In this document: piece by piece, positions 1 through 64,000 of the stretch
Layout of the letters: each line of letters opens with the position of its first letter
Numbering within the stretch: the first letter of the stretch is position 1
Source of the DNA: Ferruginibacter sp.
GTDB lineage: Bacteria; Bacteroidota; Bacteroidia; Chitinophagales; Chitinophagaceae
Reading direction: 5' to 3'
DNA: 64,000 nucleotides
NCBI GenBank assembly: GCA_019638575.1
Contig: JAHBTN010000007.1
Location: 62,001 to 126,000 of the forward strand
The notes under the pieces: model-generated
The model's input: the letters and a program-made list of their open reading frames with translations, nothing else
What the model was told of the DNA's origin: nothing
Database searches by the model: none
Program-made: the position numbers and the translations under genes

Positions 1-306
1 AGGATTGGCTTAATTTTTAACAGCAAACAAATTTCTACAACTTTCCAGGTCAACTCTGTTGGAGATGCTTACGGTGATGCATCGAATGTAAAGAGCAGCC
101 CAGACCCGATAGCAGGCTATATCCCGGCTTATACAGTACTTGATTTAAGCGCTACTTACAAATTCAGAAATTATTCATTTAAAATAGGAGCAAATAATTT
201 AACAGATAAAGCCTATTTCACCCGCCGGACAGATGAGTATCCCGGTCCGGGAATTATTCCTTCAATTGGCAGAAGCATATATATTGGCATAAGTGCCCAA
301 TTTTAG
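1..306 (+). CDS. TonB-dependent receptor, C-terminal end (partial)
   Basis: Frame 1 is open from the window edge to a TAG at 304-306 and encodes the last 101 residues of an outer-membrane TonB-dependent receptor. The end has alternating hydrophobic residues of beta strands, the common late motif KIGANNLTDKAYFTRR followed by YPGPG and GRSIYIGISAQF, and a terminal aromatic residue, as expected for a barrel recognised by the Bam machinery. The YPGPG-IPS-GRS pattern is frequent in FecA-like ferric-citrate and siderophore receptors, so iron uptake is the best guess, but the plug and most of the barrel lie outside the window. The next gene faces the other way. Confidence 0.85.
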   Translation, partial: RIGLIFNSKQISTTFQVNSVGDAYGDASNVKSSPDPIAGYIPAYTVLDLSATYKFRNYSFKIGANNLTDKAYFTRRTDEYPGPGIIPSIGRSIYIGISAQF

Positions 307-310
307 GTAT

Positions 311-329
311 ACCCAAACAAATGGGTTTT
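311..329 (+). terminator. Possible intrinsic terminator of the TonB receptor gene
   Basis: Five nucleotides after the receptor stop, accca (311-315) pairs with tgggt (322-326) over a six-base loop and is followed by a short T run. The stem is short, so this is a modest candidate. Confidence 0.4.
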
Positions 330-408
330 CAGACCTATCCTTTTACAAAACACAGTCAAAGAGAAGAAAATTCACTTATGTAATAAATTTATTCTATACA
401 CCATTATA

Positions 409-1461
409 TTATTCATTGAATCTGCTGTCTTTATAATCATCAAACGAAAATGTTATATCATGTTTTTCATTTCGCTTAAGTTCATCAAGATTAAAGTTTA
501 AGCGATGCCCTTTTGGCATTCCAAACTTAGCGGCAAAGTGCTTATCGATGAATGGTGGCATATTGGGCACAGTTATAATTTTTTTGCCATCAAACATCCA
601 TTTGTCCTGTTCGTTTAAGGGCAATACTAATTGATAAGTGTAATTGTGAAACATAATGCAAACAATGTGTGTTGGTATCAGATCTGTTCTTACTTTTTTC
701 TCAAAAAGAATAACCATTGGGGAAGGGAAAACAGGGCCAGGGTGGACATATACATTTAGCTTAAAGAGTGGATCATCTTTTTCTTCGTTCTTTTTTTCCG
801 AACGGAGCATGGCAAATGCGATTTTATAATCATCATCATACTCATGGGGTAAAACGGATAGCCCGATTTTCAGGAAAGCCTTATAGACATTATGTGGATT
901 ATATGAAGGCCTTGTTGTATGAAATGTTACTTTTTTATTATCAGCATCTAATGTAAAATGATTGTTTTCTTCTTCATGTGATTCTATGCGGAGTTTAGGA
1001 AGATTGAGTGGCACTTCAGTATCCTTCATTACTATGAATGTTTTATCCGGCGATTTAAACTTTAACCCTCCGGATTTGGCATTTTCTATATTGAAAGCAC
1101 GGCTGGCTCCTAAATAATTTGCAAAATCATTTTCATATTTTCTGCCAAAAAAATTATTACACTTATCACATTCAAAATCAGATAACAGGTTTTTATTGCC
1201 GATTAATTCAGGTAATAAGTGTGCTTTTGATTTAAACTTCTCCTGCTCATTGAAAATAGCTTTACAAAATTTACACACCCTGTCTTTTTTTGCCTTTAAT
1301 GGCCTTTTATGTAATTCATCATCAGCAATCAGATTCTTTATTGCATAAAGACTGGTGAATCTCTCATACATTTCTGAAAACTCATCTATTGGATTTCCAA
1401 TAAATTCTCTATTTAACTTCATTGGATTACCGGGTATTGCTGAAAATTTCAAACGGAACAT
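409..1461 (-). CDS. HNH_5-like zinc-finger endonuclease-like protein
   Basis: The 350-residue protein has a treble-clef-like metal site in its N-terminal third: CKFC near residues 63-66, then AHLLPELIGN with the candidate HNH histidine, then CDKCNNFFG. This CxxC / H-x-x-P-E / CxxCN order is what HNH_5-type proteins show. The rest is a beta-rich region I do not recognise. The start is ATG at 1461; another in-frame ATG lies 13 codons later. No partner gene is tightly linked, and the gene is separated from the DUF932 gene by two hairpins. A nuclease role in defence or in the mobile element is inferred; catalysis depends on that histidine, which is present. Confidence 0.6.
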   Translation of the reverse strand: MFRLKFSAIPGNPMKLNREFIGNPIDEFSEMYERFTSLYAIKNLIADDELHKRPLKAKKDRVCKFCKAIFNEQEKFKSKAHLLPELIGNKNLLSDFECDKCNNFFGRKYENDFANYLGASRAFNIENAKSGGLKFKSPDKTFIVMKDTEVPLNLPKLRIESHEEENNHFTLDADNKKVTFHTTRPSYNPHNVYKAFLKIGLSVLPHEYDDDYKIAFAMLRSEKKNEEKDDPLFKLNVYVHPGPVFPSPMVILFEKKVRTDLIPTHIVCIMFHNYTYQLVLPLNEQDKWMFDGKKIITVPNMPPFIDKHFAAKFGMPKGHRLNFNLDELKRNEKHDITFSFDDYKDSRFNE

Positions 1462-1523
1462 TTCTAAATCATTTTACTACTTACTTATTAACAATGGAAT
1501 ATTCACAAAGATACTAAAACCCC

Positions 1524-1573
1524 AAGCTGCCCCGCCATTTTACGAACTCTGTTACTATGTTGCGGGGCAGCTT
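1524..1573. repeat. Long inverted repeat, 12-bp arms
   Basis: aagctgccccgc (1524-1535) and gcggggcagctt (1562-1573) are perfect reverse complements with a 26-base loop. On the plus strand the right arm runs into ttttt, so it would work as a plus-strand terminator, although no plus-strand gene lies just upstream. On the minus strand it sits between the DUF932 and HNH genes. Confidence 0.55.
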
Positions 1574-1584
1574 TTTTAGCATTA

Positions 1585-1612
1585 AAAAGGGGTATTTGCC
1601 GATACCCCTTTT
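1585..1612 (-). terminator. Intrinsic terminator after the DUF932 gene
   Basis: An 11-bp perfect stem (aaaaggggtat / atacccctttt) with a six-base loop begins nine bases after the DUF932 stop; on the minus strand the descending arm ends in a T run. This is a good rho-independent terminator for the ssb-DUF932 transcript. Confidence 0.75.
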
Positions 1613-1620
1613 AATAACAC

Positions 1621-2655
1621 TCAATTATAAATCCCTGCCATTTCATCTTTCGCAAAATCATCGCAAAGCTGAAAGGCTTTTTGAGTTCTTAACTGCGCTG
1701 TACCTCCATACAAGGTGGATTTAATTTTTGCTTCGTCGTCTTTATAATTCCTTACGTTTTGAAAATATCCGGTGATGGCATTGTAAGCACCAAATACCGT
1801 CCCTTTTGTAGTTTCTGTTTGTTGTGTTGGACTGGTATAGCTATATTCCAAAACAGAATCACAGATATTATTAAAGCAGGTTGAAAGCTCATCCTGTTCT
1901 CCATTCTCAATATTCTGCAATACTTCTTTATTTGGAACCATTGCCAGTTGAACCAGTTTTTTTACTTCCTTATCGGTAATACGAACTTTTGCCCATTGAT
2001 TAAATATCCCTTCTAATTGCTGTGAAAGCTGGTTGCTGATGCCCATTACTTTATGGGCTTCTTCCAGCCGTTCTTTTGCATTGGCAGTGTGGCGGATTTT
2101 AATGCAATTGCTATGGTTTTTAAGGGCTGCATTTAAAGTATTGTTGCAAACAATTCTTATAGGAGTAAATGCCGCCATTATGCTACCGAAACCATCGTGG
2201 GAGGTTGTAAGGAATAAATACTTTTCAATTAAATCATCATTGCCCACTTTTATATAGTCAGGCAGCTTGGCTGTTATAAAGATTTTCTCACCGTTTCCCA
2301 AAGCCCCGGCGGTTTCATATTGTATGCCATCACCGCCCACAATCGCATCAAAGAAACTAAAGGCATCTGAATTTTGTACCACTTCGTAATCTTTGCCTAA
2401 ACGGTCGCCTAATATGGCGTTGGTATCCGGCCTGTAAGTATAAAATGAGTTTTTTGAAATGATTTCCAAATCATCATTCAGCCTGTGAATATTCGGTCTT
2501 TTCAATACTTCAAAGTCAAGCCCTGCAAATTGCAACGCTTCTTTGCTGGTGGGATAGTCCTGTACAATCTGTCCCAATCCATGCCATGCTTTTTCTTTTA
2601 CGCTAAAGAAACTGTGTTTGCCTGTCTGTTCGTTAAAATTGATATTGTGTGCCAT
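1621..2655 (-). CDS. DUF932 phage/plasmid-like protein
   Basis: The 344-residue product opens with a region typical of the TIGR03299 phage/plasmid-like DUF932 family (MAHNINFNEQTGKHSFFSVK, then the AWHGLGQ motif at about 24-30), and the whole length fits the family. The biochemical role of DUF932 is not established; the proteins are found on phages, plasmids and integrative elements, often beside DNA-replication genes. Here it follows a single-stranded DNA-binding protein gene by 67 bp on the same strand and is followed by a strong terminator, so the two probably form a short operon. This pair is the best evidence that the left end of the window belongs to a mobile element. Confidence 0.85.
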   Translation of the reverse strand: MAHNINFNEQTGKHSFFSVKEKAWHGLGQIVQDYPTSKEALQFAGLDFEVLKRPNIHRLNDDLEIISKNSFYTYRPDTNAILGDRLGKDYEVVQNSDAFSFFDAIVGGDGIQYETAGALGNGEKIFITAKLPDYIKVGNDDLIEKYLFLTTSHDGFGSIMAAFTPIRIVCNNTLNAALKNHSNCIKIRHTANAKERLEEAHKVMGISNQLSQQLEGIFNQWAKVRITDKEVKKLVQLAMVPNKEVLQNIENGEQDELSTCFNNICDSVLEYSYTSPTQQTETTKGTVFGAYNAITGYFQNVRNYKDDEAKIKSTLYGGTAQLRTQKAFQLCDDFAKDEMAGIYN

Positions 2656-2722
2656 AGTTGTAAAATTTAGAATTGAATAAAAAAAGCAGCATCACATATT
2701 TGCATGATGCTGCCGTAAAGTT

Positions 2723-3115
2723 TTAAAATGGTAAATCTTCTCCTGTTTCAGCCATTGCTGTGGGAGCAATAACAACCGGAGCAGTTGTATTGCCGTTGCC
2801 TGCTTTATTACCTCCATGCAGTTTAATATTATTTACATGAAAAGTAAGTGTGGCTTTTGCTACGCCATCTTTACCAGTCCAGGCATTTACACCAATGCGT
2901 CCTGCACATTCCACCAAACTTCCTTTAGTTAAGTAGGCTGCAATGCCTGCATTAATCCAGTAAGCACAGTTTACATAGGTAGTAATTTTCTGTACTTCGT
3001 TGCTGTCTTTTGTTTTGTAAGTGTCATTAATAGCAAGGGAAAAGTTCACCACTTTTTTCCCTGCTTTGGTTTCGCTAACGGCTGCATCTGCCGTAATTCT
3101 GCCGATGATTTCCAT
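2723..3115 (-). CDS. ssb: Single-stranded DNA-binding protein
   Basis: The 130-residue protein has one OB fold: an N-terminal MEIIGRITADAAV strand, the KVVNFSLAINDTYK core, and the WINAGIAAYLTKGSLVECAGRI segment that ends the fold near residue 80. A low-complexity linker follows, then the acidic tail GEDLPF, the hallmark SSB tip that recruits replication and repair partners. It is short compared with chromosomal SSB proteins of Bacteroidota and sits beside a DUF932 gene, which suggests a copy carried by a mobile element rather than the housekeeping gene. Confidence 0.9.
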   Translation of the reverse strand: MEIIGRITADAAVSETKAGKKVVNFSLAINDTYKTKDSNEVQKITTYVNCAYWINAGIAAYLTKGSLVECAGRIGVNAWTGKDGVAKATLTFHVNNIKLHGGNKAGNGNTTAPVVIAPTAMAETGEDLPF

Positions 3116-3435
3116 ACCTGTAAATTTTAAATGTTTAAAAAATGATTCTTAAATAAATTCAGCTTCGCTTCATTCATTTACCGATAGCGACCAGTCATTA
3201 GGACTGTGGAGGAGGAACAAGGTTTTTCAAATAAAATACTACCCAGTGGAGGATTATTTATTAATATCAGGTGGAGATTTTTTTGAAAACCCGTGGCGAT
3301 TGACGGCTCTTTTTACTGTGGGACTAAGACCTTGTTCCGCACAGAACAGGCCAATAATTTTGCGGCACGGTTAGTTGAATGACCAGCTAAAGTATTTTAA
3401 CTAATTTTGAAAGGTATAAAATCATCATTTTGAAT
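3116..3435. other. Gene-free region upstream of ssb with inverted repeats
   Basis: About 320 bp without a credible gene. ggaacaaggt (3214-3223) and accttgttcc (3329-3338) are perfect inverted repeats about 105 bp apart, and between and around them several GTGGAGG/GTGGAGA/GTGGCGA-like units recur. A small inverted repeat tgttc...gaaca follows at about 3334-3349. It may be the ssb leader, a structured RNA or a DNA-processing site of the element; nothing identifies it firmly. Confidence 0.4.
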
Positions 3436-4176
3436 ATGCCTGAAATTGAAATTAAGGAAGAAAAACTTTCCGGTGGAGTCTTAGTTATCGGATCACTTAT
3501 CTGGGAAAAGTCTGAGGTAAGAAATGCCTGGCGGCGTGAATCATTGGATTTAAAGCAGCACCAACTTATATCGTTACCCATTAGATATGGTAGAATTTCT
3601 TCAACAAGAAATTGTACTTATACTATGGTCTTCTCCAGCGAGTGTACGGTACAGGAAAATTTGGGTACTGGTGTTTTCATTCCTTTCTCAATAAACCCGA
3701 TTGAGTTTAAGCAGTTGGAAATTCAGGCTAAACGTATGATTAATGCAGAATTCAATAAGGTCAAAAATTTAGAATTTCTGGATTGGGATTGGGGAGCAAT
3801 GGGCATATCTATCAATCCGCTTGCCGTAGCTAAGGATTCTTTAAAATCCCCTTTAGTTGATCTGTTCCTTAAAAATTGGTCAAAAAAATATTCAAAATCA
3901 TTCAACCCTGATGATTATAAAGTGGGTGAAGAAAAGCAAATTATTTCCGAGCAAGGCATCCTCTTAATTGATTGGCCTAATCTCCCTGAAAATATTGATT
4001 TCGTAATAGCCACTGTTATAAAACCCCAATTAAAGAACTACCCTTCTGCAAAGAATATCGCAGACAGAATGCTGGTAAATGAGTATGATGAGTATTTTAA
4101 GGAAAACAGAAAGGAAGGAATTTCAACATTTCAAGATTCAGAAATTAAACAACTACTTAATAAGGGATTAACATAA
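3436..4176 (+). CDS. Hypothetical protein, weak gamma-glutamylcyclotransferase resemblance
   Basis: The frame is open from a TTG at 3430, but the first ATG is at 3436 and is the more likely start, giving about 246 residues. Near the N terminus GGVLVIGSLIWE is followed by RNAWRRESLDL and IRYGRISSTRNCTYTMVFS. A Y/I-GSL-W loop followed by an R-W-R segment and a conserved arginine-rich strand is reminiscent of the gamma-glutamylcyclotransferase (ChaC/GGCT) fold, but I see no clear catalytic glutamate, so this is only a hint. It is the only plus-strand gene in the first 50 kb apart from the receptor end, and it stands alone between two non-coding stretches. Confidence 0.55.
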   Translation: MPEIEIKEEKLSGGVLVIGSLIWEKSEVRNAWRRESLDLKQHQLISLPIRYGRISSTRNCTYTMVFSSECTVQENLGTGVFIPFSINPIEFKQLEIQAKRMINAEFNKVKNLEFLDWDWGAMGISINPLAVAKDSLKSPLVDLFLKNWSKKYSKSFNPDDYKVGEEKQIISEQGILLIDWPNLPENIDFVIATVIKPQLKNYPSAKNIADRMLVNEYDEYFKENRKEGISTFQDSEIKQLLNKGLT

Positions 4177-4235
4177 CATTATCTGGAATTGTGTTTGGTG
4201 AGGTACGAAGCAATCTCAATTCCCAATATTCTAAT

Positions 4236-4302
4236 CCGGCACAGTTCTCCCGGTTTATTTGCCGCAGGCGTAAAAAGAAATAAGGCGGGAGTACTGTGCC
4301 GG
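4236..4302. repeat. 67-bp imperfect inverted repeat
   Basis: ccggcacagttctcccg (4236-4252) and cgggagtactgtgccgg (4286-4302) are reverse complements with one mismatch over 17 positions; the 33-base loop holds a smaller gcc-gcag-gc palindrome. It lies 60 bp after the plus-strand gene and could be its terminator, though the long arms and long loop are unusual for that and resemble an interspersed palindromic repeat. Confidence 0.6.
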
Positions 4303-4631
4303 GTCTTTAAAAATTTCTTGTATTATTCTAAAAGATTATTTTATCAATCTGTTTAAATTTAAAGTAATCAAAGTATGCTGCTTTGTAGTGGATGACTGAG
4401 GGCAGCAGTTGTTGTAATAAGCCAGCCAGGTTAGCGGCTATGTGCCAACCTTGTGTGATGGGTTCTTGGTGTTTGGTAAGGTTGCCATGGCGGCGTTGTG
4501 TGCCAGCGGGGCGCATGGAAACAATGTATCTGCAAGGAAGAAAGCAGCGAAAAAGCTGCATACACAATATATCATTGCAGCACCTCTTCCGAAAGTATGA
4601 AGGAAGTGGTGCGGTTTATTTATGCCCAAGT
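4303..4631. other. GC-richer gene-free stretch downstream of jetD
   Basis: About 330 bp between the inverted repeat and the jetD stop. Several short frames overlap here on both strands, none with a coding look. From about 4385 to 4580 the sequence is clearly richer in G than its surroundings (for example ggcggcgttgtgtgccagcg), unlike the AT-rich genes around it. It may be an interspersed repeat or a decayed insertion. I see no RNA gene that I recognise. Confidence 0.4.
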
Positions 4632-5765
4632 CTATTGTGACAGTTGTTTTTGAACATATTCCTGAGAAATTCTCTCCTGTTCAAGCCTTTTATTATTCTG
4701 TAGCAAAAATTGATACATTTTTTGTTCTTCGGAAGAAAGTAACGGAAGACTCTTTTTCTTACCGGCGTTGTTTACTGAAAACTGTTCAAACAGTTTATAG
4801 GTTTTTTCATCCATTAAAAAACTTGCTGCATCCGGATAATGTTCCCTTATCATATTCAGCATTTCAAATCCGGCTGTATCCAAATCAAACCAACAAAATA
4901 AATTGGTTTGGTTAAGCCAGGGAATATCTTTACTGATCCTGCTTTTAAAGCCCTCCCCAAAAATGGCGACTGAATTTTTAACTTTAGGAAAAGTGAGAAA
5001 GCAAATCTGGTTTTCTATTATAAAAACGTTTTTGGGTACCCAGTCGAGCCATGCGGCATCTTCCAGTGTAAGTGAACATTCATCATACCCCAAATGTGGT
5101 TTCAGTTCTTCGTCCAAAATCCGTATTTGGGTATAGGTACTTACTCTCCGTAAGAAATATCTTTCCGAAAAATCATTGGAAGTAATATTTTTCCATTCAT
5201 CAGGCACCAGTATGTCAAGTAATTTTTTAAGCAGGCTTTTATTTTGTTCAATAAACTTAGAATGTACTTCTATTGGCAAATCCCGGACGTAATAAGCATG
5301 AGGAGGAGGATTTGAAGAAAAATAGCTGCACACTTTGATAATATCTGTCCACCGTTCAAAATTATCTAATAAGATTTCCGGATTATTATCTGCCCATTCT
5401 TTTAAAGCCGGAAAATTTTTAATCAATAAGCTCTCAGCTGCGATTATTTTTTGAAACTCAGTTTCTTTATTAATAAAATGTATAAAGTCATCCAGTGAAT
5501 CAAAATAAATCTTTGTAGGAACGGTCTGCCGGGTTCCATTGATATTCCTGTCTTTCCAATCAACAGAATAGCCTCTTTTTTTAACAGCTTTTGAATTTTG
5601 CATTAACGGGACAAGATCAGTTTTCAGGTCGCTATAATTGCTGCCGGTAACCTGCTTATTGCTTGGCATTACCAACGGAAAAATGTTTTCACCTTTCAGG
5701 TGGGATGAAACTACTTTGAAAAATATTTTATCCGCTTTTGCCAGTAATTCTTTAGGAGTTATCAT
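4632..5765 (-). CDS. jetD: Wadjet protein JetD, Toprim-like plasmid nuclease
   Basis: The 377-residue protein matches JetD of type I Wadjet (DUF3322 followed by DUF2220). The C-terminal half contains IFGEGFKSRI near residue 270 and WFDLDTAGFEML near residues 290-300; the glutamate and the D-x-D are the expected metal ligands of the Toprim-like catalytic site. In characterised Wadjet systems JetD cuts small circular DNA once the JetABC SMC-like motor has extruded it. The start overlaps the jetC stop by 4 bp (ATGA), so translation is coupled. It is the last gene of the operon. Confidence 0.9.
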   Translation of the reverse strand: MITPKELLAKADKIFFKVVSSHLKGENIFPLVMPSNKQVTGSNYSDLKTDLVPLMQNSKAVKKRGYSVDWKDRNINGTRQTVPTKIYFDSLDDFIHFINKETEFQKIIAAESLLIKNFPALKEWADNNPEILLDNFERWTDIIKVCSYFSSNPPPHAYYVRDLPIEVHSKFIEQNKSLLKKLLDILVPDEWKNITSNDFSERYFLRRVSTYTQIRILDEELKPHLGYDECSLTLEDAAWLDWVPKNVFIIENQICFLTFPKVKNSVAIFGEGFKSRISKDIPWLNQTNLFCWFDLDTAGFEMLNMIREHYPDAASFLMDEKTYKLFEQFSVNNAGKKKSLPLLSSEEQKMYQFLLQNNKRLEQERISQEYVQKQLSQ

Positions 5766-8700
5766 TCTGTATTTTCTGCTAATTGTTTAAACTCTTCCTT
5801 CCGTTCATAGTACTCATCCATTGTAAGATTGTACACAATAGAGTTTTTCTTGTTCTTGATTTCAACAAAGTGTACCGCATTAATATATGGTTCAGCAATA
5901 TTAATTTTATCCAGCGGTGTTACCACCAGAATCTGCAGATTTAACTGGGCACAAAACTCCATCAGGAACTGGCTCTTCTCGGGGTCAAGTTTGCTAAAAG
6001 CTTCATCAACTGTAATAAACCGAAGGCTTTTGTACTGCTTACCGGCCTGATAAATTCCAAACTGATGGGCAATAGCTGCCCCCAATATGGAATAAGTAAA
6101 CTGAGCTTTTTGGCCGCCGGAATAGCTGGCGGTGTTATCATGGTACTGTCCCTGCTTTCCATCAACAACAGAATATTCCCTTGCACTGAAAGTAAGCCAG
6201 TTTCTTATATCGGTTACCTTTCTACGCCATGCTTCCTCATTTTGCAGTTCTGTAATCAGTTCCTTAATTCTTCGGAATACTTCATTCCGGTAGGTTTCAT
6301 CCTTTTGTGTGGCAAATTCTATTGTATTGGGAATGGTTGCACTTAACTGTTCCTTGAATAATTTTATTTCCTGTTCTTTTGTTGTTCTGCATTCTAACTG
6401 CAAAAAAGTGTCGGGGTTCTTGTTGAAAGTTATTTTTTTAAGAGGTACATTCAATTCTTCAATCACTTCTTTTATCTTATCTTCTTCATTCGACAGCCAT
6501 GTCCTGTAATTGGTAAGGGCATCCAGCATACTTTTATCCATATAGTCCCTGAACCGCCGCTTGTGTTCCACCAGACGTTGATTGCGGATTGTATTGTACA
6601 AATCTTCCAGTTCATTAAGACTGGCGAGGCTGGCGCTTATATTCATCACATCACCACTCCAATCCGCAAACTCCCTCAATATTCTTTCATTTGGGTTAAC
6701 AAAAGCATTTATTAAAGTATTTGTTTCCAGTTCAAGATTTTTAGTTTCAGTGTTTGCACTGGTAAGCCTGGATTTTAAGGCAACAAACAATTCTTTTCGT
6801 AAGGCATCTAACCCGTTCAAATTTTCAGGATCGGTGATCTTAATTTTTTCACTATTTGTAAATGTTTTGATTGCGCTGATTCCTTCTTCAGTCAGTTCAT
6901 CAAAAAACATATTTAGTTTTTTAATGTTCTTCTGATGACACTCCTCATCAAGTTTGCTGAGTTTGCCTATATATCCTTCTTTGACCTTTCTTCTTTTTTC
7001 CAATTCCTTTTCAACAGTTTCCAACTGCAATGTTATGGCCTTATATTTATCAGAGGAACTTTTAAGTTGTTCAATCTGTTTATTTATGGATACAATTTTT
7101 TCAGCATGTGCCTGCCAGTTTATATCATTAAACGATTTCCTCTCAGTAAATAATGTAAGTAATGGTTTTTTGTCTTCAATAACTTTTATCTTAGGATTTA
7201 TCTCCTGAAGCTTTACAAACAGGGCATCGTGTTCCTTTTGTAATGTATATTTTTCCTGCTGAAGTAGCTCGATAGTTTGTTTGTTATCCCATCCCAGGGT
7301 ATATTTTAATTTTCCCCATTTATTTGGCCTGTCGTCCTTTTCATGACGGCTGTTATTTCTGATCAGTCCGTTGGATGTCAGGGCCTTTTTTGAACCGTAA
7401 AATACTTCCAGATTATCCGTACAATGATAATCAAACCGTTCAACCAGTTGATGCTCCAGCCATTTACCATAGAAGGCAGACTCCTTAATATCAATTTTGT
7501 TAACAAGAGAGTCATCATCATTGGGCCAGCGCAAAATTGATTCAGTTTGTCTCCGGTCAATTCGTTGGTAAACCAATTTTGCATGCAAGTTATTGCTGTG
7601 TACAAAAAGATTTACCTGTTTATTATATTTCTCGGGTACCAGCAACTGCATAGAAAAACTATGCAACACTCTTTCTATAACATCTTCCCAATGCAAAGAA
7701 TCTTCTTTCACTTTTATTAATTCACCCGCAAATGGAAGTTCATCTTCCCCGGTTTCAAGTAAATCCAACAGCCTTTTTCTTACAGCAATCAATTCCTGTG
7801 GAATCCGGTTTTTCCTGCTTAACAGTGAAGTTATGCTGTCCTGTACCTGGTCTATTTGTTTGGAAATATTATCCTTATCGTTTTTATAACCGAACCTTTC
7901 TTCCATCAGTGCATCGTATTCTGTTCCCACCGAGATTTGCAACTGTTCAGCTTTCTTAAGATTTTCTTTGAAAGAGGAATCGTTAATATCAGTCTGTAAA
8001 CCGAACTTTTCTGCTACCTTAACATAATCAGTATAAAAATTCTTTTTGTTATCCCTGTCTTTTGTCTCGGCAGTTATATCTTTATTTAACAGTTGAATCC
8101 GGGCATCAATATTTAACTGCGCCTTTTGAGAAATCAATTGTTTCTGTTCTTCTTCACTTTGTTTAATTTGTGCATCTACAATTTTCTTCTCTCTTTTGAT
8201 GTCTTCTACCTCTTTTTCAATTGCCTGGATATTGGCATCCAGCAGGTCATACTCTATTTTGTCAAGAAAAAAAGGTAACTGGTCCTGCACAAAATTTAAT
8301 ATAGAAAGGTTAGCGTTCAGCAGGACAAGTTTACTCTTGTTGTCAACTACAGGCTCCAATAACTCAAGCTGTTTCTCATCTTTCTGTATGGCTTTATGGC
8401 TTATTAATAAATCATTGTAATGGTCGTATAAACTTTTAAATTGTTCTTCAGCTTCAGGTTCCTCCAGCATTTGATGCCTTATAAACTGAGTCAGGTCGCC
8501 CAATACTTTTATACCAACTGTTTGGTTAAAAAGCGATAATGCTTTTTCTTTTAACCCGAATAAATCACTGAACCTTGCAGCGTATTCTTTGAAACTATCG
8601 AATAAATCCGCTTTGGGGAACTGATTTTTAAGCCGCTTTTTCCAATCGCCTTTTACATCAAAATGCCCTTTACCAAAATTATCGTTTATGTTTAATTGAT

Positions 8701-9160
8701 AAGGAGCTACAATAAAGATTTTCTTCAACCCACCTCCGCTGTACCAACGCACCTGTACTAAAGTGATGGTGTGTAATGTACCTGCGTTTTGAAAACATGC
8801 TAAAAGAACAGAATACGGATTGTCGGACTTATTCCTTAGTTGTTCGGTCTTTGATTTCTCGTCCAGTTCAGAAAATATTTTTCCAAAATATCCCCAGAAA
8901 TATGAATTTTCATCTCTTTCCTTTTTTATCTCAGCACCTGAGGATTGATTGTAAAATCTTTTATTGGTAGGTACAAGCAGTGTCAACAATGCATCAATTA
9001 AAGTGGTTTTACCACTTCCGTTTGCCCCTGTAAGCAATGATGTCTTTCCGTTCGTATTCAGCCTGTACACCTTGCCATGAAATGTACCCCAATTGAATAC
9101 CTCCATGTATCGCAGCCTGTGCCCGCCTTCGGAATTGTTATTATTAAATAGTGTTGACAT
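5762..9160 (-). CDS. jetC: Wadjet protein JetC, SMC/MukB-like ATPase
   Basis: This 1132-residue protein is an SMC-type ATPase. Walker A GANGSGKT is at residues 45-52, long heptad-rich coiled coils occupy roughly 290-490 and 660-960 with a hinge-like globular part between, the ABC signature SYSGGQKAQ is near 1011, and Walker B FITVDEAFSKLD is near 1048. Length and architecture fit COG4913/JetC. In Wadjet it forms the loop-extruding motor with JetA and JetB that measures DNA circles and licenses JetD to cleave. It overlaps jetB by 17 bp and jetD by 4 bp. Confidence 0.95.
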   Translation of the reverse strand: MSTLFNNNNSEGGHRLRYMEVFNWGTFHGKVYRLNTNGKTSLLTGANGSGKTTLIDALLTLLVPTNKRFYNQSSGAEIKKERDENSYFWGYFGKIFSELDEKSKTEQLRNKSDNPYSVLLACFQNAGTLHTITLVQVRWYSGGGLKKIFIVAPYQLNINDNFGKGHFDVKGDWKKRLKNQFPKADLFDSFKEYAARFSDLFGLKEKALSLFNQTVGIKVLGDLTQFIRHQMLEEPEAEEQFKSLYDHYNDLLISHKAIQKDEKQLELLEPVVDNKSKLVLLNANLSILNFVQDQLPFFLDKIEYDLLDANIQAIEKEVEDIKREKKIVDAQIKQSEEEQKQLISQKAQLNIDARIQLLNKDITAETKDRDNKKNFYTDYVKVAEKFGLQTDINDSSFKENLKKAEQLQISVGTEYDALMEERFGYKNDKDNISKQIDQVQDSITSLLSRKNRIPQELIAVRKRLLDLLETGEDELPFAGELIKVKEDSLHWEDVIERVLHSFSMQLLVPEKYNKQVNLFVHSNNLHAKLVYQRIDRRQTESILRWPNDDDSLVNKIDIKESAFYGKWLEHQLVERFDYHCTDNLEVFYGSKKALTSNGLIRNNSRHEKDDRPNKWGKLKYTLGWDNKQTIELLQQEKYTLQKEHDALFVKLQEINPKIKVIEDKKPLLTLFTERKSFNDINWQAHAEKIVSINKQIEQLKSSSDKYKAITLQLETVEKELEKRRKVKEGYIGKLSKLDEECHQKNIKKLNMFFDELTEEGISAIKTFTNSEKIKITDPENLNGLDALRKELFVALKSRLTSANTETKNLELETNTLINAFVNPNERILREFADWSGDVMNISASLASLNELEDLYNTIRNQRLVEHKRRFRDYMDKSMLDALTNYRTWLSNEEDKIKEVIEELNVPLKKITFNKNPDTFLQLECRTTKEQEIKLFKEQLSATIPNTIEFATQKDETYRNEVFRRIKELITELQNEEAWRRKVTDIRNWLTFSAREYSVVDGKQGQYHDNTASYSGGQKAQFTYSILGAAIAHQFGIYQAGKQYKSLRFITVDEAFSKLDPEKSQFLMEFCAQLNLQILVVTPLDKINIAEPYINAVHFVEIKNKKNSIVYNLTMDEYYERKEEFKQLAENTE

Positions 9161-9749
9161 AGGTTTCTAACTTGTTCTTAATTTGCTCCAGTGTATCATT
9201 ATTGACTAACGCTTTTATAATTCGCTTTACTTCATATTGATTGTTATCCTTATTAACCGGATCTTCACGGGTAAGTTTTAAAATACCGATGTTTTGTAAA
9301 CTGTTTATCGGTTTGGCCAACTCACGCCAAAGCTTGCTTCTATTGGTTTGCTCTTTATAAAAAAATTCAATCCGTTCCTTAATTTCCTTTTGGGTAAGGA
9401 ATAATTTAGTACCCTCACTTTTAATATCAAATTCTTCCAGCATCTCTCTGAGTATTACGCAAAGCAGAGTGGTTTCATAATTCATCGTTTGCTTACGCAT
9501 TAATCTCGGCAAGGGGTTGTCGTCATTCTCGTCACTTTCAGGTTGCAGAATTCTTGCAAACCCGTCCACTTCATTTATTAATAACTCAATACCAATTTTA
9601 CCGAAATAATCCTGTATTGCAGATTGCCATGCCTGTAAGTCACGCCAAACATTTTTTTCCTCTGCATACACCGGGCCCTGTAATAATTTTATTATCACAT
9701 GGGCATAAATGGCTCTTGATATATTTTCTTCCATTTTAAAATCAGTCAT
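9144..9749 (-). CDS. jetB: Wadjet protein JetB, MukE-like (DUF4194)
   Basis: The 201-residue protein carries the DUF4194 pattern: LLQGPVYAEEKNVWRDLQAW near residues 22-41, then YFGKIGIELLINEVDGFARI, followed by the ETTLLCVILREMLEEF helix and a winged-helix-like part. This is the MukE-like kleisin partner of Wadjet complexes. It overlaps jetA by 8 bp upstream and jetC by 17 bp downstream, as expected for subunits made in fixed proportion. Confidence 0.92.
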   Translation of the reverse strand: MTDFKMEENISRAIYAHVIIKLLQGPVYAEEKNVWRDLQAWQSAIQDYFGKIGIELLINEVDGFARILQPESDENDDNPLPRLMRKQTMNYETTLLCVILREMLEEFDIKSEGTKLFLTQKEIKERIEFFYKEQTNRSKLWRELAKPINSLQNIGILKLTREDPVNKDNNQYEVKRIIKALVNNDTLEQIKNKLETYVNTI

Positions 9750-11208
9750 TGGGTTTTGTGTATATAATCATCGGAACATTTACCTTTCTCTGGTCAATCC
9801 AGATAGGGTCGGGTGTTTCCTCCAAAATAATATGATGATTGCTGCTGCTTGCTATAGAAAAGTAACCTACCAATTCGCTTAACCCGTTTTCCAATCCATA
9901 GTTATCAGTTATCTCCTTTAATGTCACCTGTGTCTTGCCCTCAAGCATCATATCAATCCGTTGTATCAGTTTCTTTTTATCTATTGTAAATTGGTCAAAA
10001 AGTGATTTGAAATCAACATCGTCAGATATAGCTCCTCCAATACCATCCGGGAAAAGTATTTCCAATGAATCTTCTTTGCCATCATTTAGTTCCCACCTGT
10101 CTATCAGATTTAGGTAAGGCTCATCTTCAATAACAAGAAAATCATCTTCTTTTAGCCTGGTCTCAGCCAGGTTGTAAGCCATCTTCCTTATTTCACCAAT
10201 GAGTTCAATTGCTCTCCGCCTTTCCAGCATATTTTTTTCCGAAAGAACCCGGCTTATCTTTTCACTGAGCTTACGGTTGGCGTCAATCACTTTTTTACCG
10301 GAAGCATGCAGGTATCTCTTTAAGTTCTTTAGAAACCTGTCATTCCCGTAATCAATATCCCTCGCTTTTAAAAGCTGATATAATTGGTCTGTAAGCTGAC
10401 TAAACTCCTGCTGTTTCTTTTCATCCATCAGGAACTCCCAAAATGCTTTAAAACTCTTTCCCTGATCCTTACCTTCAATTTCATCCAGGGCATCTAAAGC
10501 ATATACAAGCAAAGAACCTTTTGCAATATCCTTTTCGGCATATTTCCGTTGAATATCTTTTCGAATCTGTTCAAAATTTTGTTCCACTTCGGTAAAGTCG
10601 CTTAACAATTCCCTGGCAATTTTATTCAGATCATAAAACCTTTCTTTTATTTCTGTATCATCAAAGATCACCGGGTTTTTACCCTTCTCCAATAAATTAA
10701 TTTCATTTTCTATTTCCCATTTTTTCTTTTTCAGTTCCTGAATTCTCAATTCCTTATTCTCTGAGCTTTGTTCAATCATTTCCTGTAGTTTAAAGAATAT
10801 ATCTTTAAAGCGGCTGTTTGTCCCAACAAACTCTCTTTGTTGCAGGTCATCAATCCATTTCATTACTTTTTGTGTATCACTGGTAAGTTCATGTAAGTCT
10901 TCACCCTCATCATTAGGGTACTTTCTCAAAAAACCTTCATTGCTCCATTTATCAATATACTGGGCGGCTTTAAGGGAGTGATCGTCAAATAGTGAACTGG
11001 CATCCAGTTCCTCGTCCTTTTCTTCGTATTCCCAATCTTCCATATAACCTTCAAGTTTGTTCCTGAGTTCGGTATTGGTAATAGTGGTAAGATGTGCTTC
11101 CTTAAATACCTTATAAAAAAAAGATAGTATAAAAGGAGCATTCTTGCGCCTTAAAAGAATTAGGGGCTTTGCTGTTTTAAATTGAAGTGATAGTTCGTCA
11201 AATGTCAT
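9742..11208 (-). CDS. jetA: Wadjet protein JetA, MukF-like kleisin (DUF3375)
   Basis: The 488-residue protein begins with the DUF3375 signature (LILLRRKNAPFILSFFYKVF at about 16-35, an N-terminal winged helix), continues with charged coiled-coil segments between about 150 and 240, and ends in a basic, beta-rich winged helix with HIILEETPDPIWIDQRKV. In Wadjet JetA is the MukF-like kleisin that bridges the JetC heads. It is the first gene of jetABCD; 64 bp separate it from the stop of the ApeA-like gene upstream, with no terminator visible, so read-through from the upstream trio is likely. Confidence 0.92.
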   Translation of the reverse strand: MTFDELSLQFKTAKPLILLRRKNAPFILSFFYKVFKEAHLTTITNTELRNKLEGYMEDWEYEEKDEELDASSLFDDHSLKAAQYIDKWSNEGFLRKYPNDEGEDLHELTSDTQKVMKWIDDLQQREFVGTNSRFKDIFFKLQEMIEQSSENKELRIQELKKKKWEIENEINLLEKGKNPVIFDDTEIKERFYDLNKIARELLSDFTEVEQNFEQIRKDIQRKYAEKDIAKGSLLVYALDALDEIEGKDQGKSFKAFWEFLMDEKKQQEFSQLTDQLYQLLKARDIDYGNDRFLKNLKRYLHASGKKVIDANRKLSEKISRVLSEKNMLERRRAIELIGEIRKMAYNLAETRLKEDDFLVIEDEPYLNLIDRWELNDGKEDSLEILFPDGIGGAISDDVDFKSLFDQFTIDKKKLIQRIDMMLEGKTQVTLKEITDNYGLENGLSELVGYFSIASSSNHHIILEETPDPIWIDQRKVNVPMIIYTKPND

Positions 11209-11272
11209 TATCCTGAGATCTTACTTTTAAAATTAATGCAATTGCCGAAAATGAAAGAAGAAGTACTTTACT

Positions 11273-12754
11273 TTATTCTTCTCCTGCTCTTTTTGTGATA
11301 TGTTTCAACGGGCAATTGACAACGCTGTAATCTATATAATAGTCATCGTAACCTAATAATTTTAATAGTACCCTGTTAAATAAAACTTCATACACCCTGG
11401 TTAAAATAAGGTCGTCATAAGCCGTGTCATCATCCGAATAATTCCTTGAACTGTGAGCCATTTTATTTCTAAGATTTATAGCCGCTTTCTCAGCTTTCCC
11501 AACTTCAATGCCCAAAAGTGAAAAGAAGAAGGTTATTTTTTCGCTGGGCACTTTCTGGTTAGCACCTTTTATTTTATTAATCATGGCATTGCCTCCATTC
11601 AATGGCGCCAATTTATTTGTCAATGTCTCTAATTCTTCTTTAATCAGGTTTAAATATTCATTCTGAGGAATGTTTTCCATTTTAAATTTACCGGTATGCT
11701 TTAAATATTTAGCTGCTAATATTTCTATTGCATTTGCCAAAACCGGAAGGTTTGAACCAACCGGGATACTTTTTGCAATCCAATAGCGGGATAACACCTG
11801 GTTCAAACTCAATATCCCCTCCAGTTTTAAATAGACGGGCAGCAAATTATTCATCAGCCATGCAAAATTGCCCCAATCATACTGCCGGTTGAATTTAATT
11901 GGGGGCATTGAATTCCTGTTACCCTTAACGTTAACCTTGTTACTAACAGAATGTAAAATGACTTCTTTAATTTCATTGCCAGCTAAAATACTGGAACCAA
12001 TATAAGTTAATCTGTTACCCAACAGAAATGACACAAGATTATTTATGCAGTTTAGGGTTTTATAATGTGGAATTTCCGGTAATGAGGAACGAAACTCAAA
12101 GCAAATTCCTTTAATTCCATCGGGAGTAAAGTATTCAGGCACCTCGGCGATAATACATGATACTCCCGTTATGCCAACTTCAATATAGTCCCTGGATAAA
12201 GAACCACCAGTATAATTTTCGATAGAGTCATCGTATTCATCCAATCCTGCACGGAATTTTTTGCCGTGCAGTTGTAAATTTCTAAAAGTCGTTTTATCAA
12301 AATCGGCATTAATATCTGAACATAAAAACCAATCATATCTTTTAAACCTCTTGCTTTCTGTTACGTCTGTGAAATTTATTTTTATATTGCTTAATATAAG
12401 CTGGGCTTCAAAAAAATATCTATTATCCTTTACATGCCAGGAGTCAGTATGATGCCCGGTTAAAATACAATCGGAAAGTTTTATACCATTGCCATTCACT
12501 TCAACACCTGTAATGGTATCTCCCTGGATAATATTACCCTTTCCTACAAAAATATCATTGTCTAAACTTATCGGAGTATCTGTATATCCCGAAACCTTTC
12601 CCTGCAACTGGTAGTCATTATTTCGCCAGATTGTTATAATGGTATCTTCCTTAAATCCATAATGCAGCCTTTCGAATTTAATCTGGCTAATTGTTATCGG
12701 GAAGTTGATTGCTTCCCACTCAAGATGGGGTACATAGTAATTATTGTCCTTCAT
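11273..12754 (-). CDS. ApeA-like HEPN protein, probable abortive-infection RNase
   Basis: The 493-residue protein has a beta-rich N-terminal half of about 300 residues (many short I/V-rich strands, e.g. SGYTDTPISLDNDIF) and a helical C-terminal domain. The latter contains NLRNKMAHSSRNYSDDD near residues 428-445, the R-N-x-x-x-H motif of HEPN RNases, followed by a VLFNRVLLKLLGYDDYYIDY helix. This order, with the C-terminal HEPN after a sandwich-like region, is that of ApeA-type anti-phage proteins. In that family the HEPN domain cleaves RNA on infection and the N-terminal part is thought to sense or restrain. It is 64 bp downstream of the ADP-ribosyltransferase-like gene and 64 bp upstream of jetA. 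Confidence 0.7.
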   Translation of the reverse strand: MKDNNYYVPHLEWEAINFPITISQIKFERLHYGFKEDTIITIWRNNDYQLQGKVSGYTDTPISLDNDIFVGKGNIIQGDTITGVEVNGNGIKLSDCILTGHHTDSWHVKDNRYFFEAQLILSNIKINFTDVTESKRFKRYDWFLCSDINADFDKTTFRNLQLHGKKFRAGLDEYDDSIENYTGGSLSRDYIEVGITGVSCIIAEVPEYFTPDGIKGICFEFRSSLPEIPHYKTLNCINNLVSFLLGNRLTYIGSSILAGNEIKEVILHSVSNKVNVKGNRNSMPPIKFNRQYDWGNFAWLMNNLLPVYLKLEGILSLNQVLSRYWIAKSIPVGSNLPVLANAIEILAAKYLKHTGKFKMENIPQNEYLNLIKEELETLTNKLAPLNGGNAMINKIKGANQKVPSEKITFFFSLLGIEVGKAEKAAINLRNKMAHSSRNYSDDDTAYDDLILTRVYEVLFNRVLLKLLGYDDYYIDYSVVNCPLKHITKRAGEE

Positions 12755-12818
12755 TTTTGGATTAAAATTGATTTCCCTTTTTCAGACCTTACTCAAGATA
12801 CAGGAATGTTTGAAGATA

Positions 12819-13460
12819 TTATCGCTGTAAATATTTCTTATAGCTGATACAGGCTCCATCTAATATTGCAGAATACTCTACCTGGCCTGAATTAAAAAGT
12901 ACAGGTGTTGCCGGTAATACCAGCCATTCATTATCTCTTAGCGCATTTTTTAGAGAAGCCGCATATTTATCATTATTGGATAAAGTAAAAACCTTCACCA
13001 CATCAATCAAAATAATCCGGTACGCTTCAGTGAGCATGGCAAACTTTGTGAGTGAGGGAGTATAGAAACCTTCAAATACCCCAGGTTCAATTTCGTCCCA
13101 ATTAACTTTATCACTATGCAGCGTAATTATAGCAAAACCGAAATCAGCCATATCTTCCGGATATTCTGCCTGCTGTTGAACTATATCTTCTGTTATTGTC
13201 TCACTTGTACCAATTCCATAACGAAAAGCAGTAAAGAGGTTGTCGCTAAAAGAAAGGAAATGTGTGTGCCGCCAATTGATACCTATGTGCCTGTTAATTA
13301 ACTGCTGTAAAGGCACTTCATTTATTAATCTGCCTTCGCCTCCGTTAATGAGGTTGGTTTGTAACTGTCCAAAATGGATAGTCTCTTTTAGTTTCCTTGC
13401 ACCATGTTTATCAGCATCTCCACGATATAGTTCCGATGGTATCTTAAAGGCAGTATTCAT
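12819..13460 (-). CDS. Putative ADP-ribosyltransferase-fold protein
   Basis: I do not recognise this 213-residue protein as a named family, but three segments follow the R-S-E layout of arginine-type ADP-ribosyltransferases: LYRGD with R13 on the first strand, HFLSFSDNLFTAFRYG at residues 67-82 in the place of the STS motif, and NEWLVLP with E178 in the place of the catalytic glutamate strand. Heat-labile-toxin-like enzymes show the same spacing of an initial YR-D, an STS followed by an alanine helix, and a late glutamate. No secretion signal is present, so it would act in the cytoplasm. It begins 10 bp after the stop of the AbiU2-like gene, which suggests a functional pair. Modification of a host or phage target is inferred only. 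Confidence 0.5.
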   Translation of the reverse strand: MNTAFKIPSELYRGDADKHGARKLKETIHFGQLQTNLINGGEGRLINEVPLQQLINRHIGINWRHTHFLSFSDNLFTAFRYGIGTSETITEDIVQQQAEYPEDMADFGFAIITLHSDKVNWDEIEPGVFEGFYTPSLTKFAMLTEAYRIILIDVVKVFTLSNNDKYAASLKNALRDNEWLVLPATPVLFNSGQVEYSAILDGACISYKKYLQR

Positions 13461-13470
13461 AAGGCATTTT

Positions 13471-14124
13471 TCAATCTTTGAATTCGCCTTCTATCCCGTG
13501 CTCCTTTGCCAGTTTTCTCCACGGCTTTTCCCTTCGCTTCTTTTCATCGGCTAAAACATTTACAATATACTCCAGATTTTGTACCGGGGCATTTATAGGA
13601 TCGTTTACTAAAAAAGAAGTTTCGAAAACTGTAAAATATATTTCTCTTATTATTTTCTGAACCACTTCAATTAATTCCGTTGTTTTCTTTAAGGTTACGG
13701 TATTCACAACAGCTTTGCTGTTTCTGTCTTTATGGGCATAAATTTTATTTCTTTGTAAAATCAGGTTATCTATAACGTCTTTTTCATTTTCCAAATCGGT
13801 TTCCCATTGATTAATCAATCCGGGAGATATGCCTGCATCTCCAAAATGGCCATTGGCCTTCAATTTTGAGATAAATTTATGTAGCCTGTAATCTTCATTT
13901 TCTCTTGTTGAAAATAATTTGCACAATTCAATTACAATAACCCGCCAGTAAATGCTGGTGGTATAAACAAAGAAAGCATTGACTCGTTTTGTGTAAGCCC
14001 TATCGTCATCATCTTCCTCCTTGATAAGAAACCGAACCACTTTCAAAGACTCCTGTGCTAAAAAGAGAATTTCGCTGATTTCCTCTACTTCCTCTTTTAA
14101 TTCTGTTTTATTTTTTTCTTTCAT
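13471..14124 (-). CDS. AbiU2-like HEPN protein
   Basis: The 217-residue all-helical protein has the shape of HEPN proteins of the AbiU2 group: an EEISEILFLAQESL helix, a RVNAFFVYTTSIYWRVIVIE helix, and ILQRNKIYAHKDRN at about residues 122-135, an R-x5-H catalytic motif of the HEPN superfamily. A lysine-rich tail follows. HEPN proteins of this kind are RNases or their inactive partners in abortive infection and toxin-antitoxin systems. It is the first gene of a run of seven on the minus strand and follows a TAnnTTTG box by 18 bp. With the next gene only 10 bp away, it may be the restraining partner or the second effector of the ADP-ribosyltransferase-like protein. Confidence 0.65.
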   Translation of the reverse strand: MKEKNKTELKEEVEEISEILFLAQESLKVVRFLIKEEDDDDRAYTKRVNAFFVYTTSIYWRVIVIELCKLFSTRENEDYRLHKFISKLKANGHFGDAGISPGLINQWETDLENEKDVIDNLILQRNKIYAHKDRNSKAVVNTVTLKKTTELIEVVQKIIREIYFTVFETSFLVNDPINAPVQNLEYIVNVLADEKKRREKPWRKLAKEHGIEGEFKD

Positions 14125-14142
14125 TCATTCATATTTTGTGTG

Positions 14143-14150
14143 CAAAAATA
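14143..14150 (-). promoter_or_regulatory. Bacteroidota -7 promoter box for the defence operon
   Basis: On the minus strand this reads TATTTTTG, an exact TAnnTTTG match, 18 bp before the ATG of the AbiU2-like gene. A clear TTG at the -33 position is not seen at 19-21 bp spacing, so only the -7 element is supported. Confidence 0.45.
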
Positions 14151-14223
14151 CCTTTCTTTTCCTTAGAAGATAAATTACAACTTGGAATTACTAAATAAAC
14201 AAGCTTAGTTACCTATTTATTAT

Positions 14224-14301
14224 TCCCGTTAGGGATTGCAGTGGAAATCCTTCTGCAAGAAGATTGAAACGGAAAGCCCGGCCTGTAAAGGAACGGCATA
14301 C
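14224..14301 (+). ncRNA. Flavo-1-like RNA motif
   Basis: The stretch begins tcccgttagggattgcagtgg, continues with a small hairpin (cttct-gcaa-gaag), then gattgaaacggaaagcccgg and ends near aacggc. From memory this is the layout of the Flavo-1 RNA motif of Bacteroidota: CGTTAGGGATTGAAGCGG, a variable hairpin, then AGCGGAAAGCCCG. It lies alone between the defence operon promoter and a broken gene. Its function is unknown. Recognition is by remembered consensus, not by a covariance search. Confidence 0.6.
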
Positions 14302-14381
14302 TTGATTATACAAGCTCTGCCAAAATATTTTAAAGAATTTATTCAGGAAAGGAAAAAATATAGTTCGCATTCTTAGAAACT

Positions 14382-14624
14382 TTATTTTTCCCAGATAACA
14401 CTTATACTGTAGTTAAATGATTTGGCATAAAGGCAATATTCAAAAAACCTGGAATCATTTTCATCGTCATCTTTCATTTTAAACCAATCAGATTTCCAGA
14501 CATCCTGTTTAGCTTCATCACCGGCATAGGCTTTCTTCCCAGAAAATATTTCATATGCTACTGAGCCGGCTGGCGGAGGCGCATCATATTCAAACAGACT
14601 GAAGTGATAAAAATCTTCTGGCTT
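14382..14624 (-). pseudogene. Orphan 80-codon coding remnant after the HMA-like gene
   Basis: On the minus strand, in a frame different from the upstream HMA-like gene, codons are open from 14624 to a TAA at 14382-14384 and read like a real protein end (PEDFYHFSLFEYDAPPPAG, later AYEIFSGKKAYAGDEAKQDV and FFEYCLYAKSF). A stop precedes it in frame and it has no start codon. It overlaps the last 35 bp of the HMA-like frame. The simplest reading is a deletion or frameshift that joined the beginning of one gene to the end of another. I do not know the family of the remnant. Confidence 0.5.
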
Positions 14625-14919
14625 TTACCACTTCGGCATAGGATATTTTTGAGGGATCATATTTTACCTCAAAACTTGTGGAAGTTGACATTTTACCTAC
14701 CTGCTTACAACTACTTACGCCATTCATTTTCTCCACACCGGCGGCTATCATTGTCAAATCGCCGGAGCAGGTAATGCCTGATACTTTTACAGTAACAGTT
14801 GTATCGTTAGGATTTGAAGTTTTTGATTGGGGGTTAGGTGTTTGGGCACAACTAACCTGTGCAAATGTGAACGACATTGCAAACAGCAACGCCATTACAC
14901 TGAAATATTTTGATTTCAT
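14590..14919 (-). CDS. Exported heavy-metal-associated-domain-like protein, C terminus disrupted
   Basis: The 109-residue product has an N-terminal signal peptide (MKSKYFSVMALLFAMSFTFA) and a single ferredoxin-like HMA domain, TVTVKVSGITCSGDLTMIAA near residues 41-60, with only one cysteine in the metal-binding loop and a second at SSCKQVGKM. Its last dozen residues (VKARRFLSLQSV) do not look like a family end. The reading frame runs into an unrelated remnant in another frame, so the natural C terminus has been lost. It would be a periplasmic metal-binding or redox protein next to a Zn/Cd exporter. Confidence 0.55.
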   Translation of the reverse strand: MKSKYFSVMALLFAMSFTFAQVSCAQTPNPQSKTSNPNDTTVTVKVSGITCSGDLTMIAAGVEKMNGVSSCKQVGKMSTSTSFEVKYDPSKISYAEVVKARRFLSLQSV

Positions 14920-15009
14920 TGAAAATGATTTTTATGTTAATGAATGATACAATACGCTTTAGAATAAACCAAAGCATAAAAGATGCAAAGCATCAGTTAA
15001 GGAAATTCA

Positions 15010-15357
15010 TTAAACTATCTTAGGCGGTTGCCAAAAGTCAAGTGAAAGATTAGAAGGTATTTTATCGTTAGAAGGTGAAGGTTGTTCACCGAAAGATAAT
15101 TTCAGGAAAGAATATGAAGAACAGAAGTTGACTGTGTATCCTATACAAACTTTGCAAATTTCAAAAGGATTACATCCTGATTTATTTGAATTATTCTTAT
15201 TACCCGGCTTTGGGGTCTGGGAATCTTTCTCTGTAATTGGTTTACAGGTTCCTCCACAACACTCTGATTTAGTGCTTTCCGATACCATGGCTTTTATTCC
15301 TGGTTCAACGGTAAGGAATAAAATATATAAAGGAAATATGAAAGCAAATATCTTCAT
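15010..15357 (-). CDS. DUF6660-like small cysteine-rich exported protein
   Basis: The 115-residue protein has a hydrophobic N-terminal segment (MKIFAFIFPLYILFLTVEPG), a cluster of cysteines (ECCGGTCKPI and later NPFEICKVC), and ends with DFWQPPKIV. The end matches NIWQPPKIA of the gene at 30123, and both have the signal-peptide/Cys-cluster/WQPPKI layout of DUF6660 proteins found with heavy-metal efflux genes in Bacteroidota. It precedes a secreted hypothetical protein and the Zn/Cd ATPase region. A periplasmic metal-buffering role is plausible but not shown. Confidence 0.7.
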   Translation of the reverse strand: MKIFAFIFPLYILFLTVEPGIKAMVSESTKSECCGGTCKPITEKDSQTPKPGNKNNSNKSGCNPFEICKVCIGYTVNFCSSYSFLKLSFGEQPSPSNDKIPSNLSLDFWQPPKIV

Positions 15358-15482
15358 TAGAAATGTAAGTTAATCAATTTTCAGAACTCCGTATACTTAT
15401 CACAAATTGAACGCTTTTATATTATTAGTATCCACCAGTATTTGACCTCTTCTCTATTTATTCAGTTTAAGAAATAGGTTAC

Positions 15483-16058
15483 CTAGGGGGTTTTCCCGAA
15501 AAGCCAGTTAATTTTGTACATTTTAGTTGCCTCGTCAAACTCTGCTAAATCTGTGTTGTATTTAAAATATTGATCAATAAGGTTATGAAAGGAAATATCA
15601 GCAGGGAAAGCATTCTTTAAATTTTTGATTGTAAGCTTTACTATAGGAGAGCTTACACCTAAACTGAAGTAATAGTTAGTCACGTTAGTTCTACCAGTAG
15701 GCGGCTTTGAAATAATATGTTTATAGATAAGAATTTGTTCACCAGCATTCAACAATAAAAGCTCTTGCTTACCATTAAATCGAAAAACCTGATTTCTGCA
15801 ATTTATATAACCGAAAATATCCTTCTTATAAAGCCTAACAGAACTGTCTTTCAGATTAATGGAAATATAGGGTCGTAAAAAAAAGTCATTTAGCTTAATT
15901 TTAATTTTTCGCCTGTTACAATTATTATCGAATGAAATAATTTCTCTTGTAAAATCATCACTGCTTATGTAAACACCTCTTACCTGTTCTTTTTGTGCAG
16001 CAACGGTGAAAGAGGTTATGGAAAATAACAATACGATTAGTATTTTTTGATATTTCAT
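15483..16058 (-). CDS. Hypothetical exported protein
   Basis: The 191-residue protein carries a clear signal peptide (MKYQKILIVLLFSITSFTVA-AQ). The mature part is beta-rich in its first two thirds (SVRLYKKDIFGYINCRNQVF, LLLLNAGEQILIYKH) and ends in a helical section with FHNLIDQYFKYNTDL. Such proteins are common in Bacteroidota and usually unassigned. It ends 20 bp after the start region of the minus-strand Zn/Cd ATPase block, i.e. it follows the ATPase gene closely (19 bp) and may share its transcript. Confidence 0.6.
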   Translation of the reverse strand: MKYQKILIVLLFSITSFTVAAQKEQVRGVYISSDDFTREIISFDNNCNRRKIKIKLNDFFLRPYISINLKDSSVRLYKKDIFGYINCRNQVFRFNGKQELLLLNAGEQILIYKHIISKPPTGRTNVTNYYFSLGVSSPIVKLTIKNLKNAFPADISFHNLIDQYFKYNTDLAEFDEATKMYKINWLFGKTP

Positions 16059-16077
16059 TTGGAAAGGTTTATGCTTT

Positions 16078-18072
16078 TCAAAATTTCATTTTTTGTATTC
16101 TTACAGCATTCAAAATTGCCAGCATAGCAACTCCCACATCCGCAAATACAGCTTCCCACATCGTTGCTAACCCCCCTGCACCTAATATCAACACAATCAC
16201 TTTTACGCCAAATGCAAGCCCTATATTTTGCCATACAATTCTATTGGTGGCTTTGCCGATATTAATTGCTTGTGCAATTTTAGATGGCTGGTCAGTTTGA
16301 ATAATTACATCTGCTGTTTCAATAGCTGCATCGCTCCCCAATGCACCCATCGCAATGCCTACATCACTTAATGCCAGTACCGGTGCATCATTGATGCCAT
16401 CACCAACAAATGCTACTACATTCATTTTATCATGCTTTATAGCTTCCACCTTTTTAACTTTATTCTCCGGCAATAAATCACCGTAAGCTTTATCAATGCC
16501 TAACTGCTTTGCAACTCTGTCAACTACAGCCTGTTTGTCTCCGCTAAGCATTGTTGTTTCTATATTAAGTTTATGCAATGCATCAACAGCTTCTTTACTG
16601 TCTTCCTTTATCTCATCTGCTATGATTAAATACCCGGCAAGTCTTCGGTTGACAGCAACAACAACGATGGTGTCGGATATTTTTCTCAATCCGTCATTTA
16701 CAGGAACTTTCATCATATCCATCAGCTTTACATTACCTGCCAGCACCTCTTTCCCATTCACATTTCCCTTTAATCCATGTCCGCTTATTTCCTCCAGCGT
16801 ATCAACCAGTAGTTTATCAAAACTATTTCCGGCATATTCAACAACCGCCTTTGCCACCGGGTGCGTAGATTTTGCTTCTAAAGCAGCAGCTAAAGGCAAC
16901 CATTCTTTTTGAGGAGTATCATAGCTCTCAACTTCCTGTACTTTAAAAACTGCTTTGGTAAGAGTTCCTGTTTTGTCCATCACTACCTGGTTAATTTTGG
17001 TCATTAAATCCAAATAATTAGAGCCTTTGAATAATATGCCATTTCGGGAAGCAGCGCCAATGCCCCCAAAGTATCCAAGGGGAATTGAAATAACCAATGC
17101 ACAAGGACAACTGATTACTAAAAATATCAAAGCCCTGTAAAGCCAATCATTAAAAACATAATTTTCAATAAAAAAATAGGGAATTAGTGTTATACCGATA
17201 GCAAGGAATACAACAATCGGTGTATATATTCTTGCAAACTTCCGGATGAATTGTTCTGTTTTTGCTTTTCGCTTAGTGGCATCCTGGACTAAAGTCAATA
17301 TTCTTGCAAGTGAACTATCATTGAACAGTTTTGTAACTTTTAACTCTACCACTTTTTCCTGGTTAATCATACCTGCCAGCACTGATTCACCTTTATTAAA
17401 AGTTGTAGGTTTACTTTCGCCGGTTAATGCCGAAGTATTAAATGAACTTCCTTCACTTAGCATTTCGCCATCCAGCGGAATTCTTTCACCAACTTTTACC
17501 TGAATGGTTTCACCAACTTTTACATTTTCAGGTGGGAGATTAACGTAAATGCCATTTCTTAATACATCGGCACTGTCTGGTCTTACATCCAGCAAGGCTT
17601 TAATACTTCTTTTAGCACGGTTAACAGCAGCATCCTGGAATAATTCTCCCACTGCATAGAAAAGCATTACCGCAACACCCTCGGGGTATTCACCGATATA
17701 GAAAGCACCAATGGTGGCCACACTCATCAGGAAAAACTCTGTGAATACGTCACCTTTGATAGCCGTCTTAATCCCCTTCATTACTACGGGTAACCCAACG
17801 GGAACATAGGCAATAATATACCATGACAAACGCAACCAACCTGAAAACCAGGATGGGGTTGGTTTTATCCAGTTATCAATAGCGATACCAATTATCAGCA
17901 ATACAATACTGACAATGGACGGTAACCAGGGCTTTATTCCTTTGGCATCGTCATCACCAGAATTACCTTCTCCTTTTCCCATGGTAATTACTTTTGCTTC
18001 AGAGAGTTTTTCATCCAGATCACAGCAAGCTTCCTTTTCTGCAATTTTCGTGTCATCATTTTCATGTGCCAT
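16078..18072 (-). CDS. Zn/Cd/Pb-exporting P1B-type ATPase
   Basis: The 664-residue protein has all P1B-ATPase landmarks: the metal-site helix ISCPCALVISIPLG, the phosphorylation loop VMDKTGTLTK, the P1B-specific KSTHPVAKAV with the His-Pro pair, and the hinge GDGINDAPVLALSD. SCPCALVIS followed by IPLGYFGGIG is the ZntA/CadA pattern for divalent Zn, Cd and Pb rather than Cu. The N terminus has no HMA domain, only a short acidic, Cys-containing stretch (KEACCDLDEK), then several membrane helices. It sits in the inner membrane and pumps metal to the periplasm. Neighbours are a methyltransferase upstream and the exported protein downstream. Confidence 0.93.
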   Translation of the reverse strand: MAHENDDTKIAEKEACCDLDEKLSEAKVITMGKGEGNSGDDDAKGIKPWLPSIVSIVLLIIGIAIDNWIKPTPSWFSGWLRLSWYIIAYVPVGLPVVMKGIKTAIKGDVFTEFFLMSVATIGAFYIGEYPEGVAVMLFYAVGELFQDAAVNRAKRSIKALLDVRPDSADVLRNGIYVNLPPENVKVGETIQVKVGERIPLDGEMLSEGSSFNTSALTGESKPTTFNKGESVLAGMINQEKVVELKVTKLFNDSSLARILTLVQDATKRKAKTEQFIRKFARIYTPIVVFLAIGITLIPYFFIENYVFNDWLYRALIFLVISCPCALVISIPLGYFGGIGAASRNGILFKGSNYLDLMTKINQVVMDKTGTLTKAVFKVQEVESYDTPQKEWLPLAAALEAKSTHPVAKAVVEYAGNSFDKLLVDTLEEISGHGLKGNVNGKEVLAGNVKLMDMMKVPVNDGLRKISDTIVVVAVNRRLAGYLIIADEIKEDSKEAVDALHKLNIETTMLSGDKQAVVDRVAKQLGIDKAYGDLLPENKVKKVEAIKHDKMNVVAFVGDGINDAPVLALSDVGIAMGALGSDAAIETADVIIQTDQPSKIAQAINIGKATNRIVWQNIGLAFGVKVIVLILGAGGLATMWEAVFADVGVAMLAILNAVRIQKMKF

Positions 18073-18135
18073 AATATTTTATTTAGCGTTTGTTATATTT
18101 TATAATTCCGGTTATAGATAAGTCAGTAGTGCTTT

Positions 18136-18774
18136 TCATAAAGGATGGATTTTAGCAAGATGCATGAACAGGCATAAAATAAAATCTTGTTCCTTATCAA
18201 AAGGAGTAAAATGTTTGTGCCGAACACACCAGATTTTTTTAAAAAATGGACTGAATACATTAATAAGTGACTCTTCGTTATACTGTTTTACATTGAGGCC
18301 ACTGCATTCGGAAGGACCATCGGTACTAAAAGTACCTAATGAAAGAAAGCCGTGATCTCCAATTGCATTACGAGCAACTGAAATGTATTTTTCAATTTCT
18401 GCTTCGTTTGTAACAAAATGAAATGTGGCCCGATCGTGCCAAAAATCAAATTGTCTTTCTGGCTTAAACTGAATGACGTCGCATACAACCCAGGTAACTT
18501 TATCTGCCTGGCTGCCAAGCCGTGTTTTTACTTTTGTTATAGCTGTTTCCGAAATATCGAGTGCGGTAATATTTGTATAACCTCGCTTTAATAAGTGATC
18601 AACAAAATAACTTGTGCCACATCCCACATCAATTATCGCTGCATTTTTAGGCAACAGCATTTTTTGAATTTGATTTAAGGATATATATGGAACTTCTTCT
18701 GTCCAACTCAGTTCGCTTGGCTGGATGTAGTGATAAATTTTTTCCCAATGGTTTTTATTATTTTGATCTTTCAT
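18136..18774 (-). CDS. Class I SAM-dependent methyltransferase (paralogue of 48712 gene)
   Basis: The 212-residue protein starts with HWEKIYHYIQPSELSWTEEV and has the SAM-binding motif I AAIIDVGCGTSYFVDHLL near residues 45-62, the acidic ITALDIS motif II, and a conserved FDFWHDRATFHFVT segment. The gene at 48712 has the same landmarks (HDRAVFHFVT, GTFSEKGPEKCSGLPV), so the two are paralogues. Substrate unknown; the presence of copies in two separate metal-resistance blocks suggests metal or metalloid methylation or a related detoxifying step, but that is inference. Gene spacing of 11 bp to the next methyltransferase implies one operon. Confidence 0.8.
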   Translation of the reverse strand: MKDQNNKNHWEKIYHYIQPSELSWTEEVPYISLNQIQKMLLPKNAAIIDVGCGTSYFVDHLLKRGYTNITALDISETAITKVKTRLGSQADKVTWVVCDVIQFKPERQFDFWHDRATFHFVTNEAEIEKYISVARNAIGDHGFLSLGTFSTDGPSECSGLNVKQYNEESLINVFSPFFKKIWCVRHKHFTPFDKEQDFILCLFMHLAKIHPL

Positions 18775-18785
18775 TTTACAAGATT

Positions 18786-19442
18786 TTAAGATTTTTTAGA
18801 AGATATAATTGATATACTGCCCATCATGGTTGGAATACGTTGTAATTCTTTTACTGCAACAAAGTCTGCATCAATTATCATAGACGGAAGTAAGCCCTTT
18901 ACATTTGATTTTGTAGTTGAGAAACCATCTAATAATTGAACGATATAAAAAAGCCAACGGATGAATATACTGTTGGGTTTACCCCAATCAGCAACTACAA
19001 ATTGACCGCCCGGCTTCAATACTCTAATTATTTCATGGAATGTTTTTTTCTTATCATCATCACTTAAATGGTGTAGCATAAGGCTGGAAAGCACTACGTC
19101 GAAATGATTATCAGCAAAAGGCAGTTTAAAAGAAAGAGCTTCTTTAAGATTGATATTGAGTTTGGCTTCTTTGATTTTTTTATCTGCAATAGCCAATATC
19201 TTTACATCACCATCAATACCTGAAACTGATGCCCCCGGGAATTCCTTCTGCAGCATGATGGCAAGCGTTGCAGTGCCGCAGCCTACATCTAATATCCTTT
19301 CGGGCCTATGATTAATTATAGAAGCAATTAACAGTTCCTTCCATACCTTTTCCTTTAGGAACTTACTTATTAGTTTGTCGTAGAATCGAGTAAGCCAATT
19401 ATATTTTAGCGCCGGGATGTAATTTGGATTTTGTATTTTCAT
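18786..19442 (-). CDS. Class I SAM-dependent methyltransferase, UbiE-like (paralogue of 38268 gene)
   Basis: The 218-residue protein has motif I RILDVGCGTATLAIMLQ near residues 50-66, motif II GIDGDVKIL, LSSLMLHHLSDDDKKKTFHE and VLKPGGQFVVADWG, the pattern of the UbiE/COQ5-type class I methyltransferases. It is clearly related to the gene at 38268 (IPALRFRWLTPFYD against IPALKYNWLTRFYD at the N terminus, and the same GLLPS/ELI end region). It leads a two-methyltransferase unit before the Zn/Cd ATPase. The substrate cannot be read from sequence. Confidence 0.8.
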   Translation of the reverse strand: MKIQNPNYIPALKYNWLTRFYDKLISKFLKEKVWKELLIASIINHRPERILDVGCGTATLAIMLQKEFPGASVSGIDGDVKILAIADKKIKEAKLNINLKEALSFKLPFADNHFDVVLSSLMLHHLSDDDKKKTFHEIIRVLKPGGQFVVADWGKPNSIFIRWLFYIVQLLDGFSTTKSNVKGLLPSMIIDADFVAVKELQRIPTMMGSISIISSKKS

Positions 19443-19565
19443 AACGATTATTTTTAATTAACTACTGTCTCCTGCTTTACAACTACACAATTTTTTAATC
19501 ATTTTATTTACCTTCTGCAGTTAGGTTCAACAATTTTTATACAGGTTTACGCTACCTAAAAAGGT

Positions 19566-19603
19566 AAGTAAACGCTGACTAAACTATTGGCCAGCGTTTA
19601 CTT
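19566..19603 (-). terminator. Probable terminator of the sulP-mgtC transcript, in a gene-free gap
   Basis: aagtaaacgctg and cagcgtttactt form a perfect 12-bp stem with a 14-base loop; on the minus strand it is followed by acctttttagg. It lies in the 317-bp gene-free gap 19443-19759. That gap also holds smaller palindromes (accttg-ctac-caaggt near 19675-19690) and presumably the promoter of the methyltransferase gene. Confidence 0.6.
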
Positions 19604-19759
19604 CATCTTCTTTCATTAAAGGCAAACATTGAAATGTTTATTCCTTTCAATTAAGGATGAAAGAAGAATGCATACCTTGCTACCAAGGTTTTTCAATAGT
19701 ATTTTTGATTCGTTTATCCATTTGAGATTTATTTAATTTTAATACCACCATTTTAAGCC

Positions 19760-20227
19760 TTACTCAGTATTATACTCATCATTATGCTTACTTAGCATTT
19801 TATTCTTCCATTTTACATACCATTTCTGATGATGTAGTGACAGCAAAAAATACAAGGCTAAGGAACCTACTACAGCAATGATGAACATATTTAAACCCAC
19901 TGCCACACCCACTGCCGCCGTACACCAAACAGTGGCCGCGGTAGTTAACCCATATGATGTGCCTACACTGCTGTTGCGGTATATAATGCCTGCACCCAAA
20001 AAACCAACCCCGGTAACTATGTTTGCTATTATTCTTGAGGCTGCGGTTACATCACCGGTAATATGTACCGCTACCGAAGTGAAAAGCGTAGCTCCAATAC
20101 AGACAGCAGCATAAGTTCTTATACCGGCATCAAGACCATGCCTTTCTCTATCGAAACCAATGAATGCGCCTAAGAGAAAAGCGAACAATATTTTAGAAAC
20201 AATGATTAATTCTATTTGTACATCCAT
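19760..20227 (-). CDS. mgtC: MgtC/SapB family membrane protein
   Basis: The 155-residue protein has the MgtC/SapB core: LGAFIGFDRERHGLDAGIRTYAAVCIGATLF near residues 19-49 with the conserved E-R-x-x-x-x-A-G-x-R-T, and later GVGFLGAGIIYRN. Several membrane helices follow. MgtC proteins sit in the inner membrane and are tied to magnesium starvation and ATP synthase control in other bacteria; whether that holds here is unknown. It begins 32 bp after the SulP-carbonic anhydrase gene, probably in one transcript. Confidence 0.85.
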   Translation of the reverse strand: MDVQIELIIVSKILFAFLLGAFIGFDRERHGLDAGIRTYAAVCIGATLFTSVAVHITGDVTAASRIIANIVTGVGFLGAGIIYRNSSVGTSYGLTTAATVWCTAAVGVAVGLNMFIIAVVGSLALYFLLSLHHQKWYVKWKNKMLSKHNDEYNTE

Positions 20228-20259
20228 AATCTGCTCTTATTTTATTTACCAAGAATATT

Positions 20260-22455
20260 TTAATTATTATTAATTACATATTCATTAAATATTACCTCGC
20301 CTGTAGCAGTATCATAATAAGCAGCTACAAGCCCTACCTCCCCTTTATTTTTTTGCTCCCTTATGTAGCTGCTATTTTCAAGAATAGTGGCTACCGAATT
20401 TTCTGTATTCAAATGCGTTACTTTTTCAGAAAAAGCTTTTTCATTATCTAAAGCCAGCTGAATATCAAGAAAGCAGGCTTTATCAACAGCAGGCATTATT
20501 TTTTGTGTAATTGAATCTATGTTGCCTCCCTTTATAGAATGAATAGCAGCACCTACAGCACCACAATTGGAGTGCCCCATCACCACAATTAATTTTGCGC
20601 CAATTTCTTTTAGTGATAACTCTATGCTGCCGATAATTTCTTTGCTGATAATGTTGCCAGCAATACGGATGGATATAACATCGCCCAGGTTAGCATCAAA
20701 AATAAGTTCAGATGAAGTTCTGGAATCAATGCAACTTATGATAACTGCCATTGGAAATTGACCAGACGAGGTTGCATTGACCTGGTGACGGAAATACTTT
20801 TCATTCCATTTTCCCTGCCTGAAACGTTGATTGCCCTTTTTTAATAAATCCACTATCTGTGCCGGGTTTAACATTTTTTGCGCCTGCCTGTCCAGCACAT
20901 TTACAAATTGTATATGATCTGAAATCTGATATTTATCTTTAACTCCTATTATATTTAGTTTAATATTTTTTTCCGGGGCGACTACTTTTTTAAAATCTAC
21001 AAAAAGTTCCAGCACATCGCTATCAATATAATCGGCATAGCTTGCATCAATAATTACATTTGCATATGCAGGCACTGACCAAAGTGTATTTTTTATCCTT
21101 GCCTTGTTTAAGAAAGACACCTGGTTAGGTAATTCTATCCTTATTACTTCACCGTTATGCAGGGTATCTCTTTCAATGGAGAAAGGATTTTTATAATTAC
21201 TTTTCAATAAGTAGAATAAACTAACGGCCAAACCTATCAAAATCCCTATCAGAAGGTCGGTAAATATGATCGCCAAAATAGTTACTACAAATGGAATAAA
21301 CTGGTTCCGTCCTTTAGCAAACATCTCCTTTAAGATGGATATTTTGGCAAGCTTATATCCTGTTACAATCAATATAGCCGCTAATGAAGCGAAAGGAATT
21401 AAATTTATTATAGGGCTTAAAAGAAAGATAGCTAGAAGCAAAAATAAACCATGAATGATCGCTGACATTTTTGATTGCACACCAGCATTGATATTAACTG
21501 AACTACGAACGATAACTGAGGTGACAGGTAAACCGCCAACAAGCCCAGCCATTATGTTTCCTACGCCTTGTGCCACCAATTCCCGGTTTGGTGGCGATTC
21601 CCGCTTATGTGGGTCAATATTGTCAACTGCTTCTAAATTTAATAATGTTTCAAGCGAAGCAACTATGGCAAGTGTTATAGCTGTTAGCCATACATTGTAA
21701 TTTGCAAACGCACTAGCAGAAGGGAATTTAATAAAAGAAGCTAGATCGGAAATATTTGTGGAGGGAAGGTTCACCAAGTGGACTTGCCGGATAAACAAAG
21801 CTGGTACGAAGTTTCGAAAAAATTCATTTACACCTATACCAAGAAGCACAACAAATAGAGAAGCCGGGAAAAATTTGAGTTTTTTAAGTGGCGTTTTATC
21901 CCAAAACACTAAAACACTGATAGAAATTACACTAACAATTACTACACCTGGGGTAACATGAAAAAATGTATTGAACAGATGTGAAAATGTATTTTCACCA
22001 TTTGATTGAACAAAAGAAAAATCATCCTGGTGGGTGCCATCATATCCAAAAGCCTGTGGTATTTGTTTAAGAATAAGCAATACACCAATAGCAGCGAGCA
22101 ATCCTTTAATTACGTTTGATGGAATATAGTTTGCAATAATACCAGCTTTTAACAACCCACTTGCCAACTGCAAAAAACCAGCAATAAATAAAGCAGCCGA
22201 GAACAACTCAAAGCCACCGAGCTTTGTTATTGAAGCCAGCACTACAGCTGCAAGGCCTGCAGCAGGGCCGCTAACACTAGTTTCTGATCCGCTTAAAAAG
22301 CCCACTATTACACCTCCGATGATACCGGAAATAATACCTGATAGTAAAGGCGCTCCTGAAGCCAGCGCTATTCCCAAACATAAAGGAAGTGCTACCAGAA
22401 ATACTACCAATCCTGCTGGAAAATCATATTTTAATTTTGAAATTGAAATTGCCAT
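20260..22455 (-). CDS. SulP anion transporter fused to beta-carbonic anhydrase
   Basis: A 731-residue fusion. Residues 1-400 are a SulP permease (LVVFLVALPLCLGIALASGA, SGSETSVSGPAAGLAAVVLA and about ten membrane helices), about 415-525 form a STAS-like domain (VIIDASYADYIDSDVLELF), and about 545-725 are a beta-carbonic anhydrase with zinc-site motifs ISCIDSRTSSELIFD and VVMGHSNCGAVGAA, giving Cys-Asp-Arg and His-x-x-Cys. Such fusions probably couple bicarbonate transport to CO2/bicarbonate conversion at the inner membrane. All zinc ligands are intact. It lies upstream of mgtC and downstream of two stress-type genes. Confidence 0.92.
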   Translation of the reverse strand: MAISISKLKYDFPAGLVVFLVALPLCLGIALASGAPLLSGIISGIIGGVIVGFLSGSETSVSGPAAGLAAVVLASITKLGGFELFSAALFIAGFLQLASGLLKAGIIANYIPSNVIKGLLAAIGVLLILKQIPQAFGYDGTHQDDFSFVQSNGENTFSHLFNTFFHVTPGVVIVSVISISVLVFWDKTPLKKLKFFPASLFVVLLGIGVNEFFRNFVPALFIRQVHLVNLPSTNISDLASFIKFPSASAFANYNVWLTAITLAIVASLETLLNLEAVDNIDPHKRESPPNRELVAQGVGNIMAGLVGGLPVTSVIVRSSVNINAGVQSKMSAIIHGLFLLLAIFLLSPIINLIPFASLAAILIVTGYKLAKISILKEMFAKGRNQFIPFVVTILAIIFTDLLIGILIGLAVSLFYLLKSNYKNPFSIERDTLHNGEVIRIELPNQVSFLNKARIKNTLWSVPAYANVIIDASYADYIDSDVLELFVDFKKVVAPEKNIKLNIIGVKDKYQISDHIQFVNVLDRQAQKMLNPAQIVDLLKKGNQRFRQGKWNEKYFRHQVNATSSGQFPMAVIISCIDSRTSSELIFDANLGDVISIRIAGNIISKEIIGSIELSLKEIGAKLIVVMGHSNCGAVGAAIHSIKGGNIDSITQKIMPAVDKACFLDIQLALDNEKAFSEKVTHLNTENSVATILENSSYIREQKNKGEVGLVAAYYDTATGEVIFNEYVINNN

Positions 22456-22581
22456 ATTCTGCTATGCTTTATTATTTTTATATTAAGTTTTATCATCAAG
22501 ATAAAAACATGCTTATAACCATTACTAAATACCTTCCAATCAGCATTCTGTTCTAACCTATCTAATCGTACCGGTTACTTA

Positions 22582-23037
22582 TCACAATTTTGAGATACAA
22601 GTATTAACGTCTTCTTCCAAATTCAGAATCCATACCCTGGCCTTCTCTCTATCGGTCAAATCAAAATACTTTACAGTTGCTTTTGCAAAAGGTTTCATAA
22701 CTGAACGCATCCATTTTTCCCACTTTGTGCTTCCAACTATTGCAATCCTTTCTATATCTTCAGAATGTGTGAAGTTCATACTGCCATAATTGGTTTCTAT
22801 TATCCCATCTTCCCAAAAACCGGTTGAATTTGAAATAAGGCAATCATCCATTTCAAAATACCATCTGACTTTTTTTCCGGCATTGATAATGTTATGAATA
22901 AGGGGATGAATTTTTTCATAATCATTGATGCCCAACAAATCGTTTGCTTTTGTTGCTATAATATTTTTTTGTGTAAAATCTAAAAGCTGTAACATAAATA
23001 ATGTTTTTTTCAATGAGGTCAACTGACGATAAATCAT
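22582..23037 (-). CDS. SpoIIAA-like (STAS-related) protein
   Basis: This frame gives 151 residues; a second in-frame ATG gives a start at MLQLLDFTQKNIIATKAND, which is closer to the usual family start. The body, with YEKIHPLIHNIINAGKKVRWYFEMDD, FTHSEDIERIAIVGSTKWEKWM and YFDLTDREKARVWI, is the SpoIIAA-like family of STAS-fold proteins seen widely in environmental bacteria next to stress genes. Function unknown. The longer frame overlaps the stop of the universal stress gene by 4 bp, so the two are translated together. Confidence 0.8.
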   Translation of the reverse strand: MIYRQLTSLKKTLFMLQLLDFTQKNIIATKANDLLGINDYEKIHPLIHNIINAGKKVRWYFEMDDCLISNSTGFWEDGIIETNYGSMNFTHSEDIERIAIVGSTKWEKWMRSVMKPFAKATVKYFDLTDREKARVWILNLEEDVNTCISKL

Positions 23038-23507
23038 TTTCTTTCATCCTTTGCTTCTTGTTTTCGTACTATCAAGACCGAACAGGAAGCATGTAAAGCC
23101 ATTGACTGGGAAACGGATCCCATCAGAAAACGGGAAAAAGCTCCCCGCCCGTGAGATCCCACCACTATTAAATCAGCATCAAATTCAGCAGCTGCTTTTA
23201 AAATGATTTCCTTAGGCGAGCCATTGACTACTGCCGTATCAATGGCTAAAGCAGGATTTTTTTCTTTCAAAAATCCGGCAGCATTACTGACTGATTCTTC
23301 CGCTGACTTTCGGGCAGCAGCAGTCATTTCTTCGTAATAGCCGCCAATTCCGCCTGCCGGTCCGGGGGCTGGCATTATTAAAATCGGGAAACTTTCAAAA
23401 ACTGATAAAACACGGATTTGAGTCTCAGAATTATGCGGCATTTCGGCAAGTTGTTCAACTGCCTTTTTGCTATACACAGAACCGTCCGTTGCTAATAGAA
23501 TTTTCAT
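23034..23507 (-). CDS. Universal stress protein (UspA family)
   Basis: The 157-residue protein is a single UspA domain: MKILLATDGSVYSKKAVEQL at the N terminus and the ATP-binding loop GSHGRGAFSRFLMGSVSQ near residues 120-137, followed by the SVLIVRK end strand. The G-x2-G-x9-G-S motif is intact, so ATP binding is expected. It is the first gene of a unit with the SpoIIAA-like gene and perhaps sulP-mgtC. Confidence 0.9.
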   Translation of the reverse strand: MKILLATDGSVYSKKAVEQLAEMPHNSETQIRVLSVFESFPILIMPAPGPAGGIGGYYEEMTAAARKSAEESVSNAAGFLKEKNPALAIDTAVVNGSPKEIILKAAAEFDADLIVVGSHGRGAFSRFLMGSVSQSMALHASCSVLIVRKQEAKDERK

Positions 23508-23568
23508 GATTTTTTATTTATTGATTAAGCTTTTCTTTCTTTGCATAACACTTCATTAAGAGTATATT

Positions 23569-24162
23569 TTAATTGCTGACTAACATATTCATAAGATCTT
23601 CTTTGCCTTTAAAATTTTTAGGACTTAAATTCAGGCCTAACAGCTTGTTAACTATTTTTATTATGCTACGTTTTGTGCTTGTAGTCCAAAATGTTACTGC
23701 CGGGATGTACATGGCATCCTGCTGAAATAAAAGTGAGTTATAATCTATAGACGATGTGTTTCTATCGGGACTATAGCTTTTGTCATATATACTTATACCC
23801 AAAGTGTCTTTCACCAGCCTCCACAATTGATTATCATACCCGGCTAATCGATTAAAGAGCACATTATCGCCATAGTTATTTACTATAATCTTTTGCAGTA
23901 AAGTATCCTTATAACTAAACCATTTGAGTATCTGATTTTGCTGTATCTGTACACCGCCTTTTGAAAATAAGAGTTCACCGCTTATAGTCGAGTCCCGATA
24001 CTGCACACGTCCTGAACCCTTAATGAAGTCAATGAACTTATTGTTCTTTTTCCTGCTGGAATTAATAAGTGTAAAAATTGAAGCATTACTTCTGGCCTGA
24101 GCAAGTACTTCAACTCCTTGTTCGGTGAGGATGATTGTAAGCAGAAATAGTATCTTGTACAT
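23569..24162 (-). CDS. Hypothetical exported protein
   Basis: The 197-residue protein has a signal peptide (MYKILFLLTIILTEQGVEVLAQ) and then a beta-rich region (GSGRVQYRDSTISGELLFSK, LLQKIIVNNYGDNVLFNRLA) and a C-terminal helical part ending NLLGLNLSPKNFKG. Like the exported protein at 15483 it is of a type common in Bacteroidota and not assigned. It lies just downstream of the CusB-type adaptor gene, separated by a long hairpin. I cannot name a function. Confidence 0.5.
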   Translation of the reverse strand: MYKILFLLTIILTEQGVEVLAQARSNASIFTLINSSRKKNNKFIDFIKGSGRVQYRDSTISGELLFSKGGVQIQQNQILKWFSYKDTLLQKIIVNNYGDNVLFNRLAGYDNQLWRLVKDTLGISIYDKSYSPDRNTSSIDYNSLLFQQDAMYIPAVTFWTTSTKRSIIKIVNKLLGLNLSPKNFKGKEDLMNMLVSN

Positions 24163-24200
24163 ATAAAATTGCTTAAGTTATTATTCTTCTTTCTTTGGGT

Positions 24201-24269
24201 GGGTTCGGAAGCCCTGCTAACTCAGGTTTTCCATTTTTAAAACGGGGCAACAATGCAGGGCTCCGACCC
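24201..24269 (-). terminator. Long imperfect hairpin after the adaptor gene
   Basis: gggttcggaagccctgc (24201-24217) pairs imperfectly with gcagggctccgaccc (24255-24269) across a 37-base loop, just after the adaptor stop at 24278. It may end the efflux transcript; the long arms and loop are like the inverted repeat at 4236. Confidence 0.45.
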
Positions 24270-24277
24270 ATATTATT

Positions 24278-25492
24278 TTACTCTTCTTCTTCTACATTAT
24301 TCATCTTTGATAATAAATCATAAGCCCCGTTAATTACTATTTTGCTGTTTTTGTTAAAGCCTTCAGGTAAAATAACTTCCGTGTATCCATTTTCTGAAAC
24401 ACCGGTTGTTACTTCAATTCTTTTAAAAACAATATGCTTTTTGGCTACTTCATTTTTACCCTTATCAGCCGGATTTTCTTCATCTTTAATTTCATCGGCT
24501 GCAATAAAAATGTATGACTTACCTGCAGATTGTACGATTGCTTTATCAGGCAGCGCCGTGGTGGTTGCAACTCCAGTTTCTACAATTGCTTTAAGGTACA
24601 TGCCGGGTAACAAGTTTTTATCTTCCTGCAAAAGATGCCCATGTACCCTGACAGTTCGTTCGGCACTGATTTCCCTGCCAATTAGATGCACTTCAGCAAA
24701 ACGTTCCTTAGTTTCATTATTTAACACAAAACGGATTTTCTGCCCAATTTTTAATTTGGGTACATCCTTTTCAAAAATGGTAAGTTCTGCATGCAAGTGA
24801 CGGGTGTCTACTATTTCGAATAGCTCTTGGTTAGGATTTACAAATTTTCCTATGTTCACAAGCACCTTAGTAACATAGCCTGAAATGGGGGCATATATAT
24901 TTGCCTTGCCAGAAATATTACCGGCATTGATTTTGTCGGGATTAATATTTATCAATTGCAGTTTTGATCTTAAGCCCTGCACTCTTGCCGACATACTGTT
25001 AAAATCACTGCTTGCTTTTTGCACCGTTTTTTTAGCATTTACATTTTCTTTTGCTAATTCCTGCTGGCGATCTAATTCTTCGTTCAGGTAAACCAACTGG
25101 CTTTTATAATCCAGATAATCTTGTTGTAGTTGTATAAATTCTGGATTTTCCAAAACAGCAATTACTTCACCTTTTGATACCGGCATACCTTGCAACAGTT
25201 CAGTATTTTTTAAGGTGCCCCCGTATGGAGAAGAAATTGTTATCAATTGTTGGGGAGGAACATCCAATACCCCAGAGGCCCTGATAATACTGTTTAAATT
25301 CTTTTCTTCAATAGTGCCGTATTGCAGACCTACTGTTTTAAACTGCTCCTCTGTCAAATCCACAGAATTTGCATCTTCTGCACTTGTTTCTTCTGCAGTA
25401 ACTGCTTCAGCATTTCCCTTTGAAGAACAGGCGGAAAATAATATGCCAGCAAGGAAAACCAGAATAAGTGAACCGAATAATATCTTTTTCAT
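24278..25492 (-). CDS. RND efflux periplasmic adaptor (CusB/CzcB type), lipoprotein
   Basis: The 404-residue protein starts with a lipoprotein signal (MKKILFGSLILVFLAGILFSAC, lipobox cysteine at 22). Its body has the membrane-fusion-protein order: a lipoyl/barrel strand TISSPYGGTLKNTELLQGMPV near 80-100, a helical hairpin LQQDYLDYKSQLVYLNEELD, then the second lipoyl half IYAPISGYVTKVLVNIGKFV and a beta barrel (LHAELTIFEKDVPKLKIGQK). It lacks the N-terminal HMBD zinc-ribbon-like units seen in the two adaptors at 38934 and 40134. Metal specificity (Co/Zn/Cd or Cu/Ag) is not fixed by sequence. It forms a unit with the CusA-TolC fusion upstream. Confidence 0.9.
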   Translation of the reverse strand: MKKILFGSLILVFLAGILFSACSSKGNAEAVTAEETSAEDANSVDLTEEQFKTVGLQYGTIEEKNLNSIIRASGVLDVPPQQLITISSPYGGTLKNTELLQGMPVSKGEVIAVLENPEFIQLQQDYLDYKSQLVYLNEELDRQQELAKENVNAKKTVQKASSDFNSMSARVQGLRSKLQLININPDKINAGNISGKANIYAPISGYVTKVLVNIGKFVNPNQELFEIVDTRHLHAELTIFEKDVPKLKIGQKIRFVLNNETKERFAEVHLIGREISAERTVRVHGHLLQEDKNLLPGMYLKAIVETGVATTTALPDKAIVQSAGKSYIFIAADEIKDEENPADKGKNEVAKKHIVFKRIEVTTGVSENGYTEVILPEGFNKNSKIVINGAYDLLSKMNNVEEEE

Positions 25493-25520
25493 AATGAATT
25501 ATTTAATGTTTTATGTTTTA

Positions 25521-28500
25521 TTAATTGATACCGGCAATAAACTCAATGGCAATCACCGTTTGATTATACTGGTTTACTAATTTGATGTATTCCTGTTTTA
25601 CAACAACCGCATTATTGAGTGATTGTGTTAACTCATAGTAGCCTATTTCGCCTGCTGTAAACGCTTTCTGTGCCTGGCTAATGATTCTTTCGGCCTGTGG
25701 TAATGCAGTAATTCTATAATAATTAAGCTGCACCCGTTGCTTTTGAAGCTCTCCAAACAACCTTGATAATTCACCTTTCAGGTTGTACTGATAGTTATTG
25801 AGTTCGGCCTCCCTTAGTGAACGGTTAATTTCAGCAGCTTTTACTTTTGCTTTCTGGGCTCTTGCAAAAATTGGAATACTGATACCGAAGTTTACACCTT
25901 GAAAGCGATGGCCAGCCCCATAGTATTTATCCAGCCCATTTACAGTTTGATAACCTACAAGAGATTGATTAAAGTAGCCTACATTGAAATCGGGTTTCAG
26001 CTTAGACTTTTCAACACCCGTTTCCCTTTCAGCAATATCGATCTGCTGTTTTATGAAAGCCAAAGTTGGGTTTGCCGCAATGGCTGAACTATCAAAATTT
26101 ACCTGTATGATTTTTTCAACAAGCAAAGAATCGGCAATGGCCGCAATAGAAGTATCGGCGGTAAAAACTTTTAAACGATTCAACTCTATCTTATAATCTT
26201 CTTCAGCACTTTTTATCTGAGCTTTTATTTCATTTACCCTGCTTTCGGCATTATAGTTTTCCAGCGCATTGGATTCGCCTGTTTTATACCTCAATGCTGC
26301 TGCTTTCAGTACTTTTTCGTAAATATCTAAAAGCTCTTTAAACAGCCTTGTTTCCTCATTCCAAAAACTTAGTTGGTAGTAAGACGTTTTTGTATTGGCA
26401 GCAATTCCACTTTGATAAACCTTCAATTGTAATTCACTGCTTTTGATATTGGATTCTGAAAGCTTAATCAGACTTTTGAAATAACCCGGGTTAGGAATAT
26501 TCTGACTTATAGTGAAATTATTATCGTAGGCTATACGGGTATTATACTGACCAAGCGTAAGTCCGATATTTGTTTTTCCATAATCCTTTACTGTCTTTTT
26601 TAATTGCTGCTGATATCCAATATCAAGTGTCCCCGCTTTTATCAAAGGGTTATTTTTAATGGCAGAGGTAACTGCTTGATTGAGATTAATAACAGGATTT
26701 ATTTGTGCATTTACCGAGCTAGATACGATGCTCATTAAAAGAACCAATAATACCATTGGTTTAGCCGCAGAAGATTTACCCGGTTTACGCTTAATTTTTT
26801 CAAACCAGGTATATAATACCGGTAATACTATTAACGTAAGGAATGTAGCTGTTATCAAACCGCCTATTACAACAGTTGCCAAAGGTTTCTGAACCTCTGC
26901 GCCCGACCCTGTTGACAGAGCCATTGGTAGAAACCCTAAGGAAGCCACAGCAGCAGTCATTAATACTGGACGTAACCTGACGGCTGTTCCTTTTAATATG
27001 ATTGAATTCAAATCAATCATCCCTTCCTTTTTCAACCTGTTAAATTCACTAATCAATACAATGCCATTTAAAACCGCTACTCCGAACAATGCGATAAAAC
27101 CAACACCTGCTGAAATACTGAACGGCATACCACGAAGCCATAAAGCAAATACACCTCCAATGGCACTCATTGGAATAGCAGTAAAAATGAGCAGTGAATA
27201 TTTTATAGATCCAAAAGTGAAAAAAAGTAAAAGCAGGATTAAAGCTAAAGCTACCGGTACTGCTACGGATAACCTTTTGTTTGCTTCTTCCAGATTTTTA
27301 AACTGGCCGCCATAAGTAATAAAATAACCAGGGGGCATTTTTACCTGTTGGTCAATTTTTTCCTGCATTTCTTTTACCACAGAAGATATATCCCTACCAC
27401 GGGTATTAAAACCAACAATAATCCTACGCTTTGCATCTTCTCTTTGTATTTGGTTGGGTCCCAATTGAAAATCAACTTCAGCTACCTGTTCCAATGGAAC
27501 CTGATTTCCATCAGAAGCAACAACAAACAAACCTCTGACATTATCAATACTCTGCCGCCCTGTTTTTTCCAACCTTACCACCATATCAAATCTCTTTTCA
27601 CCTTCGTAGACAATCCCAGCTGATTCTCCTGCGAATGCAGCGCTTATTGTTCGGTTTATATCTTCCACATTCAAACCAAACTGAGCAATCTTATCTCTGT
27701 TAAGTTTAATTACTATTTGTGGCAACCCTGTAATCTGCTCAACATATAAATCCTCTGCACCCTTAACTGTTGGAACAATTGAACCAATTTTTTTTGCCAG
27801 ATCGGCCAGTACATCCAAATCTTCACCAAAAATTTTAATCCCTACATCCTGACGCACACCAGAGATTAATTCATTGAATCGTAACTGAATGGGTTGTGAG
27901 AGTCCATAAGTTATACCCGGTATTTTTTCCAGTTCTTTCTGCATCATTTCTGATAGCTCTTCACGGCTATGAGCACTTGTCCATTCTTTTTTATCTTTTA
28001 AAAGTATGGTAATGTCGCAGGCCTCAATTGGCATGGGATCTGTTGGTATTTCTGATGCACCAATTTTGCCAATAACTTCTTTTACTTCGGGGAATTTTTT
28101 CATTAACATATCAGATGCTTGGGTTATTTTTTCAATTGTCTGGCTTAATGAACTGCCTACCATAAGTCTTGTTTCTACTGCGAAATCTCCTTCTTCCAAA
28201 GTGGGGATAAACTCACCACCTAAGGTTTTAAAAACTAATAAACTGATAATGAACAAGCCCACCGCTATACTTACTACCAACAGCTTCATTTTTAATGCTC
28301 CTTTGATTAAAGGAGCGTAAAGTCTTTGGAGAAACTTCATCATTTTATCCGAAAGATTTTCTTTATGACTTACTTTTTTATTAAGCACCAAAGCGCTCAT
28401 CATGGGAACATAAGTGAGAGAGAGTAAAAAAGCACCAAGGATGGCGAAGGAAACCGTTTGTGCCATTGGGCCAAACATTTTCCCCTCAATACCAACGAGT

Positions 28501-29891
28501 GCCAAAATAGGGAGATACACAATTAAAATGATAATTTGGCCGAAAGCGGCAGAGTTCATCATTTTACCTGCCGACTTATTTACTTCATCATCCAATTGAT
28601 CCTGGGTCATACGCCCGGGTTTTCGAAGTCCCAATTGATGCATGGTTGCTTCGACGATAATAACAGCGCCGTCGACAATAAGCCCAAAATCAATTGCACC
28701 TAAACTCATCAGGTTACCAGTTACTCCAAACAAATTCATCAGTGAAATAGCAAACAACATCGCTAGTGGAATCACTGAAGCAACAATCAAACCTGAACGG
28801 ATATTGCCAAGAAAAACCACCAATACAAAAATTACAATTAAAGCGCCTTCAATAAGATTGGTTTTCACTGTGCCGATTGCTCTTCCTACCAAAGCACTTC
28901 TGTCAAGAAATGGCTCGATTACAACACCTTCCGGAAGGCTCTTTTGAATTTGAGCAATTTTGTTCTTTACGCTTTTTATAACTTCACTTGCGTTAGCACC
29001 TTTCAACATTAATACAATACCGCCTACCACTTCGCCCTCGGCATTACGGGTTAGTGCACCATATTGAGTTGCGTGTCCTAATTGCACAGAGGCTATATCT
29101 CTCACTAATACAGGGGTACCATTTGTTGTTCTTGTTACCACTATTTTTTCAATGTCAGTGATTGTTTTAATAAATCCTTCACTGCGTATAAAATAAGCAT
29201 TGGGTTTTTTGTCGATATAGGCTCCACCAGTATTTTGGTTATTTTTTTCCAGTGCATTAAAAATGTCTTTAATAGAGAGGTTATAGCTTTTTAATTTATC
29301 AGTATTCAAGGCAATTTCATATTGCTTTAATAATCCACCAAAGCTGCTTACGTCAGCAATACCGGGTGTACCTAAAAGCTGCCTTCGAACAATCCAGTCC
29401 TGCAGGGTACGCAACGACATGGCATCATATTCATCTTCATAGCCTTTTTTTGAATGCAATACATATTGATAAATTTCTCCTAACCCTGTTGAAATAGGAG
29501 CCATCTCAGGATTACCAATATTATCAGGTATCTGATTCCTGGCCTCAACCAGTCTTTCACCTACCTGTTGCCTGGCCCAGTAGATATTTGCGTCATCATG
29601 AAATACCACAGTTACAACGGACAAACCAAATCTTGAGATAGAACGGATTTCTTTGATTTCCGGAATAGTAGCCATTGTCTGTTCTACCGGAAAGGAGATC
29701 AGTTGTTCTACTTCCTGAGCAGCCAAGGACGGGCTAAGCGTTATAACCTGTACCTGGTTATTGGTAATATCAGGTACAGCATCTATTGGTAATTTATTTG
29801 CTGAGTAAACACCCCATATAATTAATGCAAGTGTAAACAATCCTATTACCAATTTATTTTTAATTGAGAATTGTATGATTTTATTGAGCAT
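25521..29891 (-). CDS. CusA/CzcA heavy-metal RND pump fused to a TolC-like outer-membrane domain
   Basis: A 1456-residue protein. Residues 1 to about 1030 are a complete heavy-metal RND transporter: SANKLPIDAVPDITNNQVQV near the start, the LSLGAIDFGLIVDGAVIIVE helix with charged residues of the proton path, and a second half ending TLIVLPVLYTWFEKIKR. After a short linker, PMVLLVLLMSIVSSSVNAQI looks like an internal signal peptide, followed by a TolC/CzcC-type domain (INLNQAVTSAIKNNPLIKAG, later EINRSLREAELNNYQYNL). Fusions of this kind are known in Bacteroidota. How one chain spans two membranes is not known; cleavage after the internal signal is an inference. The adaptor gene follows 28 bp later. 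Confidence 0.93.
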   Translation of the reverse strand: MLNKIIQFSIKNKLVIGLFTLALIIWGVYSANKLPIDAVPDITNNQVQVITLSPSLAAQEVEQLISFPVEQTMATIPEIKEIRSISRFGLSVVTVVFHDDANIYWARQQVGERLVEARNQIPDNIGNPEMAPISTGLGEIYQYVLHSKKGYEDEYDAMSLRTLQDWIVRRQLLGTPGIADVSSFGGLLKQYEIALNTDKLKSYNLSIKDIFNALEKNNQNTGGAYIDKKPNAYFIRSEGFIKTITDIEKIVVTRTTNGTPVLVRDIASVQLGHATQYGALTRNAEGEVVGGIVLMLKGANASEVIKSVKNKIAQIQKSLPEGVVIEPFLDRSALVGRAIGTVKTNLIEGALIVIFVLVVFLGNIRSGLIVASVIPLAMLFAISLMNLFGVTGNLMSLGAIDFGLIVDGAVIIVEATMHQLGLRKPGRMTQDQLDDEVNKSAGKMMNSAAFGQIIILIVYLPILALVGIEGKMFGPMAQTVSFAILGAFLLSLTYVPMMSALVLNKKVSHKENLSDKMMKFLQRLYAPLIKGALKMKLLVVSIAVGLFIISLLVFKTLGGEFIPTLEEGDFAVETRLMVGSSLSQTIEKITQASDMLMKKFPEVKEVIGKIGASEIPTDPMPIEACDITILLKDKKEWTSAHSREELSEMMQKELEKIPGITYGLSQPIQLRFNELISGVRQDVGIKIFGEDLDVLADLAKKIGSIVPTVKGAEDLYVEQITGLPQIVIKLNRDKIAQFGLNVEDINRTISAAFAGESAGIVYEGEKRFDMVVRLEKTGRQSIDNVRGLFVVASDGNQVPLEQVAEVDFQLGPNQIQREDAKRRIIVGFNTRGRDISSVVKEMQEKIDQQVKMPPGYFITYGGQFKNLEEANKRLSVAVPVALALILLLLFFTFGSIKYSLLIFTAIPMSAIGGVFALWLRGMPFSISAGVGFIALFGVAVLNGIVLISEFNRLKKEGMIDLNSIILKGTAVRLRPVLMTAAVASLGFLPMALSTGSGAEVQKPLATVVIGGLITATFLTLIVLPVLYTWFEKIKRKPGKSSAAKPMVLLVLLMSIVSSSVNAQINPVINLNQAVTSAIKNNPLIKAGTLDIGYQQQLKKTVKDYGKTNIGLTLGQYNTRIAYDNNFTISQNIPNPGYFKSLIKLSESNIKSSELQLKVYQSGIAANTKTSYYQLSFWNEETRLFKELLDIYEKVLKAAALRYKTGESNALENYNAESRVNEIKAQIKSAEEDYKIELNRLKVFTADTSIAAIADSLLVEKIIQVNFDSSAIAANPTLAFIKQQIDIAERETGVEKSKLKPDFNVGYFNQSLVGYQTVNGLDKYYGAGHRFQGVNFGISIPIFARAQKAKVKAAEINRSLREAELNNYQYNLKGELSRLFGELQKQRVQLNYYRITALPQAERIISQAQKAFTAGEIGYYELTQSLNNAVVVKQEYIKLVNQYNQTVIAIEFIAGIN

Positions 29892-29896
29892 AGTTT

Positions 29897-30085
29897 TTAT
29901 TTGGTTAAATGCCAGTAGTAGTGCCTTATCCTATTAGCAATAGCTGCCAATAGAATAGCACAACACAGTGCAATAACAATGATTTTAATTACCCGGATTG
30001 CTATAGGCTGCTTAGCCTTTTTAGCATTTTTTCTGATTGCCATTTTTAAAATGGATAAGAGAATGATAATTGCGACATAGGCCAA
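29897..30085 (-). CDS. Possible small two-helix membrane protein
   Basis: A 62-residue frame with two hydrophobic segments (VAIIILLSIL and VIKIIVIALCCAILLAAIA) separated by a basic loop, ending 5 bp before the pump start. Its start is a TTG and I see no ATG in frame near it, so it is doubtful. The tight spacing to the pump gene is the main argument that it is real. Confidence 0.3.
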   Translation of the reverse strand: MAYVAIIILLSILKMAIRKNAKKAKQPIAIRVIKIIVIALCCAILLAAIANRIRHYYWHLTK

Positions 30086-30122
30086 TACATTGGCTATGCA
30101 GCAAATTCAATAAGAGGAGTAA

Positions 30123-30437
30123 CTATGCTATTTTGGGAGGTTGCCAGATATTATCACACAGCTGAGTGTGAATGGCGATATTGTAAAGAGGATATTTCTC
30201 AGTTGGGAAATATTTTACAAATTGAACTTTTGAGCTAGCAGAATAAAAAGCCGATGCCGGACAGCACGTACAGGTGCAAAAGGGAGTACAAGCTTCTTTA
30301 TTATGCTGGTGATCCTGATGAGAAGTAGAAGCTGAAATTTTCGTTTGTGCTTTTGAATTACACTCCACGCTGTCGCCGCAAGGCAGGCAGGAAAGGTATA
30401 ATAAAAAGCCCCCGATTATGGTAAAGAATAATTTCAT
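30123..30437 (-). CDS. DUF6660-like small cysteine-rich exported protein
   Basis: The 104-residue protein has a signal peptide (MKLFFTIIGGFLLYLSCLPCG), His-rich HQDHQHNKEA and a Cys cluster CTPFCTCTCCPASA, and ends NIWQPPKIA, matching the end of the gene at 15010. These are DUF6660-type proteins that accompany metal efflux genes. The Cys/His content suggests binding of soft metals in the periplasm. It heads the transcript that contains the CusA-TolC fusion and its adaptor, and it lies 6 bp downstream of a TAnnTTTG box. Confidence 0.75.
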   Translation of the reverse strand: MKLFFTIIGGFLLYLSCLPCGDSVECNSKAQTKISASTSHQDHQHNKEACTPFCTCTCCPASAFYSASSKVQFVKYFPTEKYPLYNIAIHTQLCDNIWQPPKIA

Positions 30438-30442
30438 TGATA

Positions 30443-30450
30443 CAAATATA
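30443..30450 (-). promoter_or_regulatory. -7 promoter box for the CusA-TolC operon
   Basis: Minus strand reads TATATTTG, an exact TAnnTTTG match, ending 5 bp before the ATG of the DUF6660-like gene. The nearest TTG upstream is not at 19-21 bp, so the -33 element is uncertain, and the leader would be extremely short. Confidence 0.4.
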
Positions 30451-30576
30451 AGAGGATTTGTTACATTTTTTTAATTTTTAGGCAATCATTAAATCAACAT
30501 TGTTGCATTTCTTTTATAATTCCTTATTTCGGAAATTTCCGGGTGCACTAAAACTGCACACAATTATTATAGACTA

Positions 30577-30705
30577 TTAGAACAATTGTACAACAGTAAT
30601 TTTATTATTCCTGAAATACGGAGACATTTCAACCACCATTTCAGGGTAGGCCAATGTGACGGGCAGGTTGACTTTGTGTCGGATTTGAGTGCCTTGCAAA
30701 TGTGC
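30577..30705 (-). pseudogene. Gene tail remnant A (YPEMV motif)
   Basis: Open minus-strand frame of 42 codons ending in TAA at 30577. It reads ...KVNLPVTLAYPEMVVEMSPYF..., which resembles remnant B at 34279 (KFTVTFKYPEMVAEFYPYFQ). Neither has a start or the rest of a gene. They look like surviving C-terminal ends of two copies of one unknown gene, one on each side of the mercury operon. It occupies the 290-bp gap between merA and the DUF6660 gene. Confidence 0.45.
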
Positions 30706-30727
30706 TTATACCTGTGTGTCGGCTATT

Positions 30728-32425
30728 TTAGCTTGCACAACAACTCAGTTTTGATACGTCTTTACCAAATGTAATAGCGGCTAATTTTATTCCTTCGCCC
30801 AATGTGAGATAAGGATAAAAACTTTCAGCTAATTCTTTAACGGTTATTCCGTATTTAATGGCCATACTTAATTGTTGTATCAGTTCTCCGCCTTCAGGTG
30901 CAACTATTCTTGCTCCAATTAATTTATCAGTTTCAGTATTGCGAATGAGTTTAATGAAGCCTCTTGTATCATAAGCCGCCTGTGAACGGGGAACATTATC
31001 CAGTGAAAGTTTGGAAACTTCGAAAGGAATATTTTGTGCCGCTGCCTGTGCTTCATCCAAACCTGCACCGGCTATTTGCGGGTCAGTAAACACTACCCAG
31101 GGTAAAGAAGAATAATCAGATTTTAGTTCCGAGCCTGTGAAAGCATTTTCCACTGCTATCTTTCCTTCAAAAGCTGCAGTGTAAACAAATGCTGGCGTAT
31201 TGGCAACATCTCCAACTGCATACATATTTTGCAGATTGGTTTCCATTAATTCATTCACCTGTATATGTCCGCTCTTGGTGAGTTGCAAACCAATTTTATC
31301 CAATCCGAGTTTTTTGGTGTTGGGTTTTGTGCCGGAAGCAACAACCACTTTATCCGGTTCAATTATTTTTGTAAAAGAACCATCAGGACATTTGCAATGA
31401 ATAATGGTATCATTGCCCAGCTTTTCAAATTTAACTGCACGGAAGTTAGGAAGAATTTCAATGCCTTCATTCTTCATATGCATTTCTATTTCTTCGCTGA
31501 TATCAGGTGTTTGGGTTCGCAGCACACGGTCGGTAAATTCTATAATGCGGACTTTTGTGCCAAGGCGGTTATAAGCCATCGCAATTTCCAAACCAATATA
31601 TCCTGCACCCATGATGGTGATGCTTTGGGGCTGTTCTTCCAAATCAAATAAAGATGTATTGGTGAGGTAACCAATATCTTTCAGCCCTTCAATATCAGGT
31701 ACATTGGTAGTTGCGCCAGTAGCGATAATAAATTTTATGGCTGAGTATTTATCTTTACCATTGACAAAAATAGTTTTGTCATCCACAAATTCTGCCCAGC
31801 CTTCGAGCAATTGCAGATTTGTAAAATCACTCACCACATCCATGTATTTTTTTTGCTGTAGGGTTTTTACCAATTGTATTTTATCTTTTATCACTTGTGC
31901 AAAATCAATATCAGCTCCTTTTGGTTTTATCCCTGCAAAGTTGGAATGTGAAGCATGATAAACCGTTTCCGCAGCACGGATAAGCGTCTTGGAAGGCAAA
32001 CATCCAACATTCACACATGTGCCTCCAAAATCTAAACCGGCATTTACCATCAGGGTGGTTAATCCCAGTTCATTGGCTTTAATGGCTGCTGAAAATGCAG
32101 CAGACCCCCCACCGATAATTATTAAATCAAATTGTGTTGTTTTGCTTTTCACCAGTCCGTTTTTGTTCACTTCTTTTGACCGGTAAGTGGGTGTTTGATT
32201 GATGGATTGTATAATTTCTTCTTTGGAAATATGGTCAGGATTAAAGGCAATTTCACCTTTGCTGTTTTCAAAGCTTACTTTTTTGGTAAGGATGCCATTC
32301 TTTTTTTCCAACAAACGTTCTATACTTACTGCACAATGGTCGCAGGTCATTCCTTCAATTTCTAAAAAGATAGTTTCTGTATTTTGAGGGATTTCCTCTT
32401 TCTTTCCTAACATATTTTGTAACAT
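30728..32425 (-). CDS. merA: Mercuric reductase
   Basis: The 565-residue flavoenzyme reduces Hg(II) to volatile Hg(0) with NADPH in the cytoplasm. An N-terminal HMA domain (GMTCDHC at 25-31) hands over Hg. The FAD-binding GGGSAAFSAAIKA follows at about 105, the redox-active disulfide GGTCVNVGCLPSK is near 133-145, a second dinucleotide fold MGAGYIGLEIAMAYNRLG is near 275, and the C-terminal vicinal pair LSCCAS (C562, C563) that binds Hg from the partner subunit is intact. All features that separate MerA from dihydrolipoamide dehydrogenase are present. It is the last gene of a mer operon read from 34177. Confidence 0.95.
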   Translation of the reverse strand: MLQNMLGKKEEIPQNTETIFLEIEGMTCDHCAVSIERLLEKKNGILTKKVSFENSKGEIAFNPDHISKEEIIQSINQTPTYRSKEVNKNGLVKSKTTQFDLIIIGGGSAAFSAAIKANELGLTTLMVNAGLDFGGTCVNVGCLPSKTLIRAAETVYHASHSNFAGIKPKGADIDFAQVIKDKIQLVKTLQQKKYMDVVSDFTNLQLLEGWAEFVDDKTIFVNGKDKYSAIKFIIATGATTNVPDIEGLKDIGYLTNTSLFDLEEQPQSITIMGAGYIGLEIAMAYNRLGTKVRIIEFTDRVLRTQTPDISEEIEMHMKNEGIEILPNFRAVKFEKLGNDTIIHCKCPDGSFTKIIEPDKVVVASGTKPNTKKLGLDKIGLQLTKSGHIQVNELMETNLQNMYAVGDVANTPAFVYTAAFEGKIAVENAFTGSELKSDYSSLPWVVFTDPQIAGAGLDEAQAAAQNIPFEVSKLSLDNVPRSQAAYDTRGFIKLIRNTETDKLIGARIVAPEGGELIQQLSMAIKYGITVKELAESFYPYLTLGEGIKLAAITFGKDVSKLSCCAS

Positions 32426-32437
32426 TTTTATAAATTT

Positions 32438-32803
32438 CTAACAACATAAATCTTTGAATAACCCTCCGTATTTTATTTTACCTGATAATCTATCTAAATA
32501 ATATTGGGGTTTTTCTTTAAATGTAGTAATACAATGTGGGCATCTGCAAAAAGGAATTACTAGATTGTTGTAAGGCACTTTAAAGGTTTGTTCCATTTGT
32601 TTTTCGGCTAAACATACCGGGCAAACAACTACACTTTCTATTTCCTTGATGTACTTTTCAGCATCATTTTCAAATAAATTAGCACAGCCCGAACAACAAA
32701 AAAAGTAATCTTGATTTTTATAATTTAAAGCAGTTGCCGATTTTTCTGATATCCCTAATCGGACTAGTGAGCAACCACAGGTAGGACAAATTTTGGTTTT
32801 CAT
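32438..32803 (-). CDS. Small protein with two YHS/TRASH-like cysteine modules
   Basis: The 121-residue protein repeats a metal-binding module: ICPTCGC at the start, then YFFCCSGCANLFENDAEKYI near 33-52, VVCPVCLAEKQ near 60, and IPFCRCPHCITTFKEKPQYY near 83-102; it ends LCC. The C-x-x-C-x-x-x-F-x-x-x-x-x-x-Y spacing is that of YHS/TRASH modules, which bind soft metals. Lying between MerP-like and MerA genes, it probably binds or passes on Hg(II), but I know no named mer gene that matches it. It overlaps the MerP-like gene by 4 bp. Confidence 0.7.
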   Translation of the reverse strand: MKTKICPTCGCSLVRLGISEKSATALNYKNQDYFFCCSGCANLFENDAEKYIKEIESVVVCPVCLAEKQMEQTFKVPYNNLVIPFCRCPHCITTFKEKPQYYLDRLSGKIKYGGLFKDLCC

Positions 32804-33171
32804 AGCGTTTTCTTTTTTGTGGTTTCTTTAATGATTTCCGCTTTATATCCAGCTTTTTCAATTGCCGCAATAATTTCTTTTTCCGAAATTTTCGAAGCAT
32901 CATACTTAATGATTGCCACGTCGCCGGGATATTTAACTTCATCGTTTATTACACCTTCTGTTTTAGAAAGTGCCGTATGAATGTGGCTGGCACATCCTGC
33001 ACAGGTCATGCCTGTAATTTTAAGTGTAATAGTTTTTGGATCCTCTTTCATGTGGAATTGTGATTGATTAACTGTTTTATCTGCTGCGTTAGCTTTGTAA
33101 ACACCTAAGCCGTATACATTGGCTGTTGCATTAAATGCAATTGAGGCTAAAAGGATTAATATACTTTTCAT
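32800..33171 (-). CDS. MerP-like periplasmic HMA protein
   Basis: The 123-residue protein has a signal peptide (MKSILILLASIAFNATANVYG) and one HMA domain, TLKITGMTCAGCASHIHTAL near residues 49-68 with the GMTCxxC metal loop, ending with IEKAGYKAEI. It lies between merTP and the double-YHS gene. As MerTP already carries an HMA domain, this is a second periplasmic Hg binder or a general soft-metal chaperone. Confidence 0.85.
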   Translation of the reverse strand: MKSILILLASIAFNATANVYGLGVYKANAADKTVNQSQFHMKEDPKTITLKITGMTCAGCASHIHTALSKTEGVINDEVKYPGDVAIIKYDASKISEKEIIAAIEKAGYKAEIIKETTKKKTL

Positions 33172-33191
33172 ATCGTTTTATTTTTAAATGA

Positions 33192-33809
33192 TTATTGAAC
33201 AGGTTTTGTATCGGTTACTTTATATCCTGTTTCATTTACAGCTTTAGTAATTTCCTGTTCGTTGGTTTTTGAATTATCAAATTTTACTGTACTGCTCCCA
33301 TCTTTAAATTCAGTCTTATACTCTAAAACACCGGGAACTTTTGATAGAGCCAGGTTGATGGTTTCTGAACAGGCTTCACAGGTCATACCCCGGATATTCA
33401 ATTTCATCTGTTGAATGGCAGTTTTATCAACTATTACAATCTCTTTTTGAGTTTGTTTGGGAAAAAATATATGAGAATATTTAGGGAAAGCCAACATTGC
33501 AATAGCAAATACTGTTACAATTCCCAGAAAGACTTTTGATTGCCAGAAAGATGGTTTGGCATCTTCCTCACATTCGCAATCAATATCAGCTTTCTTAGGC
33601 TTTAATTTCTGATACCAAGCAAATGCAAGTACCGCAACAGTTAAACCAATAAGGTATGGACGATAGGGTTCAAGCCATGAAAATGTAGATGCTATTCCTG
33701 TTGCACCGCTGAACAAAGCCAAAACGGGAGTTATGCAGCATAAAGAAGCTACAGTGGCAGTAAGCAAACCCGCTATCCATGTTTTACTGCCAGATTTTGT
33801 TATACTCAT
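33192..33809 (-). CDS. merT: Mercuric transport fusion protein MerTP
   Basis: The 205-residue protein fuses a MerT-type importer to a MerP-type HMA domain. The first helix holds the vicinal pair C24-C25 (ASLCCITPVL), a second pair C78-C80 (DIDCECEEDA) lies in the cytoplasmic loop, and a third helix follows (VFLGIVTVFAIAMLAFP). The C-terminal domain has RGMTCEACSETINLALSKVP near 140-160. MerT/MerTP carries Hg(II) across the inner membrane to MerA. The gene overlaps the regulator by 4 bp (ATGA). Confidence 0.92.
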   Translation of the reverse strand: MSITKSGSKTWIAGLLTATVASLCCITPVLALFSGATGIASTFSWLEPYRPYLIGLTVAVLAFAWYQKLKPKKADIDCECEEDAKPSFWQSKVFLGIVTVFAIAMLAFPKYSHIFFPKQTQKEIVIVDKTAIQQMKLNIRGMTCEACSETINLALSKVPGVLEYKTEFKDGSSTVKFDNSKTNEQEITKAVNETGYKVTDTKPVQ

Positions 33810-34177
33810 ACTAATTCTAATTTTGCGTTTAACTCATTAACGTATTTAAATAAAGAGCGGAGCATTTTCAGATGTTCCGGTTTTAAAGAATAAAAAATGG
33901 TTTGACCGTCTTTACGGGCCTGAATGATGCCGCCGTCTTTCATTTTACGTAGATGCTGCGAAATGGCAGGGATGCTCATGCCGAGTATATCGCTCATATC
34001 ACAGGGGCAAAGCTCCCTTTCTTCTTCAAGCAGATACAGGATTTTGAGTCTTACATCATTGGCTGCTAAGGACAGTACAGCCGACATCTGAGAAAAAGCA
34101 TTTTCTGTATTTTCTATTTTTTCTTTACAGGCTTTTATCTGAACCGGGTCGGCATATAAACGTATACAAGTAGTCAT
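33806..34177 (-). CDS. ArsR/SmtB-family metal-sensing repressor
   Basis: The 123-residue protein has a winged helix typical of ArsR (NDVRLKILYLLEEERELCPC, then SDILGMSIPAISQHLRKMKD, then the wing GIIQARKDGQTIFYSL). Metal-sensing candidates are the cysteines at ELCPCD, where ArsR/CadC-type sensors keep theirs. It heads the mer operon, taking the place of MerR in classic systems, as seen in Bacteroidota. A 22-bp inverted repeat upstream is its likely operator. Confidence 0.88.
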   Translation of the reverse strand: MTTCIRLYADPVQIKACKEKIENTENAFSQMSAVLSLAANDVRLKILYLLEEERELCPCDMSDILGMSIPAISQHLRKMKDGGIIQARKDGQTIFYSLKPEHLKMLRSLFKYVNELNAKLELV

Positions 34178-34217
34178 ATTTCTTTAGTTTGAGTTACGAA
34201 GTTAAGCATAAAATAAT

Positions 34218-34239
34218 TATTTAAGCAAATACTTAAATA
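34218..34239 (-). promoter_or_regulatory. Likely ArsR operator of the mer operon
   Basis: tatttaag-caaata-cttaaata is an inverted repeat with perfect 8-bp arms, 41 bp before the regulator start. ArsR-family operators commonly look like TTAAG-N6-CTTAA. A shorter palindrome, cttatttaag, is at 34264-34273. Confidence 0.6.
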
Positions 34240-34278
34240 TAAATTAGATTTATTTTAACATTGCTTATTTAAGTGGGC

Positions 34279-34446
34279 TTATAGAAACCAAAGGTTCTCC
34301 TTCCCAAAGTCAGGCAGCTTGTCGTGCTGAAAATAAGGGTAAAACTCAGCCACCATTTCGGGGTATTTGAAGGTAACCGTAAACTTTGCTGATTGTTGCT
34401 TTTCCAATACATGCGGCTGAACTGATATACCTCGTAAATCAATAAA
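34279..34446 (-). pseudogene. Gene tail remnant B (YPEMV motif)
   Basis: A minus-strand frame of 55 codons ends in TAA at 34279-34281 and is bounded upstream by an in-frame stop. It contains KFTVTFKYPEMVAEFYPYFQ and ends GKENLWFL. It matches remnant A at 30577 around the YPEMV-E--PYF core. It has no start codon and lies in the 350-bp gap between the mer operator and the copper ATPase gene. The parent family is unknown to me. Confidence 0.5.
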
Positions 34447-34529
34447 TCAAAAATTCTGCATTCATTATTTATTTTCCTTAATCCACAATAAACCTGACTT
34501 AAAGACAATACCAATATCTCTTAAAAAAC

Positions 34530-36629
34530 TTAATAAGCGCTGATCTTCTTTTTTAACAACTGCGCATTAATAGCAACAATGATAGTACTCAAACTCATCA
34601 ATACAGCACCAACTGCCGGACCTAAAACAAATCCTGCTTTATATAATACACCGGCGGCCAAAGGAATGGCGAAGCTGTTATAGGCTGTAGCCCAAACCAG
34701 GTTCTGTACCATTTTTTTGTACGTTGCTTTGCCAAATAAAATAAGATTTGCAATATCTTTTGGATTACTGTTTACTAAAATTATATCGGCTGTTTCTGCT
34801 GCCACATCCGTGCCGGAGCCTACTGCAATACCAACATCCGATTGTGCTAAAGCCGGTGCGTCATTCACACCGTCGCCTGTCATGGCAACAAACTCACCCT
34901 TACTTTGCAATTCTTTTACAATCTCTACTTTCTGGTGCGGCAACACTTCTGAATAGTATCCATCCAATTTCAATTCATCAGACACGGCTTTGGCTACCGT
35001 TTCATTATCCCCGGTTGCCATCAATACTTTAATTCCATTCTTTTTAAACACCTGGATTGCTTCTGCACTTTCGGGCCTTATCGCATCTGCCAAGGCAATG
35101 TATCCTACCAACTTATCATCAACTAAAACAAAAACAACAGTTTCTGCTTTGCTTGAATAAGCTCCTTCAGGAATGGTCAGATTTTTATCTTTCAGATATC
35201 CTGGGCTTACCACTTTTACTGATTTACCCTCTACCGTTGCTTCAACACCTTTGCCTGTAATGGCATTAAATTTTTCAGCTTTGGGAATGGTAACGTCGTG
35301 TTCTTTTACTTCATTGATTATACCGACAGCAATAGGATGCTCTGATGTTTGTTCCAAAGCACTCGCCAACCTCAATATTTCATCTTTTGAAAATTCAGTA
35401 TTAACTGACTCAAATCTGGTAACACCAAAAACGCCGGTTGTTAATGTTCCCGTCTTGTCAAACAGGAGTACTGTAATTTTTCTTGATTCTTCAAAAGCCG
35501 TTCTGTTACGAATTAATAAACCGTTTTGTGCTGATACTGCAGTAGAAATGGCTACAACCAGGGGAATAGCCAAACCCAATGCATGGGGACAGGCAATTAC
35601 CATTACCGTTACCATACGCTCCAACGCAAATACAAAAGGATATCCTGCTATCAGCCAAACAGCCAATGTTCCAAAACCTACCGATAAAGCAATATAGGTA
35701 AGCCATTTGGCAGCCCTGTCGCTGAAGTTCTGCATTTTGGATTTTGCTTTCTGTGCTTCTTCTACCAGCTTAATCACTTTGTTCAGGTAACTGTCTTTCC
35801 CTGTATGTTCCACTTTTATCTTCAAAGAACCGTTACCATTTATAGAGCCTCCAATCACTTTATTATCTTTCTCTTTCTTTACTGGTTTTGATTCTCCTGT
35901 GAGCATGGATTCGTTTAAGTAACTACTACCTTCTACAATAATTCCATCAGCAGGTACTTTTTCTCCGGGCTTGATCAGAATAATATCTTCCTTCTTTAAT
36001 GCTTCCAGTTTTATATCTTCCACCTGACCATCCGATTTTACCCGGTGTGCTTCGGCAGGCATCATGCTAACTAATAATTGCAGGGCTTTGGATGCCCCTA
36101 ATACGGATTTCATTTCAAGCCAATGGCCTAAGAGCATAATCACAATCAATGTAGCCAGTTCCCAGAAAAAATCCATTCCTTTTAATCCGAAAACAGTTGC
36201 TGTGCTGTAAAAATAGGCGACAGAAATAGCCATTGCAATCAGGGTCATCATACCCGGACCTTTCTGTTTAATTTCGGTAATGAAACCTTTCAGGAAAGGC
36301 CAGCCGCCCCAGAAATAGATTACAGATGGCATAGGTAATACATAGGAATTTCCAGGCACTGCTAAGCTATATCCAAAAAAACCTTGTATCATCGGTGATA
36401 ATATCAATACAGGTATAGTAAGAATAAGGCTTACCCAAAACCGCTTTTCAAAATCCTTTATCATCATTTTGTGATGGTCGTGGCCTGCCATACCCATCGG
36501 TATGCTGCCGTGGTCATGTTTCATTTTACTATGATCCATTCCTGCCTTGCCGGCAGGCAGGTTGGAATGATCCATATTACCGTGATCCAATCCCTGCTGT
36601 TGATGATGTTCGTGTTTGTTATGATCCAT
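34530..36629 (-). CDS. copB: CopB-type copper/silver P1B ATPase
   Basis: The 699-residue inner-membrane pump has CPH instead of CPC in the metal-site helix (IACPHALGLAIPLVVAIS), the mark of CopB-type P1B-3 ATPases, plus LFDKTGTLTTG, EQTSEHPIAVG and MTGDGVNDAPALAQSD. The N terminus is a His/Met-rich tail of about 55 residues (MDHNKHEHHQQQ, HDHGSIPMGMAGHDHHKM) that would bind copper. Within the tail the residues LPAGKAG are encoded by a palindromic repeat (36541-36561). It lies at the downstream end of the second efflux operon, after an AAA-type kinase-like gene. Confidence 0.93.
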   Translation of the reverse strand: MDHNKHEHHQQQGLDHGNMDHSNLPAGKAGMDHSKMKHDHGSIPMGMAGHDHHKMMIKDFEKRFWVSLILTIPVLILSPMIQGFFGYSLAVPGNSYVLPMPSVIYFWGGWPFLKGFITEIKQKGPGMMTLIAMAISVAYFYSTATVFGLKGMDFFWELATLIVIMLLGHWLEMKSVLGASKALQLLVSMMPAEAHRVKSDGQVEDIKLEALKKEDIILIKPGEKVPADGIIVEGSSYLNESMLTGESKPVKKEKDNKVIGGSINGNGSLKIKVEHTGKDSYLNKVIKLVEEAQKAKSKMQNFSDRAAKWLTYIALSVGFGTLAVWLIAGYPFVFALERMVTVMVIACPHALGLAIPLVVAISTAVSAQNGLLIRNRTAFEESRKITVLLFDKTGTLTTGVFGVTRFESVNTEFSKDEILRLASALEQTSEHPIAVGIINEVKEHDVTIPKAEKFNAITGKGVEATVEGKSVKVVSPGYLKDKNLTIPEGAYSSKAETVVFVLVDDKLVGYIALADAIRPESAEAIQVFKKNGIKVLMATGDNETVAKAVSDELKLDGYYSEVLPHQKVEIVKELQSKGEFVAMTGDGVNDAPALAQSDVGIAVGSGTDVAAETADIILVNSNPKDIANLILFGKATYKKMVQNLVWATAYNSFAIPLAAGVLYKAGFVLGPAVGAVLMSLSTIIVAINAQLLKKKISAY
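36541..36561. repeat. Palindromic repeat inserted in-frame in copB
   Basis: cctgccttgccggcaggcag g is nearly its own reverse complement. Such CCTGCC/GGCAGG palindromes occur as interspersed repeats in Bacteroidota, and in coding regions give PAGKAG or AGRQ-like peptides, here LPAGKAG inside the His-rich tail of CopB. Confidence 0.55.
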
Positions 36630-36640
36630 GATAATTTATT

Positions 36641-37180
36641 TTACAGGTTCTTTAATATAAATTCCACTCTTTCATCGGGGCTGATTACCGGTACAAATAC
36701 AACTGGAAATCCTAAAGACTGATATACTTCTATAATTAACTGGTGAATTAGTTTTTGTGCCTGTTCATCTTCTGTTCTTGCATAATCATTTACAAAAGGC
36801 AGCCTGTCAAGAATAAATATTTTTTTATAGGAGACATTCTTAATTGCATCAAGTAATATTTTATCATATTCGAGATTCAAAAAACGGTAATAAGCCATTG
36901 CATCGGGGATAGCCCGGTCAAGAAAAACAGTATCTGACGGCGACAATTCAGCCTCCTGTTCAATCTGCATATCTAATACCCCTAACTGAAATATTCTTTT
37001 ATTTGCCCTGACCTCTTCAACAGTTTTTCCTTCCTCTTTCATTGTGTCAATATAATGCCTTGCATGTTCAATAGTAGTTTTATAACCTCTTTCCGTTAGC
37101 AGGTTTATTACTGTTGTTTTCCCTGTGCTGGGCCCACCGGTAATGACAAACCAATTTGTCGTTTTATTTTGTTTCTCCAT
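36641..37180 (-). CDS. AAA_28/NadR-like ATP-binding protein
   Basis: The 179-residue protein has Walker A ITGGPSTGKTTVINLL near residues 13-28 and a P-loop kinase-like layout with TVFLDRAIPDAMAYYRFL and KIFILDRLPFVNDYARTEDE, as in AAA_28 (NadR ribosylnicotinamide-kinase-like) proteins. The substrate is unknown. It follows the haem-binding-domain gene by 11 bp and precedes copB by 11 bp, so it is probably co-transcribed with metal-resistance genes. Confidence 0.8.
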   Translation of the reverse strand: MEKQNKTTNWFVITGGPSTGKTTVINLLTERGYKTTIEHARHYIDTMKEEGKTVEEVRANKRIFQLGVLDMQIEQEAELSPSDTVFLDRAIPDAMAYYRFLNLEYDKILLDAIKNVSYKKIFILDRLPFVNDYARTEDEQAQKLIHQLIIEVYQSLGFPVVFVPVISPDERVEFILKNL

Positions 37181-37191
37181 GACGTTTCAAT

Positions 37192-37668
37192 TCAATTTTT
37201 ACTGGTATCATATTTTTCCAAGAACCATTTTGTTATCATACTGCGTTCTTTGCCAGACAGCCTTGCCTTTTTATGCAGCAGTTTATAAGAAGTCAAAGGC
37301 ATATCTCCGTCTTTCACCTGGCTGGCAATAGATTTGAGCTTACTTTGCTGCCTTCTTTTTGAATAAGTTTCAAACTCATCAAAATTCAATTCTTCCTTAC
37401 CTTCCAGTATATGCCTGTTCAGAAACCATGAAACCGGTTGTATGTTACTATACCAGGGGTAGTTTGTATTGTTGCTGTGGCAATCATAACATGCTGCTTT
37501 TAAAATCTGCATTATGGAATCCGGCATAGGATAAAGTTGCTCCATACCTTTATGTGCAGTTGCCGATGAAATATTCCTTTCGGGTCCTGGAATAAACTGA
37601 ATCAACCCAAATATCAGCAGCAATACCAATCCTGCTTTTTTCCATCTTGATTTTGGCAGGTAACGCAT
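37192..37668 (-). CDS. Haem-binding-domain (cytochrome-like) protein
   Basis: The 158-residue protein has an N-terminal membrane anchor (KAGLVLLLIFGLIQFIPG) and a single haem motif CYDCHSNNTNYPWYSNIQPV near residues 59-78, as in the Haem_bd family of Bacteroidota. It would sit on the periplasmic side of the inner membrane. The role is not established; haem-thiol chemistry linked to copper or mercury stress is a guess. Confidence 0.85.
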   Translation of the reverse strand: MRYLPKSRWKKAGLVLLLIFGLIQFIPGPERNISSATAHKGMEQLYPMPDSIMQILKAACYDCHSNNTNYPWYSNIQPVSWFLNRHILEGKEELNFDEFETYSKRRQQSKLKSIASQVKDGDMPLTSYKLLHKKARLSGKERSMITKWFLEKYDTSKN

Positions 37669-37680
37669 ATCTGAATGTTT

Positions 37681-38256
37681 TTACTTTACCTGAAATTCAA
37701 AACCAACCAACAGTTTTTCCCATGCAACTGAAATCCGTACTTTGTTACTCTTTAATTCTTCTATAAAATATTGCAACCGTTCAGTCGGTGCATTTTTCTT
37801 TGGTTTCACTTTTACTCTTATTACATCCTCCGTTTCACCATATTCTGTGGCCAGGTGTTGTTTCCAGTTTTTATTGATGATCAATGTCCATTCCTTTTTT
37901 CCGGGTATGGTAAAAAATGCATACTTGCCGGACGGGATTTCTTTTCCTTCAACAACAATCGTTTTATTAAATTCGATTGTTGTAGCATCGTGGGCACCTG
38001 TTACCCAAACTTCATTATATGGAACCAGGCCTCCCCAGATTATCCGGTTACGGACACCGGGAGAATGATAGTTGATTTTTATACTGTCGTTGTTTACAAT
38101 TGCAAAGGCCATTGATTTGATACTCTTTTTGCTGGTATCTTTTACGAGGTTTGGATTATAACAAACTTCTTCTGTTTTTTTCTGTTGACTGAAGACCATA
38201 GAAGGTGATGAAAACAGAATAATCAGGACTGAATAAAGCAATTTATTGATTTTCAT
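37681..38256 (-). CDS. DUF2911 exported protein
   Basis: The 191-residue protein has a signal peptide (MKINKLLYSVLIILFSSPSM) and the DUF2911 core: INYHSPGVRNRIIWGGLVPY, VWVTGAHDATTIEFNKTIVV and GKYAFFTIPGKKEWTLIINK. The family is widespread in Bacteroidota and uncharacterised. It belongs to the same run as the haem-binding and methyltransferase genes, with gaps of about 12 bp. Confidence 0.88.
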   Translation of the reverse strand: MKINKLLYSVLIILFSSPSMVFSQQKKTEEVCYNPNLVKDTSKKSIKSMAFAIVNNDSIKINYHSPGVRNRIIWGGLVPYNEVWVTGAHDATTIEFNKTIVVEGKEIPSGKYAFFTIPGKKEWTLIINKNWKQHLATEYGETEDVIRVKVKPKKNAPTERLQYFIEELKSNKVRISVAWEKLLVGFEFQVK

Positions 38257-38267
38257 ATTTTGTTGTT

Positions 38268-38918
38268 TTAATTTTTAGTTGTACTTATAATCTGTACTTC
38301 GCCAAACATTGTTTTGAAACGCTTTTTAATTTCTACATTTTTAAACCCTGCATTTGAAATCAACTCGGGTAATAATCCTTTAGCATTTGCATCAGTTGGT
38401 TTAAACCCATCAAATCCTCTGATAATATTGAAAAGGATTCTTTGAACCCTGGATTCAGAACGTCCGAAATCTGCAATATGTAATTGCCCGTTATTGCTTA
38501 AAACCCTACAAATCTCAGTCAAAGCTATTTTCTTTGACTCTGTATCAAGGTGGTGAAAAACAAGAGAAGAAATTACACGGTCGAATGAGCCGCTTTTAAA
38601 TGGCAGCTTTTCACCTGTATAGTCTAAAAGAAAAATATCAGATTTCTGCTCTTTAATTTTATTTAATGCCCTATTCAATATTTTCCTGTCAACATCAATA
38701 CCAGTAACTCTTGCGTTCGGATGCATTTGTTTCGTCATTATTGAAAGTGTGGCTGTACCACATCCGAAGTCCAATACAGTATGCCCGGTAGCGATGTCAG
38801 CTTGCCTGATAAGTTCCATTTTGATTTTTTTTTCTGGCATTGTGATATTAACCAAAGTGTCATAAAAAGGTGTGAGCCATCTAAATCTTAATGCCGGGAT
38901 ATATTTTTTTTCTTTCAT
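38268..38918 (-). CDS. Class I SAM-dependent methyltransferase, UbiE-like (paralogue of 18786 gene)
   Basis: The longest frame opens with a TTG at 38933; the first ATG is at 38918 and gives MKEKKYIPALRFRWLTPFYD. Motif I TVLDFGCGTATLSIMTKQ, motif II TGIDVDRKIL and SSLVFHHLDTESKKIALTE are present, and the protein closely follows the gene at 18786. Two such copies in two metal-resistance blocks suggest a shared detoxifying or lipid/quinone-modifying step, not readable from sequence. It lies 14 bp after the adaptor stop. Confidence 0.82.
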   Translation of the reverse strand: MKEKKYIPALRFRWLTPFYDTLVNITMPEKKIKMELIRQADIATGHTVLDFGCGTATLSIMTKQMHPNARVTGIDVDRKILNRALNKIKEQKSDIFLLDYTGEKLPFKSGSFDRVISSLVFHHLDTESKKIALTEICRVLSNNGQLHIADFGRSESRVQRILFNIIRGFDGFKPTDANAKGLLPELISNAGFKNVEIKKRFKTMFGEVQIISTTKN

Positions 38919-38933
38919 TGTTACTATTTTCAA

Positions 38934-40127
38934 TTAATGCTGATGACCACTCATGCCATCACTTCCCTTTTTAAATACAAACTCACTTTGTAACAGATAA
39001 GCGCCGCTCATGACCACCACATCGCCATTTTGTAACCCTGATTTTATTTCCAGCCTGTCGCCGCTTTCCAAACCAGTTTGTACCATTTTCATCTTATAAC
39101 TGTTTTTGCCCGACTGTACCCATACAATATTCATTTTACCGTCACGTAGTACTGCATCTGATGGAAGTGTAAGTGTATTCAGTTCTTTACTTTTAATGAT
39201 GACATATACAGGCATACCGGGTTTTAGCAAGCCCCCGGGATTAGGTATGGAAACACGGACCAGGTTCAGTCTGCTGTCTGAAACAATTTCCGGATTGGCA
39301 AATTCTATTTTCCCTTTCCATTCTTTGCCGGGTATATCCGGAAACTGAACAATGGCAGTTCCTTTCAGGTCTATGGCTGACAGCTGTGATGTATATACCT
39401 GTGCTTCTGCCCACAATGAAGAAAGGTCGGCCAACTTCACAATGGTACTTCCTTCCGATACATACTGCCCTTCCATCACCGGCAGTTCAGTAATATAGCC
39501 TGATTCGATACTGTAGAAAGATGTGAGTGGAGACGACTTTTTTGATTTTGTTAATTCACTTACCTGTGCTTCACTCATACCCCACAACAGCAATTTTGTT
39601 TTTGCACTTTGAACCAGCCTGTTAAAATCTATGATGGAATTATCAAGCGATTGTTGTTTTTCAACGGCAGCAATATATTCCTGTTTTGCGTTATTCAATT
39701 CTTCACTGTACAAATCATACAAGTGTGCCCCTTTTGAAACATAATCACCCATGTTTTTAAAATACAACCTGTCTATGCGCCCCATGATACGGGCATTGAT
39801 GCTGTTTACTTTTGTTTCGTCTGTATTCAGTGTTGCTGTAAGAATCATTTTATCTCCAATCATCCCATTACGGATCGTGTCTGTTTGAATATTGCCCAAA
39901 CGGATTTGTTCATCATTGAGCAATATTTCATCTGCAGCGGTATTCGTTTTTTTCACTACAATCAGATCCATGTGGCAGATGGGGCATGTTCCTGGTTTAT
40001 CCTGCATAATCTGCGGGTGCATACTACAGGTGTAATATTCATCCTTATTGACTGTTGTTGTTTTCTTGCTTTTACATGAAGCCAAGACAAATAAAACTGA
40101 AGCGATAATTATCAAATATTTTTTCAT
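38934..40127 (-). CDS. RND efflux adaptor with one heavy-metal-binding domain
   Basis: The 397-residue protein is a lipoprotein (MKKYLIIIASVLFVLASCKS, lipobox Cys18). One HMBD module, YTCSMHPQIMQDKPGTCPICHMDLIVV near residues 32-58 by its parts YTCSMHP and GTCPICHMDL, precedes a CusB-like body (ARIMGRIDRLYFKNMGDYVS, a helical hairpin, LTSFYSIESGYITELPVMEG, and a C-terminal barrel). The HMBD with CxMHP / CPxCxMxL suits Cu(I)/Ag(I) capture. It ends in a His-containing tail. The second adaptor gene lies 6 bp upstream, so the two are co-expressed. Confidence 0.9.
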   Translation of the reverse strand: MKKYLIIIASVLFVLASCKSKKTTTVNKDEYYTCSMHPQIMQDKPGTCPICHMDLIVVKKTNTAADEILLNDEQIRLGNIQTDTIRNGMIGDKMILTATLNTDETKVNSINARIMGRIDRLYFKNMGDYVSKGAHLYDLYSEELNNAKQEYIAAVEKQQSLDNSIIDFNRLVQSAKTKLLLWGMSEAQVSELTKSKKSSPLTSFYSIESGYITELPVMEGQYVSEGSTIVKLADLSSLWAEAQVYTSQLSAIDLKGTAIVQFPDIPGKEWKGKIEFANPEIVSDSRLNLVRVSIPNPGGLLKPGMPVYVIIKSKELNTLTLPSDAVLRDGKMNIVWVQSGKNSYKMKMVQTGLESGDRLEIKSGLQNGDVVVMSGAYLLQSEFVFKKGSDGMSGHQH

Positions 40128-40133
40128 AGTGAT

Positions 40134-41507
40134 TTAATTTGTTTTAATGAAACTTTCACTGTCTACCAGGTATTGTGCATTGGCGGCAACTGCTTCTGTT
40201 TTTTCCAAACCGGCTAACACCTGTACCAGATGTTTATTGGTAATGCCTGTTTCTATTTTTCTTGCTACAAATGCTTCTCCTGTTCTTACAAAAACCACTT
40301 TCTCCAAACCCAATGATAATACCGCTTCTTCCGGCAGCCAGTTGGCGGATCGGTCACCGGCAAAAATGGTCGCTTTCACCTGGCTGCCTATGGGAATTCT
40401 GTAGGTTGAATTATCGAAATAAACTCTCGCAGTAACCGTTTTACTACCGGCTCTGTAAACAGGTTCTATGTAGCTGATTGAGGCCCTGAAATCGTCAGCC
40501 GGATTTGTTTCGGGAGTGATACGTACCTTATTACCAACTTTAACCATTGCTGCCTGCCCGGTAAAAATGTTCAGCAATGCCCATGCCCTGTTGGGATTAT
40601 ACACGGCAAAAATGTTTTGCCCTTTCTGTATATACATGCCCTCTTTAACTGATAACTCTTCGGTAGTAACCGCCACCTGCTGCATGGCTTCGGGTTGGTT
40701 GTTGCCCATGCCAGCACTGTTGCTTTCGTGAATATGACCGCTGTAATTGCTGAATACAGAAACTTTGTAAGATGGTTTACCGGTTTTTATCACATTGCTT
40801 ACTTGCAGGTTGCCCATGCCCAGCAAATACAATTTTTGTTTGGATGCATTGATGAGCACCATATTCTCCGGGTCATTTTTCAAAAGAAACAGGAGGTTTT
40901 CCTGTGCAGTCAATAATTCAGGACTATAGATGTCCATGATGCGTTGCCCTTTGCTGATCTTCTGATACCGGTATTTCACATACAGTTTTTCTATCCTGCC
41001 TGAAAAATTGGAAGAGATAACTCCTGTCTGCCTGGTGTCGTATGTGATAAAGCCGTATGATTCCATTTCTATATCTTCTTCCCTTGCCATCATGTGTACC
41101 ATTGGCACATTGGCAATCACCTGCTGGTTGGAAGGCTTTAGTAAAGTATTCAGCGAAACTGCTTTGGGTTCATTGGGTGATTTTACTTTTTCCAGTTGCA
41201 TTCCACAAATGGGGCAGGTTCCGGCTGTATCGCTTTGCACCTGTGGGTGCATAGGGCAAGTATATCCTTTGGTTATTACCATACTGCTGTCGGACATGTC
41301 ATGGCCGGAATGCATCGAATGATTTTCCATCAGCACCAGATCCATACCGCATTTGGGACATTTACCGGGCTTGTCGCTGAAAACAGAATCCTGCGGCATG
41401 GGACAGGTGTACATCACTGTTGCTTTTTCATTGCCACCATTACAGGCAATAAAGAAAACAGCCAATGCAAAAACTGCAACCCATTTTATTTTATAAATAC
41501 ATTTCAT
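40134..41507 (-). CDS. RND efflux adaptor with two heavy-metal-binding domains
   Basis: The 457-residue lipoprotein (AVFALAVFFIACNGG lipobox) carries two HMBD modules: YTCPMPQDSVFSDKPGKC with KCPKCGMDLVLM, then His-rich HSMHSGHDM, then YTCPMHPQVQSDTAGTC with CPICGMQLEKV. The CusB-like body follows (GRIEKLYVKYRYQKISKGQR, VFSNYSGHIHESNSAGMGNN). Two adaptors in tandem with different HMBD numbers is notable; they may form mixed hexamers on one pump or serve different metals. It lies between TolC and the one-HMBD adaptor. Confidence 0.9.
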   Translation of the reverse strand: MKCIYKIKWVAVFALAVFFIACNGGNEKATVMYTCPMPQDSVFSDKPGKCPKCGMDLVLMENHSMHSGHDMSDSSMVITKGYTCPMHPQVQSDTAGTCPICGMQLEKVKSPNEPKAVSLNTLLKPSNQQVIANVPMVHMMAREEDIEMESYGFITYDTRQTGVISSNFSGRIEKLYVKYRYQKISKGQRIMDIYSPELLTAQENLLFLLKNDPENMVLINASKQKLYLLGMGNLQVSNVIKTGKPSYKVSVFSNYSGHIHESNSAGMGNNQPEAMQQVAVTTEELSVKEGMYIQKGQNIFAVYNPNRAWALLNIFTGQAAMVKVGNKVRITPETNPADDFRASISYIEPVYRAGSKTVTARVYFDNSTYRIPIGSQVKATIFAGDRSANWLPEEAVLSLGLEKVVFVRTGEAFVARKIETGITNKHLVQVLAGLEKTEAVAANAQYLVDSESFIKTN

Positions 41508-41517
41508 TCGATTCGTT

Positions 41518-42768
41518 TTATTTTATTTCCAAAATTTTCATCAGTTCTGCCTGCATCTGCAAACCCTTTTGCAACTGGTCAAAGTATTCCATCTGCGTCA
41601 TGTTCAATGCTTCCCAGGCATCGAACAACTCAAATAACTCTTCGGTATTTTGCTCGTAGCCTAATTGCATGGTTTGAAAATTCCGTCGCAATGCCGGGAT
41701 GATCTGTTCTTCATACAATTTCATCTGCTTCTTTTTCAGTTCCAGTTCGGTGAAACTGTTATCAGCCATGCCGCCTGCTTCATTAATAATCATCTGTTGC
41801 TGGTTCCGCAATGCTTCATTTTGCCAAACAAGACTTTCAGCTTTTGCCTTATTCATTTTGGAGGACCATTTTGCAAGGGGGATTTTCACCATCCCCATTA
41901 CCGTAAACATCAGGGGCTGCCTGGCCCAGCCCGTCATGTGATTGTACTGGATTCCAAACTCCGGTTTCAGTTTTGCCAACTCTGCTGTGCGTTCCAGTTT
42001 ATTCACTTCAATACTTCTGTCAATTACTTTAATATCGCTACGCTGTTTCATCAGGGATACAGAATCAAACATGGCCCTGTTAAAGTTGTTCCATACATAA
42101 TTCGTATCAACTGCAAAGGCTGTTTCCGTACTCCTGTTCATTACTGTGTTAATGGCAATACGTTTCTGGTTAATTTCATTACGCAACATCAACTGCATAT
42201 TTTCTACGTTGGCCAAAGCCGCTTTCGCTTTATAATAGGCACTGATTTTGCCCAGTCCGTTTTTATACCGGATTTCTGCACTCTGCATCATAAATTTTAG
42301 CAGCTTATCATTTTCGTCCAGCACTTTCAGTTTCTTTTCCAGAACAATCCAGTCATAGTAGTTTTTTCTTGCTGTAAACAACAGTTCATTTACTATCACA
42401 TCTTTTTTTTGTAATTCTACTGATGACTGTGCATTCATGTAAGCAAACTCAGCATTCTGCCTTTTTTTATTGGGAAACATCTGCTGGGCAGAAATCATAA
42501 AAGCACCCATGCCCGGCTGGCCGTTCATTGATTTCCACCTGCCGGGATCATAAGGAGTCTGAAAAAAACCAGCGCCTACTTCCGGCGGCATCCAGCTATA
42601 AGCACCTTTGGCTTCTTCGTTCATAGAACGGGCTTCGGCATCCAGCATTTTTAAAGCAGGATGGTTGGTTTGAATGGCCGATTGAATTTCCTGCATGGAC
42701 AACACCTGTTGCGACATGGCAACTGATGTTATCAGCGTTAAACCAATCAATATTTGAAAACGTTTCAT
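41518..42768 (-). CDS. TolC-family outer-membrane efflux protein
   Basis: The 416-residue protein has a signal peptide (MKRFQILIGLTLITSVAMSQ) and the two halves of a TolC protomer: QTNHPALKMLDAEARSMNEE and later RSIEVNKLERTAELAKLKPE / NEAGGMADNSFTELELKKKQ, mostly long helices with short strands. It forms the outer-membrane duct for the split CusA and two adaptors of this operon. It lies 10 bp from the adaptor and 20 bp from the pump gene. Confidence 0.9.
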   Translation of the reverse strand: MKRFQILIGLTLITSVAMSQQVLSMQEIQSAIQTNHPALKMLDAEARSMNEEAKGAYSWMPPEVGAGFFQTPYDPGRWKSMNGQPGMGAFMISAQQMFPNKKRQNAEFAYMNAQSSVELQKKDVIVNELLFTARKNYYDWIVLEKKLKVLDENDKLLKFMMQSAEIRYKNGLGKISAYYKAKAALANVENMQLMLRNEINQKRIAINTVMNRSTETAFAVDTNYVWNNFNRAMFDSVSLMKQRSDIKVIDRSIEVNKLERTAELAKLKPEFGIQYNHMTGWARQPLMFTVMGMVKIPLAKWSSKMNKAKAESLVWQNEALRNQQQMIINEAGGMADNSFTELELKKKQMKLYEEQIIPALRRNFQTMQLGYEQNTEELFELFDAWEALNMTQMEYFDQLQKGLQMQAELMKILEIK

Positions 42769-42788
42769 ATTCTTTACTTTTTGTATGC

Positions 42789-44729
42789 TTAGTGTTTTGT
42801 TTCCAGCACTTCAATTTTTCCATGTTTTCTTAATTCATATTCTTTTGCCATTAAGAATATCAATGGGGTCACCAATAAAATATGTGTTGCAGATGTTAAT
42901 ACCCCGCCCACCATGGGCAATACAATAGGTTTCATCACATCACTACCTACACCGTGGCTCCAAAGAATGGGAATCAATGCAAAGAGAGAGACACTTACCG
43001 TCATTAATTTTGGCCGCAATCTTTTTGCTGCACCTGCAATTACATATTCCCGTAAATCTGCTTTTGTAATGGTATCTTTTGAATTACCTTTTTTATCAAC
43101 CAATTGCTGCATGGCATCGTTGAGGTAAATCACCATAACAATACCAGTTTCTACCGCCAATCCAAACAAGGCAATGAAACCAACTGCTACTGCCACAGAT
43201 AAATTCACACCCCAGAAATAGATCATTACTGCGCCACCAATTAAAGCAAATGGTATGGAAATCAAACTCAGGAATGCTTCTCTTGCATTGCGGAAGGCGA
43301 AATACATTGACAGGAAAATAATGAGCAGCACCACCGGTAAAATCATTTTCAATGTTTTTTCACTGCGTATCAGGTTTTCATACTGGCCGCTCCACTCCAA
43401 AAAATACCCCTTGGGTAATTTGGTAATCATTTTATCCAGTTTTTCTTTAGCCTCATTAACAGTACCGCCCAAATCCCTTTCCCGTACATTAAATAAAACC
43501 GTTCCCCTAAGCATCGCATTTTCAGAATTAATCATCGGGGGGCCTTCTGTGATTTTTACATCGGCAACAGCTTCTAATGGCACAGGACCAAATTTCATAG
43601 TTTGTACCTGTAAACGTTTTAAAGATTCAAGATTGCTTCTAAAATCCTGGCCAAATCTTGCATTTACAGAAAAGCGCTGTCGCCCTTCTACGGTTGTAGT
43701 AAGCCGCATTCCGCCTAATGCTATTTCCACCACACTGTTTACATCATCCACAGTTAAACCGTACCGTCCTATTTCATCCCGCTTTACAATAATGTCAATG
43801 TATTTGCCGCCAGTTATGGGTTCCACATACAAATCTTTTACACCTTCAATGCCTTCCAGTTCTTTTTTTACTTTTTCTGCAAAGGCATAAATCGTATCAA
43901 GGTTTTGTCCATATACTTTTACACCAACATCAGTTCGGATACCTGTTGAAAGCATATTGATACGGTTGATAATAGGTTGTGTCCATCCGTTGGTAACACC
44001 GGGTATCTGCAACTTGGCATTGAGTTCATTGATAATATCATTTTTACTCAATCCCTTTCTCCATTCCGATTGAGGTTTTAAAAGGATAATGGTTTCAATC
44101 ATGCTGATGGGGGAATTGTCGGTTGCCGTGTTGGCTCGTCCTGCTTTGCCCAAAACATTCTTCACTTCCGGTACAGATTTGATTAGTTTATCCTGTACTT
44201 GCAAAATCCGCTTGGCTTCACTGTTGGAAACATCCGGGAGTGTAACGGGCATGAATAAAATAGAGCCTTCATCCAGTGGCGGCATAAATTCTTTACCCAA
44301 ACTAAGCAGCATAGGAATACTGATTGCCAAAGCAATGATGTTAACAGCCAGTGTTGTTTTTCGCCATTTGATACAGGTACGGATAACCGGCTCGTATATT
44401 TTTTCCAGTATTCGGTTTACCGGGTTTTTGGTTTCGGGCCTGAAACGCCCTTTCATAAAAAAGGAAATTAAAACGGGGGCTAAGGTTAGCACCAGCAACG
44501 CATCCACAATCATGATGAATGTTTTTGTGAATGCCAGCGGGTGGAAGAGTTTCCCTTCCTGGCCGGTTAGTAAAAACACCGGCAAAAAAGAAGTGATGAT
44601 TATAATGGTAGAAAAGAATACACCCCTTGACACCTGTATGCTGGCTTTTTCAATCAACCGCATCCTTTCCAACTCCGGAATACGGTAGTAGGTTTGTTTA
44701 CGTTTTAGTTTATTGAACAATTTTTTCAT
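42789..44729 (-). CDS. CusA-type heavy-metal RND pump, C-terminal part (split gene)
   Basis: These 646 residues hold the second part of a CusA pump. They start inside a cytoplasmic loop (MKKLFNKLKRKQTYYRIPEL), then give ERMRLIEKASIQVSRGVFFS, the SFLPVFLLTGQEGKLFHPLA helix, the metal-porter segments and the last helices (AVAVGFIALFGLAVETGIVM). The first part is the next frame upstream (44733-46013). Both are in the same reading frame and are divided only by TAA-ACA before this ATG. So either one nonsense codon broke the gene, or the two parts are made separately and join in the membrane. TolC follows. Confidence 0.85.
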   Translation of the reverse strand: MKKLFNKLKRKQTYYRIPELERMRLIEKASIQVSRGVFFSTIIIITSFLPVFLLTGQEGKLFHPLAFTKTFIMIVDALLVLTLAPVLISFFMKGRFRPETKNPVNRILEKIYEPVIRTCIKWRKTTLAVNIIALAISIPMLLSLGKEFMPPLDEGSILFMPVTLPDVSNSEAKRILQVQDKLIKSVPEVKNVLGKAGRANTATDNSPISMIETIILLKPQSEWRKGLSKNDIINELNAKLQIPGVTNGWTQPIINRINMLSTGIRTDVGVKVYGQNLDTIYAFAEKVKKELEGIEGVKDLYVEPITGGKYIDIIVKRDEIGRYGLTVDDVNSVVEIALGGMRLTTTVEGRQRFSVNARFGQDFRSNLESLKRLQVQTMKFGPVPLEAVADVKITEGPPMINSENAMLRGTVLFNVRERDLGGTVNEAKEKLDKMITKLPKGYFLEWSGQYENLIRSEKTLKMILPVVLLIIFLSMYFAFRNAREAFLSLISIPFALIGGAVMIYFWGVNLSVAVAVGFIALFGLAVETGIVMVIYLNDAMQQLVDKKGNSKDTITKADLREYVIAGAAKRLRPKLMTVSVSLFALIPILWSHGVGSDVMKPIVLPMVGGVLTSATHILLVTPLIFLMAKEYELRKHGKIEVLETKH

Positions 44730-44732
44730 TGT

Positions 44733-46013
44733 TTAGGATTTAGGGGTGTGTTGATTTTGATAGTCTGATAAATGCCGGTAGGCATTCTCACTCATAATAA
44801 TTCCATTGTCTACAATTACACCGATAGCCAGAGCAATACCTGTTAGTGACATGATATTGGAGGATATACCAAACATATTCAGCAGGATGAAACTGATAGC
44901 AATGGTTATCGGAATCTGAATAATGATGCTTAATGCACTGCGCCAGTGAAAAAGAAAGATGATAACGATCAGCGCCACTACAGCCATTTCTTCAATCAGT
45001 TTTATTTTAATGTTGCCGATGGCTGCTTCAATCAGTTCACTTCGGTCGTAGGCGGTTTTAAAGGTTACACCTTCGGGCAATCCTTTTTGCACATCTTTCA
45101 TTTTCTCTTTTACGGCATTGATTACCTTATCTGCATTTTCGCCATAACGCATCACTACAATACCACCCACTACCTCCCCTTCACCGTTTTCATCAAAAAT
45201 GCCCAATCGTAAATCGCCACCCATCTGTACCGTGCCAATATCCTTCACCCTTACCGGAATACCATTGTTGTTGCCCACTGCAATAGCTTCGATGTCGTCT
45301 TTATTTTTAATGTAGCCTAATCCCCGGATGATATAAGCCATATCACTCATTTCAAATTTGCGGCCGCCCACATCATTGTTACTGGCTTTTACTTTGTTCA
45401 TTACATCCATCAGGCTTATGTTATAGAACTGTAATTTTACCGGATCAACCACTAACTGGTATTGTTTTTCAAAACCGCCAAAGGATGCCACTTCGGCAAC
45501 ACCGGGCACCGTTTGCAATGCCAGTTTTACATACCAGTCCTGCAAGGCTCTTTGTTCCCCGAGGTCAAGGTTTTTTGTGTCCAGTGTGTACCAGAAAACA
45601 TGACCAACCCCTGTACCATCGGGGCCAAGTGTGGGTGTTACACCTGTAGGCAATAAGCGTTGTGCATAATTCAGCCGTTCCAGTACTCTTGTTCTTGCCC
45701 AATACACATCTACATCATCTTCAAAAATCACATACACAAAACTCATCCCGAACATAGAAGTGCCCCTGATGTTTTTCACTTTTGGAATGCCTTGCAAATT
45801 GCTTACCAGCGGATAGGTAACCTGGTCTTCCATGATCTGAGGGCCACGGCCCATCCATTCGGTAAAGACGATCACCTGGTTTTCGCTGAGATCAGGGATT
45901 GCATCAATGGGGTTTTTCTTGATGTTTATTATACCCCAGGTAAACAATCCTGCTGCAATCAGCAAAACGATGTACCGGTTTTTTAATGACCAGGAAATTA
46001 ATTTAGGAATCAT
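44733..46013 (-). CDS. CusA-type heavy-metal RND pump, N-terminal part (split gene)
   Basis: The frame extends to a GTG at 46034, but ATG at 46013 gives MIPKLISWSLKNRYIVLLIA, the usual CusA start; the GTG lies in a repeat. The part contains KKNPIDAIPDLSENQVIVFT, the first porter domain, and helices up to SLTGIALAIGVIVDNGIIMS, i.e. the helix that carries charged residues of the proton relay, ending ENAYRHLSDYQNQHTPKS. The stop TAA at 44733-44735 is in frame with the next gene. It needs the second part (42789) to make a pump. Upstream is a DUF3347 gene. Confidence 0.85.
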   Translation of the reverse strand: MIPKLISWSLKNRYIVLLIAAGLFTWGIINIKKNPIDAIPDLSENQVIVFTEWMGRGPQIMEDQVTYPLVSNLQGIPKVKNIRGTSMFGMSFVYVIFEDDVDVYWARTRVLERLNYAQRLLPTGVTPTLGPDGTGVGHVFWYTLDTKNLDLGEQRALQDWYVKLALQTVPGVAEVASFGGFEKQYQLVVDPVKLQFYNISLMDVMNKVKASNNDVGGRKFEMSDMAYIIRGLGYIKNKDDIEAIAVGNNNGIPVRVKDIGTVQMGGDLRLGIFDENGEGEVVGGIVVMRYGENADKVINAVKEKMKDVQKGLPEGVTFKTAYDRSELIEAAIGNIKIKLIEEMAVVALIVIIFLFHWRSALSIIIQIPITIAISFILLNMFGISSNIMSLTGIALAIGVIVDNGIIMSENAYRHLSDYQNQHTPKS

Positions 46014-46026
46014 AATGATTTTTTTT

Positions 46027-46065
46027 GGCCTCACCCTCGTTCTCCCGATAAAATCGGGAGAGGCC
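46027..46065. repeat. REP-like hairpin between DUF3347 and cusA genes
   Basis: tctcccgat-aaa-atcgggaga (46041-46061) is a perfect 9-bp stem with a 3-base loop, nested in ggcc (46027-46030) and ggcc (46062-46065). The ctcccgat/atcgggag palindrome with flanking GGCC is of a kind found as interspersed repeats in many genomes. It may also shape mRNA levels between the two genes. Confidence 0.55.
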
Positions 46066-46127
46066 GGACAGGCGTTTATAATCTTTCAATCATACTAACG
46101 TATCAACATGGAAGCATGACTCAACAT

Positions 46128-46751
46128 TTATTTCATCATTTCTTCTACACTACCGCAGGTCATCATCTTATCTCCAAAATAGGGATTGCGAATTTCCTTT
46201 GTTTCACTCAGCCACATGGCTCCTTTGTTATCCTGTGCCATTGGGCAATGATCATGATACAAAGCCATACCTGCACCAAATGCTTTTACCATATCGTACA
46301 TATCTTTACTCATCATGACAAAATGCTCCCGCTGATGTTCAATTTTATTTTTCGAAATGTGTTCTGCATGTTCTTTCAGGTCGGCTTCAATATCATCATA
46401 TACTTTTTTCTGGTCGGCACTCAATAGTGATTTATCAAACCCCTTCATAACATCAACCATTTTTCCTGAGGCTGCAGCCGCTTCAGTTTCATTTTCGTTA
46501 GCCAGCGCATTTTTAACCGCCAGGTAATCTGCCACCATTGATTTCATAAAGGTTGAAACAGCGGGATCAACAGTAGCGAATGTGGTTGCTACCATTTTCA
46601 CATTGTCATCTGCCGTCGTATTGTCTTTCATGGGCATGGGCATACTGTCATGGTTCATACCCGTGCTGTTGTCTTTTGCAGAATTGTTGCTGTTGCAGGA
46701 AACCACGGCTACAGCTGCGATTACCATTAAAGCAAGGATTATCTTTTTCAT
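46128..46751 (-). CDS. DUF3347 exported lipoprotein
   Basis: The 207-residue protein is a lipoprotein (MKKIILALMVIAAVAVVSCN) with a Met/His-rich linker (MNHDSMPMPMKDNTTADD) and a C-terminal DUF3347 domain ending LYHDHCPMAQDNKGAMWLSE and IRNPYFGDKMMTCGS. DUF3347 occurs fused to or beside CusB adaptors in Bacteroidota, and the HCPM and Met/Cys residues probably bind Cu(I). It is upstream of the split cusA, separated by the REP-like hairpin. Confidence 0.88.
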   Translation of the reverse strand: MKKIILALMVIAAVAVVSCNSNNSAKDNSTGMNHDSMPMPMKDNTTADDNVKMVATTFATVDPAVSTFMKSMVADYLAVKNALANENETEAAAASGKMVDVMKGFDKSLLSADQKKVYDDIEADLKEHAEHISKNKIEHQREHFVMMSKDMYDMVKAFGAGMALYHDHCPMAQDNKGAMWLSETKEIRNPYFGDKMMTCGSVEEMMK

Positions 46752-46770
46752 TTGTATAATTTTTAGTTGA

Positions 46771-47229
46771 TTAATGTTTGTGATTGGAATGATCGTCTTT
46801 TTGCTCTTTTAACGCCATGCCACATTTAGGGCAGTTACCGGGCTTATCATAAGTTTTATCCCCTTCGCATTTCATGGGGCAGCTATAAGCTACAACAGCC
46901 GTTTCTTTTTCTTTCAAAGCCATACCGCATTTTGAACATTTACCGGGTTTGTCGCTCGTTACATCCGGATGCATGGGACAGGTATAGGTTTTCATTACTT
47001 CCATTTTCATTTGTTCTTTGTTGGATTTGGTTAAATCCATCCCGCATTTGGGGCATTTGCCTGGTTTATCATAGGTTTTATCTCCCTCGCATTTCATGGG
47101 GCAACTGTATTTCATCTGCTCCATTTTTTGTTTAGGTGCTTTTGATTTTTGTTTTGTACTGTCCTGTGCAAACAGGGAAACAGATACGATGGTTAACGCC
47201 GCCATCATCAGCATCTTAATTGCTTTCAT
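46771..47229 (-). CDS. Periplasmic protein with three tandem heavy-metal-binding domains
   Basis: The longest frame begins at 47301, but the ATG at 47229 gives a proper signal peptide (MKAIKMLMMAALTIVSVSLFA-Q). Three HMBD repeats follow: YSCPMKCEGDKTYDKPGKCP with KCGMDL, YTCPMHPDVTSDKPGKCSKC, and YSCPMKCEGDKTYDKPGNCP with KCGMAL, then a His tail HSNHKH. Repeats 1 and 3 are nearly identical and carry an extra Cys-Glu-Gly insertion. It probably buffers or presents copper to the two HMBD adaptors of the same operon. Confidence 0.88.
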   Translation of the reverse strand: MKAIKMLMMAALTIVSVSLFAQDSTKQKSKAPKQKMEQMKYSCPMKCEGDKTYDKPGKCPKCGMDLTKSNKEQMKMEVMKTYTCPMHPDVTSDKPGKCSKCGMALKEKETAVVAYSCPMKCEGDKTYDKPGNCPKCGMALKEQKDDHSNHKH

Positions 47230-47329
47230 TTTAATTTGATTTAATTGTAAAAAATTGCAAAATACATAGCATAGGTAAATGCCAATAGCCCGGCAAATCA
47301 ATTGCCTGGCTCAACAAGTGGGAACTGTA

Positions 47330-47728
47330 TTAAATACGGAAAACGCAGTTGCGAATGTAAACGGGAACGCCTTGCGTTCGGGGAGGAGCATTGCTGTTAG
47401 GGCTTTCTTCAGTTAAAGAAGGAAATGCTATTTCGGGTAATTGAATATAGGCAGACGGTAAAGCTGTTGCCATTAACTGCATCAATTGCAGGTTACTCTC
47501 GGTTACCTTTTGTGCTGAATCATCTTTTAAAAATTTGTGTTCATCCTTGCAGCAGCCGTTATCTTTTGACTCGGTTTTCTCCATGCCGCAGTTACCGCAG
47601 GTTTTGGAATTTTGATGTCCCAAACCCCAATCGGCCAGCTTGCCCATGCAATAATGCATGTGTATCGTGGCTCCTGAAGAAGTACCCAGATACAAAACGG
47701 CTAATATGGCGGTGATGAACTTTTTCAT
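47330..47728 (-). CDS. HYC_CC_PP family exported protein
   Basis: The 132-residue protein has a signal peptide (MKKFITAILAVLYLGTSSGA) and the marks of the HYC_CC_PP family: MHYCMGKLADWG, the pair CGNCGMEKTE, CCKDEHKF and a C-terminal APPRTQGVPVYIRNC. The family is linked to metal efflux genes in Bacteroidota and is not characterised; the Cys/His suggests metal binding. It follows a TAnnTTTG box by 14 bp and probably leads the operon to HMBD, DUF3347 and cusA. Confidence 0.82.
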   Translation of the reverse strand: MKKFITAILAVLYLGTSSGATIHMHYCMGKLADWGLGHQNSKTCGNCGMEKTESKDNGCCKDEHKFLKDDSAQKVTESNLQLMQLMATALPSAYIQLPEIAFPSLTEESPNSNAPPRTQGVPVYIRNCVFRI

Positions 47729-47742
47729 GTTTTAAACTGCTA

Positions 47743-47750
47743 CAAAAGTA
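47743..47750 (-). promoter_or_regulatory. -7 promoter box before the second efflux operon
   Basis: Minus strand reads TACTTTTG, an exact TAnnTTTG match, 14 bp before the ATG of the HYC_CC_PP gene. No clear TTG at the -33 spacing. Confidence 0.4.
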
Positions 47751-47894
47751 TAACAATTTTTTTGAGGATTCTTACATAATTCTGCTAACTATTTATACTT
47801 AAATGACTTAAACCCTATTTACAACAGTCTTTTTTGCGTACAAAAAGGAATTTAAAAGCTTTCCAGAAAAACTGCCCTATTGATCTAAATAGTA

Positions 47895-48650
47895 TCATAA
47901 TAACATCGTTAACAGCATGGCCGCACTCATTCCAATCATCAGTGCATCTTCAATAATTGTAATGGTGCTCATGGGTAAATTAAATACATCGCCCAGGCAG
48001 GCACATTTTATTTTACGCTTATTGAAAACACTTTGCAGCACACCAATTATACTTACTGACATTACAATAAAGGTAATACTATTGGTTAGTATGGGATTGA
48101 AACCGGTAAGGAATGCAATTCCCAGGGCCAGCTCAATGAAGGCATAAACATACCCCCAACTGTTCCATTTTTTTGCAATCACATCATACATCGAGTAACT
48201 CTCCGCAAAGCCTTTCAGGTTAAGCAATTTGAAAAATGAAAAAACCAAAAAGAACCCGGCCATAAAATTACTCATCCAGCGCATCCATACAAAATCACCA
48301 ACTACCCATTCGTTCAGCATGGTTATACCGGTAATAAATGCAAATATTAACAGAATGGGTTTGTAAGTTGCTAACCAGGTACTGGTTTCTTCAACTTCTT
48401 CTGTATTAACTGGCAGGTGCTGTTGATTGTTATCTGTTAATTGATATTTCGGATAGTCTTTCAATGCTTCCTGTAAAATGGCTGTTGCGATGTGCTTATC
48501 CATTTTGATAGTTGCTTCACCTTTGGCAAGATCAATATTTACATCACTTACTGCATCTACTTTTGATAAAAGGTTTTGCACTTTTGCCTGGCAACCGGTG
48601 CAGGTCATTCCGGAAACTTTATAGGTATGTGTCATGTCTGTTAATTTCAT
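47895..48650 (-). CDS. HMA domain fused to a MauE/DoxX-like membrane protein
   Basis: The longest frame starts with a TTG at 48668; ATGs are at 48650 (MKLTDMTHTYK) and 48635. Residues near the start form an HMA domain with VSGMTCTGCQAKVQNLLSKV. From about residue 95 come four membrane helices (PILLIFAFITGITMLNEWVV, MSNFMAGFFLVFSFFKLLNL, AFIELALGIAFLTGF, IIEDALMIGMSAAMLLTMLL) with KIKCACLGDVFNLPMSTITI between, the MauE/DoxX layout with a redox-type CxC. Such fusions are common in Bacteroidota metal clusters; a role in metal-linked thiol chemistry in the inner membrane is likely. Confidence 0.82.
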   Translation of the reverse strand: MKLTDMTHTYKVSGMTCTGCQAKVQNLLSKVDAVSDVNIDLAKGEATIKMDKHIATAILQEALKDYPKYQLTDNNQQHLPVNTEEVEETSTWLATYKPILLIFAFITGITMLNEWVVGDFVWMRWMSNFMAGFFLVFSFFKLLNLKGFAESYSMYDVIAKKWNSWGYVYAFIELALGIAFLTGFNPILTNSITFIVMSVSIIGVLQSVFNKRKIKCACLGDVFNLPMSTITIIEDALMIGMSAAMLLTMLL

Positions 48651-48711
48651 GACACAAAGTTCCTTCAAACGGGAAGTAGTATTGTTACAGAATTATGGAT
48701 ATGATTTATAC

Positions 48712-49329
48712 CTAAACGGCTTTTTTTTGAAAGCTGCAAAAAGTAAATGACTGCGAAGTATTAAAAGGCGTTTGATGTATTTCCTCAATACATTTTATTT
48801 TTTTGAAATTTTTGGAAAGCGCATTGGTGAGTTGCTGCTGCGAATAGCGGTGAACCGGCAGGCCGCTGCATTTTTCGGGGCCTTTTTCTGAGAATGTACC
48901 TACAATCAATTTGCCTTCATCTTTAACGGAACCGGCAATCTGTTTTTTATATGCCGTTATATCTTTTTTATCAGTCACAAAGTGAAACACAGCCCTGTCG
49001 TGCCAGCAATCATATTTTTTTACGGGATGAAAATTCAATACATCCGATTCAACCCACTTAATTCTATTTGCTTTTTTGCCTAAACGCTTCCGGGCATTTT
49101 GCAGGGCTTTGGCAGAAATATCGAGTACGGTAATATCTTTATAGCCTTCCTGCAATAAAACATCGGCCAGGTAACTGTCGCCACCACCTACATCAATTAT
49201 GGCAGCATCTTTAGGAATATTTAAGTCTTTAATGAATTGTACCGACGTTTCGGGGAAGGGCTGAAACCAGCTTTTTTCTGAATCGGCTTTTGTTTCAAAT
49301 ACTTTTTCCCAGTGTTGTTTTAGCGGCAT
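48712..49329 (-). CDS. Class I SAM-dependent methyltransferase (paralogue of 18136 gene)
   Basis: The 205-residue protein has HWEKVFETKADSEKSWFQPF at the start, motif I AAIIDVGGGDSYLADVLLQE near residues 42-61 (GGGD rather than GCGT), motif II ITVLDIS, and CWHDRAVFHFVTDKKDI. It clearly shares ancestry with the gene at 18136. Substrate unknown. It stands between the AraC-type regulator with a metal-type N terminus and the HMA-MauE gene, in the metal region. Confidence 0.82.
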   Translation of the reverse strand: MPLKQHWEKVFETKADSEKSWFQPFPETSVQFIKDLNIPKDAAIIDVGGGDSYLADVLLQEGYKDITVLDISAKALQNARKRLGKKANRIKWVESDVLNFHPVKKYDCWHDRAVFHFVTDKKDITAYKKQIAGSVKDEGKLIVGTFSEKGPEKCSGLPVHRYSQQQLTNALSKNFKKIKCIEEIHQTPFNTSQSFTFCSFQKKAV

Positions 49330-49372
49330 GTTACAAAATTAAAATGTTTGTTATTGAATTGCGTAACATAAG

Positions 49373-49933
49373 TTACAATTCATCCAGTGATTTTCGTTGC
49401 GGATTACCCAATTTTTTAAAATGACTTGGGGTAAGCCCCGTAATTTTCTTAAACTGTGCTGAAATATGGGCCACACTGCTGTATCCTAACCGGAAAGAAA
49501 TTTCGCTGAGATTGAGTTCACCATATACCAGCCATTCTTTTACTTTTTCAATTTTTTGGAGGATAAAAAATTGTTCAACCGTAATTCCTTCCACTTCGGA
49601 AAACAAACGGGAGATATAGCTGTAGTCTTTATGGAGGGCATTACTCAAATATACACTGATGCTGAAATGTTCTTCTACATAGCCTGACTGTACTTTTTTG
49701 ATAAGCAGGCTTTTTATTTTTTCAATCTGTTTTTGCTTTTTATCGTCCAATATTTCAAAGCCCAATTGCAATAAGCGGCTGTTAAGCTGCTGCATTTGCT
49801 TTACAGATGGTTGTTTGCTTAGTTCTGCCTCTCCCATTGAAACTTTAAGGGGTTTCAGTTTCAGGTTTTCCAGTTCCTGCTTAACCACCATGATGCAGCG
49901 GTTGCAAACCATGTTTTTTATGTAGAGATTCAT
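49373..49933 (-). CDS. AraC-family regulator with HMA-like CxxC N terminus
   Basis: ATG at 49933 gives MNLYIKNMVCNRCIMVVKQE, a short HMA-like beta-alpha-beta start with the metal loop MVCNRC, in place of the usual cupin sensor. The longer frame from 50023 adds a poor, hydrophobic stretch. The C-terminal two thirds hold an AraC double helix-turn-helix: YLSNALHKDYSYISRLFSEV, LSEISFRLGYSSVAHISAQF and KKITGLTPSHFKKL. A metal or redox signal via the two cysteines is the natural inference. It is divergent from the AraC gene at 50177 across a 243-bp gap. Confidence 0.85.
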   Translation of the reverse strand: MNLYIKNMVCNRCIMVVKQELENLKLKPLKVSMGEAELSKQPSVKQMQQLNSRLLQLGFEILDDKKQKQIEKIKSLLIKKVQSGYVEEHFSISVYLSNALHKDYSYISRLFSEVEGITVEQFFILQKIEKVKEWLVYGELNLSEISFRLGYSSVAHISAQFKKITGLTPSHFKKLGNPQRKSLDEL

Positions 49934-50176
49934 TCGATAAGTCTTATGTTCATCACTTTCAAACATCAAAAATAAGCTGAAAAAACAATAGAGTATAGTT
50001 TGGTTTTTTAATCCATCTTTCATTTTCTAATTATCCAAGTCTATGTTATTCTCTCTTTTTTTCCTTTTATAGGTAAAATTATATGAGTTAAAAAGAAGTA
50101 ATTCACTTGAAAAAATTAACTTTATAACCGATTAATCCCTAGTCATTCCTTTTTATCCGGCTGTAAGAGTGAAAAT

Positions 50177-51154
50177 ATGATTCGTATGAATTTAGAACTT
50201 ACTTTACCCAATGATTCAATTCTTGAGTTCCAGCCTGGGCTACCTCCTGATTATGATGGCCCCCTTCTTAGAGGTTCAACTGCTGTGTCAGCAAAGGCTA
50301 ATCTTGCAGAAGTAGTAATGCAACAATTAACAGGTGTTGACTATTTTATAAGATTAAGTTCAGGCAGGCTACTAAAGAAGATTTTTGCAAAAGGGAAGAT
50401 TTCTCAATATGGCCTGTACACTAATTTTGTACTTAAAAATGATGCCAGAAAGGAGTTAAGCACTATTGGTAAATTTCATTTAAGGAAAGATCAATACATT
50501 TCATATTTAACCAAAGAAACAAACTGTAGCATATTATTTGGAAAAGATGAAGACTTCAGTACAATTGATTTTTTTTATTCCCCAAAATTGCTGCAGGAGT
50601 TGATTCCATTCTTTCCGGAACTATATCAGTTACTTGAGAAATCACCTCAAACGATATTAAATGGGAAAGGCGGTTGGTCTGTTCCTTCAATGAAAGAAAT
50701 TACCAATCAAATTCTTAATTGTCCATATGACGAAACAACAAGGCAATTTTATTATGATATAAAAGTTCGGGAATTATTATTTCAAATATTAGAGATATCG
50801 TTCAAAAGAAACAACAAATCATATCACTTTACGCCATTCGAAACGGCAAGAATTCATGAAGCCCGTTCTATACTTGAGAAATATATAGACAAAAAACCTC
50901 CTTCAATAAGGTCACTTTCACGTCAGGTAGCATTAAATGAGTTTAAACTAAAATCCGGATTTAGGAAATATTTTCACAGTGGAATATCTGAATGGTTGAT
51001 GGAACAAAAAATGCAACAGGCAAGGCAACTTATTCTAAATACCAATAAGCCAGTAAAAGAAATAGCAGGTTTAGTAGGCTATCCCCGCACCACTAATTTC
51101 ATTACAGCTTTTCGTAGACAGTTTGGGATAACGCCGGGAGCTTTAAGACGGTAA
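50177..51154 (+). CDS. AraC-family transcriptional regulator
   Basis: The 325-residue protein has an N-terminal sensor part of unknown type and a C-terminal AraC domain: IRSLSRQVALNEFKLKSGFR, WLMEQKMQQARQLILNTNKP, VKEIAGLVGYPRTTNFITAF and RRQFGITPGAL. It is the first gene of the plus-strand group with MauE-like and DUF6520 genes. AraC regulators of this kind in Bacteroidota are often PchR-like; here the target may be the redox or SusCD genes nearby. Start is ATG at 50177, with another ATG three codons later. Confidence 0.88.
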   Translation: MIRMNLELTLPNDSILEFQPGLPPDYDGPLLRGSTAVSAKANLAEVVMQQLTGVDYFIRLSSGRLLKKIFAKGKISQYGLYTNFVLKNDARKELSTIGKFHLRKDQYISYLTKETNCSILFGKDEDFSTIDFFYSPKLLQELIPFFPELYQLLEKSPQTILNGKGGWSVPSMKEITNQILNCPYDETTRQFYYDIKVRELLFQILEISFKRNNKSYHFTPFETARIHEARSILEKYIDKKPPSIRSLSRQVALNEFKLKSGFRKYFHSGISEWLMEQKMQQARQLILNTNKPVKEIAGLVGYPRTTNFITAFRRQFGITPGALRR

Positions 51155-51242
51155 GAATACTGCTTGCAAAACTTTATTATCCACTTACAAACAGGTTTGA
51201 TAAAATCGAATGAAAATAATATAAGAACTTTGTTTTTCATAG

Positions 51243-51710
51243 ATGCTGTTTATGAAAAACAAAGAAGTTTTAAATCGATTAAATCTTATAACCTGCTATC
51301 TCCTTGTCTTTTTGTTTACGTATACAGGGATAAGTAAATTAATAGATCATAGTGCTTTCCTTTCATCGCTCCTGCAATCTACTGTCATCAGAAACCAGGC
51401 GTCATTCATTTCATGGTTCATTCCAATATTTGAGCTTCTAACAGTTGTTCTACTACTATCTAACAAATACAGTAAAATTGGACTTCTATTTTCTTTATTG
51501 CTATTGATAATATTTACTCTTTACATTGCTTATATGATTTTATTCGTTCCACATCTACCCTGTTCTTGTGGGGGCGTATTAAAAGAGCTTTCCTGGAGTA
51601 ATCACATTCTTTTTAACAGCTTTTTTATACTACTGATTGTTATTTCTTTATTTTCTACCAAGCATAAACTTTTTATTGCAATAAACAGGACAAGCCGAAA
51701 ACCTGTATAA
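51243..51710 (+). CDS. MauE/DoxX-like redox-associated membrane protein
   Basis: The 155-residue protein has four membrane helices (LITCYLLVFLFTYTGISKLI, FISWFIPIFELLTVVLLLSN, IGLLFSLLLLIIFTLYIAYM, ILFNSFFILLIVISLF) and, before the last, the motif HLPCSCGGVLKELSWSNH with a redox-type CxC. This is the MauE-like family common in Bacteroidota, often found with DUF6520 peptides. It may pass electrons for thiol-disulfide exchange across the inner membrane. ATG 51243 or 51252. Confidence 0.85.
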   Translation: MLFMKNKEVLNRLNLITCYLLVFLFTYTGISKLIDHSAFLSSLLQSTVIRNQASFISWFIPIFELLTVVLLLSNKYSKIGLLFSLLLLIIFTLYIAYMILFVPHLPCSCGGVLKELSWSNHILFNSFFILLIVISLFSTKHKLFIAINRTSRKPV

Positions 51711-51747
51711 AATAGTAGGCAATATCTATTCATTTAAATATTATTGT

Positions 51748-52041
51748 ATGAAAAAGTATTTCGGATTTTTTGTTGTTCTACTGGCTGTAGCAACATCTGC
51801 CTTCACTGTTACCCATAAAAAAGCAAAACTTGTGGGAAACAGCTATTCCTATGATATGTATGGCCTTCCTGGACAGGATGACGCTGCAAATATCAACAAT
51901 CCGGCAAATTATACCCTTGTAGGTACCGGATCCCTGGGCTGCATAGGATCTGCACATCGTTGTGGTGTAGAAGATGCAACTGATGATGGGTTTAATCACC
52001 CTGATTTTACTAAAACTTATACACCCAAAGACAGGAATTAG
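51748..52041 (+). CDS. DUF6520-family small exported protein
   Basis: The 97-residue product has a signal peptide (MKKYFGFFVVLLAVATSAFT) and a short mature part with two cysteines (GSLGCIGSAHRCGVED) and an acidic, Asn-rich end. This matches the DUF6520 group, which nearly always sits next to MauE-like genes. The cysteine pair may be a substrate or shuttle for the MauE-like protein. A strong bidirectional terminator follows. Confidence 0.8.
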   Translation: MKKYFGFFVVLLAVATSAFTVTHKKAKLVGNSYSYDMYGLPGQDDAANINNPANYTLVGTGSLGCIGSAHRCGVEDATDDGFNHPDFTKTYTPKDRN

Positions 52042-52050
52042 TAAAAACTG

Positions 52051-52088
52051 AGAAGCCAGCATATGTTTTACAGCTGGCTTCTTGTTTT
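52051..52088. terminator. Bidirectional terminator between DUF6520 and TlpA-like genes
   Basis: agaagccagc (52051-52060) and gctggcttct (52073-52082) form a perfect 10-bp stem with a 12-base loop and T-rich flanks on the plus strand (tgtttta) and A-rich on the other side. It lies between convergent genes. Confidence 0.8.
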
Positions 52089-53379
52089 ATTTAGGTCCAA
52101 TTACAAGCATCTTTATTCGTCTTCTCCCTTCCTCCAATGCTAATCCTCTGGCTAACAACTGTTTTTTAAGTTCTACAATATCTTTAAATGCATTTAACAG
52201 ATATATATCAATATTTGCAGTGTAGTTAGTTTCATCAACCACAGGTAATTTCCTAAAGAGTGCTAGGTTATTTAAACTTTTTACCAATACCAAAGGAGGC
52301 ATGTTTTTCAAGGAGTAGGATGAATCAGTATATTTAATAGAGTTTTCTTTATTTTTAAATTTGGTGTCACTCAGATGATTTAGTTTTTTTAGTACGTAAC
52401 AGTGTACTTCTGTTGCTTCAACCTTAACCGAAAAAGGGAAGAATTTATTTGCATCATTTTGCAAATACTGATAAGCAAGACTATCATTACCTACCCTCCA
52501 TTTTGCTTCGTAGCAAACAAGGTTTCTTTCTTCCCACCCAGGAATACTATCTGTGTCATCCGGGTATTTGAAAAACTTGTCACCTTCTGGAAATTTGAAT
52601 TGAATCCTATTATTGTATGTAAATTCACTGCTTGTAAATACAATATTTCCACCAAATGCAATTTTATAAAAATTCAGTATGGGTATATTAACAAATTTGA
52701 AATAGCATGTATTATTCACTGTATCCTTAATATACTTGCAATAAGTGGCATCAATAATTTCATTAAGTTTGGTCATGGCAAAAGAATAACTGTGAATGAA
52801 TTTCTGCAACCTGCCATTTCCTTCCTTCCATAATTCTGAGTTCTTATCAACATCAGTTGCTTCTTTTTTTACATTGAGTTTGACATCTTTTCCATCTAAT
52901 ATTTTTGAAACATTTTGAGATGTTGCGTTATATCCATCCGTAATAAATTGTATGCGCCCATCTGGATTAATCCATACATGATGTGGAACAGTAGCATGCG
53001 GAAACATTCTGCATAGAATACTATCATCTGATAATATTGGCAACGCAGGCTGCTTTATTTTTTTAAATAATTTTATCAAGTCTTTATTGGTATCGTTAGT
53101 AATAAGAAGGATTTTTATTCGATCTCCAAATTCTTCCTGAAGCTTTTCCATCTTCGGAAATGCCTCAATACAACTGGGGCACCATTTGTTCCAAAAGTCG
53201 AATATAATTAACTTGCCCTTGTAATCACTTAGTGAAATTGAAGTGCCTGACTTATTAAAGATTTCCTTAAAAGTAATCAGTGGCATTGAATCACCAATGC
53301 TTAAAGTTTGGTCATTTTGAGAATGCCCTCCGAGTGGGATCAGGCATAAAAATATCAAGCGCATCATTTTATGAGCCAT
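52087..53379 (-). CDS. TlpA-like thioredoxin-domain exported protein
   Basis: The 430-residue protein has a signal peptide (MAHKMMRLIFLCLIPLGGHS) and an N-terminal TlpA/AhpC-like redoxin domain: SLSDYKGKLIIFDFWNKWCP with the active site WCPSCIEAF near residues 66-74, then the cis-Pro region (MFPHATVPHHVWINPDG). The C-terminal 250 residues are not recognised. Genes with this architecture are frequent beside SusCD pairs in Chitinophagaceae and Pedobacter, and may process a redox-sensitive or thiol-containing nutrient, or maintain the surface system. It is 55 bp after the SusD stop. Confidence 0.85.
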   Translation of the reverse strand: MAHKMMRLIFLCLIPLGGHSQNDQTLSIGDSMPLITFKEIFNKSGTSISLSDYKGKLIIFDFWNKWCPSCIEAFPKMEKLQEEFGDRIKILLITNDTNKDLIKLFKKIKQPALPILSDDSILCRMFPHATVPHHVWINPDGRIQFITDGYNATSQNVSKILDGKDVKLNVKKEATDVDKNSELWKEGNGRLQKFIHSYSFAMTKLNEIIDATYCKYIKDTVNNTCYFKFVNIPILNFYKIAFGGNIVFTSSEFTYNNRIQFKFPEGDKFFKYPDDTDSIPGWEERNLVCYEAKWRVGNDSLAYQYLQNDANKFFPFSVKVEATEVHCYVLKKLNHLSDTKFKNKENSIKYTDSSYSLKNMPPLVLVKSLNNLALFRKLPVVDETNYTANIDIYLLNAFKDIVELKKQLLARGLALEEGRRRIKMLVIGPK

Positions 53380-53434
53380 TTTGATAAATTTAAAAAGTGA
53401 ATTTTTAGGCTTTTACTACAAAGCCATAATTATT

Positions 53435-54823
53435 TTAATACCCGGGATTTTGGGTTAACGATGGGTTAAGATTAATCTCCTGTTGTGGTATTGGCCAAAG
53501 AACATCAGTTGATTGCCATGTTGCTCCTTTTATAGGAGCCAGTATATCTGTGGCTCTTCCCGTTCTTTTTAAATCATACCAACGATGTGCCCATTCACAG
53601 AAAAGTTCGGCCTGCCTTTCCTGTTCGATCGCTAATTTTAATGATTGAGTATTATTGGCCAAAGTATTTGGGAGTCCTGCACGATTTCTTATAATATTAA
53701 TATCAGTTATAGCATTCTGAAGTTTATTCTGATTCAATTCCGCTTCTGCCCGGATAAGGTATTGTTCTGCCAATCTGAACACCATGTAGTATTCTGTTAG
53801 GGATGCACCATTGGGAAGCTTATATTTAAAAGGATAATATAAAGTATCACTATTAAAAATTCGTGATTTTATCCAAGCATTTTTACGGCTGTCAATATTT
53901 TCAAACGAATTATATAATTGAGGTGTAATCAAATAAGTTGGAGATGAAAAAGCACTTGCCGGCAAGATCTCTAATCCTTCATAAGTATTAAATCCTGGCC
54001 TGACTGGTTTAAGCTGCCAGATCGCTTCTATACTGTTCTTTAAAAAAATATTATTTAAGTTAGATTCAAGGGAATATTGTCCCGAGTTAATGATGGCGGC
54101 AGACTCTGACTCTGCTTCTTGCCATCGATTATTGTATAAATAACAACGTGAAAGCATTGCCGCCGCAGTCCATTTGTTAGGCCGAACTTTTTCTGATGTA
54201 ACATATTGTTCTTTTAGTAGTGTTTTTCCATCATTCAGGTCATTTATAATAAGAGCGTAAACCTCTGCCATGGACGCCCTTGGGGCTATGGCTGCATCCT
54301 GGTATTTAGAAGATGTTATAAGTGGCACATTCCCAAATAAATTAACCAAATGAAAATAACAAAAAGCCCTTATAAACTTTGCTTCTCCCATTAATTGATT
54401 TTTTAAAGAACTTGATAGCTGATGTGAAGCCAATAGCTTTTCTAATACCAGATTGGCTGAGTAAATATATTTAAACGCCGGCTGCCAAAACGAATTATCA
54501 ATATTGATATGATTTGCCTGAGTGATTTGGTTCTTCACAAATTCATCTTTTAAACCTGGTGTAAAAGAATACAGCTCATCAGCCGACATTCCTCCATAAA
54601 GTGTTACAGCAGAATTAGAGAAAAGATTTCGGTTAGTCAGCATATCACTGTAAATACCAACTATCGCAGCAACAGCACTTGAGCTGTCGGAAAAGACTTT
54701 ATCACTGTTGAGTTGGTCATTAGGGTCCTTTACTTCAATAAATTTCTTGCAAGAGGTATATATGATTCCTTGCATAATTATCAACAGAGAACAAAGAATT
54801 ATTGTAAAATATTTTGTTTTCAT
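53435..54823 (-). CDS. RagB/SusD-family nutrient-binding lipoprotein
   Basis: ATG at 54823 gives a lipoprotein signal (MKTKYFTIILCSLLIIMQGI, lipobox IIYTSCKK); the longer frame starts with a TTG inside the susC end. The body has the SusD TPR helices (VAAIVGIYSDMLTNRNLF, KFIRAFCYFHLVNLFGNVPL) and the usual end (ERQAELFCEWAHRWYDLKRT, LWPIPQQEINLNPSLTQNPG). The protein sits on the outer surface and covers the SusC channel like a lid. The substrate is unknown. Confidence 0.93.
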   Translation of the reverse strand: MKTKYFTIILCSLLIIMQGIIYTSCKKFIEVKDPNDQLNSDKVFSDSSSAVAAIVGIYSDMLTNRNLFSNSAVTLYGGMSADELYSFTPGLKDEFVKNQITQANHINIDNSFWQPAFKYIYSANLVLEKLLASHQLSSSLKNQLMGEAKFIRAFCYFHLVNLFGNVPLITSSKYQDAAIAPRASMAEVYALIINDLNDGKTLLKEQYVTSEKVRPNKWTAAAMLSRCYLYNNRWQEAESESAAIINSGQYSLESNLNNIFLKNSIEAIWQLKPVRPGFNTYEGLEILPASAFSSPTYLITPQLYNSFENIDSRKNAWIKSRIFNSDTLYYPFKYKLPNGASLTEYYMVFRLAEQYLIRAEAELNQNKLQNAITDINIIRNRAGLPNTLANNTQSLKLAIEQERQAELFCEWAHRWYDLKRTGRATDILAPIKGATWQSTDVLWPIPQQEINLNPSLTQNPGY

Positions 54824-54833
54824 TTTTCTATTT

Positions 54834-57800
54834 TTAAAAATTAATCTGAGTTCCAACTGAAATCATTCTCAATGGAGGTAATGAACCTAAAGACTGGTTT
54901 TCAGGATCATGACCTTTATATTTAGTAATTGTAAAAAGGTTTTGCGTTTGAAAGAAAATTCGCCAGCTTAACGCATTTAACTTTTTAATCCAGCTTGAAG
55001 GAAAGTCGTATGAAAATGCAATGTTTTTAAGTCGTAAATATGAAGCATCAGTAAGTCTGGCGTCCGAAGAACTTACGTTGGAAGCGGCCGAAAAGGCCGA
55101 ATTGGTAAAACTCTGAGTATATCGTTGGTAAGGAACAATATCTCCTGCATTGCGCCACCGGTTTAGTGTATAAGTAGGTTGATTTGTAATATAACCTAGC
55201 CTTGAACCTGAAGAATAGACAGGATCAACGCCAACCTGCTTTCTGAATTCAAGCAAGATACTTAACTGAAAATTTTTATAGTGGAAAAAATTGGAAAAAC
55301 CACCAAAGTATTTTGGATCAGTCGTGCCTGCATAAGTATTATCTGCATTACTAATTATCCCATCCTTATTTAAATCCTCAAACTGGTAAATCCCTGTTTG
55401 GGGATTTACACCCATGAAATGCAAGCCGCTGAAGGCATTTAACGGTTTGCCTATGACATAGGTTGATGCATAGCTGCTATTCGCTAATCCCGGGAAAGAA
55501 ATCAGTTTATTCTCATTGTGTGAAATATTAAATGAAGTATTCCATTGAAAGTTCTTAGTCTTAATAATCTCCGCATTTAAAGAAATCTCATATCCTTTAT
55601 TTTGAACCACACCCGGGAAATTCAGTAATACATCGGTAAAGCCCGTTTGTGTTGGAAGGCTATATCTTATTATTTGATTATCGCTTTTATTTTTATAGTA
55701 AGTCAGGTTAACCGTTAACTTATCCTGAAAAAAACCAAGCTCTGCAGCTAATTCTATTTTCTTATTTTCTTCCCAACTATAATCAGAATTAAATAATCTT
55801 GACGGTGTGAGCCCCGGCTGACCATCGTAAGCAAAGATTGTTCCCCTGTAGGTATCAAGATATTGATAATTTCCAATTTGGTCATTACCAGTTAGGCCAT
55901 AGCTACCCCTTAATTTACCAAAGCTTAAAAAAGGTATTGCTTTCCTAATGGATGACACATTAGAAAAAATCCAGCCGACTCCTGCGGCCCCGAAATTTGC
56001 AAACCGCTTATCAGGGCCAAATCTTGATGAACCATCCCTACGCCCGGTAATATTGAAAATATATTTATTGTCCCAATTAATTCCTATTCTTCCGAAAATG
56101 GCGGCATAATTATACTGCGCATTTGAATTTGTAGCAGTTTGAACCGGTGCTGCTGCAATTGATCCCAATAATTCATCGTTGGTATATCCACTTCCGGTAA
56201 TCAGTTTTCTTTCTGCTTCAGTTTTTTGCCAGGTAGTACCGGCAAGCATTTCCATTTTAAATTTATTGTTCAAATTAAACATGTAAGAAACCTGCGGTTC
56301 AATTATCCAGGTCTTTATAAAATTATCACCCAATACAGATGTTCCTTTTGGCGCAAAAGCTGGATCTTGCGACGCTATAGGGGATTGAATCTTCTCATTC
56401 ACTCCTACTTTATTATATCCAAAGTTTACTTTTATTTCAAGCCCGTTAAGCGGCTTATATGTGATAATGCCATTAGCTGTAGAACGGTCAGTAGATACCT
56501 CTGTTCTTTGCAGAAGTGATGCCAGAGGATTGCCAACTGAGTATCCTGCTTCTCTCCAAATATAGTTACCTGATGCATCTTTTAAGGGATAGCTGTTAGG
56601 TGGCAGTGTAATAAAACCTGTAAGGTCGCGGGCTGGCAATAAATTTTTATCATATCCATAGCTCGCAATAAAATTAAGGTTAAGTTTATTATTTGTGCTT
56701 TTATGATTAATGTTGATATCTACAGTAGTTTTCTTATCTCCGAAGTCTCCGGGAAAGGCCGTTGTTTCTTTATAATATCCGGTACCAAAAGAAAATTTAG
56801 TGAATTGATTACCGCCGGAATATCGCAATTGTGCATTGTATGTTTGTGCAGTACCCCCAATAAACTCCTTTTTCCAATCGGTGTACCTGTTTTGATCCCA
56901 TGAAACCAAATCAGGCGCACTATTATTTGTCGGGGTAATGCCATCATTTAAAAAAGCTTCCTTTCGCATTTCAAGATACTGCTGTGTATTCATCATCTGC
57001 ATCGTTCTCGCCACTTTACCCCAACCATGAGAAATATTTAAAGAAAGGGAATTTCTGTCTGCTTTGTTTTTCTTAGTGGTAACAAGTATAACTCCGTTTG
57101 CACCTCTTGAACCGTAAATGGCTGTAGCATCGGCATCCTTTAAAATTTCTATACTCTCAATATCGTTGGGATCAAGAGAATTAAATGGGCTATTAGCAAG
57201 CATCCCGTTTAACTGTGTTAAGGCATCATTATCTGATAAGAATGGCACTCCATCAATGATAAATAAAGGGCTATTACCATTTTGAATAGAGTTCTGACCT
57301 CGTATTAAAGCCTTAAATCTTGATCCAGGCAAACCATTGTTTTGGGTTATCAGCAATCCGGGTACCAGCCCTTCAAGCCCAAGAATTGGATTGGAGACTG
57401 GTTGATTTGTTATTTGTGAGCCGTTAATCTTAACAACATTTCCTGTGTTCAATTTCCTCGAAGTTGAATAATATCCTTTTACCACAGTTTCTTCAAGACT
57501 GTTGACTGCAAAACGCAAGCTTATCACAAAGAATCGCTGCTTGTTTATAGCAATTTCCTCCCCATAAAAACCCACACTTGAAATGGAGAGTATATCTTCA
57601 TCATTAACACCCTGAAGAACAAAATCACCTCTGCTATTAGTTGAAACGCCCCTGTTTGAATGTTTTGCGATAACAGTAGCGCCGGGTATAGGGTCGCCAT
57701 TTTCGTTGATTACATGTCCCTTTATATCAATTAAGGAATCCGGCTGTAGTATGGTTGGCAGCGTTGTATGTTTTGTTTGAACAACAACATAATTTCCTTC

Positions 57801-58106
57801 AATAGTAAACGAGAGTGGTTGATTGCTGAAGCAAATAGAAAGAACTTCCTTTAATTGGGCCCGTACAATATGTATGGTAACGGGCAGGCTGTTTTTCAGT
57901 TGATCCCTTGTATAAACAAAGGAGAATCCGGTTTGTTTTTTTACTTCCTTAAATACCTTTTCAAGCGGTATATTCTTTACCGAGAGGGTAACTGTTTGCC
58001 CATACCCGTTTGCTGAAACCTGCAGGCTGGCAACAATAGTAAAAAGGATAAGGAGCTTCATAGTTAATAGGTACTTTAATCTTGGCAAGACAATATATAA
58101 TTGCAT
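54834..58106 (-). CDS. SusC/RagA TonB-linked outer-membrane transporter with STN domain
   Basis: The 1090-residue protein has an N-terminal signal segment (LTMKLLILFTIVASLQVSA), an STN domain (TLSVKNIPLEKVFKEVKKQT at about 41-60) that contacts FecR, a CarboxypepD_reg-like domain (IKGHVINENGDPIPGATVIA), the plug (PLFIIDGVPFLSDNDALTQL and the ADATAIYGSRGANGVILVTT box) and a 22-strand barrel ending SVGTQINF. The STN domain together with the ECF/FecR genes upstream shows that expression is controlled by trans-envelope signalling. Uptake of an unknown polymer or peptide is the role. Confidence 0.95.
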   Translation of the reverse strand: MQLYIVLPRLKYLLTMKLLILFTIVASLQVSANGYGQTVTLSVKNIPLEKVFKEVKKQTGFSFVYTRDQLKNSLPVTIHIVRAQLKEVLSICFSNQPLSFTIEGNYVVVQTKHTTLPTILQPDSLIDIKGHVINENGDPIPGATVIAKHSNRGVSTNSRGDFVLQGVNDEDILSISSVGFYGEEIAINKQRFFVISLRFAVNSLEETVVKGYYSTSRKLNTGNVVKINGSQITNQPVSNPILGLEGLVPGLLITQNNGLPGSRFKALIRGQNSIQNGNSPLFIIDGVPFLSDNDALTQLNGMLANSPFNSLDPNDIESIEILKDADATAIYGSRGANGVILVTTKKNKADRNSLSLNISHGWGKVARTMQMMNTQQYLEMRKEAFLNDGITPTNNSAPDLVSWDQNRYTDWKKEFIGGTAQTYNAQLRYSGGNQFTKFSFGTGYYKETTAFPGDFGDKKTTVDININHKSTNNKLNLNFIASYGYDKNLLPARDLTGFITLPPNSYPLKDASGNYIWREAGYSVGNPLASLLQRTEVSTDRSTANGIITYKPLNGLEIKVNFGYNKVGVNEKIQSPIASQDPAFAPKGTSVLGDNFIKTWIIEPQVSYMFNLNNKFKMEMLAGTTWQKTEAERKLITGSGYTNDELLGSIAAAPVQTATNSNAQYNYAAIFGRIGINWDNKYIFNITGRRDGSSRFGPDKRFANFGAAGVGWIFSNVSSIRKAIPFLSFGKLRGSYGLTGNDQIGNYQYLDTYRGTIFAYDGQPGLTPSRLFNSDYSWEENKKIELAAELGFFQDKLTVNLTYYKNKSDNQIIRYSLPTQTGFTDVLLNFPGVVQNKGYEISLNAEIIKTKNFQWNTSFNISHNENKLISFPGLANSSYASTYVIGKPLNAFSGLHFMGVNPQTGIYQFEDLNKDGIISNADNTYAGTTDPKYFGGFSNFFHYKNFQLSILLEFRKQVGVDPVYSSGSRLGYITNQPTYTLNRWRNAGDIVPYQRYTQSFTNSAFSAASNVSSSDARLTDASYLRLKNIAFSYDFPSSWIKKLNALSWRIFFQTQNLFTITKYKGHDPENQSLGSLPPLRMISVGTQINF

Positions 58107-58175
58107 AGATTTGTATTGTTTGGGTTTCTAAATTCAGTTGATAGCTCAGTTGATAATAGGGTTAACCCAAACGCC

Positions 58176-58202
58176 GCCGGCAGTGCTAGTAACACTTCCG
58201 GC
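58176..58202. other. Imperfect hairpin between fecR and susC
   Basis: gccggcagtg (58176-58185) and cacttccggc (58193-58202) pair at 9 of 10 positions with a 7-base loop, in the 128-bp gap between the fecR stop and the susC start. A T run follows only on the plus strand, so it is not a good terminator for fecR; it may balance expression of the two units. Confidence 0.35.
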
Positions 58203-58234
58203 TTTTGTTTGCGTAACCTGCTTCCTTTTAATCG

Positions 58235-59437
58235 TCAGGGTAGTACATAAATAATATTGTTTTCAGTTTTAAAATGAACATAACCGTTTAATTCAAGTAG
58301 CTTCAAAACCTTCGCCAAAGGTTCTTTTCTTAAAATGCTGGCGTTAAATAATTGTTTTGTGGTTGCTTTATAAATAATTTTTGCATCGTACCATCTTTCA
58401 ATCTGCATCATTATTGATTCAATAGGTGCATCATGAAAAACAAATAATCCATCCTTCCACCCTGTAACCTCTTCCACGTCCAAAACTTTGCTCTTTATAA
58501 TCTCTTTGTTTTTTATCGAAGCTTGTGTGCCGGGCTCAAGTTTGGTAACATGTATTGTATTTCCTACGGTCACACTGCCTTCTAATAATGTTACCTGTTG
58601 CTCCTTTTCGTTTTGATATGCATTAATATTAAAATGAGTACCTGTTACAACTACCGAAGTACTATCCGCCAACAATACGCTGAAAGGTTTTCTATCATTT
58701 CTAGCAACTTCAAAGTACGCCTCGCCGGTTATTGACACTTTACGTTCGCTGCCAGAAAAGGCCGGAGGGTATTTTATAGTGCTGGCAGCATTCAACCACA
58801 CTTTGGTGCCGTCAGATAATGTAAGTTGATACTGACCGCCTACCGGTGTGGAGAGTGTATGAAAAGCAGCAATATTAGTAAGATTGCTATCCTTTACATA
58901 CAGCAATTCTCCATCAGCGGTTTTGGTCATGTGAACACCTGAAGTATTTTCTATAACCCCGGTTTTTGCATAGGTTAAATCAATTACTTTTCCATTTGCA
59001 AGCGTTAGGGTGGCCCGGTTGCCGCCCGGTTTAAGTAAGCTGGTATCAGTGGTAACGATATTTTCAACAGAACCCGGTTTACTGGTCGTAGTATATCTAT
59101 AAACAAAAAGCACCCCAAGCAGAACGATTACCGAGGCTGCCGCAAGCCAAACCTTCCTGTTATAAAATCTTTTTACCGGCGTTTTAAATGCTCCTTTTTC
59201 CTGCATGGCTTGGTATGACTTTTCTGTCTGCACTTTGTCCATCCATTCAAGGTTTGCAGCAATATTTTTTTCGTCGGTCAGGTCTTCAAAAAGCTGCATG
59301 TTGTGGTCGCTTTCATTTACCCAGTTATCCAGTTCATCATGCTCTTCTTCTGACAGCGTATCTCTTATAAAACCCGCTATCAGGTAAGCAGTTCGGTAAG
59401 CTGCTTTATCCATGTCATTATAGGGATGCTCTTTCAT
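58235..59437 (-). CDS. FecR-type anti-sigma factor
   Basis: The 400-residue protein has a cytoplasmic N-terminal part (about 1-85, with IAGFIRDTLSEEEHDELDNW) that would hold the sigma factor, one membrane helix near residues 92-110 (VWLAAASVIVLLGVLFVYRY), and the FecR periplasmic domain (LSDGTKVWLNAASTIKYPPA, ITGEAYFEVARNDRKPFSVL, NAYQNEKEQQVTLLEGSVTV), with the DUF4974-type secretin-like end (ILRKEPLAKVLKLLELNGYV). It keeps the ECF sigma factor silent until SusC signals substrate. It lies 56 bp from the sigma gene. Confidence 0.95.
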   Translation of the reverse strand: MKEHPYNDMDKAAYRTAYLIAGFIRDTLSEEEHDELDNWVNESDHNMQLFEDLTDEKNIAANLEWMDKVQTEKSYQAMQEKGAFKTPVKRFYNRKVWLAAASVIVLLGVLFVYRYTTTSKPGSVENIVTTDTSLLKPGGNRATLTLANGKVIDLTYAKTGVIENTSGVHMTKTADGELLYVKDSNLTNIAAFHTLSTPVGGQYQLTLSDGTKVWLNAASTIKYPPAFSGSERKVSITGEAYFEVARNDRKPFSVLLADSTSVVVTGTHFNINAYQNEKEQQVTLLEGSVTVGNTIHVTKLEPGTQASIKNKEIIKSKVLDVEEVTGWKDGLFVFHDAPIESIMMQIERWYDAKIIYKATTKQLFNASILRKEPLAKVLKLLELNGYVHFKTENNIIYVLP

Positions 59438-59493
59438 ACCATTAAGTTAGGCTAAGTATCAATAAATAAGAAGGGAAAAAATTACAAAAAGGA

Positions 59494-60087
59494 TTACAAA
59501 AAAGGTAAGAATATTTTAATAAAAAAATAAAATACCCATAACATGGGCCTTGAAATAATCTTTTTCAAGGCCTGAAGCCCTCTTGTTTTTTGGGTTTTTA
59601 CTGTACTTGGGTGCAGGTTGAGTTCTCTTGATATCTGGCCAGTGGTTTTACCTTCCAGGTAATGCATTATAAGAACCTTGCGGTTTGCCGGAGACAGGTC
59701 TTTAAGTGCAGCATGAATGAGCCGGTACACTTCGCTGCGTACCAAATTATCAAAAGGAGAATCGGAATTAACTTGTGGGGGCAGTTTCCTGTAAGTGCTG
59801 GTTCTTCTCTGCTCATTTAAAATAGCTTCAATACTTGCTCTATGTACAATCTTATAAAGATAAGCTTTAATACCTGCATAGCTATTCAACTTGTAATGCA
59901 TCCGCCAAATCTTTACAAAGGCTTCTGAAGCAATTTCTTCGGCGATTGGGCGGCTTTGAATTAATTGAAAGGAGTAGTGAGCAAGAGCTGGGTAAAGTTC
60001 ATGGTAAAAGAAGGATAAAGCTCTTTCATTGCCCTCCTGAAAAAAAAGAGCCATTTCTAATTTGATATAGGCATTGTCTTGTTCCAA
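59494..60087 (-). CDS. ECF-family RNA polymerase sigma-70 factor
   Basis: The frame starts with TTG at 60087 (MEQDNAYIKLEMALFF); the next ATG at 60054 also gives a full region 2. Region 2 is YHELYPALAHYSFQLIQSRP to EEIASEAFVKIWRMHYKL, and region 4 is DLSPANRKVLIMHYLEGKTT, then RELNLHPSTVKTQKTRGLQA. A C-terminal hydrophobic tail (MLWVFYFFIKIFLPFL) is odd for a sigma factor but common in this Bacteroidota group. It drives the fecR-susCD genes. Its upstream region shares an imperfect operator with the XRE gene facing the other way. Confidence 0.9.
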   Translation of the reverse strand: MEQDNAYIKLEMALFFQEGNERALSFFYHELYPALAHYSFQLIQSRPIAEEIASEAFVKIWRMHYKLNSYAGIKAYLYKIVHRASIEAILNEQRRTSTYRKLPPQVNSDSPFDNLVRSEVYRLIHAALKDLSPANRKVLIMHYLEGKTTGQISRELNLHPSTVKTQKTRGLQALKKIISRPMLWVFYFFIKIFLPFL

Positions 60088-60113
60088 AAGCTTAATCTGT
60101 TATGTTATCAAAT

Positions 60114-60131
60114 ACTTTCCTATAGGTGATT
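60114..60131. promoter_or_regulatory. Imperfect copy 1 of the XRE palindrome
   Basis: actttcctataggtgatt shares the entire right half (cctataggtgatt) with the 18-bp palindrome at 60462. It lies 27 bp before the sigma factor start on one side and 48 bp before the first XRE start on the other, so a bound regulator could affect both. Confidence 0.55.
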
Positions 60132-60179
60132 GTCGATAAAATAGTATAGCCCCAATTTTACCTATTCTCAAAACACTTA

Positions 60180-60407
60180 GTGAAAAGTAAAATCGACCAA
60201 TACGTTATTAATCAAGTAAAGGAGAAAAGGATTGAAAGAAACCTTTCACAAGCAGACTTAGCATTCGAGTTGGGGATGTCCGTTGGCTTTATAGGAAAAG
60301 TGGAAAGCACCAGATACCCCTCACATTATAACCTTAAACATTTAAACATTCTATCAAAGATTCTAAAATGTAGCCCGCAAGATTTTCTTCCCAAAAAAAC
60401 TTTGTAA
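60180..60407 (+). CDS. Small XRE-family DNA-binding protein 1
   Basis: A 75-residue protein with a GTG start at 60180, nearly all one helix-turn-helix: QVKEKRIERNLSQADLAFEL, GMSVGFIGKVESTRYPSHYN, LNILSKILKCSPQDFLP. It resembles the gene at 60529 (INHLNEIAKILKCSPKDFWP), so the two are a tandem duplication. The palindromes around both genes are the natural targets. No sensor domain is present. It may keep the HEPN genes downstream silent. Confidence 0.8.
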   Translation: MKSKIDQYVINQVKEKRIERNLSQADLAFELGMSVGFIGKVESTRYPSHYNLKHLNILSKILKCSPQDFLPKKTL

Positions 60408-60461
60408 TAAGTATCAATTATCCATTCTCCCTTTCTATAAAGGTATAATTTTTTTACAAAT

Positions 60462-60479
60462 AATCACCTATAGGTGATT
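60462..60479. promoter_or_regulatory. Perfect 18-bp palindrome, likely XRE operator
   Basis: AATCACCTATAGGTGATT is its own reverse complement over 18 bp and lies between the two XRE genes, 54 bp after the first and 50 bp before the second. Two imperfect copies (60114, 60510) share its right half. A dimeric helix-turn-helix regulator is the expected ligand. Confidence 0.75.
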
Positions 60480-60509
60480 GCATAGGTTTATAACAAATGG
60501 GAGATTTAC

Positions 60510-60527
60510 AATTACCAATAGGTGATT
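60510..60527. promoter_or_regulatory. Imperfect copy 3 of the XRE palindrome, over the start of gene 2
   Basis: aattaccaataggtgatt matches the 60462 palindrome at 16 of 18 positions and touches the start codon of the second XRE gene (TTG 60526, ATG 60529), so binding would block its own expression. Confidence 0.65.
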
Positions 60528-60528
60528 G

Positions 60529-60765
60529 ATGAGAACCCAGATAGAACAATATATTATTGACCGAATTAGAGAAAGGCGGGAAATACTTGGGATATCTCAA
60601 GAAAATCTTGCATTTTCATTAGGATTCGAATCTCAAGGATATATAAGTAAGATTGAAAGCATAAATCCAAAATATGATGACAGCTACAACATCAATCATT
60701 TGAATGAAATAGCTAAAATTTTAAAATGTTCTCCCAAAGACTTTTGGCCCGAAATGCCGCTTTAA
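60529..60765 (+). CDS. Small XRE-family DNA-binding protein 2
   Basis: A protein of 78 residues from ATG 60529 (79 from the TTG at 60526), again a bare helix-turn-helix: IIDRIRERREILGISQENLA, FSLGFESQGYISKIESINPK, LNEIAKILKCSPKDFWPEMP. It is a tandem duplicate of the gene at 60180. The third palindrome copy lies over its start. It ends 77 bp before the HEPN gene; a small inverted repeat, gacaat-ata-attgtc, is at 60817-60831 in that gap. Confidence 0.8.
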   Translation: MRTQIEQYIIDRIRERREILGISQENLAFSLGFESQGYISKIESINPKYDDSYNINHLNEIAKILKCSPKDFWPEMPL

Positions 60766-60842
60766 TTAAACAGTCTTAAGAAGTCTTTCTTCCAAAGCCA
60801 GCTATCACAACCTCTAGACAATATAATTGTCGTTCATTTTCA

Positions 60843-62822
60843 ATGTATTCGATATATTTGAAAGTGAATAAATATTATTTTATAAATAATAAAAAGGAGT
60901 GGCAGGGGCCTTATTGGCTCCCACAAATTTTGTTTTACACTTTAAAAGGTAGCATAAAACCTCATACCTATCTTTGGCACAATAAGCTTGTTAACGATAG
61001 CAGTGAACACCCATCCCAGTGCATTTATGCCAGAAAAAAAGCCTTCGAATTTTTGCCATTCTGGGTATTCAGTTCCAATTTAAAAATAATAGGTATCAAT
61101 TTAATTAACCGTATAAAGAAAGGCATAAGGAAAAAGGATAGCTGGGAAAAAATGATACGAACTCCCATCGAAACACCATCTATACTTAAAGATGCTTCTC
61201 CAATCTATTTAGTTCCTTCAATAACGGCAATACATGATTTTGCCGGAACCGGAGAGTACAAGGTAAAATTGATCTATAAAGACACCCAAACTGATGACAT
61301 AAAATCAACAGAGTTTCCTATAGAATTGTTCAGAGATAAGAGGCCGGGCATTTCTTTTGAAGTAACAATGAAAGAACCTCCGCAAATTGGCGGTGTGCTT
61401 CATAAAGAATCTTACGGATTACATCACCCATTATTTCTGAAAAGTAAAATTGAAAATATAGCCGTAGAAAAAAACTGTGTCTTCGATTTTTCAACACGTT
61501 TCCCTTATAAACCTCAGATTTTAAAAGGCAGGTTCAGCCAGGCTAATTTAATTGTGCCTTCGGAATATAAGAACAGCTACAACAGACTTATGTTAAAAAC
61601 AGAAGATGATAAATTATTAGGTCCGCTGGATTTGATTGAACGTTCCGGTTCACATCTTTTTGATTATGAAGAATTCAATGTTCATCCTTCGCTTATGGGT
61701 ATGTCATTTAGAACTGGTGGCGGCCACGTGGAAATTGAGTTAGATAAAAAACGTTACCGTTTTTTTGAAGTGGCAGACTCCTTATATTTAATTGATGGAC
61801 TTGACCTGGAAGACCTGGAAATATTTAAACAAAAAGCTGAAACAATAAGGATAGCACTGGCTATTATATCCGGAAAGTTTTACGGAGGAGAGTGCAATTA
61901 TATTACTTCACCCACATCGAATTTTACAGACATTGAGGGCGTTTGGTATGAGATTGAACGGGGGGCTGTGTTATCAAATCGCCGTGTTATTGATTTACAG
62001 TTTTTTCGCACCACCTTTAAGGAAAAAGATAAAGATTATGAGACCAGGTATAGGCCAATTGACAAACCAGTAGATCCTGCGTTGTTTTCTAATTTATGTA
62101 ATGCTCTTTGGAGCAATGAAAATCTACTTCATGCTGCGGAGCTAGTAATAAGTGGCATGGGCCATAGTGATCCTGTGCAACAGGGTGCTTTATATTCTGT
62201 TGCTTTAGAAACACTTACTTCAACGCTTGGAGATACTAGTGCAACCGATTTAAAACCTGTGAATGATGAAGTTGTATTCAAAAGTTTAAAGGATGACTTT
62301 ATAAATGTTTTGAAAAATTATGAGGCGGGTATCTCAAAAGAAGCCCACACAATTTTGCAAAGAAAAATCGAATCGCTAAATACAGTTCCAAACCAAGAAA
62401 AGTTGGTGAACACATTTGGACTATTTGGCATCAGCGTGACCGATGAAGATAAAGAGGCGATAAAAAACAGGAATAAATATTTACATGGCCGCAGCCCGTT
62501 AAAGCGTAGTCTTAAGTTTGAACTTACGCAAATTTCCCAAAGACTACACACCTTAATTGTAGCCTTATTATTAAAATCTGTTGGTTATTCAGGCCATATC
62601 ATCAATTTGGATGTATATGCGTACCTAAATAACGAAGATAAACTCTTTGAAATAATCTCCGAGCAAGGAAATATTTTGAATAAACTAATTGGAGAAATGC
62701 AAAAAGCCGGAAAAGATCAAGATGAAGTAAACTTTAATAAAGCTAAGGAGAAGATAACAAATTATCTGGACAAACATAAATTATCAGATGTGATACGAAT
62801 TATTGGTAATGTCTCAGGTTGA
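60843..62822 (+). CDS. GYF_2-like / HEPN protein, probable RNA-targeting effector
   Basis: The 659-residue protein has an N-terminal GYF_2-like domain (YYFINNKKEWQGPYWLPQIL, IKPHTYLWHNKLVND at about 12-55), a long beta-rich middle (about 110-350), and a helical C-terminal part with AIKNRNKYLHGRSPLKRS near residues 540-558, an R-N-x-x-x-H HEPN motif, then LHTLIVALLLKSVGYSGHII. The last 60 residues are a Lys-rich coil. The sandwich-plus-HEPN order is like ApeA and like the gene at 11273 (VLFNRVLLKLLGYDDYYIDY), so both may belong to a wider HEPN defence family. It is convergent with the Abi gene, ending 12 bp before its stop. Confidence 0.6.
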   Translation: MYSIYLKVNKYYFINNKKEWQGPYWLPQILFYTLKGSIKPHTYLWHNKLVNDSSEHPSQCIYARKKAFEFLPFWVFSSNLKIIGINLINRIKKGIRKKDSWEKMIRTPIETPSILKDASPIYLVPSITAIHDFAGTGEYKVKLIYKDTQTDDIKSTEFPIELFRDKRPGISFEVTMKEPPQIGGVLHKESYGLHHPLFLKSKIENIAVEKNCVFDFSTRFPYKPQILKGRFSQANLIVPSEYKNSYNRLMLKTEDDKLLGPLDLIERSGSHLFDYEEFNVHPSLMGMSFRTGGGHVEIELDKKRYRFFEVADSLYLIDGLDLEDLEIFKQKAETIRIALAIISGKFYGGECNYITSPTSNFTDIEGVWYEIERGAVLSNRRVIDLQFFRTTFKEKDKDYETRYRPIDKPVDPALFSNLCNALWSNENLLHAAELVISGMGHSDPVQQGALYSVALETLTSTLGDTSATDLKPVNDEVVFKSLKDDFINVLKNYEAGISKEAHTILQRKIESLNTVPNQEKLVNTFGLFGISVTDEDKEAIKNRNKYLHGRSPLKRSLKFELTQISQRLHTLIVALLLKSVGYSGHIINLDVYAYLNNEDKLFEIISEQGNILNKLIGEMQKAGKDQDEVNFNKAKEKITNYLDKHKLSDVIRIIGNVSG

Positions 62823-62833
62823 AATTTGTTCAA

Positions 62834-63496
62834 TTAAATGCCATTTATTACTGCTATAGCTTTAGGCACGCTGCCTATACCGTACAGAATTTTTATTGCA
62901 TCACACCCCATCCATCCTAATAATTCCAAAATTGTATCGTACCGTCTTTGAGTTCTTGCTGAAGATATTGCATTCACATCAAAGCAAATTGGTTCATGAT
63001 GGGCAATTCTATTTCTTATATCATTAATTCTTATTAGTTTTTTCAAAACATCTTTTTGCTTTGTGCCAAATGGACGGTTAATAAAAATATCCAATAGTGT
63101 ACTTCCTGAAGCAGCAAATTCTTTGGCAGCAAATTGATACCTCCAAAAACCTAACGTCAATTTTGCGATAAGCCTGTCATGTGTGTATTGTGCTGCGAGA
63201 CTTTGAATGGCTTCTTGAACGGAATGAAACGAGTCCTCGCAACCAGGGCTTATATCTAAATACCCACCTACATCGACCGCTTCTTCTAACCAAAATGCCC
63301 CTTTTTTTGAGATCATATGTCTATCGATGGTATTTCTCAAAATCACCTCAAAGACGCCTATTATAGCGTACATCTGTTTAGATAAGGCAATATTTGCCCT
63401 GTAGAGTTTTAATGCTCTACGTCTATTTCCGCAAGCAGCTAAGTAGCGATTAAAGCGGGGATCAGATATTGCTGTATGGAATTGTGAATTAGGCAC
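62834..63496 (-). CDS. Abi-family (AbiD/AbiF-like) HEPN protein
   Basis: The 220-residue protein has the Abi_2-type core: LKLYRANIALSKQMYAIIGV, FEVILRNTIDRHMISKKGAF and the HEPN motif RINDIRNRIAHHEPICFDV near residues 158-176, with R-N-x-x-x-H-H-E. Abi-family proteins of this kind abort phage infection. The start is GTG at 63496; an 18-bp palindrome lies 24 bp upstream. It converges on the GYF/HEPN gene and is not in its transcript. Confidence 0.75.
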   Translation of the reverse strand: MPNSQFHTAISDPRFNRYLAACGNRRRALKLYRANIALSKQMYAIIGVFEVILRNTIDRHMISKKGAFWLEEAVDVGGYLDISPGCEDSFHSVQEAIQSLAAQYTHDRLIAKLTLGFWRYQFAAKEFAASGSTLLDIFINRPFGTKQKDVLKKLIRINDIRNRIAHHEPICFDVNAISSARTQRRYDTILELLGWMGCDAIKILYGIGSVPKAIAVINGI

Positions 63497-63520
63497 TTAT
63501 ATATAAATCAGCGTAAATTT

Positions 63521-63538
63521 ATTGAATAATTATTCAAT
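63521..63538. promoter_or_regulatory. 18-bp perfect palindrome between abi gene and small RNA
   Basis: ATTGAATAATTATTCAAT is its own reverse complement over 18 bp. The unit aataattatt is also repeated directly at 63525 and 63536, an 11-bp period, i.e. one helical turn. It lies 24 bp upstream of the abi start and just before the small-RNA -33 element. It is a candidate operator for both. Confidence 0.55.
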
Positions 63539-63543
63539 AATTA

Positions 63544-63574
63544 TTGTTTAAAATCATTAAATAGGCTACATTTG
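63544..63574 (+). promoter_or_regulatory. Promoter of small RNA (TTG-N20-TACATTTG)
   Basis: TTG at 63544-63546 and TACATTTG at 63567-63574 are 20 bp apart, an exact match to the Bacteroidota consensus TTG-N19-21-TAnnTTTG. It is the best promoter match I found in this window. Confidence 0.7.
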
Positions 63575-63579
63575 TGTTG

Positions 63580-63668
63580 TATCCCTGCAATGCCGCTGTT
63601 TAGCTTTAGGCTAATTAAGTTTGCAGGTAAAGATTTTAAAGGGTCATATTCTTATGACCCTTTATTTT
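63580..63668 (+). ncRNA. Probable small RNA of about 90 nt
   Basis: A transcript from the promoter at 63544 would start near 63580 and end at the terminator at 63637-63670. It has no reading frame. cctgcaa (63584-63590) can pair with ttgcagg (63621-63627), and tagc/gcta (63601 and 63610) forms an inner stem, giving a compact fold. It does not match any RNA I know. Confidence 0.5.
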
Positions 63669-63670
63669 TT
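63637..63670 (+). terminator. Terminator of the small RNA and of the transposase remnant
   Basis: aaagggtcata (63638-63648) pairs perfectly with tatgacccttt (63653-63663) over a 4-base loop, extended by one T-A pair, and is followed by tttttt on the plus strand. It covers the 3' end of the minus-strand transposase remnant, so it may serve both strands. Confidence 0.8.
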
Positions 63671-63957
63671 GCATAAATTTTCCCTTTCTTTTTGTATGCT
63701 CCCCTTTTCTGTGGAGCCTGAATATCCGTTAGCATTGCAATATCCTCAACACTCATTACTCTTTTAGTTAAGCCAGCTTGCATAGCCGGTGTAACACTTA
63801 AAGACTTATGAATCTTTGCAAAGTTATAATAAACAAAATGCAGTGCAATAGCGTAACAATGGTTTTCAATTTTTTTACTGAAAGTGCTTAAGGCCAACCA
63901 ATGCAAATTATGAGACTTTACCTTCTCTAATTGACAGATTATAATATACGGAGGCTT
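63652..63957 (-). pseudogene. IS1-like transposase, broken C-terminal part
   Basis: The minus-strand frame is open from 63957 to a TAA at 63652-63654. It contains LALSTFSKKIENHCYAIALHF, VYYNFAKIHKSLSVTPAMQA and GLTKRVMSVEDIAMLTD, the usual C-terminal end of IS1-type DDE transposases. Upstream, TAA at 63958-63960 stops it; no ATG is present and the sequence before the FSKK motif does not match the family. It is a decayed or frameshifted element that continues beyond the window edge. Confidence 0.7.
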
Positions 63958-64000
63958 TTATTTCCTCCTGCAGTGAATTTCGGTTAAATTTGATTAAATC

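What the first reader, a model, noticed from the sequence alone, without database searches (positions are those of the whole stretch)
11273..14124. HEPN + ADP-ribosyltransferase-like + ApeA-like HEPN trio joined to Wadjet
Three genes with two different HEPN RNase motifs (RNKIYAH and RNKMAH) and an ADP-ribosyltransferase-like middle gene lie on the same strand as jetABCD, with gaps of 10, 64 and 64 bp and no terminator. One promoter box at 14143 could serve all seven. A plasmid-cleaving SMC complex with RNA-cleaving and target-modifying proteins in one transcript would be a layered or composite system; I know of no described case of this order.
Basis: partly seen in the sequence, partly recalled or inferred. 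Interest (0 to 1): 0.85.

Follow-up and report, generated by a model that had tools for sequence, protein, structure and literature searches.

The report
Wadjet operon with variable HEPN neighbours
On a transferable piece of DNA in a Bacteroidota bacterium, a plasmid-cutting defence system sits directly behind three further genes, two of which look like RNA-cutting defence genes; they look more like exchangeable add-ons than one new combined machine.

Summary
The three genes are intact, share the jetABCD strand and have gaps of 10, 64 and 64 bp. Gene 1 is an AbiU2-type HEPN (Pfam E 1e-10). Gene 3 is a weak ApeA-type HEPN (E 7e-4, below cut-off). The middle gene hits no curated family; its ADP-ribosyltransferase label rests on three conserved motif blocks. 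jetABCD is type I Wadjet. A terminator-like hairpin follows jetD and none was listed in the gaps, so one seven-gene transcript is plausible but unshown.

The trio is not a conserved module in what I could search. Relatives of each gene were found without the other two, and among 38 Wadjet loci only this one has the trio. The locus is cargo of a conjugative element. New here: in two same-genus genomes the same Wadjet (proteins 53-74% identical) abuts other genes: an ApeA-like HEPN starting at jetD's stop codon in one, a NERD-domain gene 10 bp after jetD in the other. I read it as a mobile Wadjet cassette with exchangeable defence neighbours. HEPN beside DNA-cutting defence is a known theme (PMC3710099, passages); with Wadjet I found none in print.

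The parts
13471..14124 (-). gene 1, AbiU2-type HEPN protein, 217 aa, RNKIYAH
   Evidence: Pfam PF18734 E 1.1e-10; motif residues invariant in 4 aligned homologues
12819..13460 (-). gene 2, 213 aa, possible R-S-E type ADP-ribosyltransferase (motif level only)
   Evidence: no curated profile hit; LYRG / LSFS / DxE blocks kept in homologues
11273..12754 (-). gene 3, ApeA-like HEPN protein, 493 aa, RNKMAH
   Evidence: Pfam PF18739 E 6.9e-4, below cut-off; R, N, H invariant in 5 aligned proteins
9742..11208 (-). jetA, 488 aa
   Evidence: PADLOC JetA1 E 5.8e-136
9144..9749 (-). jetB, 201 aa, overlaps jetA
   Evidence: PADLOC JetB1 E 1.6e-61
5762..9160 (-). jetC, 1132 aa, Walker A GANGSGKT, SGGQ, Walker B ITVDEAF
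   Evidence: PADLOC JetC1 E 0; motifs
4632..5765 (-). jetD, 377 aa, TOPRIM-type FGEG and DLDTAG
   Evidence: PADLOC JetD1 E 5.9e-124; motifs
4544..4559 (-). terminator-like hairpin behind jetD
14143..14150 (-). TATTTTTG box before gene 1; Bacteroidota promoter consensus is recalled
   Evidence: not above chance and no upstream TTTG at 14-22 bases
1517..3386 (-). backbone of the conjugative element shared with G091 and G509: ssb (2723-3115) and DUF932 gene (1621-2655)
   Evidence: 79% identical DNA in both; Pfam SSB and DUF932

Best explanation
This is a type I Wadjet cassette carried as cargo by a conjugative element, with three independent defence-type genes stacked in front of it on the same strand, probably read from one leader and ending behind jetD. 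Shown: anatomy, intact motifs, element context, and that the shared DNA of the Wadjet block stops at the jetA start codon while what flanks jetA and jetD differs between same-genus elements. Inferred: (1) Wadjet cuts small circular plasmids, as known for JetABCD; (2) the AbiU2-type and ApeA-type HEPN proteins are RNases kept silent until a phage trigger acts on them, then cut host or phage RNA and stop growth; (3) the middle gene, if an ADP-ribosyltransferase, acts as a third effector or as a modifier of a target or of a HEPN neighbour. The layers add up (plasmid removal plus phage abortion) and need no physical or regulatory link beyond shared transcription; the neighbours are exchanged between elements.
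For: Each gene's relatives occur without the other two (loci). 37 other Wadjet loci lack the trio. Same-genus G091 and G509 carry Wadjet proteins 53-74% identical with RadC 55-56 bp before jetA and, after jetD, a NERD-domain gene (10 bp; Pfam E 8.7e-5, just above cut-off) or an ApeA-like HEPN gene (0 bp). DNA similarity of the window to both ends at 11208, the jetA start. Relaxase, coupling protein and TraG-type genes lie on both sides of the window on the same contig. Literature: HEPN genes embedded in operons of DNA-targeting defence, read as back-up suicide (PMC3710099, passages).
Against: The 10 bp gap of genes 1 and 2 would suit a tighter pair. Homologues are few (2 other places for gene 2), many searched genomes were thin draws, and three contexts are cut by contig ends, so a conserved trio in unsampled genomes is not excluded. 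The ApeA-like gene beside the same-clade Wadjet in G509 hints at more than chance stacking. No expression or phenotype data.
Confidence: 0.6

Rival explanations
1. A coupled layered system: HEPN RNases are a back-up arm of Wadjet, triggered when Wadjet fails or stalls, so that a cell that cannot clear the invader stops growing.
For: Same strand, no terminator in the gaps, terminator behind jetD. In G509 an ApeA-like HEPN gene begins at the jetD stop codon, so in 2 of the 3 same-genus Wadjets of this clade that I found a HEPN gene abuts the operon. HEPN with restriction-modification, CRISPR and other systems is read this way in PMC3710099 (passages).
Against: The two ApeA-like proteins are not orthologous by best match and lie at opposite ends of the operon; the third relative has a NERD gene instead; 36 of 38 Wadjet loci show no ApeA-like gene by a five-row profile that contains the two that do.
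Confidence: 0.2
2. Genes 1 and 2 form a toxin-antitoxin-like pair in which the possible ADP-ribosyltransferase modifies the HEPN protein (or RNA), comparable to HEPN/MNT pairs; gene 3 is separate.
For: 10 bp gap. Table entries in PMC3710099 (passages) place another HEPN family (pEK499_p136) in operons with ART-like enzymes and Macro proteins.
Against: Gene 2 relatives lack gene 1 in 2 of 2 other places and gene 1 relatives lack gene 2 in 4 of 4. The ART fold is unproven.
Confidence: 0.12
3. Unrelated cargo genes that happen to face the same way and are transcribed separately.
For: The promoter box is not above chance; 64 bp gaps leave room for promoters; a weak hairpin can be drawn before jetA.
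Against: No terminator listed in the gaps and short distances.
Confidence: 0.08

Closest known systems
Type I Wadjet (JetABCD)
   Same: Four genes in order jetA-B-C-D, overlapping, best PADLOC models all type I; ATPase and TOPRIM motifs present
   Different: Three extra genes directly in front, not part of the described four-gene system
HEPN genes embedded in operons of DNA-targeting defence (HEPN with restriction-modification; PMC3710099, passages seen)
   Same: RNA-cutting HEPN genes, including the AbiU2 and ApeA families, next to a DNA-cutting defence system
   Different: Here the DNA-cutting partner is an SMC-type plasmid-restriction complex; two HEPN genes and a possible ADP-ribosyltransferase; placement not conserved
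AbiU2 (HEPN) abortive infection protein
   Same: Pfam HEPN_AbiU2 hit and motif
   Different: Neighbours differ from those tabulated for AbiU2 in PMC3710099 (Sel1-repeat gene, R-M operons)
ApeA
   Same: C-terminal HEPN domain with RNxxxH and a long N-terminal part
   Different: Below Pfam cut-off; N-terminal part not matched to the ApeA N-terminal domain; only 26% identical to the other ApeA-like protein of the window over 493 aa

Membership tests
Type I Wadjet | all four proteins of type I class | tested here: met
   PADLOC best hits JetA1, JetB1, JetC1, JetD1
Type I Wadjet | order jetA-B-C-D and intact ATPase / TOPRIM motifs | tested here: met
Type I Wadjet | restriction of circular plasmids | not testable with these tools
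   needs an experiment
AbiU2-type HEPN | profile match above curated cut-off | tested here: met
   41.8 bits against 26.8
AbiU2-type HEPN | conserved R(N)x4H motif | tested here: met
ApeA | profile match above curated cut-off | tested here: not met
   20.5 bits against 24.4; call it ApeA-like only
ApeA | ApeA N-terminal domain | tested here: not met
   Pfam scan at E up to 1 gave only the HEPN hit; two-row fold unusable, pLDDT 32
ADP-ribosyltransferase | profile match to any ART family | tested here: not met
   none at E up to 10 in Pfam for 4 sequences
ADP-ribosyltransferase | R, S-x-S and (E/Q/D)-x-E blocks in order (recalled definition) | tested here: met
   0.5% of shuffles match too
ADP-ribosyltransferase | ART fold | tested here: inconclusive
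   model pLDDT 36
Conserved HEPN-ART-ApeA module | the three genes recur together | tested here: not met
   not together in 11 other loci that hold one of them (2 + 4 + 5)
HEPN plus DNA-targeting defence operon | HEPN gene co-directional and adjacent to a DNA-targeting system | tested here: met
   also G509

The most novel reading that the evidence does not exclude
In one genus of Bacteroidota conjugative elements, Wadjet has become a platform that recruits RNase (HEPN) effectors at either end of its operon, so that one transcript carries plasmid destruction and a growth-stopping back-up arm, with effectors swapped between elements (HEPN trio, single ApeA-like HEPN, NERD protein).
Probability: 0.17. 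Interest if true: 0.7.

Novelty: new variant of a known kind. Interest (0 to 1): 0.42.

Why it matters
If the neighbours work with Wadjet, plasmid restriction would gain an abortive arm, which is known for restriction-modification and CRISPR but which I found described for Wadjet nowhere in the searches made. If they do not, the locus still shows how a conjugative element mixes anti-plasmid and anti-phage genes around one mobile Wadjet cassette, and it offers a gene (the middle one) of a family without any curated profile.

Tried and rejected
Structure of the middle gene (two-row alignment, pLDDT 36) and of gene 3 (two-row, pLDDT 32): unusable, so no fold search was run. PDB sequence searches gave nothing convincing. 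Viral contigs: 5 scans, no relative of genes 1, 2, 3 or jetA. Phages: no match for genes 2 and 3. The one genome-contig scan used two weak patterns and gave one locus, the protein already found in G049. A match to gene 3 in G447 was dropped: it covers query 40-94 only, in a 205 aa protein within a run of sugar-transferase-like genes (my reading). PHROGs gave only E 0.09 or worse. Sigma-70-type promoters: 42 found, 39 expected, so uninformative. G+C content does not set the trio apart from jetABCD (35-37% against 35-38%). A two-gene toxin-antitoxin reading and a fixed composite system were considered and rated lower, see rivals.

Limits: genome draws overlap between calls and are not to be added. 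Of the 38 Wadjet loci a jetA was called in 30; in the other 8 the front end is uncertain or cut, though every ORF of the fetched stretch was scanned. Most of the 38 are about 30% identical Wadjets of one distant genus. The ApeA-like profile holds the two loci it hits; as a check it also finds L102 and L103, which are not in it.

Full report
What is there. On the minus strand of the window lie seven intact genes: 14124-13471 (217 aa), 13460-12819 (213 aa), 12754-11273 (493 aa), then jetA, jetB, jetC, jetD to 4632. Gaps are 10, 64 and 64 bp; the jet genes overlap each other by a few bases. Gene 1 matches Pfam HEPN_AbiU2 (E 1.1e-10). Gene 3 matches HEPN_Apea only weakly (E 6.9e-4, below cut-off). 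jetA-D match PADLOC type I models, and JetC and JetD keep their ATPase and TOPRIM-type motifs.

The middle gene. No curated library names it: Pfam up to E 10 for it and three relatives' sequences, PADLOC and NCBIfam up to 1. PHROGs gave two unknown families at 0.09 and 0.25. The blocks LYRGD, THFLSFS and RDxEWLVLP are kept in its relatives, with the order R, S-x-S, D-x-E that I recall for one class of ADP-ribosyltransferases. A loose expression for this matches 96 of 20,000 shuffles and 3 of 275 medium-sized ORFs, two of them this family and one not. Its predicted fold is unusable. I treat the label as a lead.

Transcription. No minus-strand terminator-like site was listed between the genes; one lies inside jetC and one behind jetD, the latter in a well-folding stretch (z -3.3). 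The proposed promoter box exists, but boxes of that kind are fewer than chance in the window, and the upstream element is missing at the spacing tested. One transcript is plausible and unproven.

Relatives of the three genes. Gene 2: 1 of 394 other genomes in a draw from the phylum, 1 of 213 others in a draw from the family, 0 of 127 others in the family of the first hit, none in 72,556 plasmid or 50,697 phage records. Gene 1: 2 of 295 others in the phylum draw, 1 of 126 others in the family draw (partial), 1 plasmid record. Gene 3: 0 of 295 others in the phylum draw; 3 of 126 others in the family draw, one of which I dropped as spurious; 6 Leptospira plasmid records with the same region at 29% identity. 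The G509 ApeA-like protein has two further plasmid relatives. In the stretches fetched around these, profiles for the three genes found no second member of the trio in any: 2 of 2, 4 of 4 and 5 of 5 loci outside the window hold one kind only. Three of these stretches end at contig ends close to the gene (L058, L059, L069).

Wadjet neighbours. I fetched 37 further Wadjet loci, most from a distant genus with about 30% identical proteins. Profiles for the three genes hit only the window and G509. In G509 (same genus) the order is ssb, DUF932, a short opposite gene, RadC, jetABCD (73, 73, 63, 53% identical), an ApeA-like HEPN gene of 469 aa whose ATG follows the jetD stop codon directly, then mobilisation genes. 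In G091 (same genus) RadC, jetABCD (73, 73, 63, 57%), then a 567 aa NERD-domain gene 10 bp on. A third same-genus genome, G574, has no jetA match. G445 and G479 hold Wadjet and a relative of gene 3 or gene 1 on different contigs. Alignable DNA between the window and both relatives covers ssb and DUF932 and runs through the jet genes up to 11208, the jetA start codon. So the Wadjet block is a cassette, and its flanks vary.

Context. The window lies at 62001-126000 of a 153,063-base contig. About 10 kb before it are a relaxase, a coupling protein and a MobC-like gene; about 14 kb after it is a TraG-type ATPase. It is cargo of a conjugative element, probably integrative; I did not look for an integrase or ends, so a plasmid is not excluded. 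In the window's element the place between RadC and the mobilisation genes, which holds Wadjet in G091 and G509, holds an MmeI-type restriction-modification gene and a SMEK-domain gene.

How it probably works. Wadjet restricts small circular plasmids (established for JetABCD; passages). The two HEPN proteins probably act as RNases after a phage trigger, as shown for the HEPN protein Tha (PMC11087260, passages) and proposed for AbiU2 and other Abi proteins (PMC3710099, passages). The three extra genes are most likely separate solo defence genes that share a transcript with Wadjet. The case for coupling is the HEPN gene fused in position to jetD in G509; the case against is that it is not the same protein by best match, sits at the other end, and is replaced by a NERD gene in G091.

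Known or new. PMC3710099 (2013; passages seen) already describes HEPN genes of these very families in operons of restriction-modification and other systems, another HEPN family together with ART-like enzymes, and argues for coupling of attack and suicide. For Wadjet with HEPN I searched the library with Wadjet + HEPN (5 papers, passages of all 5 seen), Wadjet + accessory gene / operon / HEPN (listing), Wadjet + ADP-ribosyltransferase + operon (2 papers; passages of one for these terms) and DUF3375 + HEPN (0 papers): no such neighbourhood is described in what I saw. Subscription papers are not in that library. I call it a new variant of a known kind.

Noticed in passing
window 60843-62822 (+) and 62834-63496 (-): A second HEPN cluster: an ApeA-like protein of 659 aa (Pfam E 1.4e-4, RNKYLHG) and a convergent Abi_2-like HEPN protein (E 2.3e-4, RNRIAHH).
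   Followed up: partly
L103 (Chryseobacterium shandongense plasmid) 4819-11487: Run of same-strand genes: restriction endonuclease, a weak pEK499_p136-type HEPN, an ApeA-like protein and two Abi_2 genes: HEPN genes cluster on mobile DNA elsewhere too.
   Followed up: partly
L053 6827-8066 (G038): A relative of gene 1 lies about 60 bp before a RadC gene on the same strand, the same kind of gene that precedes jetA in G091 and G509.
   Followed up: no
window 3387-4184: About 800 bp with a plus-strand ORF (3430-4176, no usable Pfam hit) interrupts backbone DNA that is nearly continuous in G091.
   Followed up: partly
L070 11544-17275 (contig 36, 53.5-59.3 kb): MmeI-type restriction-modification gene with SMEK-domain and unknown genes in the slot where G091 and G509 carry Wadjet.
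   Followed up: partly
L079 (G509): G509 has a second Wadjet (29-35% identical to the window's) beside relaxase and coupling-protein genes and near JAB-domain and ubiquitin-like looking genes (my reading).
   Followed up: no
window about 14590-50000: Metal-handling cargo: P-type ATPases, HMA-like proteins, efflux systems (my reading).
   Followed up: no
whole locus: A conjugative element that carries Wadjet must itself pass through a circular form; whether size protects it is an open question.
   Followed up: no
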